This document shows, piece by piece, positions 1 to 64,000 of a stretch of DNA of 64,000 bases (its first letter is position 1; each line of letters opens with the position of its first letter). A model generated the notes under the pieces. The model was not told where the DNA came from, ran no database searches, and saw only the letters and a program-made list of their open reading frames with translations. The position numbers and the translations under genes are program-made. This stretch comes from Chalara sp. BL73 (Eukaryota > Ascomycota > Leotiomycetes > Helotiales), in the NCBI GenBank assembly GCA_918026815.1, contig CAKJVC010000010.1:2606501-2670500 (forward strand), written 5' to 3'.

Positions 1-819
1 TGCTGTTGGCAACCTATAGGATCCTGGTGTCGGCCAAAGTGCATACAACCCTAATATCGTCCAGGGCAAAAGATCTCAACAACCCATCTTCGCTATTGTA
101 CAGTAGTCACTCCGGTATCGTTCCATTTTATGTCTATCCTAAGGTGTCTAAACAGGGCAGGCTCATTCTTAGCTACAATAGCCACCCCCTAGTCTAGAAT
201 TTCTTGTTGAATGACCCTTCGACTTGGGGAATGATGTTAAACTATGAAGTAGAGCTTAGAAAAGCTGGATAGATATTGGATCTCGACATCCATCCATGCA
301 AGCACTAAATAATTGGTCGTTTGAAGTCTGCTGCAGTTTCCCCCATCGGTTTCCAGCCCAGTGGCAAGCAAAGATGGGGGTTCTCGTCATAAATTGCAGC
401 ATCGCTGCCGTATGTCATGGCATCATGACTTCAGATCCCACCAAGTCAAGTTCTAGAAGTCGAAATATGTCCTTGCAAGCACGCGAGATTCTTGCCAAGC
501 GCCTGGAGCTGTCAAGTCCTCGGAGCGCACCTCCGTTTCCACTCATTTTATTGATCGGCAGCTGTTGTAACTTATTGTAGTATCACTATGACCAGAATCT
601 ATGAATCAACTGCAGGGGGTGTCCCATCAAAGGCTTTCATAGAACTCTTGACTGTGCTCTTGGCTTATGTATGCAATTTTGCCGAGATAGCGACAATCGT
701 AACATCCATGCATGGCCCCGGGCGTTGCATAGAAGAGCTCTTCTCTATAAAGTTCGGAAATACGCTCACGAATTTGGTATCTGGCAGGAATAAAAGTACA
801 GTTGTTTTCCTTACTGACA
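1..819. other. No gene recognised
   Basis: No reading frame here has recognisable family motifs or plausible splice structure. The stretch lies upstream of the transporter gene starting at 820 and presumably contains its promoter and 5' leader. Confidence 0.5.
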
Positions 820-3105
820 ATGGCCGAAAAAAAGACGGAGGTGGGAATCAGCACCGCCAAGGACAGCCCGACACTCTCCTCTCAGTTCTCAGGCAGGGAA
901 AAGGATCCAGAAAAGATTCGTCAAAAGATCCTGGATACGGAGAAAGAGCAAGAGCAGCCGACAGGCCATGCGATTACAAGTCTTTTTAAGAAAAGAAAGA
1001 AGCAGGATCCGAATGCCATCGCAACACAACCGTCAGTATTTGACGACCCAATCACTGCCCAGTACTTTCAACCGCATGTGAAGTATGAGAACCTCCACCG
1101 TTTTGATCCGTCCTTTAAGTGGACGTGGGCAGAGGAATCTGTGAGTTATATCTAATGTAATTTATAATGAGTTAATTATGCTAATGTGGAAGAAACTGGT
1201 AAAACGTATTGATTGGAAAATCACTCTTTGGGCGTGTTTGGCTTTCTTTGCCCTTGACTTAGACAGAAGTAATCTCAGCCAAGCCAATACGGACAATTTC
1301 TTAGAGGATATGAATCTGAATACAAATGGTTCGTCCGGAAAACCCTTACCTGGTATATACTAAAGCATGAAATGCAGACTATAATCTGGGAAACACAATT
1401 TTTAAGACCGCATTCTTGTTGGCCGAATTGCCCTCACAATTGATCAGCAAGAAAATTGGTAAGAACCTTTCCAATGATTCTCACCAAAAATTACTGACAT
1501 GTAAATTTCAGGTCCTGATCGCTGGGTAAGCTCAATCTCGAAAAAATAATTAGGATCTAGAGCTAATTGAAATTAGATTCCAGCACAGATGATTCTTTGG
1601 AGTATCGTTGCCGCATCCCAATTTTGGCTCAAGAATCGAGCATCATTCTTGGCGATTAGAGCGGTCTTGGGAATGCTCCAAGGAGGATTCATTCCCGACA
1701 TTATTCTATATCTGGTATTGTGTTCTGTTTTTAGTCGCTAGCTCAAGATTGACGATTCTAGTCATACTTTTTCAAAGGAACAGAGCTTCCACTCCGCCTA
1801 GCTTTATTCTGGATGGCAAATCGTCTCACTGACGTGATCGCTCCATTGCTCGCGTATGGACTTTTGAGACTTCGGGGATATCATGGGTATGAGGGATGGC
1901 GCTGGCTGTAAGTAATGATTTCCTAACACTAATTTAAAACAGGAGTGATACTAAGCATTTTCAGATTTCTGATTGAGGGCATTTTGACATTGGCGATTGG
2001 AATCTGGTCCGTATTTATGATGGCGCCAAGCCCAACGCAAACCAGGGCCTGGCATCGACCCAAAGGCTGGTTCAATGAGCATGAAGAGAAGATATTGGTC
2101 AATCGTATTCTCCGAGACGATCCATCCAAAGGCGATATGCACAACCGTCAGGCCATAACCTTCAAGATGTTGTGGAAGTCATTGACAGATTACCATCTAT
2201 GGCCGATTTATGCCCTTGGACTGACTTTTAGCATCCCTGCTGGTCCACCCGATCAGTATCTTACATTGACGCTGAGAAGCTTGGGATTCGACACGTTCGA
2301 CTCCAATCTGCTAAGCATTCCTGCTCAGATTGCGACTACCATCAATGTACGCCCTCGAGATATGCCAACATTTGGAGCTAACTATTTCTAGATGCTGCTT
2401 CTCACTTATTTTTCTGAAGTCCTCAATCAGCGAGCCTTGATGGGGTTTTTTACACAGGTCTGGTTTCTTCCCTGCCTTCTTGCTTTAGCAGTCTTGCCTG
2501 CAGATGCACCTAAATGGGGCTCATACGCACTTGTGACAGTCTTATTATCATATCCATCACGTATGTATACGACAACTTCATATGAAACTGGGCTAATGCG
2601 ATTTTCTAGCACATCCAATGCAGGTCGGATGGAGTAGTCGCAACTCCAACACAGTCCGTGCTCGTACAGTATCAGCTGCCCTTTACAAGTATGTTTACTC
2701 ATTCTCGATAAAACTGTGTAAGGGTTAGGACTAATAGCCTCCAGTATTATGGTACAGCTTTCATCAATAATAAGCTCGAACATATATCGGAGGGATGATA
2801 GACCTCTATGTTAGTGCATTGGCCCATATTTCTGCTTCTGGCTGACGCAATCCCAGATAGACGTGGCAACAGAGTTTTGGTGGGTATTACATGCCTAAAT
2901 CTTGTACTTTATCCAAGCGTTAAAGCATATTATGTGTATATCAACAAGAAACGCGAGAAGAAGTGGAATGCACTGACTCCAGAGGTATGTTTATCCGAAG
3001 CAGACAAATTCATTCAGCCCTGATATAATTTAGGAACAAAATGATTACCAAGATAGTACGACAGATGAGGGTGGGAAGAGACTCGACTTTCGCTTCGCCA
3101 GTTAG
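820..3105 (+). CDS. MFS transporter, Dal5/allantoate permease-like (ACS family)
   Basis: This is a plasma-membrane symporter of the anion:cation symporter branch of the major facilitator superfamily, which includes allantoate, nicotinate and vitamin permeases. The substrate cannot be read from sequence. The start is ATG 820, with about 107 codons of cytosolic N-terminus before the first membrane segment ([19 protein letters not shown], whose DRSN stretch is typical of this family). Introns are at 1141-1192, 1329-1377, 1459-1511 and 1526-1576, with more downstream. Removing them keeps one frame through [20 protein letters not shown] and [13 protein letters not shown], all hallmark Dal5-family positions. 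The exon at 1512-1525 is only 14 nt. The stop is at 3103-3105. No internal stop was found once introns are removed, so the gene looks intact. The donor at 1329 (GTTCGT) is atypical. Confidence 0.85.
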
Positions 3106-5171
3106 ATCATGTCCTGCAAAAACTTGGCTATGCGGAAGCTCTAGCAATAATCTAGGACATTGCATGATCATGTTCACCCTCCCTTAAGGCCAACCAGACA
3201 AAGCAATGATAATTCTTGACCACATCAAAGACTCGTTTCCCGTCATGTTTTATTGTCGACGGAAAATACATGTTGAAAATCAGAGTCCAAAGAATTTTGC
3301 ATTACCATCCCTCCATACCTAAAAACTAAATCCTAACAGCCAAAGCACTGCCGAGTGTCTCTTTCGTCTCCATTGCTGGAGCTCTCCAACGCACTTCACA
3401 GGAGCATCAAAAGCATTCGAGCCAAACGGCTCGGCTGGCGCTGTCACACCCGCGATGCTAACTTCCGTGGATATAGCGATCAGGTGATATTGATGCCATA
3501 CTAACAGCTTCTGATTAGTATTTCTTAGCTTTGAGGCATTAGAACTAACAACAACACTCGGGTCGATTCCCGCGGTATTTTTGGCAGGCCCGGCAATAGC
3601 GTTTGCGATGCCAGAGACATAGATGCGGTAGAAATAGGGGGTACCAGCGGATATGGCGAAAAAGGGAATTGCTTGGAAATTACTATAGATGAGGTTCTCA
3701 GACAGTGCCGCAAGTGGCATGGCAAATGAGGGGGTGGTGAGTTTTATTTGGAAACGCTTAAGGCGAATATTTGGAAGAACTTAGTTTAAAATGATGACAT
3801 TGATTGTAATTTGCCCATATGGTTATCCGGAGGCATTTCTTGCGTTAGCATTTATATACGCTTCTTGTGCTTGTCTATTATTTTTAGACAAGGTAACCTA
3901 AGTTAATGTCATTAAAGAATTATGTCAATCGCGAAGTTGCATTCCAGTTGATGTATGTGTACGTGTGCGTAGAAGCCCTTCATGGAATGTTGTTGAGGTC
4001 TGAGGTGTTTACCTCGTGCCGTGATCATTCGACATTTTAGTACTGTTTCAGCTTTAGGATTCCAACCTGTAAATACCTAATCTCCGCAGTAAGCCTAGCG
4101 CTGACCTGAGATAAAGAATGGATTGCGGTGCACTATGCAGAGTAGCCAGATATCAGACGTTGGGTAGGAATTCTCAAAGTAGAACTCGAAAGAAGACACC
4201 ATGAATATTGCTTCCAACAGAGGATAAAGCAGAGAAACAAGGAGATTCTATGTCTAACTACCTGACCAAAACTCTCTCGTTTGAACGGGCCAAAATAGGA
4301 GTTGGCAAAGGCCCTATCTCAATGATGTTCCATGAGCCGCAGAATATGAAAGGTTGCTGTAGAACAGATAGTCATAATTTAGAATAAAGGTCCTGAGCCC
4401 TCGAAGGAGCTACATTAGAGGAGCCTCACTTTTACAGATTGCCTAGCCAGCTGCAAGGCCTTAACCTTTCGCATTAACGTAATTCTTAATTTAAACGTAG
4501 CAGAAAATTTTATAGACCCTTGCACTACATATAGTCTTCTTCCGTGGCAAGTCTAAGCCTAGATGCATCAAATTGCTCATAACCGTACATGGACTTAAAA
4601 CTTCCCAGAGAAACAACTAGGGAGGCCCAAGCTGTTCTTTAGAGATTTGGATAACCCTTCCAGCTGAAGCCAGAAGTATAAAATTCGTTCTGTGCAGCAT
4701 TCTGGAACATGAAGTCTGCTCCGGGGTATTTTGAGCTGCTGGCTCTCCCGAATTTTTCGGTGATTTTCAATAGCTTGTTACGCCTTTTTACCCCCAAGGT
4801 GAAAGTGGAATTTGAAGTGTAATTTTCTCTGTTGCATTTTCCTTCGCATAGTTGGGAAGTTCTGATTTGACGCCGCCACGTAGCTGCATGTTTTATGCAT
4901 ATTTAATGCTACGCTCGGATCTAACAAGCCTATCACCGCTCTGCATTGTGACCTTGGTTGCCACTACAAGCTACCTACGCAACAATTCAATTCGTACGGC
5001 TTTATTACTTGCATAGGTTATGCGCCCTCAGGTTTTAGGATAAATAGAGCATGCATGTCCAATATAGTGAAGATCTATAAGCTATATGGCCTGGTTAAAC
5101 CCAGCGAGTTGAGAGCTTTCGCACACACACTGTATCAGGAACCTGCCAGTTGAGACTTGATCTTGGAAGTC
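3106..5171. other. Mostly intergenic; one doubtful ORF
   Basis: Apart from the minus-strand ORF at 3319-3720, listed separately, no coding motif is recognisable. The stretch from 3730 to 5150 is AT-rich with many stops in all frames and is probably the promoter region of the SRPBCC gene plus spacer. Confidence 0.5.
3319..3720 (-). CDS. Hypothetical protein (doubtful)
   Basis: An open frame of 133 codons runs on the minus strand from ATG 3720 to the TAG at 3319. I do not recognise the product. The central region has a reasonable amino-acid mix (SAGTPYFYRIYVSG and GIDPSVVVSS), while the C-terminal third is rich in Arg, Trp and Leu, as in a frame that has left the true gene. It may be an exon of a small secreted protein with unrecognised introns, a decayed gene, or chance. 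Confidence 0.25.
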   Translation of the reverse strand: MPLAALSENLIYSNFQAIPFFAISAGTPYFYRIYVSGIANAIAGPAKNTAGIDPSVVVSSNASKLRNTNQKLLVWHQYHLIAISTEVSIAGVTAPAEPFGSNAFDAPVKCVGELQQWRRKRHSAVLWLLGFSF

Positions 5172-5888
5172 ATGAAAATTTGCTTAATGGATTTCACTCT
5201 CCGTCAACGCAGGCTTTTCTGTGCTGCTATTCTGTTGTCAATTATATACGCTCATGTACTGCCACACGAATGTAGTGCCCCAGGTGAGCTCATGACAACT
5301 CCAAGTTTCAATCTCACGGGCGCCGTCTTTACAGTTTGCGCGACGGCCTTCATCACTGCATCTCCCTTACTTATATATGATGTTCTGATCGATTTCACAA
5401 GATACCACGAGTGGAATAGCTTTGTATATGCCATTGATGTTCCAGAAGGAGTTACGGGCCCACGATCGGTCTGGGTTGGCATGCCAATGAAACTATATAC
5501 TCGCGGGCTGGTGGATGGCTTAAACACCACAAGTGATGAGAGAGTCACATGGCTTGAGCCAAGGAGAAATGATCCATTCGTGGCTTGGAAATATGACGGA
5601 GGCCTTTTGGGAGATGCTGTTATGCAAGCAGAGTGGGCTCTATCACCTTGTAGTTTGTATGAACGCTAATCACGCTAACATTTGAAACCTAGACACGTCA
5701 GCCTGCTGTGGGCCGATGAAGATGGTTATCAACATGTGAGCTGGGAAACTTATTATGGTCCGGGCGCAATGACCCTTCTGCCAGTGAAGGAGAGATTGCA
5801 GCAACAATTTGAAGTTCAGGCAGTAGATTTGACAGAAAGGGTATACAGCTTAATTGGCTGGTGGCCGCCAAATCGATTCAGAACATAA
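5172..5888 (+). CDS. SRPBCC (polyketide cyclase/START-like) domain protein
   Basis: The predicted product has about 226 residues after splicing one 36-nt intron (5657-5692, donor GTATGA, branch GCTAAC), which is short for a fungus. The start chosen is ATG 5172. The N-terminus (residues 8-38) is basic then hydrophobic, so secretion or membrane anchoring is possible. From about residue 45 the pattern is that of the SRPBCC helix-grip fold: a strand ending in ITASPLLIYDVLIDFTRYHE, then W.SFV, then a central FVAWKYDGGLLGDAVMQAEW, and a last strand and helix near the C-terminus. Members bind small hydrophobic ligands or act as cyclases or dehydrases. Neither ligand nor pathway can be inferred from the neighbours. 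Confidence 0.65.
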
Positions 5889-7954
5889 CATTGCTGGAGG
5901 GCAATCACAAATTCTTCAACACTTCTGGGTTGTTTAGAGTTTTTTTCTTTACGAATTAGCTTTAGGATTGATTAAGAATTGTGCCGTATTTAATTAGATT
6001 GTGTTGTTTTCTGCGAAGCCTCCTATTTCTACAAATGCTGCTTACCAAACTTCACTTTTTTCCGTTACATCTTCGGCATAGTCCTTCCCGAAGTTTCGGC
6101 TACCCTTTATTTTTGGTTGCTGTGGAAGATGCAAAACCTACATCTAACCCAGAACCATTGAGTTGGCCAAAAATTGTACCTCATTCAATTGGTAAATCTC
6201 AGGTCTTTCGCTTTGGCTATATTAACCATATTGCTTTGTTGAATAATAGTATAGTAGTAATTTGGTATAAGACCCCATATACTCGCGTGAAATTTCCCTC
6301 GAAGAATGCATTCGGCTGTGGCATGGTATTGAGAGAGGTTACTATATTGATAAGCCAACTTCGAGTTTGTGGACGCGACCCATATAGTTAGCCGCAAACT
6401 CAACTCCAGATCCTCCTCCAACCTAAGCAACTGCGATACCAGAACATCCATAAAACTATGGGCATGAGCCCTCAGAGGACATTGATGAAATTACCCTTCT
6501 TCTGCCCTAGCTTCTTTACAAAGTAGTTGGCAGATAATGTTACGATAGCGCTGTTGAATTGGAGGAATTGACCTTGCCGGAGCAAAGGGGCTTTATCACC
6601 AACTAGAGAGTTACATTTTCACTTGACCGAGGGGCACAAGATTGGATTTGAGAGCCGATATGGACCGCCTCGGCTTTTAGGAGCGAGGGCAGCGGGAGGC
6701 TGAAATTTTGATGAAATGGGGATGCGAGGCATGGTATAGCTGGTGCACCTAGGCGCCAGAGTTTCACTAGTTGCCGATGGTACGGATGACAGAGGACCGA
6801 CAGGAAGTCTTCAGTATAGTGTTTGAATGTAGCACTCTAGACGTCAAGCAGCGCCATCAACAAGCATATATACGCTCGGATCCGATGTCGGCATAGACAT
6901 TCCAAAGAGCCTTGCCAGGCCATAAGGTTTGACGGCCTTCGGAATGATATTATTAGGGCCTGGCTTGATGGGTTGGCTTGAGATGGCTTCAGAATAGGGT
7001 GTTAAGGTGGGGTTGGCATAAGGGGTAGCTCGAAGGGGTGTCAATAAACATCAATGTTAAGTTTAGTATGGAGCGCCGGCTTTAGGGCAAATTGGGGGCG
7101 AGTACCACCACCGGGTAGCATGAAAAAACGGAAGTTAAATTGGCGTGACACTCACTATTACAGTACATGGCGGCGATGAAGTATGTGCGTATAAGATATG
7201 GGAAAGTGGCCATACTTCCTACCTGAGTCAGTAGTGGGCCGGTGGATCCGGGACTGTTTACCCCTGGGCCCTCTTTTTTTTTTCCAGACTTTTTCAAAAT
7301 ATCGTAAGCAGTGAGCCAGGTCCTCGTTCCATAGATTTCCAGATTAGTGGCGCCGGCAGTAACCTTACCACTTTAGCTAGCACTCCGGGCCGTGCGCAAT
7401 TCCCACGTGCCATCACGAATCCCAAAGTGGTTTGCCATCTCCTTGCCCCGTCTTTATCTAGTATGGAGCGGGATCAAACCTAGATTTAGATAAGCTTGCC
7501 GCGTAGGAGATCGGCAAACCGAATTTTCGGTAGATGGTGCATTTTTTTAGGAGGAACCTGGCAAGAAAAGAACATCTTCGATTTTGTGCCTAAATTAATG
7601 CCTCTTGATTTGATGGCTGGCAGGGGTAAAATGCGTGCTACTTATGGAACGGTTATCTGGTTTGGGGATGTCGTGGAGATGTCAAAGTTCTTGGACAGGC
7701 AGATCGTCATTGCGCAGCTACAAAAACAGTTAAACACGATACCTGACATCGGCTCGGTCCTACTGCGGCACTCGACTAGTTTGTGGTTCTCTCCATAGGA
7801 GTGTTTCGTCTGCTGCCGGACCTCGGAATCAATCGAAGGGATCTCTTTTATCTTCCGTTTGTTCCCTTGGGATTTTGTACTCTGTAATCAACAAAGCACA
7901 CAAGAATTTGGTATTTATGAGGTTAGAACTTAGAAGGTCCGACGAGAAATCAAG
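5889..7954. other. No convincing gene
   Basis: Short frames exist (for example 7496-7798 plus and 6844-7044 minus), but none shows family motifs. The upstream part is AT-rich. The last few hundred bases are probably the promoter of the PTH11-like gene. Confidence 0.45.
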
Positions 7955-9367
7955 ATGGCGTCACCCGGTAGCCGTGCTCCAGAGATTTTGGGCACATATT
8001 CTCTCTTTGTGGCATTGACTACAATTTTCGTGGCCATGCGTGTTTATACTCGGGCCTTACTTGTGAAGAATTTAGGGCTCGATGATTGGCTTGCTGTCAT
8101 TTCGTGGGTGAGTCTATTTCACACAAAACGCCTTACATCGTTGAGTAGATTCTGACGGGATATGGCAGATTCTGTTTATAGTATTTGCCTCTTTTGCAAT
8201 TACAGGGACCTATCATGGCAATGGACAACATGTGCAATACATCGACCCTCCCAGTGAGATATCTGTCGGATTGAAGGTGTGACAAGCAGTGTTTTTGATT
8301 GGAAGAATAAGCTAAGAGATTGCAGTGGTGGTGGGCATGCGAGCCTGTTTATGTTCTTTGCAATATCGCTTTGAAAAGTTCTATTGCTGTCATGTTACTA
8401 AGATTGACCACCGGCAAAGCTCACAAGATCATTATCTGGGCCACGTTAGCAGTTGTCCAGCTTTACTCCATATTCTTCTTCTTCCTCTTCGTTTTCCAAT
8501 GCCGCCCATCCGCCTACTTCTGGACACAATATACTGGCGGAAAAGGCACTTGTATTGATCCAATAATCACTGTCAACGCTACCTATGGGTACTCAGCCAT
8601 CAGCTGCGTTGGAGATTGGATCTTTAGTATTCTTCCAGTATTTCTAGTTTGGGATTTGAAGATGAACCCAAGGACCAAAATATCAGTTATATGCATTCTA
8701 GCAATGGGAGCAATGTATGATCCGCTAGTAGCAACGAATAAGCCTCGCTAACAGCATTAAGTGCATCAATAACCACGATCATCCGAATCCCTTATATATC
8801 GTCGCTGAAAAATCAGGCGGACTTTCTCTATGCCACAGCGGATGTTGCCATCTGGTAAGCTAAATGCAGCGTATTCTTGTTTTTTTGCTACCTTGTAACC
8901 CTGATTAACGAAATGTGTTTAGGTCTTGCTGTGAGACTGGAGTCGGTATAGTGGCATGTTCGGCTGCAGCTCTGCGACCCCTCTTCCGAATTTTCCTGGA
9001 TCACAGCAAGCTATTCGGATCATCTGGACGTCTAACCAATACCGGGGCCTGGCCAGCTGGGGTTGGATCAGCTGGTGGCTATATTCGTAATAGAAACGAT
9101 GGGGCCGAAGAATTTGGATTAAAAGGCCTCAATGGAGGGCGACAGGGCGTGACTACATATGTTGGTTCTGGCGATAATGAGAAGAATGGTCAAGATTCAA
9201 AACGTGAGAACAGTCGAAGGCGGGATGACGGGAGTGGAAGCGAAAGGAAGTTGACGGTAGAAGATCAGTGGAGTGATAAAGCTCATGATCGTAGCAGTGG
9301 AGAGGAAGAAATCAATTGGGAACATGGAATCAGGAAAACGATGGTTACAAAGCAAGTTGTTTATTAG
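7955..9367 (+). CDS. PTH11-like integral membrane protein (fungal rhodopsin-fold domain)
   Basis: Five exons (7955-8107, 8169-8276, 8326-8714, 8762-8854, 8923-9367) give a frame-consistent 395-residue protein. It has about seven membrane helices: the first two end in VAMRVYTRALLVKNLGLDDW, the LGLDDW motif typical of the fungal PTH11-like rhodopsin-domain family. Later helices include IALKSSIAVMLLRLT and LAVVQLYSIFFFFLFVFQCR. A hydrophilic cytosolic tail of about 125 residues follows, rich in Gly, Asp, Ser, Arg and Lys. No N-terminal CFEM domain is present. Members are putative GPCR-like surface sensors, often expanded in plant-associated fungi. The ligand is unknown. The gene looks intact. 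Confidence 0.85.
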
Positions 9368-12034
9368 GGAGCTTTTAAGGCCGTTCTTTGTCACAAGTTA
9401 TAATTCATTCAAAGAAATTGTTGTATCTTACAAAAAGCTTATCAAACATCGCTTTTTTGCAGTATTATATCTTTAATAGGTAATTTAGCAATTACTGTAT
9501 GACTGTATGTGTCATCAAGTAAGACTAAAGCGTAGGAATAGCCAATCCAATGAGGGAAGACAGCACTTTGTTGATAATACAGACGCTTCTTATTCTACAA
9601 ACCAAAGGATCGAGAGCCATAATAAAGTAGGGGTAAACCTGCACCCGCTAAGTCTTTACCAAAGCTCGCTAACTAAAAATAGAGCCTGGTAATCATATGG
9701 CATCTGCCGTATGCGACACAAATTTTTTTTTAGTTTTCGGCTTGTTATAAAAATGTACAAGCTTTACATTGAAATGTACTACCTTTCCCAATTTATAAAG
9801 AATGCTATAGTGAAAGGGGTTGGGGGGGGGGGGGGGGGGGGGGGGTTTTTATATATTATATAACTTTAATAAGTCAAATCATTTCGATCATTAGTTTCGT
9901 ACTTTTCACCGGGATAAAAAATTTAACAGCTGCCTTGGCAGGAGTTGTCACGGCCGAAGAAACAGATTTGTGGCTCTGCAACGACTCCAGAACCACAGTT
10001 AGGATAAACTTGTTTAATATACATTCATGTTGATACTTATGGCTGGGGAGTTTATGATCTGCATTGAAAGCCCTGGGTTATCTACGCACATTCCGAATTC
10101 GATATTTTGCTAGCAACGAATGCGAATGATGTAGTTGTGATTGACACAGTCGATATTCCAAATTAGGCCACTTGGATTCATCAGGTATAAGCGACGCAAG
10201 ACGTGTTGTAGCTGTTCCCGGCAAGATGATATACCTAAATTCAACAATCAACATAGAAATAAATTATGTGATCATTCTCACGATTGTTGCTTCGAACCCT
10301 GCGAGAAGAACGCAATTATTGTCGGCCGACCAGGGATGGCCATGCCCCCTAGGCTCTTAAACCCAGTTATGACTTTAATCAGACCATTCTGGGTAAGGGC
10401 GCAAGCTGATATTGAACTTGCAAAGGGTTCGAATCGAGGATAAGAAGGCGGCCCAAATCCAATAGGGAGCAGAGGGGGAATCAGAAGGAGATCCCGCCAA
10501 CGATAACTTATATGTGTTCCTACATGTATTCCCTTGGAGCATAAAATACATAAACCTTCACCAGAAATTGGTCGGGCGGAAAATAAAGGAGTATCCTCAA
10601 TTCGACGAGGAAGGTCTGCCAGAGGGGCTGAACTCCCCGTGTATCTCATCTGTTGCTGCATTCCTAACCCCTGTCCTTGACACCAGCAGTATAGAATAGC
10701 ACTAACCTTGCCCACTCAGGACTCAAACTCTACAGGGCCACCAGCCAGGATGATTACAGTTGTTCTCAAACACAGAGCATCAACTTGTCCAACTAGTTGA
10801 ATCTGCTCCCCTAGTCGTTGAAAGAATAGAATATCCTAGCATTCTGTCTCTCATTCTTTGTCCCTTCCACCAAACAGCAACTGTTGCGTCCGATCCTCAA
10901 TCATAGTTCACTGACTTGCGTTGGAGATCAAGGAAACTGCGCTCTCAATACCCCAAGCGAGCTCCCTAAAAACTTGCCTTCCATTGGATCCATGAAATGG
11001 ATGATCTCTTTTCGGAGTTGTCTATCGTGTGAGTAGCCCTCAATTTCGATATTGTAGGCCTGATCAATCCACTTCTCCGTGTCTAGGCTACGGTGTACTA
11101 AAATTATGTTTCGGCTTTGGTAACATGTTTTTTATGAGCAAACCACTTCATATTTGCGTCTTTTAAATGTCCCTTACTTAGGACGACGAGATCAAGATCG
11201 GGACTAAAGGCATATATTTTTCTATGTCCTCTGCCATCTGTGTGTGTGAATAACTATGCACATTATAGTGGGTAAGGGAGATATGTGTAGCATCTTTAAA
11301 ACTTATTTGCTGTGAATGGAAAATCTGTCCCGGCAGTGAAAAGCCATAGCAGCTACACCATACTACCTCTGCACATGATGAACTGGATAGAAAGGTATTT
11401 CCTCTAATTTCAGTATCATGGTATACGCAAAACAAATTCCGATGGATGAACTAGAAAGAGGTGCTGTAACTTCGTTGACGGGATCAATGGTTGATGTTGT
11501 CAGGACATCCCGGATTCTATTCCCTCCCCTGGTTTTGGAGCAGTTACATCTTGCCATAGCGTGGAAACTCGTAGTAGCTTTGTGAAGGGAGAGTATACTC
11601 TACCAAAGATAAGGCTTGAGGAGATTGGGCCTTCTAATCCTAACCAAGGTTCTAGGCATCTCTATTGCTTGGCCGACTAGTTAAGAAGCGAGAACTACAA
11701 CACCACCCTAATCGCGGTCTCAAGATGAGCTGTAATACCGTATCTCAAATAGCACAAATCCGGGGTCATTCACTCCAACAGATCAATTCTTGATAGGAAG
11801 TTCTAGATTAGGCTTGAATATATGCCATATACTTGGCATATCCAGGCACGCACTCCTCAATCATGTGCAGATATTCCTCCTCTCCTGCGGTCCCTATTTT
11901 TATGATTATAACGGATAAGATTTGACAGTAAGAAACAAGATGGATCGTTATTACCCTCAAGCTCTCCTTACCTCATTCTCTCGCAATACTGTATACATTC
12001 ATTTAATGCTTAGAATTCCTGAAAGTCAGCAACC
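9368..12034. other. Gene-poor spacer
   Basis: No gene was recognised. The stretch includes the 24-nt poly(G) run listed separately. The frames at 10141-10443 (plus) and 10278-10715 (minus) overlap each other and have no motif or codon evidence. Confidence 0.45.
9822..9845. repeat. Poly(G) homopolymer tract, 24 nt
   Basis: An uninterrupted run of 24 G residues lies in otherwise AT-rich intergenic DNA downstream of the PTH11-like gene. The exact length is uncertain because such runs are prone to slippage and sequencing error. Confidence 0.9.
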
Positions 12035-13600
12035 GTGGCCGATAACAAAGTGTTCGAGAAGGATGCCCGTAACAGGGTGTCCTGGTTACGGCAATATTCT
12101 GAGCTGAGTAAACAGTGCTGGGGCGCTGTTGTATTTGGGGCATGCTCATTTGCTGCTGCTGTTGTTGGATGTTATTTGACTTTGATCGGGTCTATCATCG
12201 CTAATGCGGAATTTGTCTGGATGTTTGGTACGTTTAACAATACTTCGGAATCGCGGGTTCTGCCCGCGAGTCGGCAATTGGTAGGGACTATTTATCGATT
12301 TCTGGCTGCCATGTTAGGTGAGTTGGTTTTCGGAATTATGCTACAGCACCGTAATACTATCGCTTTTAATGAAGGCTTTCCCTACCATAATCCTGAATTT
12401 ACTAAAGAGACACGCGCTTTACAGATTGAACAGCTGACCATCGTTGAGACTGTTGTTGGGGTAGATTCAAGAATTGGAAAAATTGGACATTTGCTAAAAT
12501 TATCTGTCGGAATACCTACCACGTAGCAAAAGGAGTAGTTATTGACTACGCTCTTGCTGGTGTGGTTCTGGTATTCGTTCGTTTGATTCTAAGCTACGGC
12601 CTATTGCCAGGTAAATATAGGTGATAGGAGACCCACAATTCCTACGATCCGGTGGGTCGCGTGAAACTATGTTCATGCATTCCAACATGATCTTTGGTCT
12701 CACCGTTGGGTTTATGCAGGGCAGTACTAAAATTTATGTAGCTAGGCTCACACATCCGCGTATGCGAGGATTCATGCTTGCATTGTCTTTGGATATTTCT
12801 TGGCCGCCTGCGTCCTTACAGGCACTTGTAAAATTGAACGCAGTTAGTTCTGGGAGGCTGCAGTTGTATCGCCAATTGGCGCCGGAACTACTTGTGTGTG
12901 CTGTTGCCCCTCTTAGTTCCGGAGTCGCATTTATCTTGCCAGCAATGGTAAAATTGACCAGGCAAAACACTAATTTCTCATGATCCGTCCTTGCGAGTCC
13001 GGATACAGTATGGACGAGGACTTGCAAACTATTAGTGATACTATCGAGCATGAAGATTTAGCCCATCGGCAAGTGTGTCCTATTTAGAATGTTTTAAGGA
13101 ATCACCTTATACGCATTCCCCTTGCCTGTTTGCCTATGGTCATGCAGTAATTTGCGGGATTTTTCTTCTTTAGGAGCTATTTTCCCTAATTATTTCCTTT
13201 GTCTAGATTCAGCTACGCTTTCTTCATCACTGTCATCTCAACTTCTCTCACTTATGGTGGTTTTATGCTCCTTCGTTCTGACCGGGAGGTTGTCCCAGTT
13301 TTTAGGGAGTATCTTTGCTATGATACTCTGTCTCACTGTTATCACAATCCTTGGTTGGGTTGGATGTGAAACAAAGGACTATAGTAGCGCACTTGCCACT
13401 TGCCCTCTCAATCATCTAGTCTGTCTGCTACCTAACTTGGGCTGTCGCGATTCCATATCTCATAAAAAAGAGAGAAAGCTAACCTTGGTTCAAAGACTGG
13501 CGTTGTGTTCCTTGGACCCGGCTGCGTTCTTGCTATAACTACATTCTTCGTTGTTCCTGAGATGAAGGGCGATTCATTCTCCTAACTCGACCGTCTACTT
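12035..13600 (+). pseudogene. Decayed sugar-porter (MFS) gene
   Basis: Fragments in the order expected for a fungal hexose or maltose-type transporter are spread over three plus-strand frames. They are an N-terminus with a first membrane segment (12035-12230), a central hydrophobic stretch (12535-12615), the conserved motif TKIYVARLTHPRMRG (about 12730-12775, equivalent to the family's YVAEVTHPRLRG), a hydrophobic stretch (13190-13380), and the C-terminal signature FFVVPEMKGDSF (about 13548-13585, equivalent to FVPETKG.S.E). Stops and frame changes separate them (for example near 12523, 12980 and 13582). No spliced model restores one frame, so I call it a pseudogene. A segment of the same family (12505-12687) recurs at 49775-49959. 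Confidence 0.7.
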
Positions 13601-14413
13601 TAAATCCGCGTACCAGTACGTGAGATTTGGAGAATTCTATGTCGATGGATTTTCCGAGCATAGCATTAACAGCTGGTGCATTTCATTATGTACTTAAGTT
13701 AGCAGATTATACTTAACACAATCTGCACTTCCTAGGAGATAGTTGTGAAAGGCCAAGCCTATTGGCCATATTTGGCTTAGTAGTTCTTGGCATCAAGGCC
13801 CCTATTTTCATCAGTCTAGATAGTTGATTCTATTAGCTCTACAATCAATATCATATGCCCTATTCTACAACCTATTCTGTGATAAGATCACCTACAATCT
13901 ATCCGTTTGACACTAGGTCTATTGTAATGTGTATTTCATTCGCGTGGCATGGCGGGACTTTACTTGGTCATTTTCTATTCGAATCAGTTTATATCTACAA
14001 TCTGCGATTCTATGTCATCAACAGAGAAGATAACAAAGGAAAGGAGGAGGATAATACGACCAACTAGTAGTCATAGTGAGCCTAGAAGTTTTGGGTATTC
14101 TGTTCAGCGCACACAATTCCGGCAAGGCGGAAGAGATATAGCTGGCTTGCGTCAAATCTCGACAGATGAGATTCATCTATTGTGTCTCAATACGGGCATC
14201 TTTTGTGTTGTGTCTCCATGGCATTTATTTTGCAGGGGTTACTCTTTTTTCAACTTTTTTTTACATATATTTTTTCAGATCTAGGCCCTATTCATTCTCG
14301 TCACCCATTAATCAGTGATCATCAACCAAGATCATTTCATGGCTGTAGAGTCGTTTATCATGCAACGAGTTTCGTGCGTATGCGGCTGGGGCAACAGGTC
14401 ACTCCGGAGCCAT
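13601..14413. other. Intergenic, no gene recognised
   Basis: AT-rich sequence with pyrimidine runs between the transporter pseudogene and the 3' end of the EF1-beta gene. It probably contains the EF1-beta 3' UTR at its right end. Confidence 0.5.
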
Positions 14414-15569
14414 TTACAGCTTCTGCATAGCGGCGATATCGGAAGACTGGACGTAGTCCTCTATGTCCTGGATCTGGTCCTGCAGCTCGACAACGGAGAC
14501 TTTCTCGTCCTCGACGACCAGGTTGATCTGCAGCTTCTTGATACCGAAACCAACGGGCACGAGGTTGGAGGCGCCCCAAACTAGTCCGTCCTTCGCGATA
14601 GCACGAACAGAAGACTCAAGGCCAGCCATATCCGTCTCATCGTCTGATGCGGTTGTCAGCTTCTAGTCGGTTGGAAAGGAGAATCTAGAATGGAGATGCA
14701 GCCTACCCCAGGGTTTAATATCCATAATAACAACAGACTTGGCTGCGACTTTTGGCTTGGCTGCCTTCTTCTCCTTGTAGGCAGCCAGACGCTCCTCACG
14801 AATGTGAACGACTTCTGGGTCCTCCTCCTCATCGCTGCCGAACAGGTCAATTTCATCGTCATCACTGCCGCCCAGTGCCTTCGCCTGGTGTACTACGGCC
14901 TCGCCTTTCTCAGGGCCGTAGTCGGAGTACGCCTTGGAGGCGTCACCGGGAAGGGTGGTGAATTCTTCCTCAAAGGAGGCGATGTGTTTATACCATCGAG
15001 CGGCATGGGGGTACTCGGAAGCGTCAGGGGCAGGCTTGGTGGCCTTGAAGCAAGCAACGTCAGCCTGGGAGGGCGAGTATCTTGAAGGTTGTTAATTCTA
15101 AATCCCCTCGCACACATAGAATCTGAGAAGGAGAACTTAAACCAGAGCTTGGAAACTTTAACCAGAGATACCTTGACTGCGATTGTGTTTGTGCCTCATT
15201 TAACGGGTCTTGAGTCCGCTCAGTAACGCGGACCGATGTTCCTCGTCATGAAAGCGTAGAGGATTGCGCTGGCAAGGAGCTGATTGGCCAAGCCGCACTT
15301 GGGACGTTGCGCCATTTGCTCTCTGAAGCTTGATGCTTAGGCTAGAGATAGACGAGGCTTACGTTGCGATGTACGATCGGGTAGACACCCAGTTGTTAAG
15401 AACTGAACGCAGAGTGTGTTAGATGGTTAATCTTAAACTTTTGCAAGAATGCTGTCAACGAGGTTATGACTCATTCACAGCGGAGATGAAAAACTATGTT
15501 CAAGGCTTTCAAAGAGGAGAGAACATACCCGCTAGGCCAGGAGCGTTCAGAAGATCGGTGAAACCCATA
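14414..15569 (-). CDS. EFB1: Translation elongation factor 1-beta (eEF1B alpha subunit)
   Basis: This is the guanine-nucleotide exchange factor for eEF1A in cytosolic translation. Minus-strand exons read: a start exon (15569 down to about 15530, [13 protein letters not shown]), a short exon near 15410-15365 ([13 protein letters not shown]), a long exon (about 15080-14708) beginning [13 protein letters not shown] and containing the acidic [18 protein letters not shown], and a final exon (about 14652-14414). The last carries the catalytic C-terminal domain with [20 protein letters not shown] and the invariant ending SDIAAMQKL. Splice sites are canonical, and no disruption is seen. This is the clearest housekeeping gene of the window and anchors the locus as ordinary chromosomal DNA. 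Confidence 0.95.
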
Positions 15570-17006
15570 TTGGCGGATCTTGAAATGTGTTGTTGACGGT
15601 ATCCTACTTGCAAATAGAAGAGAGATAAAATAACTTGGTGAAGGATAAGAAGTTGAGATGACCGCAAGGGAGATTTAGATGGTGCGATATGTAGTTGGAT
15701 TGTATGAGTCACATCTAGAGCGGAATCAGGTGACTAAATTGCCTATGTAGAGCTGATGTTATAGCCTATTAGCTGTGGTACGTTTTATATAGTTGTCACA
15801 GAAATGACCAATCTAAATTTACTAGAAAGCTTAAAGGGATAGAATAATTTATCTGTAAAAGGAATATAATGTTAAAAAAAAAGAAGAAGAAATAAAGAAA
15901 CGCATGGGCATGGGCAATTGTATAGGTATTTTTGTAACATAACTTAGTGCTTGAAACACAAACTCCAATTTACAGCGACACTCCAATGGAGGGCTTTGTT
16001 TTAATTTTAAAGCCAAATTAAGTGCAAGACTGTTATAATAGCTGTCTTTGGGTTATTTAAAACAAAATATATGAAAGAAAGGAAGTCACGTGACATATCA
16101 CATGCTAGGGGGCGGCTCTGGCTGCATAGTCAACATCGTAAGTAAGCAAGGGACAGGGATGAACTACTAGGTGCTAGAAGATAGCTGCTTTCAGATTCAG
16201 CTTCCAGCAAGTGGAAAGAAGAAAGTGCGAGAGCTATTTAATAATAATTAAATAACCCTAAGATGCTTTGAAGCGAAGCCTGTGACACTCAGTGGGATCC
16301 AAGCTTTCCATTTATTTTGTTTGTGCCAATTTTCAAGACCGGACGTTCTTTTACGTGCATTACCCCGACATCTTGGCGCAAGAAATGTGCAAACCGACGA
16401 TACACGATCTTTGCGTAATATTTAAACCTAAAAATTCTATGTTGAGAACTCTAAGAGGGGTCGTGATGAAATGGTAACCTGGGATGCGATCCGATAGGAA
16501 TGGATAAAATGTCTGTGATTGCACCGAAAGCACGCAGAACATTCTCCGATGGTCTGCAGAATCTATGCATCGGACGTAACTCAAAATGATCCTTTTTCAA
16601 TAAAGTGGCTTGAGGAACTCACACCGCAACCTAGTTTACCCCAACAAACCATGTTATTTGAGGATACAACGCGACCCTGAAGTCTTAGCCATGGGATATG
16701 TCAACGCATATTTCACGTGCTTGTTATGTTCTTGTCATCTTGTAAGCTTCAGTAGACTGCAAAATTTTAGGATACATCAGTTCCCTGAGGTTTCCAGGGC
16801 GGGTTATTGGTGGACCCAAATACACCTTCCTTTTACAATGTTTGCACCCTTGTTTACGTAGTATATTTGATCTCTTGAGATGTCAAGAGACCTAGGTGAA
16901 GTTATACACCGGATAAAGTGCAAGTTCAGATGCAGGGAGCAGTGAGATTCTATTTAAGGCCGTTCCCTCTTCGTTACTTCTATCTGGTCTTGATACTCAG
17001 AAAAGC
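15570..17006. other. Intergenic; promoters of EF1-beta and the lectin gene
   Basis: This stretch separates two divergently transcribed genes. The left part should hold the EF1-beta promoter and the right part the lectin promoter. A short A-rich run occurs near 15873-15900. No coding motif is visible; ORFs such as 16610-16861 have no support. Confidence 0.5.
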
Positions 17007-17193
17007 GTGAGTTCTAATGCTCTATTCTGCTTCCATTTGAATTGGAAGACACATTCTCGACTTGAATACACTCCTCATCTATCGAGACCCCTTGGGGTTA
17101 ACTCGGTTCACACACGTGCAAGTTGCAACCTATTTCATTTTGTAGAATTCGCTTCTAATGTCGTTTTACTTCGCACTAACATCTGTGACGCAG
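17007..17193 (+). other. Probable 5'-UTR intron of the lectin gene
   Basis: GTGAGT at 17007 and GACGCAG ending at 17193 are good splice signals immediately upstream of the lectin ATG (17199). The frame through this stretch is open but has no lectin-like sequence, which supports intron rather than exon status. Confidence 0.5.
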
Positions 17194-17198
17194 TAACC

Positions 17199-18173
17199 AT
17201 GGGATCTCTCCTTAAAGGGGCTGCAATTGCAGCAGTGACATTAGGTGTCAACCGGATGGATGTATATCAACTTACTAGCTCAAACGCCCTTACGTATAGA
17301 TCATACAGTGGATCAACCTGGTCACCGAGTTGGACCTCACTCGGTGGAACATTCAGTTACGTCCCATCCGTGACCTCCTACGGATCAAGCCGCATTGATG
17401 TCATCGGGACTGGAACAGACACCGGAGCATGGCATAGATACTGGAATGGAAACTCCTGGTCCGGTTGGAATAGCTACGGAGGAACCTTTGCAAGCCCCAT
17501 TTCTCTAGTCTCTTGGGGTTCCAATTACCTGAACTATTTCGGAGTAGGGACTGATGGTGCAGCATGGCACAGGTCGTGGAATGGGAATAGCTGGAACAGT
17601 TACCAGAGTCTTGGTGGGACATTCTCCACTGGTTTATCTGTGGTAACTAGAGTCATAACTACGACTACGGTCCGAATCGACTTCTTCGGCGTCGGGTATG
17701 ACTCAGCATGTTGGCACAAAACGTGGGGAGGCTCATCTTGGGGTGTCTGGGATCCTCGTGGAGGAAGCTTTATTGGCGAAGTGGTTAGCATCACCATTTC
17801 GATCAATATTTTCATCTTCGGAATTCGGGAGGATCGCGCGATGTGGTACAGCAGATGGGATGGCTCGACTTGGTCAAGTTGGCAAAGCCTTGGAGGTTCG
17901 TTCTCGAGTAAACCGACAGTAGTATCCTGGGGATCAGACCGATTCGATTGTTATGGGACTGGAACCGATAATGCGATGTGGCACCGATCATGGACCTCAT
18001 CAGGCGGTTGGCAGTCCAGTTGGGAGTCGTTAGGTGGTGACTTTGCTAGTGCACCAACTGTGGTTTCTTGGGGACCAGATAGGATGGATTGCTTCTGTAA
18101 GGGGAATAACGGTCAGGTTTACCATAGGTACTGGGGAGGTTCTTGGAGCAGTGGGTGGGCAACAATCTCGTAG
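17199..18173 (+). CDS. PLL-like beta-propeller lectin
   Basis: A 324-codon open frame without introns. From about residue 15 it consists of about seven repeats of roughly 45-50 residues, each with the pattern W..W.SLGG.F.S.P.VVSWG..R.D.F..GTD.A..H..W.G. This is the blade signature of the PLL-type seven-bladed propeller, best known from Photorhabdus and Xenorhabdus fucose-binding lectins and also found in fungi. The repeats are Trp-, Gly- and Ser-rich, as expected for sugar sites between blades. No clear signal peptide is seen, so the protein may stay cytosolic, as many fungal defence lectins do. Blades 4 and 5 are the most divergent (VTRVITTTT and TISINIFIFG). The sugar specificity is inferred from the family only. 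Confidence 0.8.
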   Translation: MGSLLKGAAIAAVTLGVNRMDVYQLTSSNALTYRSYSGSTWSPSWTSLGGTFSYVPSVTSYGSSRIDVIGTGTDTGAWHRYWNGNSWSGWNSYGGTFASPISLVSWGSNYLNYFGVGTDGAAWHRSWNGNSWNSYQSLGGTFSTGLSVVTRVITTTTVRIDFFGVGYDSACWHKTWGGSSWGVWDPRGGSFIGEVVSITISINIFIFGIREDRAMWYSRWDGSTWSSWQSLGGSFSSKPTVVSWGSDRFDCYGTGTDNAMWHRSWTSSGGWQSSWESLGGDFASAPTVVSWGPDRMDCFCKGNNGQVYHRYWGGSWSSGWATIS

Positions 18174-19497
18174 TGCATCAAATGAGTTTTTGTGGAGGTG
18201 TGTCAACCGGAAGATAGTTGACGTGGCCTGATTTTTTCATTATTTTTTTTCTATCTCATCCATCATTTATTTTACTTTCTGTTGGCTGGAAAATCAATCT
18301 AGCAAGGCTCTTAGGAAGTCTTCCTTAACCTATTGCTCGTATAAGGAAGTATGTGCGATTTGTGTATTGGGTTTTTACCTTTTTTTTTTATAGCTAAAGT
18401 AAGAACAAATCCGTTTTTGATGGACTTGATATCAGGAAATTGAGCAAAGGTCCGTGAATTGAGTACTTGGTTGGGAAAACATCCAAAAAAAAAACCTAGT
18501 CGCATAACTAATGATATGTGCTCTTTCCTAAATAAAGTTGTACATCATGTAGTGTCTTCCTAGCTATTATAGAAATGTTTGGAATATTTCAAGGAGGAAG
18601 TGATATGGGTGTTAACACCTAGAATCATGGAGTCCCCTAGTGCCTCTGAGATTGAACCCTGGGCTGCTAAGTTCAAGAGAACTAGCGCTGTTAGCGGCCG
18701 TCAGTTCCTTGTGGTTACTGTATGAAAGGACCTGACAAGCGTCCTCCATACAACAAGAGAGTACTGTTTTTGTTTTCCCTTCACTGATTAAATACGTTAT
18801 AGCCACTTTGCGACAAGTAAATACATTAGATTAATAAAATAAAGCTAGGGGGGGGAACAAAAGTCAATTTAAGACAATAAATAGTCATTGCTTAGCAAAA
18901 ATAGTGTGAGATTATTTACCCCATGGGTTTAAGAACATGTATCTTCCTTTATCAACCCTATTGCTCTTTTTTGGCAGGGACCTTTAAAAGAGTTGATTTT
19001 GTAGGGGGGCATTTAATTTCTTAAATCTTGACCCTTACTTTATTTCCTAAAGTCACTTATACATCCTTTTTCTTTTCATTCGCCTAGGAGATGGGGCTGG
19101 AATACAATGTTAAACAAGAACCTTTAATGCTAAAGAAAATACTAGCCATATCTCCAGCTCCAGGTCTTGGCATTCAATGAGCTACAAATATTTTATAATA
19201 CTATATTGTAAAGTTATATAAAAGCTGCTATCTTTACACGCAAAACTTAATTTAACAGGATTATAATCTTTTTTTAAGAAAAAATAACACTAGAAGTTAA
19301 AGCATGTGATAGGCTAACAGTAACTTGCTCAATTGACTCTGGTAAATTGTGTACAGATCTGGTGGGCGGGGGTCAAGTACCCTGATCTACCCTGTGGTAC
19401 TGAAACCGTCACTCTTACAAATATCGTAAGTTCCTCGGTGGATGGTGACGAATTTCGGTATGCCCACCAGTAAACTCCACAGCACTGGACCGGTACA
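18174..19497. other. Gene-free AT-rich stretch
   Basis: Contains several T runs (for example near 18240 and 18380) and no recognisable coding sequence. The first part is the lectin 3' region. Confidence 0.5.
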
Positions 19498-19887
19498 TTA
19501 TATCACAAATTGCTGATTGCCGTGCTTCATATAGAAGCCCTTGACTGCTTGTGGTGCAGCTTGGACTGCCGCCTCAACATAGAGGCCGAATTTGGTGTCA
19601 TATCCATCATTGATAATGTCTTCGCAAGCCTGTAATGCAGCGCCAAGCCTATTCCGCAAATATCTGTAGAACGTACAAAAGGCCATATAGATGGGAATAT
19701 TACCTTTAGCATTGTCAATCCCATCAAGGCTTTTATAGCTGCCTGTGCAATCCGGAAAAGCCATAGCGCCGTCATTCCAAACCAGGCCGTGCTCTGGCTC
19801 GAAGTCATAATCAGAGGTGTATTGTTGTAGATACTCTGGGGCGAACCTACAGGGTCCCCACCCTGTGTTAGTAGGTACCCACGCCAA
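19498..19887 (-). pseudogene. Possible relic of a GH18 chitinase C-terminal region
   Basis: A 129-codon minus-strand frame. Its C-terminal part (CEDIINDGYDTKFGLYVEAA, then VKGFYMKHGNQQF) resembles the conserved 'GYD.KF..Y' region found near the C-terminus of some large secreted fungal GH18 chitinases of the killer-toxin-subunit-like type. No GH18 catalytic DxxDxDxE, LysM or signal peptide is nearby, and the frame stops early. It is most likely a detached fragment. The family assignment is from memory of the motif and is weak. Confidence 0.35.
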
Positions 19888-20140
19888 TAGGTTGGGTCCT
19901 TTTCAGATTTAGACCCAGCAAGTTGGGTTATAGACTTTCAGATCCAACCCATCGGGTCTTCATTAAGTTGGGCCCTAAATATATTACAAACCCAGCCCTA
20001 CTATTGGGCCTTAATAGATTGCGTCCAAAGGCCACACCCACCCAAACTGGCCCCAGTCTGCCGCCTGGCCGTGGATCCACCGCCCAGTCAGAAATTCCTC
20101 CGAAATTGCGTAGCTGCAAGTGTTTTGTATATATTGCATT
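19850..20140. repeat. GGGTTGGG/CCCAACCC-rich block, possible transposon end
   Basis: Short direct and inverted copies of GTTGGGTC, ACCCAGC and CCAACCC cluster here. The composition resembles the G/C-rich subterminal blocks of the hAT element at 40.4 and 46.6 kb, but no terminal inverted repeat or target duplication was identified. It may be a solo end or miniature element. Confidence 0.3.
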
Positions 20141-21445
20141 GTGTGTGTCTGACATGTAAGCAACCCATTGTGCTCCGTTATCAATAATTAGCTATCACCT
20201 TCTAACCTAGTCCGAAGGAGGGAAGTCATTTACTTACTGAATACACCAAATAATCCGGCTGTGTTTCACCACTTTACGTTTCCATGGCACACCCCGCATC
20301 AGTGATTCCTTGAATCTTGGCGTTTGCAAGGCTGCTCGGGATACCTATAAGTACACTCCGCCAGCCCCTACACCGGACAGTGGTTCTACATTATAGCACA
20401 TAGGACCCCTGCAAGTTGAGCTAGTCGTCTTGAACGAGTGCTCATAGCTAAGAATTATTGACAGCATGTTGGCGGGTAGCAATGCAAGCAAGAAAAGCAA
20501 AGATATGAAGTAGGGGTACATTATAGAGTAGTTTGGAGATGCTCAGAATCCGGTTCTATCTCTCAGATCCCATCTCAAGCATCAAAAGCAGACAGCAGGC
20601 GGCCATTGCAGTGTTGTCGCCCTGCAGTCAGGAAGGTCGGAAGAAATTAGCGTCACGACCATCCTTGTAGGAACGTCTGGGGCTTTGAGTTCCCCATCAA
20701 TTTTTATTCCCCATCAGGCAAAATTCGCCGGGAACGGGCGACATGTGTACAAGAGGGGTTTTGCGTTGCTCATAGAACATGCAAGAAATTATTGTTACGG
20801 CGCTTGAAGAACACATGCCTGTCGCATTCCCTCTGAAGCTTTTATAAAGTTCGGAGATGCGGAAGTCATACTTGAGTTAACGTGGAAGCTGACCCGGGAA
20901 GGCTAAAATTAGGTGTAAAGATACCTTCGAACTCGGCACCAAGAAACGACTAGGTGTGTGAATTTCGAGTGGGCCAGAACCACTGAAGCATCGCCAGTCT
21001 GAAATTACGTCCGTGGAGTTGCATGGTGGTAAGATTAGAAGCACAGCGATCGTTTTTAATCACTCCTAAGTTAATCTATTTTCTCGGTCCTCCCTCCCAA
21101 GACCACAAGCTTATGTTCAGTCTCACCAAGTTGAAAATATTTAATCTCTATTATATTATATCGCTGTTCAACGCAGGGACAACACCCGTTCATAAACACA
21201 TTCTCGCGGAATTGCCCGCGGTGAATTTGGCTAACTGGGTTAGGTTCCATGTCGGAAAAGTCTTGTACGTTAGCGGGAACTCTCCGCCGTTATCCCAGCC
21301 CACTTTCGATACAGGCGAAAGTGGGGTGAATGACACGACATGGACAGATGAATTCAGAGTCGAATGTCCATGTCCAAAGCTTTCTCGAATTGTGACAGGT
21401 CTTTCGTTGTCAATTATCATTCATGTTGAGTTTTGCACAACAGTG
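20141..21445. other. Intergenic, upstream of the carboxylesterase
   Basis: No gene recognised. The frame open from 21023 upstream of the esterase ATG at 21446 has no motif and is read as 5' leader. Confidence 0.45.
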
Positions 21446-23440
21446 ATGATCTCGCTTCGCCAACAGGTCCTGCTGATAGCCTTTCCAGTCCTGCTGATCG
21501 CTATTTTCTGGTCTTCATTATTTCAAGACCCTACTTTCCGGTCACATATATTTTCACCGGACGTTTTCTCATTTCCTAGTCCGCGAGTGTCTATCCGGCA
21601 GGGCCATGTCGTTGGAACACTCCTTACGAAGGGCTTTCCTAAGCCGGTAGAAGCGTTTATGGGATTGCCATACTGTCAGCCATCAACAGGGGACAGGAGG
21701 TTTCGAGCTGCTGTAGCATTGCCTGCTTCAAATAAAACATTCAAGGCCTTAAGATATGGTTCAATGTAGGTGGTGGACTTTGATACTCGGGAATAGTGCT
21801 AAAAATGCTAGATGCCCTGGAAAACAGCTGCTTTCTGGGAAGACCTACCCTAGCAGCGAGGACTGCATGACAGTGAATATCTTCCGCCAGAAACCAAAAG
21901 ATGAGAAAAACGTGCCTGTGGCTGTGTACATCCATGGGGGCGCGTTCAATCGCGGTAGCTGTAAGTTTTCGGTTTTCTTTATCTCTTATCCATTAGAACG
22001 CGAGATCCTGGACATGTAGCAATCTAGCTGATCGTTGCTTTTTCTTCCTCTTTTTTTATAGCAATGATGCATAATACCGCATCAATGGTGGCATTCTCAG
22101 AGAGCCCGTTTATTGGCGTGAGTTTCAACTATAGGTGTGCATGGATCTCAGTCTTTCTGATTGTAACTTATTTTTGTGCAGAATTGGGGCTCTTGGCTTC
22201 CTCCCTTCAAACCTCACTTTTGAAGAAGGCATCGTAAACCTGGGTCTCCACGACCAAGTGTTCCTGCTTCAATGGGTGCACGACAACATCGAAGAATTTG
22301 GTGGCGACAAGAATGATGTGACCATTTTTGGCCTCTCAGCTGGTGCTCACTCGGTCAGTATCATCCTCAACTCCAAATTTGGAATCGCACTCACAGCGTT
22401 AGATTGGCCACCATATCATGAACTATAAGGAAGGAGTGGCGCCGCTTTTCCACAAGGCTATTCTGGAGTCCGGATCCGCTACATCCCGTGCCCAGCATCC
22501 CTACAATGCGCCTGTTCACGAGGAGCAATTTGTGCTCTTTGTTGAGAAGGCGGGATGTGCTTCTGTGCCCCGCAGTAGCATAATTTCTTGCCTTCGCTCC
22601 CAGCCGGAAGCAATCATCAATGAAGCATCAACTCACGTGTTCGACAAATACAACCCCAGCCTGCGATGGGCATTCCAACCCGTAATTGACCACGAGATAA
22701 TCCAGCGTAGACCGATTGATTCGTGGGCGACTAAGAAGTGGCACAGAGTTCCAATTATGACTGGCCACACAACGAATGAAGGTACATACTATGTTCCCAG
22801 TGCACTTGCAACGCCAGAGGAGTTCACCGATTTCTGGCACGTCCTCCTACCTCACTATTCAAGAGGAGACTTAGCGAAGATAAATTCTTTGTATCCCGAC
22901 CCATCATCTGTCGAAGATAGCAAGTACAAGGAGACACGTGATATGGCGAGTATCGGCGTTGGTCCACAGTACAAGCGCGTCGAAGCAGCATACGCCCACT
23001 ACGCATACACCTGTCCTGTGCGACAAACAGCCGACTTCGCATCGGTTGGTCAACAACATCCTGTCTTTGTCTACCATTGGGCTGTGAACAAGACGGTCAA
23101 GGGTGGCGCGAATCATGGCGACAATATGTACTACGAGTCATATCCAGAGGATGTGACGAGGATCAGTAAGGCTACAAAGGAGATTAGCGGCGTCTACCAC
23201 GCGTATGTTACTAGTTTTATCACGAGTGGCGATCCGAACACGATTCAGGGGAGATATAAGTACCGGCCAAAATGGGAGAATTATGTCAGAGGAAGCGAAA
23301 AGGTTATGATTTTGGGGAATGGAAATGATGAGAGGGCTGGAGGGACGAGTTTGGGTACTGCGGCAGAAATGGTGGATAGCCTCTGGATCAAACAGGAATG
23401 TGACTTTTGGTGGAAGAAGAGTTATGAAACGGAAGAATGA
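21446..23440 (+). CDS. Type-B carboxylesterase
   Basis: Five exons (21446-21765, 21812-21960, 22062-22134, 22182-22353, 22403-23440) join in one frame of 583 residues. An N-terminal hydrophobic segment (VLLIAFPVLLIAIFWSSLF) is a signal anchor or signal peptide. The alpha/beta-hydrolase features of the COesterase family are present: an oxyanion-hole YIHGGAF, the nucleophile motif GLSAG (usually GESAG), the acid Glu in TTNEGTYY and the catalytic His in ANHGDNMYY. The SEDC cysteine motif of the first disulfide is also present. It probably hydrolyses carboxylic esters outside the cell or in the secretory pathway. A Zn2Cys6 regulator and a permease follow, which suggests a shared substrate. No defect was seen. 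Gly-Leu-Ser instead of Gly-Glu-Ser at the nucleophile elbow is slightly unusual. Confidence 0.9.
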
Positions 23441-24889
23441 ATTACGCAGCTTACAAGGCAATAACTTCTTACGGACGGATAAGAACAGAAGATAAACGCA
23501 AAAAGGCATCCAGGTTCATATCGCAACATATACAGTAACCTCAGCCGTGAAGTACAAGATTAGGAATCCAGTTTCGGGATGACGGGCGGACGAACCGTAT
23601 CGGGAATGAGTCGCCCATAATCATGCCAGAAACCGCAACTTCAGACGTTGACTAGCAACGCACATTATTAGCGGGCTAAGTACTTATTCAACTTATTCCT
23701 ACTGTATAGCTGCAATCCTGGCTCGTGACTCTGAATTAAACTCGCAATTACGTTCTAGAATTTGTGAAATACGAAGCTTGCGTTATAGCCATTCACAGAT
23801 TCATAGAATTCACCCGGAAGTCAAACTTGCAACAACTAAAAGCACTTGTCGCCTCAAAGTGATACGAGACGACAACACAACACGCCGACGCCCTGAAGCT
23901 CCCTGAAAACTGTCTGCACAGCAGCGAGCCATATATGCAACATCTCTTTGTCTGCGGATCTGCATTAAAAATCGAGAATTGGTGCGAGAGATTGATAGTT
24001 CAGTCAAATTCCGCGCAATACAATGGATTTTACGAGAGTTGGACTGTAAGGAATAGCGACAGCATCAACGACCAGAGCCTAAACCGTAAGACACTGATGC
24101 TCGGCTCAGATGGGACCAGACATAGGAGTGTACAGTTGAACGAGGAGCTGAAATACAACCGGCGTGGACCTTTCTACGGTCATTAGAGCAGCTTTTACAA
24201 GGGGATGGTAAGGAAAGAAGATGCGGGAGAGGAATATAGGTGTTTTGGGCAGCGTTTAGTCAAAACTTGAGAATAGTACTTGTGCCACTTAACGGAGATC
24301 CCTTGTCTATACGGAGAGCTATATCACGCATATCTTCCATATATTCTGCAGCCAGGAGACATTTATGCAAGACGGAGCTTCTGTTCATACGGCTCATTTG
24401 TGAAAGCTGTTCTTCAAGAGCTAGAAAATCACAGTTATGGTTTGGCCTCCTTGCTCTCGGGATAAAAGTCCCATTGAGGATCTTTAAACTTTAGCTAGAG
24501 CAGAGATATAAAAATTACCCCCTGAACTAGCGCATACAAACGATACGGTAGAGACTCCAGGAGCTTTAATTGCAGCAGCGAAGGAAGTATGGCATGCAAT
24601 TGATCAATCTGTATTATATAATCTTTCTGTTACAGTGCTTCATCGAGTTCAGGCTGTGATAGAAGGATATCTGTAGTTCTTCAAAAGCAGCACAAAAACG
24701 AAGGCCAAATTGATAGATCATTATGCAAGGTTGGGGAGTTGTCAAGGGGGTATTCAAACTGTTTTGCCATCCCACTCTACGTATCATATGCCAGGATCCC
24801 AAAACGGTTATTGAGTTAGCTAATCTCTTATCTACCCCATAAGGAGACAAGCGATCGTTATCGAAATGTTTCCCGCGGAAAACTAGCAG
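23441..24889. other. Intergenic, no gene recognised
   Basis: Short frames (23935-24186, 24240-24494) have no motifs. The right end should contain the promoter of the regulator gene. Confidence 0.45.
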
Positions 24890-27565
24890 ATGCGGAAACA
24901 GGTAACCTTATCTGCTGACCGCATGTTTCCATCGCCTCCATTGTTCACACAGCCTTTCCGAAGCAACACTCAACAACATAGTAATTCTCCTAGTAATTCG
25001 CGGATAGAAAGCTGCGTTATGTCCGAGGGGCCAATCGACCTACTAGCGGAGAGTTTGTCCACTCACAAATCCCGCCCTTATCGCTCCCACCGGTTCCCTG
25101 CCTGTGACTTTTGTCGGCGTCGGAAAAGTCGCTGCACACGAGATGTCGACAATCTCCCCTGTCTGCTATGTCGCATGAGTGGAGTTGAGTGTACTAGGAA
25201 CGGCGCAGAGTCTACAGTAACAAATGAATCTGTGCCTGTCGTCCATCGCAGAAAGCGCCCCCGTGGGTCCCGCCCAGAGTTGCCGCCAGAGGACTCGCAT
25301 TCTCCTTCGGCAGCACAAGTTCATGATGGCTCGTTCGTGAATATTCATTTCTCCAATGCGCAGTCGCGATCACAGTTGCAAGGACACAGTCCTGAAGAGA
25401 TAATCCCCTCCCGAATGAAAATTTGTGGCCCGAGATCTCTTCCAACCCCGCAACAAGTTCAAAATCAAAATCAAAACCAAACGGGGCATATCGTCGGTCC
25501 GGCAGTTGCAAGAGATGTCCAGGTATTAGAGCAGTTTATGTCGCCAATATATGGCGGTCTAGTTGTGTCTTATTCACGACCGAATCCATACAGCATTTAT
25601 TCAGATGATCCGAAGCATCCAATTGTTTACTTAAAAGTTCCGCGGCAGCGAGTGGCTTCTTCTTTGGGGAATGGCTCGGCTGGCTTCAAACAGTATGAGA
25701 CAATTGAGAAGATATTAGAGCCTCTAGGAAGTGATTTGTTTAGTTTGTAGGTGTTCCTTTGCACTTTGGTGCTAGGTTTTGCTCTTGTTTTAGTAAATAC
25801 TGAGCAGTCGATAGATATTTTGACATCTTCCACCCTTCATTTCCCATCTTGGACGAAAAGACTGTGGTTGAGGCGTATCGGCATGGTAGCCTTCCTCATT
25901 CTCTCGTTTGTGAAATATATGCCTGCTCACTCATTTCTTGGAATACTTCTACAAATATCGAAATGACAAGTCGACCTAGGCCAGACATACGCTATATCTG
26001 GGAGCAAACTGTTAGCTCTTTGAATGACGAATTTACGGCTCCTGGATTTTCGACTGTATTAGCATGTATTTTGGACCTTTCCGGGCGGCCTACAACTTCA
26101 ATGACATATAACGCGATAAACATCGGTAGAGTTGTGGCGCTATCGAAGAGTCTTGGTCTCAACCAAGACCCTCAAAAATGGAGTCTTGACCAGCGACAGA
26201 AAGACCTTCGCACCAGGGCATGGTGGGGTGTTCTGATCCACGATTGGTGGTACGTCCCCACAGATCTTCCTCGGATATTCTAAGATTGTAAAGCACACAG
26301 CTGAAGTATAGCAGGGCAAGTCTGTCGCACGGCACTTCTCCACACATACACCCTACACAATTTGATGTTGAGATACCCGGACTTGATTCAAGTGTAACGA
26401 GCGCAGAGAAGGCCAATTCAAGACAGCAGGCGTCTGATCCTCGAACTGCCGGTGCCCATTGCTTTATCGCTTTATGCCAATTGACAGAGATTTTAGGCGA
26501 TATCCTACCTCTCATCTACAACACCAAGCGTGGAAAGCACCATGCTCCCAGAAAATCACTCCTTCGTATTGAGGCATCACTTGATGAATGGGAGGATAGC
26601 TTGCCAAACTGGCTAGATCCTAGGAGTCTAGAATTTCAGCGCGAGCTTCCTGGCGTCCTAAGTCTACAGCTTTCTGCTTTGGCAGTCAAAATATGTATTT
26701 GTAGAGTGTCACTGTTGGTGTGTTATGTGCAAAATCAATTCATAACTTCCGTCTCTCTAACAAAAGACAGGAGGCGTCCAAGTCAGACGAACGCGACGAT
26801 ATAGAAATGCGCCAATTCTATCAGTCTAGATGTCGAAAGGCTGCTAGAGCCGTTATTGAATTTGTCACATCGCTTCAACGACGCGACCTGGATGCGTTCT
26901 GGTTACCTTGTAAGTTAATAAGGTTAATTTTGTTCCAACGATAATTCTCAGAGGTTAAACAGCCTCACTACAAGACTCATATCATTTGTCGACCTGACTG
27001 AAAATACATAGATTCCGCATACCATTTTGCATCAGCAGCCACACTGATACTTCGATGCGCCTTAGAAGCGACGAGTGACGATACGGCTCGAGAGTGTGTG
27101 GCAAGTGCGCAGCTGTTGATCAGCCATCTACGTAAATTTAAAGATGAGTCCAATTGGGACTTATCCGGTGTATGTCTCTCCCAATGTGAGGAGGTGGTCC
27201 GACAAATGAGCGAAGGAACGGTTTTGGATTTTCGGCGTAGGCATGCACACAGCTCAGGCTCAGCCTCCACTCCGCGTGGTGCCCCATTCGGCTTAAATAA
27301 CGAGGATTTCGCTTGTTTGTCAGGTCCAAATAGATTTCAAAATGTAGAACCGCATTCAAGACAGCGGGCTGAGTTTCCTCAAGGCATTTCACAGGATGCA
27401 GCAGCTGCTGAAAGTCTGGCTGGTTTGGCCGGGCAAGGCAATGCGGCACCGCTGGGAGGTAGTGATATAGGAATGGAGAGTCAAGGACAATGGAATGACT
27501 TTTTGTTAGTGCCAGACTTGTGGCAGATGGATGGTTTCGACGAATATAGCAACTTTGTATTGTGA
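24890..27565 (+). CDS. Zn2Cys6 transcription factor
   Basis: A nuclear regulator with an N-terminal binuclear zinc cluster, CDFCRRRKSRC followed by CLLC and VEC, spaced C-x2-C-x6-C...C-x2-C-x6-C. It is followed by a basic stretch (HRRKRPRGSRP). After a Gln/Asn-rich linker comes the fungal-specific regulatory domain: YFDIFHPSFPILDEK, NIGRVVALSKSLGLNQDP, RTRAWWGVLIHDWW. Several introns separate the exons (near 25750-25815, 26250-26310, 26700-26770, 26905-27010). The C-terminus is Gly- and Gln-rich. The start could be ATG 24890 or the in-frame ATG near 25019; both precede the zinc cluster. It lies tail to tail with the permease at 27661-29352, 95 bp apart, and downstream of the esterase. Local control of these genes is plausible. 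Confidence 0.85.
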
Positions 27566-27660
27566 TCTACATTTAATACAGCGCTATAACACTAAACAAT
27601 AGTACGGGACTGTGGGAAACAAAAATAATTCGTTTCGAAACACTAAATTCCCAACGCCTT

Positions 27661-29352
27661 TTAATAGACGTATCTGAAATGTGGATTCTGTTCCGATATT
27701 AGCTGCTGCTTCGTCGAGCAATTTCTAGAACAATGGCTTACTTCGAAATCTGTCAAATCGCCGCCAACCTCCTCAATTGCATGCTCCTCCGTCTCAGTAA
27801 TGCCCCTCGCAGCGGCAGTCGCATCTCGGTTCTTGTTGCGCCTTATCAACAAGATCCTCAGAGTGATCGAGATAACAACCTGCGTGGCCGAGCATGAAAG
27901 AATAACAATGCAACCCGTAGGATACGTTGGGGATTCGCTCGACAAGAAGGCATGCGGCCCAATAATGTTGCCGGCACAGTACGCCATGAATACGATAGCT
28001 ACACCTGTGGTTCGCTTGGTGTAGCCACCCAAGTTTGTGGAGGGCATCTGCAGAGCGAGAACCAAGGAAGTTACGTACGAGCCAACGATATAGTAGCCAA
28101 AAAGCACGCCGACAAGATGCTTCGCGCGGTCTAGCTTCCAAATGAGGCAGATACCTAGCACGGTCGGGAAGAGATACATCACCATAACGATAGTTCGGAA
28201 GTTCCGGATACGCGAAGCGAGCCAGGTCCCGGACAGAATCCAAAAGACCTGAAATGCGCCTTGTGGTATACCGAGAACAGTCGTAAGCAGCGGATCCTTG
28301 ACAAGGCCCTTAATGATGAGTTTCCCGAAAGATGCGATTCCTCCATTGATGACTTCATTGAGCAGCATGAAGAGGGTTAGGAGCCAGACTTGCGGGTCCA
28401 GGAGTGCTTCTTTGATTTGGTACCATTTAATCTTGCGGTTAAGGATCCCAGTGCGACCGAGCTTGCCACGACCGATCAGCACAACTTTATCTTGAAGACT
28501 GAAGTGTTTCGCTGAGAGGATATCATCAGGAAGGATATAGAGCAAGAGAAATCCCCAAGCAATGGTGACACCACCGCAGATGAGGAAAATGGCCCGCCAG
28601 ACGGGGAAGGTGCGGATTTGGCCTATGGCATAGGTGATAAGTCCACCAGTCATGGACCCAACTCCGTTACAGGAGTAGAAAACTCCTGCCCTGAAGGGTT
28701 GTTCTTGACGAGTGTACCTATTTATTTGACCCCAATGTTAGGCCTAGTGCTAGGAATTCACTCTGCGGACGAGTGGAAACTAAAAAGTGGACATCACGTA
28801 CCACATACTGACAATCATCATGAAACAAGGAGTGATAGGGGCTTCAAAGACACCCAATAAAAAGCGGCAGATTGACAAACCAACAAAGTTTTTGCAAGAT
28901 GCTGTGATCATGAGGATAGATCCCCAAGAGATAACACAGCCAGACACAACTTTAGCCATTCTTGTCCTCTGCGCCAAATATGACCAAGGGTATTCTGCAG
29001 TGAGGTAGGCAAAGTAAAAGATACTTGCCAGCCAGCTGTATTGGTCACTGCTGATACCTGTGTCAGTGAACAAGTCGAAGACCGCCGAATAGGCGAGGGC
29101 TGACTTGTCGATGTATTGCAACACGTAGGTGCCAGCAAGCATTGGCAGTAGGATCAAGTCGATCTTGCGGACGAGTTTCTTGTTCAACTCTTTGTCAACA
29201 AGCAGCTCTTGGATGTACTCAGGCGTGAAGTTATGCTCGCGCAGAAAGATATCTGCCTCATCCAAGCTAGAGATTTCGCCAATTCCGAAATCGTTGACCT
29301 TGGTATCTGACGTGGTTTGCATCATGTCACTCTTTTCGGGCTTGTTGTCCAT
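27661..29352 (-). CDS. MFS transporter, Dal5/allantoate permease-like
   Basis: A second member of the anion:cation symporter branch, with start ATG 29352 and stop at 27661. Features from N to C are a cytosolic N-terminus ending KLVRKIDLILLPMLAGTYVL, then DKSALAYSAVF, AEYPWSYLAQR, CRFLLGVFEAPITPCF and MWYTRQEQPFRAGVFYSCNG across the first intron. That junction uses donor TG|GTACGTG and restores the family motif exactly. The C-terminal half has GKLIIKGL and LGGYTKRTTGVAIVFMAYCAGN, a strong Dal5-family signature. A second intron lies just before the last eight codons (NPHFRYVY). The gene looks intact. Its partner may be the adjacent regulator. Confidence 0.9.
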
Positions 29353-30159
29353 TTTGGATAATCGATGTTAAGACAAGAAGCAGGAAAATGGTGTAAAAGT
29401 TGGGAATATTGAGACTCAGGTTGCGACCATAAGAGAGCTGTTTGTCTCTAGTGGCCGTGGAATGTTGTTGCACATATATATGGACGCACAACAAGAGCTA
29501 AGCCAACGGCAGGAAAGATAAAGTATAAATTGTACTTATCTCGCTCTCAGATAACGACGGAGTAGTTGTGGGGATGGAGGCCCCAGGTATTGCATTCGAT
29601 ATGCACTCCATACAGGCTCGACGGGGCAATGACACTGAATACGAGTCGGCAAACATCGGAAAACTTCCCTATCCAGCTTGGTGTCGGCTTACCCGTACCC
29701 ATGCGACCGGCAAAACTTCGGCTGATGCACAAACTGCATTCCCCTCTTCAACCGACCTCTCTCCCTCTCTTTGAGCATACCCACCACCGCCATGCCGAAG
29801 CTATCTGAAAAACGTAATACGTTGTCAATACACTGCTGATACTAATACATTAGGAGAATCATTATAAGCGCTATGTTACTACTCTTGAAGTTGATCGGAG
29901 GACAGCTTCACATCACATAGCTCACCCAACTTCACTTTACTTTGGAAACATATTCCTAATGCATTGCCAATGCTCAAATTGATTACCATCGACGGAAGCG
30001 CGGCGAGGGAGTTGCCTCGGTGTGTTGCACCGAATATACCTATGCAAACTGTCAGACAAATTGTATAGTCTATGAAGTTGACGGTCAAATAAGGCATACA
30101 AATTTGACTGTAGAACTAGGCCAATAGGCTTGGCCGTTCGACGCGAACCGCCGTGAACC
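29353..30159. other. Upstream region of the permease; no gene recognised
   Basis: The left part is the permease promoter. The minus-strand frame 29879-30097 has some hydrophobic character and could be further debris of the neighbouring transporter pseudogene, but no motif supports it. Confidence 0.4.
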
Positions 30160-31125
30160 GCCGTGAACAGTCATTTTGTTCATGGTCGAAGTTTCACTTA
30201 CCACAACTGCAAAGATGTACAAGCTAACGCTGGGACCAATAGCATTTCTGGAGCACAACATCACCATACGTATTGGCTATGCGGGTATAACAGCTTGTAA
30301 AGGCCCACGCCACTGATCCGCGATGAAAACTGGAAATACGCGGCCTACGGCACCTACGCCATTCGTGATCAGGAGCGGACTCACTAATCCGGAGTAGTTG
30401 AACCCAACCACACAGCGACTGTAGGAGTCGATACTAGAAATTGTAAACGCATGGCCGTTCGATTGATCGATGATTATTGGGGTGGGAGGACCCATGGCTT
30501 GACGCAAATTAACTCACCAGTAGAATTTAAAGTACACTACTCAGAGATCCTAACCTTTTAATAAGAATAGTACTGCAACAGCATAGTGGAATAACCCAGG
30601 AAGAATGCCCAAATTGCGAAAAGCGTGCATGGCGTCTCCTTGAACGCCTGGCACTCAACTATTGGGGTGATCAGACGCGGCGAGGCTCTCGTTTTGCTGA
30701 GATTACTAGTAACTAGTAGAATTGCTAACTGCATAAATGTTATGCTTTAAGTACTTGGCTTCTGTAAGACTTGTGAAAGTGCCAATGGAGAATAGCACGA
30801 AAACCTGCATCGATCCGATCCAACCGGTATCAGACGGAGGACTCGGGCGACTGGAAGAATAGTATGTTTGGGATATTCCGAAAGAGTTTGTGGTAACCCC
30901 TGTGTTGGAGACAACAAGGCGGACCACAGCAACGTTCAACTAGGCAAGCAAGCATCCGTCGAGAGGTGGACCTAAAGCTGCCGTTGAAGCTTTAGTATAT
31001 ACCCATAGCCTCTCTCGTGAGCCTCCCACCTCGTTTGATTCCTCCTCAATGTCAGGGCCCGACGTGAATGGTATTCGAAACTTCCAACAGAAAAGCTGCG
31101 GGAATGGCATTTTCAAGATCTGTTG
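30160..31125 (-). pseudogene. Decayed monocarboxylate-transporter-like MFS gene
   Basis: Minus-strand fragments follow the order of fungal MCT-family transporters. They are PPLDGC..A just before 30939, a premature TAG where the family has Trp (LA*LNVAVV), then VTTNSFGISQTYY and WIGSMQVFVLFSIGTFTS. The mid-protein block ECQAFKETPCTLFAIWAFFL follows, then SPLLITNGVGAVGRVFPVFI. A large part of the first half, the helices after GTFTS, is missing, and several stops and frame changes separate the rest. The premature TAG is consistent with a G-to-A transition. I conclude internal deletion plus point decay. Confidence 0.6.
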
Positions 31126-31212
31126 TGCAGCCTGTATAAATAGGGAAGATATGTAGAATGTGATATAGAAATTCGTATTAACCGAGCAGAAGTAACATAA
31201 AGAGGATTGCAT

Positions 31213-31868
31213 CTAGCCAAAAATGTTTGCATGCTTATCAAAGTGCCTGCGCTCTCAACCACGGCTGGATGAAGTAATTCCAGCGGCGGATTTGGCTAGC
31301 AAAAGCATTCTTGATCTACTGTAATCTTCCTAGAATGATGCAAGGTATTCAGAAATAACAGTGTCTGAAATGGTAATAATGACGGCTGTCACACTTTTTT
31401 GTCGGGAAACTGTTTTCCGCCGGAAACTATTGCTGGAACGACGCTGCGACGGGCAAAGTCGCCAAGTAGAAAGCAGCGCCCTAGTAGCATTTTTTGATTC
31501 GTCGATCTAGGTATCTCGGTCAATTCGCTTGTACTCCGCGGAAGGATCGTCTGGAGCCTTTCCTGTCTCCTTGAGCAAGACGGTCAAATTTACTCTTCCC
31601 CTTAGAATGGAGGGACCAAGACTCAACGGGGACACTAAGGTGATCTCTCGCATCCTCCAACCATAAACGGATGGCTGTTGATTCGCTCGGTTTTGTTGGG
31701 GCACTCTTCAATGTCCAAAACTCGGTAGATCGCGAAGATACCTATAAAACTCACGATTTCTCCTCCGGCTTACCCCTCCATCTTCTATAAAACTATAAAC
31801 AGTCTCCTTCCTTTCGCCCCATTCATAACCAATACAGGAATATAGGTTCAATCGCTTTCGGGGCAAAA
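31213..31868. other. Promoter region of the ACC deaminase gene
   Basis: No coding motif. The minus-strand frames over 31507-31956 are shadows or chance. Confidence 0.45.
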
Positions 31869-32962
31869 ATGTCAACAGTAAAACTTCCAGAACCTTTCGC
31901 CAGTATCCCAAAGGAAAATTTCCTTTTCGGGCCCTCGCCAATCCAATATCTGCCACTAATCACAAAAGCGCTTGGCGGAAAAGTTGGTGTTTATGCAAAA
32001 CGGGAGGACTGTAATTCCGGCCTGGCTTTCGGTGGAAACAAGGTTCGCAAATTAGAGTATGCAGTTCCAACTCCACACCCACATGAATACTCTTAATATT
32101 CTTTAACAGGTATTTTGGCCCTGCAGCTGTGGAGTCAGGCGCGGATACACTCGTAAGCATCGGAGGCGTTCAATCTAACCACACTCGTGCCGTTGCGGCC
32201 ATTGCAGTCAAACTCGGGCTGAAGTCGGCACTGGTACAAGAGAAATGGGTGGATTGGGAGGACCCTGTATACACAAAAGCTGGAAATATCCAACTATCAC
32301 GCCTAATGGGTGCAGATTCACGTCTTGACCCCTCGCCATTTGGAATCGAGCACAAAGATAGTTTAAAGAACCTGACGCAAGAAATCCTCGATAAAGGGGG
32401 CAAGCCATACTATATCCCAGCGGGTGCTTCGGATCATCCATTAGGTGGACTTGGTTTCGCCAGATGGGCGTTTGAGGTTGAGGAGCAGGAGAAGGAACAA
32501 GGCGTCTTCTTTGACACCATCATCGTCTGTGCGGTTACGGGTTCCACTATGGCTGGCATGGTGGCTGGTTTTAAGCTCGCCCAGAAGAACGGCTCGCGGC
32601 CGCGAAAAGTTATTGGTATTGACGCATCGGCCAAAGTACAGCAGACATTCGATCAGATTCTGCGCATCGCAAAGGCTACCGGAGTGAAGATTGGACTGAA
32701 GGAGGACGATATCACCGAGAACGACATTATCTTGGATGACAGGTATCACGCCGGATGCTACGGTATTCCTGACAAGCAAACTATCGATGCAATCAAGTTT
32801 GGTGCTTCAACAGAGGCATTCATTACGGATCCTGTCTATGAAGGAAAGAGCTTAGCTGGAATGATGGATATAATTCGAAAGGGAGAGCTACTAGAAGGCA
32901 GCAATGTATTGTACGCACATCTTGGAGGTCAACTGGCTCTCAATGCGTACACTTCCATGTAA
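31869..32962 (+). CDS. 1-aminocyclopropane-1-carboxylate (ACC) deaminase
   Basis: A PLP enzyme of the tryptophan-synthase-beta fold (type II) that converts ACC, the plant ethylene precursor, to 2-oxobutyrate and ammonia. One 53-nt intron (32057-32109) interrupts codon 63; the spliced product has 346 residues, normal for the family. The N-terminus ([20 protein letters not shown]) and the PLP-lysine motif [11 protein letters not shown], with Lys58 as likely Schiff-base residue, are conserved, as are [38 protein letters not shown] and the C-terminal [14 protein letters not shown]-cysteine desulfhydrase is the close alternative, but the overall pattern matches fungal ACC deaminase. The gene stands alone, beside a dead transporter gene. 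Confidence 0.9.
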
Positions 32963-35900
32963 TTTCTTGTTTTACCACAAACAAAAAATAGATTGATTAG
33001 CACCGATATCTCCACCTGGAAACTATTTTGAGGTTGCCTCTGCTTTCGGTGCAGGCATTATTGTACACGGGCACCTCTATCAACAGGGATATCAGCCGAT
33101 ACACAGCTTAGTTAAGGCTAAAGGAGCTGAGTATATTAAATAAATGAAATCAATATTTCCAGTGATAGATGGTACATCACTGGCCATCAAAAATGCCAGC
33201 ACTCTCCCAATCTCCTCGGTTTCTTCCATTCTTTAGAGACAAATCCCTGCGCTAGACTTGACTGGATCGGCCAGCCCAAGAATAGTTACCTTGTCGAAGT
33301 CTGAGCTCGAATGAATCCGCTACTTTTCGACGATTGGTATGATGTTTTCAACATTTGACAGAGAGCTTACTGCAGAAGGCAGTCGACACGAAATCTAGTG
33401 GTTGAATAGTATTTGGCTTCCAATGGTCTCAATATCCCAAAATTACTTGAAGATGTTATTGGATGAATACTGGGTAATAATATATCTAAGAAATTTTGAA
33501 AGCGGCAAGGGGCTGCAAGATACCACATAAATTATACATTTTTTGTATCGCAAAAAAGTCTGAAGTTATATGACTTGCATTACTACGATATCTCTCCTCA
33601 CATAGCTAGGTCATAAGAAGCAATCCTCTCATCCTACACTCTCGAGAGAATTCTATTATAACCTTCTAACAATCTCTAGTACGATATAATACTAATCCGA
33701 TAGGGAAGCTATTTAGCGCCAAGCACGCCTCTGATAGGTAGTGGAGGGGCAGGCCAGGACGGCGGGGGCATGGCTGCCCGAACGTTCGACCAGATCACCG
33801 TCAAGTGTATTGCATTACGCTGTACTTACTCATAGTGCCACGGACTCGCAATAAAAACTCCCATATCATCAAATTTCAGAGGATTAATGCCGGTATTTCA
33901 ACGCAACTGCGGCTGATCGTTAACCAATCTGGCTCAGTGTGTGAAATAGTATTTCTCGAGATATATCGACCTCTAAAATCAATACTATTCACCGCGCAAT
34001 ATGAGATCTGAAATTTGTATACGCACTACAAGCAAATTTGCAATCTTATATTATATCGTACTATATTGCGATATATTACAATACTAACTTTATATAAAGC
34101 TATTGCTAAATTAGTAGTAATATCACGTGGCTATTCGATATGTGATTTTAGTAAGTAGCTGGGACTGACACATGATTCTGATAAGTGAAGCTCTTGAAGC
34201 GAAATATAATAAAGTATATTTGATATTGATATTTGGACCATATAGCAAAAAAGTACTTTTTTGCTAAAGTTCAGTACTTTTCTAAGCTATATATAGTATA
34301 TTACTTACGTGACAAAACGACTACCTGGCCTTGGCACCGTATTTTGTATTCTTGCCAATATGATATAAGATTCAATTTCTATACTAATATTGGTGTAGTA
34401 TCAAAAAATCGATCTCAGATGTCTCGAGACTCGATATTACTAGATACTGCGATACTATTACACACACTAATATGGCTGTAGATGCACACCAGTCGCAACT
34501 TCAAACACGCGGGAAGGTTTAATTTGGGCCATCATGCTCTGGTTATTGCGATCCTATAATTAAACCTCTGGCCAATAAGTCCTATTTCCGGCCCAAGTTC
34601 TCTCTGTGTCACGGGACCCCATCCCTGTATTTACGTCATTCTCTCTTTCCCTCAACCAAATCAATCACACTACAATAAAACCGAGCTATATTATTTGGTC
34701 CTACTCCCTGACACCCTGGCACTGAGTGACAAGCCCGTTTGTAACATCCCCCGAACCATAACTAAAATCTTCTTTTTCAGTTTGCCATGCTAACTACGTG
34801 CAGGCCTACCACTCCATCTAGATTAGTAGTGAAATCCGTTAAGGTGTTCCTTCTTTTAGCTAGACCGCTGCCGCCTAGGCCTAGATCGAGCCTATTGCGA
34901 AGTCGACAAATAACAAGGGCCTTGTTCCTTTTCCTGGCGTCGACATACAAATTGTAACAAGAGAAAAAATATTCCTTCAAGGTTTTACTGCGGTCGCCAG
35001 AGCCATCCTTTATGCTATCGGCCTTATTTATCAATTGAAAAGGATTAAGGCGGAAATGGCGGATCGGGTGAGTTTTCTATTTGTTTGGGTTATCTTTCAT
35101 CAACTCGAGGATGTTGTGTAATAGCTGTCCGTACCATCCATCGGTGGCGCCTCCCATGCGCAGTAAGAGGGTTGGTTGCTACGACCTTTCACTCTTTGAA
35201 CATATGTGCAAAGCGACTAAACTTTATTGTATCTGCAACAGGGAAAGTTGTACCGCCGTATACTCCGATATCGTTTGTTTTGGGGCGGACATCATTATCA
35301 ATAGCGGTGGTTGCTTCTTGTTAAGAAAATCGGTTTCTTTGTAAGTGGTGTGCCGGTTTCCACTTGACCTAGTGTCGCTCTATGATAAAGGTTCGACGGC
35401 GGCAATTGAGCCACCAGTGGCGGTTGCGCTGGCGCTGCTACTTGAAGTTGGCGTGCCGGCATTGGGTTTACTAGCTAGCGGCGTTATTAATAGTTCCTAT
35501 TCACTTCTGCATTGCAGATACGAGACTTTAGAGAGGAAAAGACATCGCATTTAAAGAGGTCTAAGCCCCCGCTAAGTAGCTATGCTGACTAACTGCATAG
35601 TGCTCTATGTGACACTACGCTACGTTCATGAGTGACCTGATCAAATTGCCGAGGTGCGCAAGGCCTCTTCCTAGGAGCTGCTCTCTCTTAAACAGTTGGT
35701 GAACTTGCGCCAGGTATTGACTGTGACTATGGAGGAACTATTCCTTTAAGTGCTTCCCCCGGTCCCCGCCTAGAGCCTGATCCGAGTATAGGGCTCGGCG
35801 CTCTAGATGAAGCTTTGCGCCTCCCTTCAGCCCTGTTAAATGATGTTGTTCGTGAGGTTACTTAGACTCTTGCTTTGTCTTCGGCCTATACTTCCCAGAC

Positions 35901-36060
35901 TAACGTGACGTCCGCCTGCCACGCTGGCTTGGTGTAGACTCCTGAGGTGTCGTTTCTAACTCATTTTTTTGCTTACTTGAGAGTTTAAGGAGGTCTAACA
36001 GCGATAGTCTAAACGACGACCTAGCTTGGTTTAGTGGAGTAGAATAGGCTTCCTTTCTTC
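32963..36060. other. Long gene-poor AT-rich stretch
   Basis: No gene recognised. The part around 34000-34480 is especially AT-rich. Frames between 34777 and 35554 look like the remains of something coding but give no recognisable family. With the relic to the right, decayed retroelement internal sequence is possible but not shown. Confidence 0.4.
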
Positions 36061-36350
36061 GACTCCTCCTGTCACGAAACTAAATACTTGCGCTTAGAAA
36101 GTTATAGCAGGGTTCCATTACGAGAATACTAAACTAAGGAAAGAAGGTGGAGCTCGAAAGGATCTCCCTCGGAAATAAGTCGGGGTCACCTGTCACCAGT
36201 CCTGAACAGGTATAGTGATCACGTGCTAACAATGTGACAAATTTTACCTTCCACTGTAATCTCTGATATCGTGAAGGGGAGGGTTTGAGTGGTGGTCCGT
36301 TCCTAAGAAGTCGTCTTCTTCTATCGTGTCTCAATAATATTTTCCAAATC
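36061..36350. mobile_element. LTR-retroelement-like relic
   Basis: The block around 36070-36130, with the core ACTTGCGCTTAGAAAGTTAT, is clearly similar by eye to 53340-53410, with the core ACTTGCGCTTAGAAAACTAT. Both are followed by CACGTG-containing sequence and then AT-rich tails. Two dispersed, diverged copies of a non-coding repeat suggest LTR or solo-LTR remains. No tRNA primer site or target duplication was established. Confidence 0.4.
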
Positions 36351-37877
36351 TGTTAATAATGTTTTCTTCGGCTTGGTTTTGGGTCCTGCCTCAATCTTTC
36401 CAAAGCTGCTGTTGCCTCGTAAAGGACCTCGAATGGTTTATGCTCCCTCTTTCTTATTGGTAGAGGTTCTAACTTAGCATTTACCCCGTGTTGTCATTCT
36501 CCTTCTGTGGGATTTAGAGTGGGGTGGGGATAGAGCTAAGTGTAGCAAACCAGGAGAGGATTTTGAACTGCCGACCTTCGCATTGTTAAAGAGATGGCAC
36601 TAGACATAATTGACGCTTCGAAACAGCGTGTCGATTGGGATACCAGCTAGTTCGCTTAGTAGCGAAGTGACACGCCGGTGTCCTTTATGCTTTGCCCTAG
36701 CCTGGTATATGACTCGTAGCTATACGGGTATTTCCGTTTTCTCTGTGGCGGCGAACTCGAATTTTTCGAATAAGTTCGTAAGAAGTGTAGAAAGTTCGTC
36801 AAATCCACACCTCTTTTGAATGATTAGCGCGGACATAGTGTTGAGTACGGGATTGTCGGAGTGTTTTGAGAGATGCTCCCCTTTATGTACCGTCTTTAAG
36901 TACCGTCCACGTTTTGTAATTTAAAGTTTGTCATGTAAATTTATGTCTTTTTCGTAATAAAGCTGACAGTTGCTAAATATTAACAGCAATTTTTATCCTG
37001 CTATTTTAAATGTTATGTCCTTTCATTAATAGATACTGCAATTTCTTTAATGTTATTGATTTAAAAAAAATTAAAAAATTCATGACCAAGTGCAACCCGC
37101 CATAAACTGTACGCCTATTTGTGGCTGAAAGTTTAAAAAAACGTCAAATTGGCGAGGGCTTAACCCACCATAAACTGTACGCTAACTTGTGGCTGAAAGT
37201 TTAAAAAACGTCAAATTAGCGAAGGCTTAACCCACGTGGTTGTCCGTTTCCCTGCTAGCGAAGCCATCCCAACCGGACATCAAATAGGTCGCTTAGCCTC
37301 CGCTTAGAAGTCTTAGCGTCGCTGTACAGCATGTTAATTTGTTCATCATGCAAGTATGGAGGAAAACGTGGCTTTCAAGGCGCAATTGTGGAAATGAAAA
37401 GTCGCGGGAGGCTTTGTCCGTGATCGCAAGATATCAATTGCCTAGCCGACACCAGTCAGCAGCATTTCGGCCTTTCGGAGAAGCAAGATATAGTAGTGTA
37501 TCTTAGTCTCTTAGCGCATTATTATTACGCATTAGGTTGTTGATACGACATTTATGGCGTATATGCCTGGGTATCTGACCTTTTAATTCCGTGCTGATTT
37601 ATCCCTCGGTTTCCCGCTTCTACGTTCGGCGGCTTACCACAGAGTAACCATAAAGTGATGGCACTTTTAATTCGCAACCTAGGGAAAATATCCACGTTTT
37701 CCCAAGTCTGGATGCTAAGGATAAGACGCGGCAAGAAAGCTTATTATATGGATGTGAACTTGCCGATTTCAGCAGATTTCGCAGCTATATGTAGATAGGA
37801 ATGTGCCCTTAAACTGGTCGATTTCAACTCTGTAGTGAAGCAATCTTGTGCCAAACAACAACAGCTACTCATTAACA
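36351..37877. other. Gene-free stretch upstream of the GH74 gene
   Basis: Contains the tandem repeat at 37095-37235 and otherwise nothing recognisable. The last few hundred bases should include the promoter of the GH74 gene. Confidence 0.45.
37095..37235. repeat. Tandem repeat, about 67-68 bp, 2.1 copies
   Basis: Units start with ACCCRCCATAAACTGTACGC at 37095 and 37163, and a partial third copy (ACCCAC) starts at 37230. The copies differ at several positions. No function is evident. Confidence 0.8.
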
Positions 37878-40446
37878 ATGAAGAGCCTTCAAGCGCTTTC
37901 ACTTCTCCTCGCAGTCGCGCATAGTGAAGCTGCCTTTTCTTGGAATAATGTTCGTCTTGGTGGCGGGGGAGGTTTTGTTTCTGGCATTGTATTCCATCCC
38001 AAAACCCAGGGAGTAGCATACGCCCGTACGGATATAGGTGGCCTCTACAAACTTAACTCAGACGATAGCTGGAGAGCTGTAACGGATGACATCACTCAAG
38101 ATGGTACCTGGTACGTGAACATCTCGGTTGGTAAGAGATTTACGACTAACATCATTTAGGCATAACTGGGGCATAGATGCTTTGGCTCTGGACCCACAGA
38201 ATGCACAAGTTGTATACGCCGCCTTGGGAATGTACACGAACTTCTTGTAAGTGTTGCCTATTTATCTATTAGCCAGTTTGACAACAAGTTGACAAGTAAT
38301 CTTCACGCAGTGACAATGGCAACGGCGCCATTGCAAAAAGTACTGACCAGGGAAGCACGTGGTCCGTTAGTAACCTTCCGTTCAAGGTTGGTGGAAACAT
38401 GCCTGGTCGAGGCACTGGCGAGCGCCTCGCTGTTGACCCTGCGAACTCGAATATTATCTACTTCGGGGCTCGTAGCGGCCACGGCCTTTGGAAATCTAGC
38501 GACGGAGGAGTAACGTTTTCGAATGTCGCTAGCTTCACTAACACAGGAACTTTTCGCCAGAACCCTTCTGATCCCTCAGGATACCAAAGTGACCTTATGG
38601 GTTTGCTCTTTGTTACCTTCGATAGTACCTCGCCCACTGTTAACGGAGCGACGTCTCGCATCTTCGTTGGGGTTGCAGATAACGTCACTGCGTCTATCTA
38701 TGTGTCAACAGACGCCGGGTCTACCTGGTCACCTCTAGCAGGACAACCTACAACATTTTTCCCGCATAAGTGCAAATTACAGCCTATACAAAAGTCACTC
38801 TATCTAACCTACAGTAATGGAATGGGTCCGTATGATGGCAGCGACGGCGCTGTGTGGAGATATGACTTGACAGGCGGTTCCTGGACAAATATCACTCCGG
38901 ATATTGGCCAAACACTCTACTTCGGCTTTGGGGGACTCGGAGTCGATATGTTAAAGCCGGGTTATCTTGTGGTGGCTTCCTTGAACTCGTGGTGGCCTAA
39001 TGCCCAACTGTTCCGCTCGAATAATTCGGGTGTTTCTTGGAGCCCTATCTGGGAGTGGCACTGGTATCCAAATACGACTGACCATTTCAGTGTATCGGTG
39101 AGTCCTAAGTCTTCAAACCCTTGCCACTTATCCTGTAGAAGATTGATAGAATGCTACTATCAGGTTGCAGTTTGGCTAACAGCTTATAGAGCCCGAACGC
39201 CCCTTGGATTAAAAACAGCTACTGGGACAATGGGGAAGACAAAGATTTGGGGTGGATGATTGAAGCTCTTGAAATTGATCCGTTTGATAGCAATCATTGG
39301 CTCTACGGGACTGGCATGACTGTCATGGGAGGTCACGACCTAACTAGTTGGGATTCTTCGCATCATGTTTCTATCACGACTTTGGCCGACGGCATTGAGG
39401 AAACTTCTATTCAGTCGCTAGTATCTGCCCCAGGTGGTTCTGAGCTACTTGCCGCTGTTGGTGATATTAGCGGCTTTACCTTCTCATCAGCAAGCAGCCT
39501 CGCAACTGCGCCGTCGTACAATTGGATGAATCCAAAATTCGCTACAAGTACCGATGTTGACTATGCTGGGCAAAACGTGGCTAAGGTCGTAAGGTCGGGA
39601 AACGGCAAGGGTACACAGCAGATTGGAATCTCTAATGATGGTGGAATTACATGGAGGTATGTGAATCCTATGTCAAGCCTTTGTGTTCCCCTCCTTTCCT
39701 CTCATACTATAACATTAGCTATTAGTTAATTTGACCATTGTTACAAGAGCAATGCTGACTTGAGTATTGGACAGTACTCACTCTGGAGCAAGCACTACAG
39801 CCTACGGCGGGACTGTGGCCTACTCTGCTAGCGGTGACGCGATTCTCTGGTCCACGGCTAACGAAGGAGTCCTCCGTTCTCAGAATATTAATACCTTCAC
39901 TAGCGTATCAAGCTTACCTTCCAACGCTCTTATCGCTAGTGATAAGCAGAATTCCAACTATTTCTACGCTGGGTCTAGCTCAAATTTCTATATATCCTCG
40001 GATAACGGTCAGTCCTTCTTCTCGGGGGGGTCTCTAAGCGGCGCTAGCCGTATTAACTACGTCATTGCCCATCCGACCACCGCTGGACAAGTCTACGTGA
40101 GTACAAACGCCGGTATCTATATGTCCACCAACTTCGGTAGGAGCTTTATGGCATTGACTACTGCCTTAACTAATGTTTCTCAAATCGCCCTCGGTGTCGG
40201 CCCTGGCTCCACGTGGTACCTCTACGCCTTCGGCGCTGGATATAATGGTAACAAGCTTTACGGCAGCGCAGACAATGGCAATTCATGGACTGATCTCCAG
40301 GGTGCCCGGGGCTTTGGCCAAATAACACAATGTAAACTTACGGGCAGTGGCAACGTTGCCGGTCAGGTCTACGTGGGGACCAACGGGCGTGGTATTTTCG
40401 TCGCCCAAGGGTCAATTATTGCAAGCACAAGTACAGTACCAACCCC
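37878..40446 (+). pseudogene. GH74 xyloglucanase: 5' part of a gene split by the hAT element
   Basis: Exons 37878-38110, 38160-38246, 38311-39097, 39190-39656 and 39775-40446 join in one frame. Residues 1-18 are a signal peptide. The rest is a GH74 double seven-bladed propeller with BNR-like repeats (STDQGSTW, STDAGSTW, SADNGNSW). YARTDIGGLYK holds the conserved catalytic Asp (residue 52), and SASGDAILWS is the equivalent of the second acidic site. Such enzymes are secreted endo-xyloglucanases or reducing-end oligoxyloglucan hydrolases acting on plant cell walls. After the linker STSTVPTP the frame enters the transposon and stops at 40490-40492. A complete GH74 domain could therefore still be made, with about 14 transposon-encoded residues at its end. 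The original gene continued at 46688. Confidence 0.8.
40439..40446. repeat. Left 8-bp target-site duplication (CCAACCCC)
   Basis: CCAACCCC immediately precedes the left terminus TAGACTGCG and recurs exactly after the right terminus at 46680-46687. Eight bases is the target duplication length of hAT elements. Confidence 0.9.
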
Positions 40447-40454
40447 TAGACTGC

Positions 40455-40610
40455 GAACTGGGGTCCCACGGGGCGGGTTTTCACCTACTTGACCCCACCC
40501 GTCGGGGTCCCACCCCATGGGTTGGGGTCTATCAAAAGCACCCACCCCACCCCATGGGGTCTTGATGGGGTGCCAAGCACCCATTACATTTACACGTGAC
40601 ATTACAATAG
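40455..40610. repeat. Left G/C-rich subterminal palindrome array
   Basis: Repeated ACCCCATGGGGT-, GGGGTCCCAC- and GGGTTGGGGTC-type words on both strands. The right end (46543-46672) has the same vocabulary. Subterminal arrays of short repeats are the usual transposase-binding regions of hAT elements. Confidence 0.75.
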
Positions 40611-40791
40611 TTGCTGTACAGTTAGAGAAGTTATACTAATAAGTCTACTAATCAAAAGCTACGCGACATAAACGTATTAAAATTTTGGTTTGTGAATTTT
40701 ATTATGTGCTTAGCGCCCTATCGCTAGCGTGTATACCTTTAATAACTCCATTGCTTAACCCATTTCCTTTGTATGAACTGCGTTTGATTCT

Positions 40792-41342
40792 TTAACACCG
40801 GCCTGGGTACTTGTAGCCCGTCATTCCCTCTCTCATTCTTTGAACCAAATGCATATCCTTTACTTGAATAGTAACTCTCTTAGCGTGGATTGCGGCAAGA
40901 TTTGTGACTTTAAAGTAATATTAGTATAAATATTAGTATAATGTATTTATATGAAATAACTTACGCTCGAACTCAGCTACCAAAGCAGATTCTGCGGCTT
41001 CTTGGAGACATTGTAAAGCACTAAGTTGAATGCGAAATGCGTGTCGAGACGTAATATCATACATTATTTCCCCTAACTAGTCGAGTAAATGGAGCTTTTG
41101 GGATTAAAAGCTCAGTGCTTTTTTGGTATCGTTTGATTTCTCTAAGTGCTTTGGCTACGTTTAAATGTTAGTTTTATACTAATTATTATATTAATCAACT
41201 TACTGCCAGGTTTCAATCGATATTTCTTCTTTGGTACAGCTTTTGCAGAGGTTTTAGCAGAGGTTTTGGCAGAGGTTTTGGCAGAGGTTTTGGCAGAGGG
41301 TTTGCGAGCAGATTTGGTAGCTATTTTCTTGGTACGTGCCAT
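40792..41342 (-). CDS. Histone H3-type protein encoded inside the hAT element
   Basis: Minus-strand exons 41342-41204, 41154-40965 and 40907-40792 carry a full-length H3 of about 147 residues. The tail starts MARTKK like canonical H3. After Met removal K4, A7, K9 and S10 fall on canonical positions, followed by five SAK units. The fold follows: [20 protein letters not shown], then [15 protein letters not shown] (alpha-N/alpha-1), then [12 protein letters not shown] (alpha-2) and [15 protein letters not shown] (alpha-3). Loop 1 plus early alpha-2, counted from REI to LQE, has 19 residues, as in CENP-A, not 17 as in canonical H3. The canonical C-terminal RRLRGERS is replaced by an unrelated tail ending in Cys. 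One extra G in GGGG (41070-41073) breaks the frame after LVR. This may be a sequencing error or a real lesion. Both introns contain the element's TATACTAAT-type motifs. Confidence 0.85.
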
Positions 41343-41865
41343 TGTAACCTATTAAGATTAGAATAAATATTAGTATAATACAGAATAATATGTACCTGTG
41401 CAAAGTCGCAAATTATTTTCAGAAAAGGTGAAGGTGAATGTGAATATTGACACGTGAAATTGAAATTATAGCTTTGTGATTTCGACGAGAAGACTATAAA
41501 GAATTAGTATAATGATTAATATAAAAATAGAATATAAAAAAGATAAATATAATACATACTTGTGTATGGTGTAGTTGTTGGTAAATTTAATTGAAGGTTA
41601 AAAGAAGTCAGGTTTAAAAAAAGTAGTTGGATGCCTTAAAATCGAGGCATAAAAACGCGACTGCCTTATTTTTCAGGATAACGCGTACTTTTCCCTCATT
41701 CATTCTTTTTGCACCAACTTATTAAATCTGAACAAAGTCAAACATCTATCGCAGTACGTGTTTTTGGTGTATTATATTAATCTTTATACTAATTTTTGAA
41801 GCTCTAGTTCTTGCGAGTTGAAATTTGCAAAATACGCCTACTTTTCGGTTGCGTTACTTTCCAAT
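41343..41865. promoter_or_regulatory. Divergent intergenic region between the H3-type gene and the SIM protein gene
   Basis: About 520 bp of AT-rich DNA separates two divergent start codons, so it must hold both promoters if the genes are expressed. TATACTAAT-type motifs occur here too. No specific factor site is claimed. Confidence 0.4.
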
Positions 41866-43171
41866 ATGGCTTCACCTTTCGAAAAGCAACCTCCTCAGGT
41901 AATTTTTATTGAAATATTATATTAATCTGTATACTAATCGGTTTCAAGGATATCATTGTCATTTCTGATGATTCAGATCATGAATTTGATATGGATCTTG
42001 ATTCCTCGCAGCAAATCGGTTCTTCCAATAAACGCAAGCGCAAATCTCCGGGCAGTTTTTCTACCAATGTGCATACTGTTAAAGCTAGAAGAAGACTTGA
42101 AGCTATAAAAAGCAACAGTATTCAAAATCAGATCGAAAAAGCGAAAGCCGCAGATCAAGCAGCAATTACATACAGAAAAAAAGTACTCAAAAAGTCTGCC
42201 GAATTTGCACTCGCATCTGTTGCCGAGCAGAAGCGAATGATTGAGCAGTCTGCTTTGCAAGTTAGAACAAAGCGGTTCGTTTAATTTTGATTATACTAAT
42301 TTTTATACTAACCTGTATAGTGAACGAGATGGCAAAGATTGGAAATCTGTGGCAAAAGCTTTGGGTTATGGAGAAATTGGTGGCCTATATGCAATTGATG
42401 ATGATGGAAATCCAGCATGGGAAGATATTGAGTATGAATCGGAAGACGAATACGAGTTTGAGCATATGTGGAGATTGAATGAAAAGCAAAACGGTGATAA
42501 AGCAGTTGTCGGCAAATCTGCTAAAGAGTTGAAAAATGACGGGATTGCCAAGCATAAACGATCCATTTTAGTAAGTTTCAGATTAATATAATGATTCGTA
42601 TAACGCTAATACAATTTCAGGATGCCAAAAAGCTTGAATTTAAGTTTTGGCAAAGAAAATGGCGCCGAAGCCGTCGATCTTTGTTCCGCAAAATCCGAAA
42701 GCTTGCTGCTGGTGGACAGGAATACTTGGAAAGAACAAGCTGTCCTTACATTTACAAGAAGTACAAATTTCTACTAATTTTTATACTAATCTGCTAACTG
42801 ATATAGCAAATTCTATGCGTATAAAACTCCTGAAAGATACTTTACTCAAGGAGAAAAAGGCAATTTGGAAAAATCTTGCAGCATGGGCATACGGAAATGA
42901 AGAGTGGATCGATCTGCCGGGCCCTGCAAATTGGTGGCCAGCCGACGATAAGTTAAATGACACAGGATTCGGCTTCTCCGATTCGTTGACAGGCCATAGA
43001 GAAGCGTTTGATATGGTATATGCTACGGAAATTCCGGAAGATGGATCATACGAACGTATTTTCCCCGCTTATAATGATTTGTTTTTGATGACAGACAATT
43101 CTTTAAGTCAAACAATCGTTAAAGCATTCTTTGGTTTACAAAGCAGCTTTCAAAAGCCGCGTAAGCTGTAA
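41866..43171 (+). CDS. Accessory transposon protein with SUMO-interacting motif and NLS
   Basis: The first three exons are well supported: 41866-41898, 41949-42274 and 42321-42570, each ending at a GT donor and in phase. The product starts MASPFEKQPPQ then DIIVISDDSDHEFD, a hydrophobic core followed by acidic residues, which is the classic SUMO-interacting motif. KRKRK follows (a likely NLS), then a Lys/Ala-rich helix and an acidic region (EYESEDEYEFE). From 42621 the likely coding frame (NTWKEQAVLTFT, LLKDTLLKEKKAIW, IDLPGPANWWPADDK, stop 43171) is one base out of phase with the splice. Either a +1 lesion, a missed splice site or a separate start at ATG 42622 is involved. No known domain was recognised in the body. 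A chromatin or SUMO-dependent role in transposition is inference. Confidence 0.6.
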
Positions 43172-43373
43172 ATGTATATGTAGTTTTTAAGTATATACAA
43201 CAAATGAAGCAAGGAACTTTAAGCAGATATATTCAATTTTATACTAATCTTTATACTAATCATTATATTTTACATTAATTTTTGGAAGTTTAATTATAAC
43301 CTTTAATATGTACAATTTTTTGGAAGTAGTAATTTAACTTGTGTTTAAATACTTGTTTTTTCTTTCCGATTTG

Positions 43374-46222
43374 ATGCTTTTTTTTTTTACTTGCACACTT
43401 TTGTTGCTATGGAGTCAAGCAATTCGCAAGACTTTTTCTGATCCTTTTAGCTCATTTGAGCCAAATACTTCTGACAATTTACTATTTTCGCAAATTGGTC
43501 CAAAAAACCTATATTTTCGATGGGAACTCGAATATCACGATAAGTTTGTTGAATGGTGGTTAAGTACACAATGGGCAGTTCAAGCAGTTGCAAACCAATC
43601 AATTGATTTGGTAAAGCAATTAAATTGGAAATCTCAAAATCGAAAATCTATTGCTTGGAAACAATTCGATCAAGGAATACACCGGATCACCGGAGAGCCT
43701 AAAGTCATATGTCAAAACTGCAACAAGGTTCTCGCACATCCAAATACGCGGAATACCGGCACAAAAGCTTTGTCTGGTCATATAGCGTCTCGGCAATGCT
43801 TTGTTTATTCTAGCCAAAGTAATACAAGGCAGAAAAAAGTGGAAGACATGTTTCACGCTATCTCTGTAAGTAGATTAGTATAAATATTAGTATAATGTCT
43901 AATATTAATAGCAACCAATCTTTACGAAGCAAGCATTTCACGACCAGGTTCTTGCAACTATTGTTTCACTTCGTACTTCTTTCCGCGCAGTCGAAAATCC
44001 TGAATGGAGAAAGCTAGCTGTTATGCAAAATCCAAATTTCGAACTTCCTTCTGCAACAACTATGAAGAATCGACTAATGGAACAATCAGTCAAACTTGAA
44101 CAGAACATGCTTTCAAATGTTGTTCCTGGAAGCAAAATTGCAATTTCTCTTGATTGCTGGTCTAGTACAACAAGACTATCATTTATGGGTATAATAGCTC
44201 ACTATATTGATAAGTCATGGGTTCTTTGTCAAGAATTAATAGGATTTGAAAGTTTAGTAAACGTTCATTCCGGAAATGCGCTTGCTCAAGTTGTCAATAA
44301 CGTTTTTCAACAGCACAATCTTTTTGATCGTGTTGTTTCAATTACAACTGATAATGCGAGTTCGAATACTACAATGGTTCTCGAAATCAACGGATACTTA
44401 CAAGAAGCTTTGAAAGCTAATAGTATTCTAAAAAAGAAAGTCCAACACGTGCCGTGTTTATCGCATGTGATTCAGCTTAGTCTTCAAGCACTTTTGGGCT
44501 TTGTTCAATTGAGGCCTACTAACGACACATTTGTTCGGAATTGGGTAGCAGAAAAAGAGCTGTCTGATCTTGAGAGAATCAAAGCTAGTGACAAACGTGG
44601 TATTCCATATATACTAGCAAAGGTATGTAACACGTGACTTTTATACTAATTTTTATACTAATCTTATATTAGATTCGAAAGCTTGCTATTCTTGTTAATT
44701 CCAGTGCACAGCGGAAACATCGATTTCAAAGAGTTCAACAAGAACAAATCAGAGATTCATCTTCTCCGAATGATCCAGTTCTTACATTGTTAATTGATGT
44801 ATGCACTCGATGGGACTCAACAGTGCATATGATTCTTCGTGCATTGCGTCTTAAAGAGTCTATCAATCAATTTTGCAGTGCATACGATCCTGCTAAGCCT
44901 TTTTCTTTTTCTGCATTAGAATGGAAAAAACTTGGCTATTTGGCCGATTTGTTACGTCCTTTCAATTTTTTTACAACAACAATCGGCAAAACAACAAGCA
45001 TAACATTGCCTTATGCTTTATCAATTTACGATGAATTGTTTGAACACTTGCAAGAATCTCGCCGAGTATTAACCAAAAAGTCTGTTGCTCAACTTTGGGT
45101 AAAAGATTTAATTGGTGCGATTAACGCTGCAGAAGCCAAGCTTGATACTTACTATAACAAAACATATAGTAGTCTTGGTAGTTTGTATGGCATCGGAGCA
45201 ATTCTTGATCCAAAATCGAAGCTAAAATGCTTTGAAGAAGATTACTGCTGGCTTAATTTCAAAACAGTTGATTGGGCCAAAGAATTTGAGCGTCAATTTC
45301 GGTCGTTATACGATACGGAATATAAAGAAAAGTCTACGAATGCTGACCGACTTTCTCAAATTCGAGAAGTTAATCACGACCCTTTAGCATTGGCATTAAG
45401 TCGCAAGCGCTTTACTCGAGACATTCAGAACCCTTATCGCAAAGATGATGACTTTTCTCCTTCTGAAATTGATGAATGGCTGGCTATGAGTATGTTTACA
45501 ATTCTACTTTTTATACTAATTTTTATACTAATCTTTGTGTTGTTTTTTTAGAGCCTGATAATCGATCACCGCTACTTGTTTGGAAATCGCTTGAAACACA
45601 GCTTCCTGGCTTATCAGCAATGGCTAGAGACTTACTTTGTATCCCGATGGCCGGTGTTGGAGTAGAACGTGCTTTTAGTTTTGCACGTGATATATGCGGA
45701 TATCGCCGTGGCCAGCTTCAACCGACAACTATTCGGTCGCTTCTTTTGGTTTATCATTCGCTCGTTGAACATTCACGAACACGTGAGCTTCAAAATCTAC
45801 TATTTTCAACTATTAATATCCAGGATATGACACTTGAAGATATGGAAACGGAAATTAAAACGCGAGAAAATGATCTTGAAGTCCAACTTGATCAAATTGA
45901 TCTTTGGGAAAATCATTACTATATTAGTGATGAAGAACCAGAAGGAAACGAAGAAGTTCGAACTCGTCGTGCTCAAGAACGCTGGGATTACAAGATTTCT
46001 AAATCTTTACGTCAATCAATTCATCAAAATCAGCCACTTTCGACTACTCAGTTTCAAAATACACTTAGGAATCGCCGCGAACCGTCAATTGAAACAACGA
46101 ACTGGGAACTATCTAGTAATAGTAGTCAAGAGCTGCCTCGACTTCCGACTCCTGGTATTGGTAATATTGTGCCGGATACTCCAATAGGCATTCACAGGTC
46201 AAAAAAGCAAAAAAAAAATTAG
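43374..46222 (+). CDS. hAT-family transposase (BED finger, hATC dimerisation)
   Basis: Exons end at 43865, then 43912-44622, 44673-45489 and 45552-46222, all in frame. Near the N-terminus is a BED-type zinc finger (WKQF, CQNCNKV, then HIASRQC). The RNase-H-like core has the two Asp motifs ISLDCWSS and TTDNASSN. The C-terminal hATC domain is present (PLLVWKSLE, IPMAGVGVERAFSFARDICG, RRGQL, RSLLLVYHS). An acidic region and a basic end (KKQKKN) follow. The true start is uncertain. In the open frame the first Met is at 43374, but it gives an unnatural hydrophobic leader. ATG 43409 gives a natural N-terminus (MESSNSQDFF) but needs one base removed near 43435-43440. The protein cuts and pastes the element by binding its ends. 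Confidence 0.88.
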
Positions 46223-46542
46223 TTTTAGAATATTAGTGTTGTATTATTATAATTCACAATTTTTTCCACTCTATTACAATATGTTTAGATTTAACATTTG
46301 AAGTTTAATTTTTATACTAATTTTTATACTAATCAACCACTTTGCATTTCAAGTACTTTTGTAAAAACAAGTATACAAAATAGCCTTGTTTAACCTGTGT
46401 GCACATAGAAAAATCAATGCCAAAACTGGAAAGAATCATCTCGATACTAGAATACCTCGTATATTTTTAAAATTCCGCCAGTCCGCCCTACATTCTTGTA
46501 GAGGAGTTTGACTGTAGTTTCTATATTTAGTTAATCTTATCG

Positions 46543-46672
46543 GGGCCCCATTGAGGTCCCGCGGGTTGGGGTCAAAATATACAACCCACCCCACGGGGGA
46601 AGCGAGCCTCGAAGACCCGACCCACGGGGTCCCATGGGTCGGGGGCCCCGGCCCGCCCCGTGGGTTTCTGCG
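46543..46672. repeat. Right G/C-rich subterminal palindrome array
   Basis: Inverted counterpart of the left block, with CCCACCCCACGGGG-, ACGGGGTCCCATGGG- and GGGCCCC-type words up to the terminal CGCAGTCTA. Confidence 0.75.
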
Positions 46673-46679
46673 CAGTCTA

Positions 46680-46687
46680 CCAACCCC
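46680..46687. repeat. Right 8-bp target-site duplication (CCAACCCC)
   Basis: Exact copy of 40439-40446, directly after the right terminus. It encodes Pro-Thr-Pro in the host linker. Confidence 0.9.
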
Positions 46688-49168
46688 TACTCCAACACCA
46701 ACCACATCATCACCAACTACAACTCTACCAACAACAACACCAACAACAACAACGCCTCTAAACACCACAACTGTAGGTGGTGGCGCAACTATCTTCATCC
46801 CCCCCGGCGTTTTTGTTGTTGTTGGTGGCCCGGGGGGTGGTGTCGTTGTTGTAGGCGGTGTGCCAGAGACCATTGCTCCTGGTGAAATAGAAACAGTTAC
46901 AAATGATACCCCGACTTCAACTCCTCCAAGTACGAGCCCAACTTCAACGACTACGACTACAACGACCACGACTTCTACCTCGAGTTCAACGACTTCAATT
47001 TCAACTCCAACAGAAACTCCATCTCCATACATAATCTTCCCTATTCAGGATATTAGCCAATCACAAGTAACAACCTTCCAGACAGAACTTGAACAAACCA
47101 TCGGAGCACTTAATGTGGCCATCTATGAAAGCACTGATGGTAGTTGGGTTTTCTGGACTGCGAAATTGAACTCCACGCAAGTGTCTGCGGTTGCTGCCAA
47201 CTCAGCTGTAGGTCCCCGGTATCTTTTCTTTTTTAATTTTGATCAAAGTGTACTCGCTAATGCCAATCAGGTCGGTTCCGTAGCGCAAGACAGGCCAGTT
47301 GCTCTGTTTGATACTCCCGCCGACATATCCACCACAGAGGAGTCTGATGAAGAACTCTCTCTCGACGAAGAACTTCGGAAGAGGGACGGACTCATTATCA
47401 CGCAGACCGATGCCACGAAAGAAACCCAAGTTATCTCGCAGTCATATGGCTCTCTTATAGACACCGTCTCTTCATATAGATATGATTCAACAGCGGGATC
47501 AAGCAGCACGATCTACATCATGGACACTGGCGCGAATATTCAAAATCCGGTAAGTAAAAAGTTCTCAACTCAATGACAAGATTCTAACCAAAAGAAGGAG
47601 CTAGCCAATATCGGGGGATCGGTGCGCTGGCTATATGCAACCGCTAACGACCAAACTCCCACCGATGAAAATGGCCACGGATCGTGTGTGGCATCAAAAG
47701 CTGTTGGTGTGAAGTATGGAATCGCAAAGAACGCAAATTTGGTTATCGTTAAACTTGGATTTCCATTCGGCGTATCAAACATTCTATGGGCGTTGCAACT
47801 GATTATCCAAGACGTCCAGACTAGGGACTTAAAAGGAAAGGCAGTGATTAACATGTCTCTTGGAGGTAAGCAGCCAACTAAGGGCTCTAACGTGTCTAGC
47901 TGGGGTGATTGACTTTTATTTTCGCAGATCCCTGGCAATTTACGGACACCACTACACCAGGAACTTCAGAGTTTCTGCTCGATCAACTTTATAACAGAAT
48001 GTCTCATTTATTGATTCAACAAGATGTTGTGATCGTGTGCGCATCTGGAAATTTCAGGGTAAGTATACAGTTAGTTGACAGCTTCATAAGGATATTCACT
48101 GACAAACAACCTGTTAGACTGAAAACGCACAAACAGGGACGGTGTTTAGTGATGATGTTACAACATGGCCGTCCTATTTTGCAAGGCAGAGTGTCTCGTA
48201 TGCTGCGCTTCCGCTTATCGTTGTCGGCTCTGTTGACAACTATGGCACCCGGTCCAGTTTCTCTCAAGGAACGGATATACTGACAACTTCGGCCCCTGGT
48301 ATTAATATTGAATGCGCAAGCAAGGAAGATACTGGAACTCAGCAACTGAATGGAACCTCCTTTTGTATGTTTATGCCTAGTTTATCTCCCCATCACTCAG
48401 GAAAAGGTGCATAAGCTAACTACACAAACAGCTGCCCCTGCAGTTGCTGGTCTTGCAGCATACTTCTTGTCTATGACGTATTATGACGGCTTCTTGCAAC
48501 GCCCCAATCAGGTCGCTTCACAAATGCAAATCCTTATCAACGGGTGGTCCTGGGTCCGGGAAGCTAACGGCCCGAAGGTTGCTTGGAACAACATTGGGAA
48601 TACAGGATTTTGCCTAAACTCCGGCATATCTAAACGTGATGGGACTTCCTTTGATGGGTCATTTGACCAAACAACCTGCCCATCATCCTCAACATTGATA
48701 GCGATATCAACAACACCGCCAACAGAATCAGCAACCGCCACGGCAACCTCAACTCCAACCCCAACACCACCAGCAAACAATGACTGCCAGGCAAATGTCT
48801 TAAATATAAATAGTCAAGTAGTCGCCTCCGGATGCATGCCCAAGAGTGCCTATGCTCTTTTGGTTGATCAAATTACTAATAGTGTTTATGGGGTTAACAC
48901 GACTGATTTCTGTGGTTTGACAGGCACTGGTCTCCCAGATGGTTACAGTGTTCAAAACGGGGGACTTTGCTCAGCAATCAACTGCTTTGCCATTATAGTA
49001 GATAATGCTAGCAGCGCAGAGCTTGGTAGCGCATGTATGGCTGGTAATACCATAACCACTATTAACGGCAATGGGGTTAACTATAACATCGGCGCAAATG
49101 CCGCTTGCGAATTTGTTGGAAGCACACTGCCGAGTAGCCTCAGCTTGCTAAATGGAGGACCTTGCTAA
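46688..49168 (+). pseudogene. Subtilisin-like (S8) protease: 3' part of the gene split by the hAT element
   Basis: The frame of the GH74 linker continues exactly here once the element and one duplication copy are removed. The exons (to 47549, 47598-47865, 47928-48058, 48118-48364, 48432-49168) remain in phase to the stop. Domains in order are a Thr/Pro/Ser linker, a Gly/Val-rich hydrophobic patch (VFVVVGGPGGGVVVVGG), a second Thr/Ser run, an I9-like propeptide region (about 47020-47200) and the S8 domain. The S8 catalytic residues are Asp in YIMDTGA (47522), His in NGHGSCVA (47676), the oxyanion Asn in ASGNF, and Ser in GTSFSAP across the last intron. A Thr/Pro linker and a Cys-containing C-terminal region of about 130 residues follow. 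There is no own signal peptide or start, so it is probably unexpressed in this allele. Without the element the whole gene would encode 1,496 residues. Confidence 0.8.
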
Positions 49169-50582
49169 TTAAAATATAATTATTTTAGCCTTTTATCGAG
49201 GATTATGTAATTGTATATATTTATTTGGGCCTTGCTTAGCTTTATCTAGATTCACCCCCAAACCTCAAAATTTTCACTGCATTTTTTGAAGTATAATTTT
49301 ATATTATAGCCATGAAAAAAAGCTGTACATAGTTAAAGCTGAAAAGCCGAAATTCAGGCGAATATTGGTGTGAATTAAGAAACCTTTTGATCCTTAACAT
49401 TTATTGTTTTCCGTTATTAAATCAATAAGGATTAAATTTAAAAACAAAATGAAAAAAAAAAATTTAGGCAATTACAAACATATTTAATATAGGAAACATT
49501 ACTGTATAATTACTGTTACGCTGAATATTATAACACTGTACTTGTCATCAGGATTTTCAATTATACGTGATGCACTTACTTTTTCCCAGACTTCAAACGA
49601 CCCCACAAGATCTTCTCTCTATAGGTCGTTGGACATATGGACCATAACACAAGCTTGCTAAGCTTCCGGCCCATGTTTTATCGTGCGACAACTGGAATTG
49701 TGATAATCACGTATAACTGCAAAATCTTGGTAGCAAGTGTAAAAATATTATTTGAGTTAAGTACAGAGCTTTTTGTCGGATACCTATCACGTAGAAAAAG
49801 GCGTAGTAGCTATTGGCTACGCCCTTGCTGGTGTGGTTATGGTTCCTTGGTTCTTGGTTCTAAGCTACGGCCAATTGCTAGGTAAAAATAGGCGATAGGG
49901 GACCTACAATTCCCGCGATCTGGTGGGTCGCGTGAGACTATGTACATGCATTCCAACACTTTTATTTCAAAAAAATACTGTTTACTTATATAAAACCTTT
50001 GTAGTTAGTTTGAAATCCCTAAGTCCCTCGGCCTCTGGAGTCCTCTAGACTTTTAGGCTCCATCAAGTAACTCTCCTTTAAAGGTTTTTTGAGCTTACCA
50101 AGCATTGGCGTTATAAGTTGCACATGTTTGTTATGTGCTTTGTAACATCTAGCTCCATGTTTGCTTCTAGCACTAACCCTATTAAATTGTAAGTAAGATT
50201 AAAATTGCTCAATTTAAACAACTATAGAACTACACATAAAAACTAAATTTGCAGTATTTATGGGTTATAATATACGTGCAGCCACTTATTTTAATTATAT
50301 AAGCTAAATTTAATCCATTACGTTAGGTTTATATAGAGGCACTTTATTAATTATTAAAGGAGAGATCACTGTCTTCATAAGTATTGAATACAAAAATACT
50401 TTGGATCAGACAAGCAAATGAACCTTTTTGTTTTTTATTGCACTGTAAATGATAGACGCTGGCTAACTCAGATATAAAAGCAAAAACACAAACCGAAACG
50501 CCACTTAAACGCCTACCCAATGCTCCTTTTAGATCGCCAACACATGTGTTCTCACAACTTTATCCTTGATCCTCTAGTTCCT
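49169..50582. other. Repeat-rich spacer with a displaced transporter fragment
   Basis: AT-rich DNA containing the transporter fragment at 49775-49959, flanked by LTR-like words. Otherwise no gene was recognised. Confidence 0.45.
49775..49959 (+). pseudogene. Fragment of a sugar-porter gene, copy of 12505-12687
   Basis: About 185 bp match 12505-12687 closely by eye from TGTCGG to CATTCCAACA, including CTTGCTGGTGTGGTT, TTCTAAGCTACGGCC and CGGTGGGTCGCGTGA-like words. Similarity ends abruptly on both sides. The left flank (ATTTGAGTTAAGTACAGAGC) and the right flank (AAAAAAATACTG) resemble adjacent words at 53555-53590, so the fragment seems to be inserted in an LTR-like relic. Confidence 0.7.
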
Positions 50583-51175
50583 TTAGTGAAGGCCATCTGA
50601 GCTAGCTTCTGGCTCAGGCTCGCGGGTGGAAAGTTGGCGGTACTCGTGCTGAGCTCTGCGGCGGACTGGATTACTCGGTCTCTGTTGGCTACCGTTCACG
50701 ATCTTCGAGCCTGCCTTGCCTACGGCGGAAGCAGCGTTCTCGATCGCTTTGCCAGCAGCACTACAAACTTTGCCCGCAGCGCATTTAACCGCACTCGCTC
50801 CCGCTGAAATCTTATTGCCTGCCACCTTGGCCCCATTTGCAATCGCTTTGCCTGCTGCTTGGCCCGCTGGCGATTGCGATACTTTCACCGCGGCTTCGGC
50901 GCCAGCAGCGACAAGCGCACCACCTGCAGCTACATTAGCGCCAGTTTGTTGGCCCATGTTACGGCAGACCGCATAGGCGGCGCCGGCAGCTACCGTGCCG
51001 CACTTGTAGCTAGAGCATGCAATGTTAGTGTTCTATGCCTGTGATCTTGAGGATTATCGGGTATGAGAACATACGCTGCCTCAGCATTCTTTCCGTTCCA
51101 CTGGGGGGTTGGGGCGGCGGCCACGAGGCGGTTGGTCGCTACAAGGGCAAAGAGTAATCCCATGTTGAACTTCAT
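50583..51175 (-). CDS. Small secreted Ala/Gly-rich protein
   Basis: Start ATG 51175, one intron (donor GTATGTTC, acceptor TGCTCTAG) and stop at 50583 give a protein of about 175 residues. Residues 1-21 form a signal peptide (MKFNMGLLFALVATNRLVAA). The mature part has a CGTVAAGAAYAVC segment, then a long Ala/Gly/Lys-rich region with repeating AAGKAI, AGNKISAG and AVGKAGSK units that would form amphipathic helices. The tail is basic then acidic (VRRRAQHEYRQ, EPEPEASS). Four Cys remain after processing. No known family is recognised. Size, secretion and composition fit an effector candidate or an antimicrobial-like peptide, which is inference. Confidence 0.7.
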
Positions 51176-52217
51176 GGTTATGATAGAAAATGTATATGTG
51201 GGAATAGAGATAGAGAAAGAGAGAGGCAGAAAGAGAGATTGTTGAAAGTGTTGTTGCTGTTGTGTTGATGATGTTGTTAAGTAATGTTTTCTTGCTGGTC
51301 TTGTCGATAGTTGACCTTCTTCGACTGTTCTTTATATATTCATTTCCATCTTCCACAGGCCCACCTACCTCGATTACAATCATTCCCACGCTATACCAGC
51401 CTAGATAACCTCTCCTCTTTGAAGAGGCTCATTTTCCGCTTACAGTATAATCTCAGTTCCAACGAGTGTTCTGTAGCAATCCTGTAGGAGATAAGATGAA
51501 GGAAGAAAAATACACAATACGACGCTTCTGATCTCCAGCCCCTTTTGCCGAGAAGTGAATGTGAGGGTTTTGCCCTGTGAACGGTGGGCGTTGGTACACG
51601 TGGGCCGGAGATTAGCACGTGGGGGTTTCCAAGGCAAGCGATGGGATCAGACTGCGCCTGGGATAGCAATAGCCGAAAACATCGACCAAATGGCCTGTAA
51701 TCTCTATTTGGCCTTTGTGGGAATTCAGAGCTAATAATAGAGACATAGTCGCGGTATACCTTCAAGAAATACTTCTCTGCCTTCTACGACAATTTTTTTT
51801 TCAAATGGAAGATGTCCTTCGTGTCTACAGCACTCCCTAGGGTGCCACGAACCGCGCGTAAGCCACCCTAACAAAATGTAAACCATACTTTTTAGTATGA
51901 ACATTGTCTTCTTTTCTCGTGCCTATTAGTTGTTGTAGTACATAGATATAAGCTCAAAGATAGTGTTATACAAGAGTTGGTGCCTTGTAGCAGCTTCAGG
52001 CATCAAATGTGCTTCTGGCACTTAATAAGTTATAAGGGGTTCCTTGTGGCGAAGTCACCATCCGCCTTTTTTTATTAGAGGCGGAGTAAATATCCCTCCC
52101 CCTCCATTCGCAGGCACATGGATATATCAGCCCAAGATTATAAAATGACCTGCTTACCCAGAGATGAATTTGACAAAGTCTTTAACAATCTTCACAGTTC
52201 AATATCCTCCAATCCAA
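51176..52217. other. Promoter and spacer; no gene recognised
   Basis: The left part, with purine and pyrimidine runs at 51200-51260, is the leader of the small secreted protein gene. The frames 51391-51765 show no motifs. Confidence 0.45.
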
Positions 52218-52952
52218 ATGTCCAGCGACTCTAAATTACCTCCCTACACGGAAAATCCGGCCTTTAAAGCGGGGTCGGCGCCTAGTGATCAGATCACCGC
52301 CAACCGCATTGCCGGAAATGTGCAGACATGCTCAATCAAGGACCTCCAGCTCGACTACCTCAAGATCGTTCGTCAATCCGCCACAAGCTACTATATCTGC
52401 CTGAGCGTCGACCCTACGCCTATCTACCGCATCGAGTGTATCTCGGACTCGACTAAGATCGGCGACATCCAGATATTCCCGGCTTCCAACACCGCGCTGC
52501 CGGCTGTTGCTGCCGCGAGGCTATCACGAAACCCCAAGAGGAGCGAGCCCGTCGCTATGATCTGCACCTCTGAACCGCACCTGCCTGACGCACGCTGGCA
52601 GCCATTTACACGTGGTCCAATGCTCTCTATCAATGAGGACTACCACAGCTCGATCCCTATTATTGCGGTGCCCGGCACGGCACCCACGTCCCACCAGTTC
52701 GCATGGCGGACGAACCTGTGCGACCCTTTCTTTGAACTATGGTGGGACGGCCCGCTCCCCCTCGTGTCGTCGCGAGGGTTTATTAAAGACGACAGGGACT
52801 CGAGGTACGTATTTACGCGGGTGGCGAGGAGGACGGCAGAGACAGGGGAAAATCTGATCGAGATTCGGAGGGGAGGCGGACTAGAATTTGAGTTGAGTGT
52901 AGTATTACAGATATTTGTGATTCTGCAGCATCAGAATAAGCAGTTGATTTAA
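52218..52952 (+). CDS. Uncharacterised protein, possibly tubby/LURP-like fold
   Basis: An uninterrupted frame of about 244 codons from ATG 52218; an in-frame ATG at 52164 is possible, but the extension looks like leader. The N-terminus is Pro-rich (LPPYTENPAF). The rest alternates strands with a repeated Trp/Phe pattern (TSYYICLSVDP, YRIECISDS, QFAWRTNLCDPFFELWW, RYVFTRVARR). This fits the fungal beta-barrel proteins related to tubby-C/LURP-one, but the assignment is tentative. No signal peptide or membrane segment is seen. Codon use is GC-rich at third positions compared with the flanks, which supports a real gene. Confidence 0.6.
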   Translation: MSSDSKLPPYTENPAFKAGSAPSDQITANRIAGNVQTCSIKDLQLDYLKIVRQSATSYYICLSVDPTPIYRIECISDSTKIGDIQIFPASNTALPAVAAARLSRNPKRSEPVAMICTSEPHLPDARWQPFTRGPMLSINEDYHSSIPIIAVPGTAPTSHQFAWRTNLCDPFFELWWDGPLPLVSSRGFIKDDRDSRYVFTRVARRTAETGENLIEIRRGGGLEFELSVVLQIFVILQHQNKQLI

Positions 52953-53871
52953 GTCACAGAAAATCAGAGATATATAAACGTAAAAAGCATTCTCGCCTGA
53001 TATTATGTTGATGGAATTGTACCTAACTATATAGAAATGTGAAAGAGGCCCTTGATCCCTAAAATCTAAAGTTAAGTGTCAAGGGCCTTCAAGTGATTAA
53101 CCACTCAGCTCTTCACCACATCGGTTACTATTCTTGATTGGGATTAGTGTTACATGACCTACCTGTTTCCAAGGGAGATCTTTTAAGCTCCACCTTCTCT
53201 CCTTAGTTTAGTATTCTTGTAATTGAGCCTTACTATAGCTTTCCAAGCGCAAGTATTTGTCTTCGTGCCATTAAGTGAAACTTCGAACTAAAGCGTTTTT
53301 TTATTTTATTTTTGCGTTAAGCAAAAATCCTTTTTAATTCTAGTATTGTCATGGAGCCAAACACTTGCGCTTAGAAAACTATAGTAAAGTTCAATTACGA
53401 AAATGCTAAACCAGTTCAACAAATCTTACCCACTAGGTGAAAAATCTAGCACGTGGCCACTAGTCCCAAATAGGAACAGTAACTGAGACAATCATGTGGG
53501 TTCTATGCGACATCCGTAAGACCCTTCTTATAGATAAGTATATAACAAGAATACTATTTGAGTTGAGCACAAAACTTCTACTTTAAAAAATACTACAGCT
53601 GCGTATAAAATGCCCTCGTGGCTAGCTGGAGTCGGCCCCTGGCCAAGGAGCTCCTAGACTTCTCCAGATTCCAGCACCTGGCTTCCCATCATAGATTCTC
53701 TGTGCAAGCAAGCCTGCCGAGCCTCAGGCCTACGAGAGGCACATGCCTACAGTAGCGTCCACAGCCACATGCAATGTAGGTACACAAAAAAATCATATCG
53801 ACCCGCTCCTGTATGGAGGAAGATGGTGTATTAATACCCAATCAGGCAACGGCTATTTTATTCCTGCCCGT
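52953..53871. mobile_element. Spacer with LTR-like relic (about 53340-53680)
   Basis: The part 53340-53410 matches 36070-36130 by eye, and 53550-53680 has words in common with 49740-49765 and 49965-50050. No coding sequence is visible. It is probably a decayed LTR or solo LTR. Confidence 0.4.
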
Positions 53872-56093
53872 CTACAATCTTACTTTTGGCGTCTCAGCGG
53901 CGAGAGCCTCCTCGTACAATCGATCGAGCTCGTTGCGGAACTTCTTCGCTATTTGAGGACGCTTGAGTTTTAGCCTTTAACAGCCGTTAGCCAATAGTAT
54001 ACTTTGTAGTATTATGAGGGAGACTCACGTAGGCGTTAATAACTCATTTTCGATCGTAAAAGGTTCAAGCTCAAGATGCACAGCCCTCACTTTTTCGTAA
54101 CTATTAAACTTATTCTTTTTGCCCACAGAATCGAGATCTCTCACTACTGCAGCGCGGATTCGTGGGTCTGCGATGGCAGCCGTTATGCTTGAGATGTCTG
54201 AGGTATTAATAGGCTTCTTGAGGATATCACTTGCGTAAGGCGCAAAGGTTAGTGGGTCGACACCAAAGATAGCGACTGGAAAGGCCTGTGTCGAATCGCC
54301 GTGCACATAAGCCTGAGCCAGAATAGTAGAATTGGCAAGGTACACATTCTCAATGCGCTCGGGAGAGATATACTCGCCCTGAGCAAGCTTAAGGACATTC
54401 TTTCGGCGGTCGATAATCTTAATCCGGCCAAGGCTGTCGATCTCCGCGATATCACCCGTGCTAAACCATCCGGCACTGTCAATCACTTGGGCTGTCTCCT
54501 TAGGGTTCTTGTAGTACTCGCGAAAGCGCAGGGGCCCACGGAGCAGGAGCTCCCCGCGAGGATTGGGCTTGTCGGTGACAAGGTATTCCATATCAGGGAC
54601 AGATTTCAAACACGCCTCGACAGCTGGGCCGAGACCGCCACAGTTCCCAGTAGAGTAGTCGCCTGGAAACTGGGCCAAGCTCACAGCGTAGGTTTCAGTC
54701 AACCCATACCCCTGGATAAAATTATTGCCGAAGGCAGCCCGGAGAAACTGGTGCAGGGTTGGGTCAATGGGTGCGCTACCACTGACCATGCCTTTTGATT
54801 GCTGAAGCCCGAAATTTCTAGTAATCCGTGGCGTCAAAAAACGATCCCATATTATATGCTTGTTAGTTGCCTGCCCTATAGGGAGCTTCATAGCCTCAAG
54901 CTTCTTGTTGATCATATAGCGTGTGACAGTTCCTGTTAGTCCTGGGGCCGTCATTGCAGTAGCTCGAATAGCTGCTCCGAAGCGGTTGTAAAGACGAGGG
55001 ACAGAAACAAAGATGGTGGGCTGTAGCATCTTCATGTCGTCAATAAGACCAAGGATGTCCCCTCGAAAGTAGCCGATGCTGGCCCCAGCAGATAGAGCAT
55101 TGTGTTCTACTACTCTTTGATAAATGTGCGCTAGTGGTAAGTAGGAAACAAATATGTCGGTGGGAGCTACATCAGATGCCGCTCGGACAATTGCTGTGGC
55201 TGCAGTTGCGTTTTCGTGTGTTAGGACCACTCCCTTAGGATTGCCAGTTGTCCCAGAGGTATAGTTGATCGTAATAATATCTTCGGCGTGAGGAGCGCTT
55301 ATAGGCAAGCTAGAGGCTGCTCCCAGGGTCTCAACGTCTCCCATATAATGAACAGAGATCCCAACATCGGCTGCCAAAGCATTTAAAATAGCAGACTTAG
55401 AGTTTCCAGGCTGCTCCCCAGAATCCAAAGGATCCATAGAAATAATTAGCCTTAGCGTTGGGCATCGAGGCGCGAGCTTTAGAAGAACAGGAATGTGAGG
55501 GAGGGTGGTGATCACACAAACAAGGGATACTTGGTTGATGATGTACTCTGTTGTATCGGGGCCAAGGTTGTCGTAGATTGAGACGGTAAACAGCGATTGG
55601 GACATGCAACCTAAATCTACAAACTTTAGTCAACACCAGTTTCCTACACCAATTACAACGTACCTGAGATTTGCCACTCTGGCCGGTTCTGGCACCACAA
55701 GCCTACACCGTACTGTCTGGTCTCTTTGACGCCAGCTGTCTTATGTAGCTCTACTAGACCTGCGCCAAAATTCTTTCTCCGAACAGCTGTTTGAGCATAT
55801 GTGATCCAATCATAGTTACGAAATGTTTTTGAGGCTGAATCCCATGCCCTACTTCCTAAACATCTCCTATTAGGCCACTTCTTGAGGGTGGCTTCGAAGG
55901 AGTCATGGGCTGTCCGAATATTCGGGTCAAGTGTCTTTAACAGTGGCTGGCTGACGAAGCGGAAGTGCCTGTAAATTGCTGTATAGCCCTCGCGCTCGCT
56001 GTTAGGGATCGGGAGTGAGTATGGAGTACCTGGAACAGGAGCGGCATGCAAGTATTTTGCGTAGGCGTCGGCATCTAGATTTACGGAGCCCAT
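53872..56093 (-). CDS. Long-chain acyl-CoA synthetase / AMP-binding CoA ligase
   Basis: The enzyme activates a carboxylic acid to its CoA thioester through an acyl-AMP. Start ATG 56093; an intron lies between about 55650 and 55617 and another near 54025-53965, after which the frame ends at 53872 (LKLKRPQIAKKFRNELDRLY, a typical family C-terminus). The AMP-binding motif NYTSGTTGNPKGVVLTHEN is followed by LPLAHIYQRV, GYGLTETYA, GWFSTGDIAEID and DRRKNVLKLAQGEYISPE, the fatty-acyl-CoA-synthetase signature. It most resembles Faa1/Faa4- and Faa2-type enzymes. The C-terminal VRL is not a good peroxisomal PTS1. It lies next to the extradiol dioxygenase, divergent from it, so a role in activating an aromatic acid or a cleavage product is possible. 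Confidence 0.88.
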
Positions 56094-56615
56094 GGTCCAA
56101 AAAGTTCAGCAACCGAGTTGTTGAGGGTTTGTAGGGTAATTGTTATCTCTGCAGAGGTGCCGGAGCCTAGGAAGCGAGGCGCGGATTCCTGGTAGCTCAG
56201 AGACAATGAGAAGACTCAGCTGAGAGAACAGGCTCTTAGGTAAGACTCGAGAGATTCAGCCATTTGATATTTCCCAGTCAAGTCCAATAAGCCGAGGCTC
56301 ATTATCAGGTTAGTAACCTTTTCAATTGTCTTGCTCCGTGTCTTGCCGTGGCAAGGGACTTCCCGCAGCATTTAGTTCCTCCGCGTAAACCGGCGGACCT
56401 TAGATGTTCCGCACCTACAAGTGTGCCGGTACCAATAACCAGAATCAACATGCCACTATAAAGCTCGTAGGTATTGCGTCGCTGGAGACTCCGCGTCCCG
56501 TCTTGCCCCACACTCTGCCCTCAGCTATCTGCTGTTGCTACTTCTTTACACTCTACAACTCGAAAAATATTTTCTACCATCCACCTAATTTATTTTATCT
56601 AGTAACCACGCCAAC
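56094..56615. promoter_or_regulatory. Divergent promoter between CoA ligase and extradiol dioxygenase
   Basis: About 520 bp between two divergent start codons. Shared control by the nearby Zn2Cys6 regulator is possible. No specific binding site could be assigned. Confidence 0.4.
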
Positions 56616-57762
56616 ATGTCATCCCAAAGCCTTGTCACTATCACCAACTCCCCACAAAAAGTTCAGTTGGCGCGGATCTCTCATGTCTACCAGAAGCATC
56701 CTAATCTCATTAAATGGGAGCAGTTTGCAAAGGACTTTGGATTTGTTGAAGCTGCTCGAGATGGATGCAATATATACTATCGTGGCTATGGGAAAGACCC
56801 ATATTGCGTGGTCGCGTCTGCCAGTACGAGCGGGAAAAAGGAATTTGGCGGTGCGGCTTTCGTTGCAAAAACGCGGGAAGATTTCGAGAATACCAAGGCC
56901 CTCCCTGGAGCAAGATTGGTAGATATTAGCAAGGCTCCTGGCGGAGGCCAAATGGTGTCAATTCCCACGCCTACCAATAATTTCATACATGTCATCTGGG
57001 GACAAACGGACCGTGACAACCCACGATCTCCTCCTAGCACTATCAAGCTGACACACGAAGAGCTTAATACAAGCTTGCAAAAGCCCCGCCACGGTTAGTA
57101 CCACAAACCATCACTAGGATGTTTATATTTTAACACGTTTATTTCTAGGGGAATTTCAAAGGTTTAAACGTGGCCCAGCCCCAGTACATAAGTTAGGGCA
57201 CTTCGGTTATATCACCAAGAAGTTTGATGAGGATGTTGAATTCTACACATCAAATTTCAACTTTGTGCCTTCCGACATCCTAACCAATGGAAAGAAGGAT
57301 CAGGACACTAACTGCTTCTTTCACCTCGACCTAGGCGAAGAATACGTCGATCACCACTGCTTCTTCCTCGTCCGAGCTCCCTCAATATTTCCTGAAACCA
57401 GGATGCACCACACTAGTTACGAAGTTGACGACTTCGATACTCAGCTCATCGGCCATGACTGGTTACTTCATAAGAACTACAGGCTTGTTTGGGGTGTAGG
57501 AAGGCACGTTCTAGGAAGTCAAATCTTTGACTACTGGAGAGATCCTAGTGGTTTCACAATTGAACATTACGCCGATGGGGATCAGATCAACCACACCCAC
57601 AATATTTCTCGGGAGCCAGATGGTGGGCCGTTATCATTGGCTATTTGGGGCCCAGCCTTCCATCAGATGGATTTTGCAGGAGTGAGCTTTACAGATTTAC
57701 TCGGTATTGTACTTAGGAGTTTGGCGTGGCCTTTGATCTCAGTTTGGCGTTTGGTACGATAG
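56616..57762 (+). CDS. Two-domain extradiol ring-cleavage dioxygenase (VOC superfamily)
   Basis: Exons 56616-57093 and 57149-57762 give 363 residues. Two vicinal-oxygen-chelate domains are visible. The N-terminal one (QLARISHVYQKHPNLIKWEQ) lacks obvious metal ligands. The C-terminal one has His in KLGHFGYIT, His in RMHHTSYEVDD and Glu in IEHYADGD, the 2-His-1-Glu Fe(II) site of catechol-2,3-dioxygenase-type enzymes. The C-terminus is more hydrophobic than usual (LLGIVLRSLAWPLISVW). It would cleave a catechol-like ring in the meta position. With the adjacent FAH-family enzyme and FAD monooxygenase it forms a plausible aromatic degradation route. Confidence 0.85.
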
Positions 57763-58213
57763 CCATGATTTGTCATTTCAAATATATATGAAGTAATCAC
57801 AATATTTCCAGTCCGCTACTACTGCTCCTCCATGTTCAGGCCCTTAGTATAGAGGATTGATAAAAAGGAACACGAACCGAGTGTTATCCTCCCAAAATCC
57901 AAACGCCGGATTGAAGCACAAACATGTAGCACTCGAACCATTGCCAATTTTATATACTTAGCTTTCACCACTGGGTATTCGTTGATCATTTTAAGCTCGC
58001 CGGATCTTCCAAAAACTCCTGGCTGGGATTCGAGAATACCGGCCAGATATTAATAGTGGCCGGGTTTTGTGCCTCCGGATCAATTGGGGCCTGCAACTGG
58101 GACGCGACAAATAAAACATCCTGAAAACTTAGACTCAACCAATTCCAGGAAAGCAAGCCCTGGAGAGATTCTACTATATATTAGACACTTCATTTATTAT
58201 GATCTTCAAGGCG
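57763..58213. other. Convergent intergenic region
   Basis: 3' regions of the dioxygenase gene and the regulator gene; nothing else recognised. Confidence 0.5.
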
Positions 58214-60358
58214 CTATATACCTAAAAGCAGGCTGGCAATCGGCCAGTAGCGTGCGAAGCCCTTAAGAGCCGCACTAAGGGGCTTCAGAGAATCCTCTAC
58301 GCTGTCCCGGTGACCACTTTTCTTTGCTTGCTGGTAGGAGGCAGACATGGTATGGAGAACGAGGATGGTGGAGGAGACCCAGATGATACAGCTTAACATC
58401 GGATCAGTGAATTTGGAATAGTGCGGCTCCCAATGGCGAAGTAAAGCCGCCATTTCTTCTATGTTACCGATGCATATTTGCCAATCGGCGACTAAGCGCT
58501 TCTGCTGCACATGATTTGCGTTATCGAAATCCCGTTCTCGGATTGGAAGGTATAAGATAACCTCAGTTCTACATAACCGTCAGATTACTTTACACATAAA
58601 GGGACACGGAACTGGCATGTGGAGCAAAATTAAGGTCTCAAGCCTTTGTCGGTGTTCATCAATAGTTTCCCCTGTCGGCTGTCTAGTTCCGGACAAGAAC
58701 GGACAAGGAAGAGCGGCTCGTAAATAGGGGAATGCCTGCTTTAAGTCGTTGAATTCACTCATTAGCTCTAGGGTTGGATTTAAGTACAGCCGTCGACGAC
58801 ATGTCATGGCTTCTCTGTTATACGAGACTGTGTGGAGGTAGAAATATAGAGAGTCCTTGGATAAAATCCACTGTAGGTCTTGGATTGATCTCCAGGGCCT
58901 AATAGCGTCGGCTGGGAGGAAGTCAGCCGAACATGGCGTGATGATACCGCATGTGAAATTCGCAACGGAAGTCGATGGGAGTGCGGTATGAATGTCACGG
59001 GTTTCGATGTTGAATGGTGAACTTGCGAGAATGTTAATAGAAGAATCCACCCTCCATACTGCCCACCAGGTGAATCTCCATTCTTCCATTTCTGCCTCTG
59101 AGATAAGAGATATGCTACGGTGATTAGGCTGGTCAATGCGATGAAGACCAGCAGAAATTGCGGCTCGAACCGTGTTTCCCACACGCATCCAAGCTTTGCG
59201 TCCAGGAAAGCTTGTATACTCGTGCAAAGTAAGTAAGAATAAGGTCTTGACATCTCCCAAGGATATCGGGGTGCTGGAGTCATTCGCTTCATTGAATCGA
59301 CTTTTCTCAAAGCCCATACGAGCAAAGTGCTCCCATGGTTCAACAACGTTCTGCCCGAAGGTTTGTAACATTTCAGACGGGAGAACATATCGCGACGCCA
59401 ACGCAAGCATCATATAGAGCAGGGGCTTGGGGACCCTATCATCTCTGAGGTCTGCCTGAAAGGCCTCTTTTCGAAACAACGGAAAGACAGGCTGCACATT
59501 ATCAAAATACAGCGAAATACTGCATCTCTCATGAATCGTGATCGTACCTAAGGTTGAAGGGCAATACGCACAGAATTGCTATAGTGTCCTCGGAAAGATC
59601 CAACGCCTGGTCAGACACGACAGAGCCAAGAGCAGGAGAAGTGTTAGTGGGCATAACTAGAGCAGCTTCCGTGGCCATAGTTGTAGGCGCCTCTGCGGAT
59701 GTGTGTCTCGGCGCTATGGCATCTCGACTATTAGAGGCGACATTACCACGCCCGCTGACAGGTTTTGTTGCCCGTGCAGCTCCTGCACGTGAAGCAATGA
59801 GTGTCTCCGCAAGCTCTGTAGAAAGAGTCAAAAACTATAACTGTATTGTTGATATCGCACGATGCTAGAATAAATAAGACTGCACTTAGAGTAAAGCCCA
59901 CCTAATCTTGAACTAAGCGCTGATCGACGACTAGCCGAACCTCGTGGCGGACCTGGCCGCTTTTTGACATGCAGATACTCGCATTTCCAGCCATTGATGT
60001 GGCACAAAGAGCAAACTGGCCTTTCAAGGTTACCTAAATCCAACATTAGAAGTGTTGTGTAGTAAATTTATAAGAAAGCCCCTCACATCTTCTTTTTTTC
60101 CTAAGGGCATGTCGGTTAGTGACAGCGGTAGCTGTAAATAGAAGCTAGATCATACCTTCTACAGCTTGAGCATACCCCTAACTTTGAGATCGCATTCACG
60201 TCACTAGGCGGTGATGCATGGTGCGGGGCTGCTAAACGTTCATCAAGGCCATGGGCATCATAGGCCGCCGTGGTTGCTGTAGAGTCTGCCGATGGATGAT
60301 CGATGGCCACCGGATCAAAGGCAAACAATGACTCCAAATCCATCAAAGGAAAGTCCAT
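58214..60358 (-). CDS. Zn2Cys6 transcription factor
   Basis: Start ATG 60358. The zinc cluster is assembled from three exons: CSSCRR (ending at donor GTATGATC near 60153), KKRRC, then NLERPVCSLCHINGWKCEY. Together they give an exact C-x2-C-x6-C-x6-C-x2-C-x6-C cluster followed by basic KKRPGPPRGS. After an Ala/Thr-rich linker comes the fungal-specific regulatory domain (59497 onward: YFDNVQPVFPLFRKEAF, LALASRYVLP, GNTVRAAISAGLHRID, WRFTWWAVWRVDSSIN). The last part (58510-58214, ERDFDNANHVQQKRL to FARYWPIASLLLG) follows an exon junction near 58590 that I could not place convincingly. It sits inside the aromatic-catabolism gene group and probably controls it. Confidence 0.8.
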
Positions 60359-60953
60359 TGTGGAAGTGCTAAGACGGAGGATTAGTGCGTCTTCTGCGCC
60401 AGACGCATGCGGCTCAGCAGATGCGATAATACGCCGCGGAACATAGATCTCGCTGGTGGAGCAATGAGGGAGAAGGGTGGGAGGGGGGAGGAACGAATAT
60501 TATTCCGCACCAAGGAAGGGGGATGACGTAATCGAGTGTGGAATTTCTACAAGCGACGGGTTTGGAGTGGAAAAGCGGGCGAACCCCCGCATCAGTTCTT
60601 CCGCAAGAAAAGTTGAGCTAATCAGCGCTACCGCTTATTTCATTAACCTTTTGTAGCTATGATACGCCAAAGGCAGATGTGCGCCGCCGTACTTCGATGC
60701 TGGTTATTTGCTATACCACAAGTAAGCTGTTTAGCAGCATTGCCAGCAACACGGGCACTGTCTGGTTCTTCCGCGGGTAAGTTGACAATGCCGAACGGGT
60801 GCCCTGGGAGGCCAACAACCATGAAGCCAGCGTAGGTCTATATAGTGCGCGGGATTCCACATGACCTCCTTGATCGTGGTCTCGCTCGTTACGGATATTA
60901 CACTACACACGTTCACTAATATAGAACCATTCTTTTTACCGGCTGCATCAAAG
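60359..60953. promoter_or_regulatory. Divergent promoter between regulator and FAH-family gene
   Basis: About 600 bp between divergent starts. No coding motif; the right end is the 5' leader of the FAH gene. Confidence 0.4.
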
Positions 60954-62069
60954 ATGGCACCGTTCTCGCGGCTCATCCGCTTTGAGTCTGATGGAACTAC
61001 ATATTTTTCTGACCTGGGTGCTGATACCGTTGATCCGCCCTCTCCAGGATCGCGTGTAACAGCCTATCTGTCCCTAGAGGACCTTGTTGTTGAGAAGAAT
61101 GGCGCCACCGTCGTGTTAGGCAAGGTAGCGCTTCCTGTGCCTTGACTGCGTCTCACGAGGATTGACTAGCTAATCACTTTGGGGCATTGTAAAGCTTATG
61201 GCGCCACTTCCGTATGATGGTGTACCGATCTACTGCGTGGGGATGAATTACAGGTCACATGCAGCAGAGGCAAAAGTAAGTATGCCTTCGTACTGGAAAA
61301 CCACAAGTGCCACGTCCATCTAAATGCGTCTATCATCCAGCTTCCTGTACCAGCGAACCCTCCCTTATGGACAAAACCTGCTGCCGCACTGGCAGCACCT
61401 AACGAGGACATCCCAATGAACAAGTTCTGCGCTTCCAGTTTCCCTGATTTTGAGGCAAGTTCTTCTCATGGCCCTTTGTCACTCACCAGAGATCGTTAGG
61501 TTCTGTATCTGATCCCCGTATAGGGCGAGCTGGTCTTCGTTGTTGCCCGAGAGTGCCGTGATATCTCTCCGGGGGAGGCGGGGTCATACATTCTTGGCTA
61601 TACCGCCGGCAATGACATCTCCTGTCGTCTGTACCAAATGCCGGAGCAAACAGGCGGTCAATTCTTCTATGCTAAAGCCTTTGACAAATTTGCCCCTATA
61701 GGCCCAACTCTGATAAGCCCGGAAATATTTGGAGATGGTAAAGGATTTAAACTGGTCACCCGGGTCAACGGCAAAGTCGTGCAAGAGGTGGAGATCTTGA
61801 AAGATATGATTTTTAACGCTGCTAAAATTTTGAGCTTCATGAGTCAAGGTAGTTTGTGTGAAAGTGCTGTTACTTAACAAACACTAATCGACTTACCAGG
61901 AACAACAATACCAGCAGGCACGGCGGTTATGACAGGAACTCCTGCAGGAGTTGGTGCTTTCCAGAAGCCCCGACGTTTTCTACGCGATCAAGACATAGTT
62001 GAGATAGAGGTTACCAAAGTTGGAATTCTGAGGAATAAAATTGCTTTTGCAATGAATGGCTCATTATGA
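60954..62069 (+). CDS. Fumarylacetoacetate hydrolase (FAH) family protein
   Basis: Start ATG 60954, five exons, stop 62067-62069. It reads MAPFSRLIRFESDG..., then IYCVGMNYRSHAAEAK, LPVPANPPLWTKPAAAL, the metal-ligand motif FEGELVFVV, GYTAGNDISCR (conserved Asp), AKAFDKFAPIGP, IPAGTAVMTGTPAGVGAF and a C-terminal metal-proximal strand. This is the C-C-bond hydrolase/isomerase family that acts on ring-cleavage products (fumarylpyruvate, homoprotocatechuate pathway and acylpyruvates). The intron 61455-61523 has a GC-AG donor (GAG|GCAAGT), which alone joins the FE and GEL codons in frame. The gene appears intact and fits downstream of the extradiol dioxygenase. Confidence 0.85.
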
Positions 62070-62500
62070 CAATCAATGGAATGGAGGGCAAGCGTTTATG
62101 CGACCTACCTTTCAGTCGTAGCGTTGAAGCTATCTATGTTGCTTAAAAAGTAGCAAGCTCACTAAGATAATAGAATTGCCTTTTTCATTCCAAATAAGAT
62201 TGACGCTGCTACAAGAAACTGCGGAACGTCTTTCTATTTTTCCTGCCAACTACACACCCAATGCTACTCGAAGCAGAATTAGATATGTTTTCTTATCTGA
62301 AGTAAGATAAGATGTAGTCCTATGATGTCCTATCAACTCTTCTTATCCCATTTGCTCCCAATGCACATCTCCACCGCCATTGTGCCGGCCAAAGAGCCTC
62401 ATCTTTTGAAAACCACCAACTCCCTTGCGCTGACCTATGGGGGCAAGTTGATTTCAGTTAAACTGGGGTTGTGGAGCCTGTCTCTGACAGCAACTACAGC
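62070..62500. other. Intergenic, no gene recognised
   Basis: Contains a short frame (62322-62504, plus) without motifs. Confidence 0.45.
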
Positions 62501-62780
62501 CTAGTCCGAATCCTCGGGGCCACTTGAAATAACATCGTACATATCTATAATGCTGTCGCGTGTGTAGGATCCCACGCCATCAAGAGCATAGACTCGTTGC
62601 CCCGCGCCGCCCACACAGAGATTGCGTCTATTTGTCTTCACATGCCCAGTTTTGTCGATAAATGTGTCTCGAAGTTATTCAGTTTTAAGTTTCGCACCTA
62701 GAGCCTCAATGGGTATATCTGAATTCACAGTCTCGGCATTGTCGAGAAGATTCAGCAATAAGCCATATGTCATCTAGATA
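62501..62780 (-). pseudogene. Relic of an AIF/AMID-like FAD oxidoreductase, C-terminal part
   Basis: On the minus strand the frame reads FIDKTGHVKTNRRN, then QRVYALDGVGSYTRDSIIDM, ending at TAG 62501. This matches the 'G.VKVD...VYAIGDV.SY..' region of AIF/AMID-type NAD(P)H oxidoreductases. The frame is interrupted by a stop upstream (after AKLKTE), the usual GD is replaced by DG (ALDGV), and the FAD- and NAD-binding N-terminal domains are missing. I read it as a degenerated remnant that may once have belonged to the catabolic cluster. Confidence 0.4.
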
Positions 62781-62985
62781 TCTTCCAGCACTATTTTTCT
62801 CTATACTACTTTAGCAGCAAGTGATTTTCACATCGCTTAGATCAAAAGAAAGAACGCTTGACTACAGAAGAAATTTAGACTTGACGCTCTAAAGAGTTAT
62901 ATTCTTTATTCACCTTACTTATTCAAGTGCCTCTATTCCTTTACAATTTCCTGAAAGATACGGTGTACGCTTGTAGTTCTACAGC

Positions 62986-64000
62986 CTAAGTCCTCATTGG
63001 ATGCAGCCAACTGAGCTTGCCTTTCATCGGCTCATTCTTTTGGACGTAATCCAATACTAGTCCCTTCTGAAGTTCAGGTGAGATAACAAAATTTACAGCT
63101 ATGTTCTCCACGAATTTCGGTACGATTAAATACCGAGAAATGATATATTGTAACTTGTTTGCCCAAGCGTGCATTCGCGTCTCGTGCCCCGAGTGTGCGA
63201 AGTCAGCCATGAGCGAGCTAGCCGGGCTCTTTCGGACTGCCTCGTAATTTTTGAACAGCTGTGTGAGATCAGAGGTGTCTGGGTTTCCGTTAGAAGCCGC
63301 ACGGGTGGCTTCTCGAAGACTGTTACAGAGCATCACAACATCTTGAACCCCGTTGTTGAATCCAAGGCCGAGGTGGGTCGTGAACTTGTGGCATGCGTCG
63401 CCCACGAGCACGATTCTACCCAAGCTCCAGTGCCGCACAATCCCCTCCTCAAGGTTCGTCATGCCTGCCCCTAACATATGCGGCCAGACATCTTTGACCT
63501 TCACCGTCTGGGTCAGGGGATATTCGGCAAACTCCTCGGCAACAGCTTGAATATCTTGATCTGTGTAATCCATGCGTTCCCTGGTAGGCTTCGTCAGTTT
63601 CTTGTATAGGAAGAACCACGACCGCTCTGGGCCGCTGAAATACGCGATGGACTTATCCCAACTCTGAGTGTCGTATCCTAGATTCGATTCTGACGGCGTC
63701 GGAAACGCCCCAAACAGGAGCTTGTAAGTTGCTACGAACGGCTCCTCGGGGTCCCAAGATCGGAACGGATCATCCATGAGGGCCAAATCGCGCATCAAGC
63801 GGCGGGTTTTGCTGTGGACGCCGTCGGCGCCTATAACGATAGATCCTTTATACACGCTCCCATCAGTACATGTAACGTTTACACCAGTATTGTTGGTTTC
63901 GATGTCGACCACCTTCTTATTAGTGAAGATCTTTTCTTTCGCGATAGTAGGGAGACCATTATATATGATTTCAACCAGCTCAGAGCGGTGAAATGCAACA
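62986..64000 (-). CDS. FAD-dependent monooxygenase (PaxM/salicylate-hydroxylase-like), 5' end outside the window
   Basis: The minus-strand frame ends at TAG 62986-62988 and stays open to the window edge; the N-terminal FAD GxGxxG motif is off the window. FHRSELVEIIY (about 63990) is the family's substrate/FAD region. Also visible are VIGADGVHSKTRRLMR (the DG motif) and GRIVLVGDACHKFTTHLGLG (the second FAD motif GD, with HK in place of the usual HP). The C-terminal region of about 110 residues (HETRMHAWANKLQYIISRYL) resembles PaxM-type fungal flavin monooxygenases. The enzyme likely hydroxylates an aromatic or terpenoid substrate, which could feed the extradiol dioxygenase. Confidence 0.85.
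   Translation of the reverse strand, partial: VAFHRSELVEIIYNGLPTIAKEKIFTNKKVVDIETNNTGVNVTCTDGSVYKGSIVIGADGVHSKTRRLMRDLALMDDPFRSWDPEEPFVATYKLLFGAFPTPSESNLGYDTQSWDKSIAYFSGPERSWFFLYKKLTKPTRERMDYTDQDIQAVAEEFAEYPLTQTVKVKDVWPHMLGAGMTNLEEGIVRHWSLGRIVLVGDACHKFTTHLGLGFNNGVQDVVMLCNSLREATRAASNGNPDTSDLTQLFKNYEAVRKSPASSLMADFAHSGHETRMHAWANKLQYIISRYLIVPKFVENIAVNFVISPELQKGLVLDYVQKNEPMKGKLSWLHPMRT

What the first reader, a model, noticed from the sequence alone, without database searches (positions are those of the whole stretch)
40792..41342. Histone H3 gene carried as cargo by a hAT transposon
Inside perfect hAT termini, antisense to the transposase, is a three-exon gene for a full-length H3-type histone. 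The tail begins like canonical H3 (A-R-T-K4, K9-S10 in register), but loop 1 to alpha-2 has 19 residues between REI and LQE, the CENP-A/CenH3 length, against 17 in canonical H3. [12 protein letters not shown] also looks CenH3-like. A mobile element that makes its own H3 could mark its own chromatin, evade silencing, bias insertion or affect centromeres. I know of no described hAT element with a histone gene. The function is inference.
Basis: partly seen in the sequence, partly recalled or inferred. Interest (0 to 1): 0.97.

Follow-up and report, generated by a model that had tools for sequence, protein, structure and literature searches.

The report
Transposon carrying its own histone H3
A fungal jumping gene of the hAT type carries a gene for an unusual histone H3 at all 27 places where it was found in this genome; similar elements are already known from other fungi, and the changed tail of this histone is predicted to resist the chemical mark that silences transposons.

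Summary
Window 40447-46679 is a 6,233-bp hAT element (9-bp perfect TIRs, 8-bp TSD) with three genes: an H3-type histone, a protein of unknown family, and the transposase. I found 27 distinct insertions in this genome; 27 of 27 have perfect TSDs and hold both histone and transposase sequence. The histone frame is open in 3 of the 15 young loci as assembled. The window's own copy is broken at a homopolymer, perhaps by assembly error. Older copies are RIP-mutated. The histone is neither canonical H3 nor CenH3: it groups with five other fungal proteins (99/99). hAT elements with an H3 gene are already published (Pyrenophora 2013, same three-gene plan; Mycosphaerellaceae 2019), so this is a new member of a known kind. 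New here: all nine modelled introns, both H3 introns included, carry a 12-bp-spaced ATACTAAT pair; and the histone tail keeps K4, K9 and S10 but has lost R8, T11, G12, G13 and K14, residues that matter for K9 methylation or silencing in Neurospora. I infer an anti-silencing histone; this is untested.

The parts
40439..40446 (.). target-site duplication CCAACCCC, left
40447..40455 (+). left terminal inverted repeat TAGACTGCG (9 bp perfect), start of element
40792..41342 (-). histone H3-like gene (H3L), three exons; frame open in copies C178, C51, C133, broken as assembled in the window
41155..41203 (-). H3L intron 1 (49 nt), with box pair in reverse orientation to the gene
40908..40964 (-). H3L intron 2 (57 nt), with box pair
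41067..41070 (.). homopolymer run whose length differs from the open copies; H3L frame of the window copy is broken here as assembled
41343..41865 (.). 523-bp spacer between the divergent H3L and gene 2, with three box pairs (41357, 41503, 41774)
41866..43171 (+). gene 2, unknown family, five exons, 370 aa in open copies; window frame broken as assembled near 42854
41899..41948 (+). gene 2 intron 1 with box pair
42275..42320 (+). gene 2 intron 2 with box pair
42571..42620 (+). gene 2 intron 3 with box pair, reverse
42761..42806 (+). gene 2 intron 4 with box pair
43409..46222 (+). hAT transposase gene, four exons, 884 aa in open copy C133; window frame broken as assembled near 43433
43866..43911 (+). 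transposase intron 1 with box pair, reverse
44623..44672 (+). transposase intron 2 with box pair
45490..45551 (+). transposase intron 3 with box pair
46671..46679 (-). right terminal inverted repeat, end of element
46680..46687 (.). target-site duplication CCAACCCC, right

Best explanation
This is a three-gene hAT transposon whose own histone H3 variant is present beside the transposase in all 27 insertions found, and that histone is predicted to enter nucleosomes with host histones and to resist H3K9 methylation, which would weaken the silencing of the element. Shown: the element, its ends, its target duplications, histone and transposase sequence in each of the 27 insertions, open frames for all three genes in one copy (C133), RIP-type mutation in the older copies, a DIM-5-type Pre-SET/SET gene in the host. 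Inferred: that the protein is made, that it joins nucleosomes (histone-fold contact residues are kept), that its tail (R8T, T11A, G12R, G13K, K14P with K4, K9, S10 kept) is a poor substrate for the host K9 methyltransferase or acts partly dominantly against silencing, and that the element gains by it. Also inferred: the ATACTAAT pairs in introns and spacers are sites for an element-encoded DNA-binding protein, which could bring the histone to element DNA.
For: 27 of 27 distinct insertions carry H3L and transposase sequence and perfect 8-bp TSDs. C133 copy: transposase 884 aa, H3L 147 aa and gene 2 370 aa, all open. Bisporella sp. PMI_857 has a 143-aa relative at 90% identity. H3L groups with five other fungal proteins, apart from host H3 and CenH3 (99/99). 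Core residues H113, R116, T118, K122, D123, L126 are kept in 6 of 6 H3L proteins, K115 in 5 of 6. An AlphaFold model of the Bisporella protein, of low confidence, has the four H3 helices and matches nucleosomal H3 best. Both H3 introns carry the same box pair as the seven introns of the other two genes and lie elsewhere than the introns seen by eye in host H3 and CenH3, which argues for long residence in the element. In Neurospora R8A and G12P abolish DIM-5 activity in vitro, T11A greatly reduces it, and several mutant H3 genes beside wild-type H3 reactivate a silenced transgene (PMC3248561). Host Pre-SET and SET domains in neighbouring frames of one locus. In Pyrenophora the H3L of the element is transcribed (PMC3538342).
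Against: No expression data for this element. Tail loss may be drift, as Manning et al. suggest for Pyrenophora. R8A beside wild-type H3 gave little or no loss of DNA methylation in one assay, and K14R did not affect DIM-5 in vitro. K9-S10 is still there; relative P0045 keeps R8-K9 and P0032 keeps one ARKS. H3L does not stop RIP: the older copies are heavily mutated. A RIP-mutated copy whose H3 start codon reads ATA moved afterwards (L026 and L027 share all 87 substitutions at two sites), so H3L in cis is not needed for movement. 12 of 15 young loci have an H3 frame broken as assembled.
Confidence: 0.38

Rival explanations
1. Passive cargo: a host H3 gene was caught between the ends of the element long ago (transduplication, the published reading for Pyrenophora and Pseudocercospora) and rides along with no function, its tail drifting.
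For: Published view. The tail is far less conserved than in canonical H3. A copy without an H3 start codon still moved.
Against: Core of the protein kept in six fungal H3L proteins. Relative at 90% identity in Bisporella. No full copy without H3 among the 27 insertions found; the one H3-less derivative found has no transposase match either. H3 introns share the element's own box pair.
Confidence: 0.32
2. Transposition factor: H3L builds special nucleosomes at the box pairs or at target sites and helps the transposase to reach donor or target DNA.
For: 15 box pairs spread over the element, 0 in 200 simulated elements, 1 in the 57.7 kb outside; exact 8-mer absent from coding exons. The peptide stretches NPIILIFILTYIK and FNFYTNIYTN at the places of transposase introns 2 and 3 in related transposases P0121 and P0122 (51 and 54% identical over part of the query) fit the same box read through unspliced (my back-translation).
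Against: No protein is known to bind the boxes; in 6 of 9 introns they could serve as branch points. The 27 TSDs show no evident common sequence (judged by eye).
Confidence: 0.2
3. Centromere variant: H3L is a CenH3 carried by the element and acts at centromeres.
For: Loop 1 is two residues longer than in H3; [10 protein letters not shown] stretch shared with S. pombe Cnp1.
Against: Tree separates it from the host CenH3 and Cnp1; the ARTK tail with K9-S10 is H3-like; the same interval differs among true CenH3s (20 residues in the host's, 23 in Cnp1).
Confidence: 0.04

Closest known systems
H3L-carrying hAT element of Pyrenophora tritici-repentis (Manning et al. 2013, PMC3538342)
   [quoted passage not shown] near-identical copies (10 long and 16 short in the reference); H3L neither H3 nor CenH3; insertions in the H3L tail.
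   Different: 5.6 kb against 6.2 kb; Dothideomycete against a host whose nearest H3L relatives are Leotiomycetes; a 2.3-kb recombinant form is described there; little RIP there, strong RIP in older copies here. Sequence similarity between the two elements could not be tested.
H3-carrying hAT elements of Pseudocercospora fijiensis and relatives (Dhillon et al. 2019, PMC6710886)
   Same: hAT ends with 8-bp TSD, H3-like sequence inside, RIP.
   Different: About 9.5 kb, one or two intronless H3-like copies, all element copies inactivated; here one H3 gene with two introns and some open copies.
Fungal H3-like proteins P0001 (Bisporella), P0027 (Tricladium), P0032 (Pseudogymnoascus), P0040 (Clarireedia), P0045 (Talaromyces marneffei)
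   Same: Group with the element histone (99/99); share EFE[LM]T and KDM.LV.
   Different: Their genomic setting is unknown here; tails differ.
hAT transposases P0121 and P0122
   Same: 51 and 54% identity to parts of the window transposase; peptide traces that fit the same intron box.
   Different: Fragmentary, organism unnamed; no view of a histone gene.

Membership tests
hAT superfamily transposon | 8-bp target-site duplication | tested here: met
   27 of 27 distinct insertions (one pair of ends lies on two contigs, C73 and C53)
hAT superfamily transposon | short terminal inverted repeats | tested here: met
   TAGACTGCG, 9 bp perfect
hAT superfamily transposon | hAT dimerisation domain PF05699 | tested here: met
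   1e-09, 38.5 bits over the cut-off of 21.4
hAT superfamily transposon | BED zinc finger | tested here: inconclusive
   no Pfam hit; a Cys/His cluster is visible by eye only
hAT superfamily transposon | catalytic DDE residues | not tested
   hAT-like RNase-H fold below cut-off; residues not assigned
H3L-hAT of the Pyrenophora type | transposase, central ORF and H3-like gene between TIRs | tested here: met
   against the description in PMC3538342
H3L-hAT of the Pyrenophora type | H3L neither H3 nor CenH3 | tested here: met
   tree
H3L-hAT of the Pyrenophora type | sequence homology of the three proteins to the Pyrenophora element | not testable with these tools
   no Pyrenophora sequence among the hits shown (120 of 7,647 listed; 11; none, with a flawed query)
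Pseudocercospora-type H3 hAT | intronless captured H3 transcript | tested here: not met
   two intron models of 49 and 57 nt, needed for the 147-aa frame
CenH3 / CENP-A | groups with CenH3 | tested here: not met
CenH3 / CENP-A | longer loop 1 | tested here: met
   19 against 17 residues
Canonical H3 | ARKS at K9 and K27 | tested here: not met
   0 ARKS motifs against 2 in host H3

The most novel reading that the evidence does not exclude
H3L-carrying hATs are one old lineage of histone-armed transposons across Pezizomycotina, not repeated accidental captures: the element makes a histone that keeps K4 but has lost the K9-methylation module, and an element protein bound to the 12-bp-spaced boxes in every intron and spacer brings it to element DNA, building private nucleosomes that the DIM-5/HP1 silencing machinery cannot mark.
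Probability: 0.17. Interest if true: 0.9.

Novelty: new member of a known kind. Interest (0 to 1): 0.56.

Why it matters
If the inferred mechanism holds, this would be a transposon that fights silencing by supplying its own nucleosome part rather than an enzyme or inhibitor. It extends the published H3L elements to a host outside the Dothideomycetes, as judged from the nearest relatives, and offers two concrete hooks that I did not meet in the parts of the earlier papers that I read: a tail that lacks residues DIM-5 needs, testable with an existing Neurospora reporter, and a repeated box in every modelled intron.

Tried and rejected
CenH3 identity: rejected on the tree. Capture peculiar to this copy: rejected, 27 of 27 insertions carry H3L. 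C53 as an H3-less full copy: rejected; its right end has the TSD of the C73 copy and its left part breaks off at element position 2013, so it is the other half of that insertion or a misjoin. dN/dS among copies of this genome: not useful; in the ten old rows scored (L025-L034, nine loci) 76-387 of 86-396 substitutions are C>T or G>A. Gene 2: no protein relatives (flawed query, see below) and no Pfam family over its cut-off. Structure model: mean pLDDT 66, used for the fold only.

Papers: the first searches gave one unrelated paper, none and none. The prior art was listed. Searches were meant to find further such reports: 78 listed only the same two papers, 79 listed two others (PMC7530617, PMC3778014) that I did not open, nor two of the five (PMC8616336, PMC12030055); PMC4994206 was looked at in passages and only cites Manning et al.. 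The library is open-licence only, so other reports may exist.

Counts and rows dropped: a 61-bp match on C85 was not counted; C6, C17/C18/C135 and C183 repeat other loci and were merged; L037 and L038 were not scored codon by codon (H3 interrupted); L024 and L035 were not in the RIP count. Whole-genome searches score only the best candidates, so 27 is a lower bound. The five relatives in the tree were chosen by eye from the 120 listed of 7,647 hits; how many more belong is unknown, and the tree's bootstrap had not settled. The automatic loop counts for P0027 and P0040 are a script slip and are not used.

Full report
What is there. The window lies in an unnamed 58.66-Mb genome in 199 contigs. 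Between 40447 and 46679 sits a 6,233-bp element with 9-bp perfect inverted ends (TAGACTGCG) and the 8-bp duplication CCAACCCC on both sides. It holds, left to right, a histone H3-like gene on the minus strand (40792-41342), a gene of unknown family on the plus strand (41866-43171) and a hAT transposase gene (43409-46222; PF05699 at 1e-09). The histone, read from an open copy, hits Pfam Histone at 8.7e-30. Introns are GT-AG models; there is no RNA evidence.

Copies. H3 DNA, transposase DNA, left ends and right ends were each searched in the whole genome. After merging contigs that repeat one locus (C6 with the start of C7; C17, C18 and C135; C183 with C127) and pairing the two halves C73/C53, there are 27 distinct insertions. 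All 27 have H3L sequence and transposase sequence, and 27 of 27 have perfect 8-bp duplications. One 0.7-kb element (C127, repeated on C183) has the ends and a perfect duplication but no match to the H3 or transposase queries. These are lower bounds: only the best candidates are scored.

Is the histone intact? There a homopolymer run at 41067-41070 differs in length and the spliced frame stops after 78 codons. Gene 2 and the transposase of the window copy are also broken at homopolymers. Among the 15 young loci H3L is open in 3; the other 12 carry one or two single-base homopolymer indels. These may be assembly errors. The window, C178 and C51 copies differ from one another over 6.2 kb by five single-base homopolymer indels and one substitution. 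For two of the three pairings of the broken sites (H3 with transposase, gene 2 with transposase) all four combinations of states occur among near-identical copies; for H3 with gene 2 three of four were seen. One locus assembled twice (C17, C18) differs at 0 substitutions and 11 internal indel columns, nearly all in homopolymers, over 3.5 kb. That nine young loci share the window's H3 state leaves a real subfamily possible. C133 has all three genes open: 884, 147 and 370 aa.

Age and RIP. Against the open copy L018, ten old rows (nine loci) carry 86-396 substitutions over about 2.4 kb, of which 76-387 are C>T or G>A. Of 10 old loci scored by codon, the H3 start codon reads ATA in 8, is missing in one and stays ATG in one, which has a deletion. 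Two old copies at unrelated sites with their own duplications (L026, L027) share all 87 substitutions: a mutated copy moved again, presumably with transposase supplied in trans.

What kind of H3. In a 16-row tree the element protein, Bisporella P0001 (90% identical) and Tricladium P0027 form a group (97/95) inside a set of six (99/99) that excludes canonical H3 and the CenH3s (bootstrap rough, rows chosen by me). The host has its own H3 (L001) and a CenH3 (L002, grouped with S. pombe Cnp1), whose introns as seen by eye lie elsewhere. The host is probably a Leotiomycete, judged only from the nearest protein names. Whether it has a further H3L gene outside the element was not settled (one search failed).

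The box. ATACTAAT, allowing one mismatch, occurs in the element as 15 same-strand pairs spaced exactly 12 bp, against 1 pair in the 57.7 kb outside and 0 in 200 simulated elements. Each of the nine modelled introns has a pair, six in the gene's direction and three against it; six more pairs lie in spacers; the exact 8-mer is absent from coding exons. Two related transposases read unspliced in databases (P0121, P0122) show peptides at the matching intron places that fit the same box at the same spacing (back-translation, my inference). Both H3 introns therefore look like the element's own, which speaks for long residence. Branch-point use alone does not explain the reversed pairs; the 5' leader of H3L may hold a further such intron (by eye).

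The tail. Canonical ARTKQTARKSTGGK reads [14 protein letters not shown] here: K4, A7, K9 and S10 stay, R8, T11, G12, G13 and K14 are changed, and no ARKS remains. Bisporella shows the same five changes. Among the relatives P0045 keeps R8-K9 and P0032 has one ARKS. In Neurospora (PMC3248561; abstract, outline and passages seen) R8A and G12P abolish DIM-5 activity in vitro, T11A greatly reduces it, G13M reduces it slightly, K14 changes act downstream, and several such H3 genes placed beside the wild type weaken silencing; R8A beside the wild type gave little or no loss of DNA methylation in one assay. The host has a Pre-SET/SET gene of this type and four pieces matching C5 DNA methyltransferase, the best with two stops inside. 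Hence the proposed mechanism: an H3 variant that enters nucleosomes and cannot be K9-marked. The steps after the sequence are inference.

Prior art. Manning et al. 2013 (PMC3538342; abstract, outline and the first of two parts of section 20 read) describe a 5.6-kb hAT element of Pyrenophora with transposase, central ORF and H3L, 10 long and 16 short copies in the reference, with H3L ESTs, and call it transduplication. Dhillon et al. 2019 (PMC6710886; parts 1-4 of 7 read) describe H3-like sequence in hATs of six Mycosphaerellaceae, about 9.5 kb and intronless in P. fijiensis, all element copies RIP-inactivated, and found their hATs not similar to the Pyrenophora one, which speaks against a single lineage. 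So the present element is a new member of a known kind. Whether it is homologous to the Pyrenophora element could not be tested.

Noticed in passing
L026 (C27:94983) and L027 (C17:24075): Two insertions at unrelated sites share all 87 substitutions, mostly RIP-type: a RIP-mutated copy transposed again after RIP.
   Followed up: yes
L063 (C127:1034500-1035340), repeated as L064 (C183): A 0.7-kb element with this family's ends and an 8-bp duplication but no match to the H3 or transposase queries, MITE-like.
   Followed up: partly
L059 (C53:13800-18800): Contig C53 joins the element from its position 2013 on to unrelated sequence, while its right end has the duplication of the C73 copy: misassembly or rearrangement.
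   Followed up: partly
window 41949-41978, start of gene 2 exon 2: Gene 2 protein has near its N-terminus DIIVISDDSD, which resembles a SUMO-interacting motif (recalled, not from a call).
   Followed up: no
window 37848-40490 and 46680-47576: The element sits beside or in a gene with weak sortilin/Vps10-type matches (9e-08 and 0.0012, both below the Pfam cut-off), followed on the right by a Thr/Pro-rich frame with no Pfam match; perhaps one interrupted gene.
   Followed up: partly
P0027, residues 1-17: The annotated start of the Tricladium histone (SIILVRSIILIFVVTK before MAKTK) fits an ATACTAAT-bearing leader read through, as in the window element; a weak hint that this gene too lies in such an element.
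   Followed up: no
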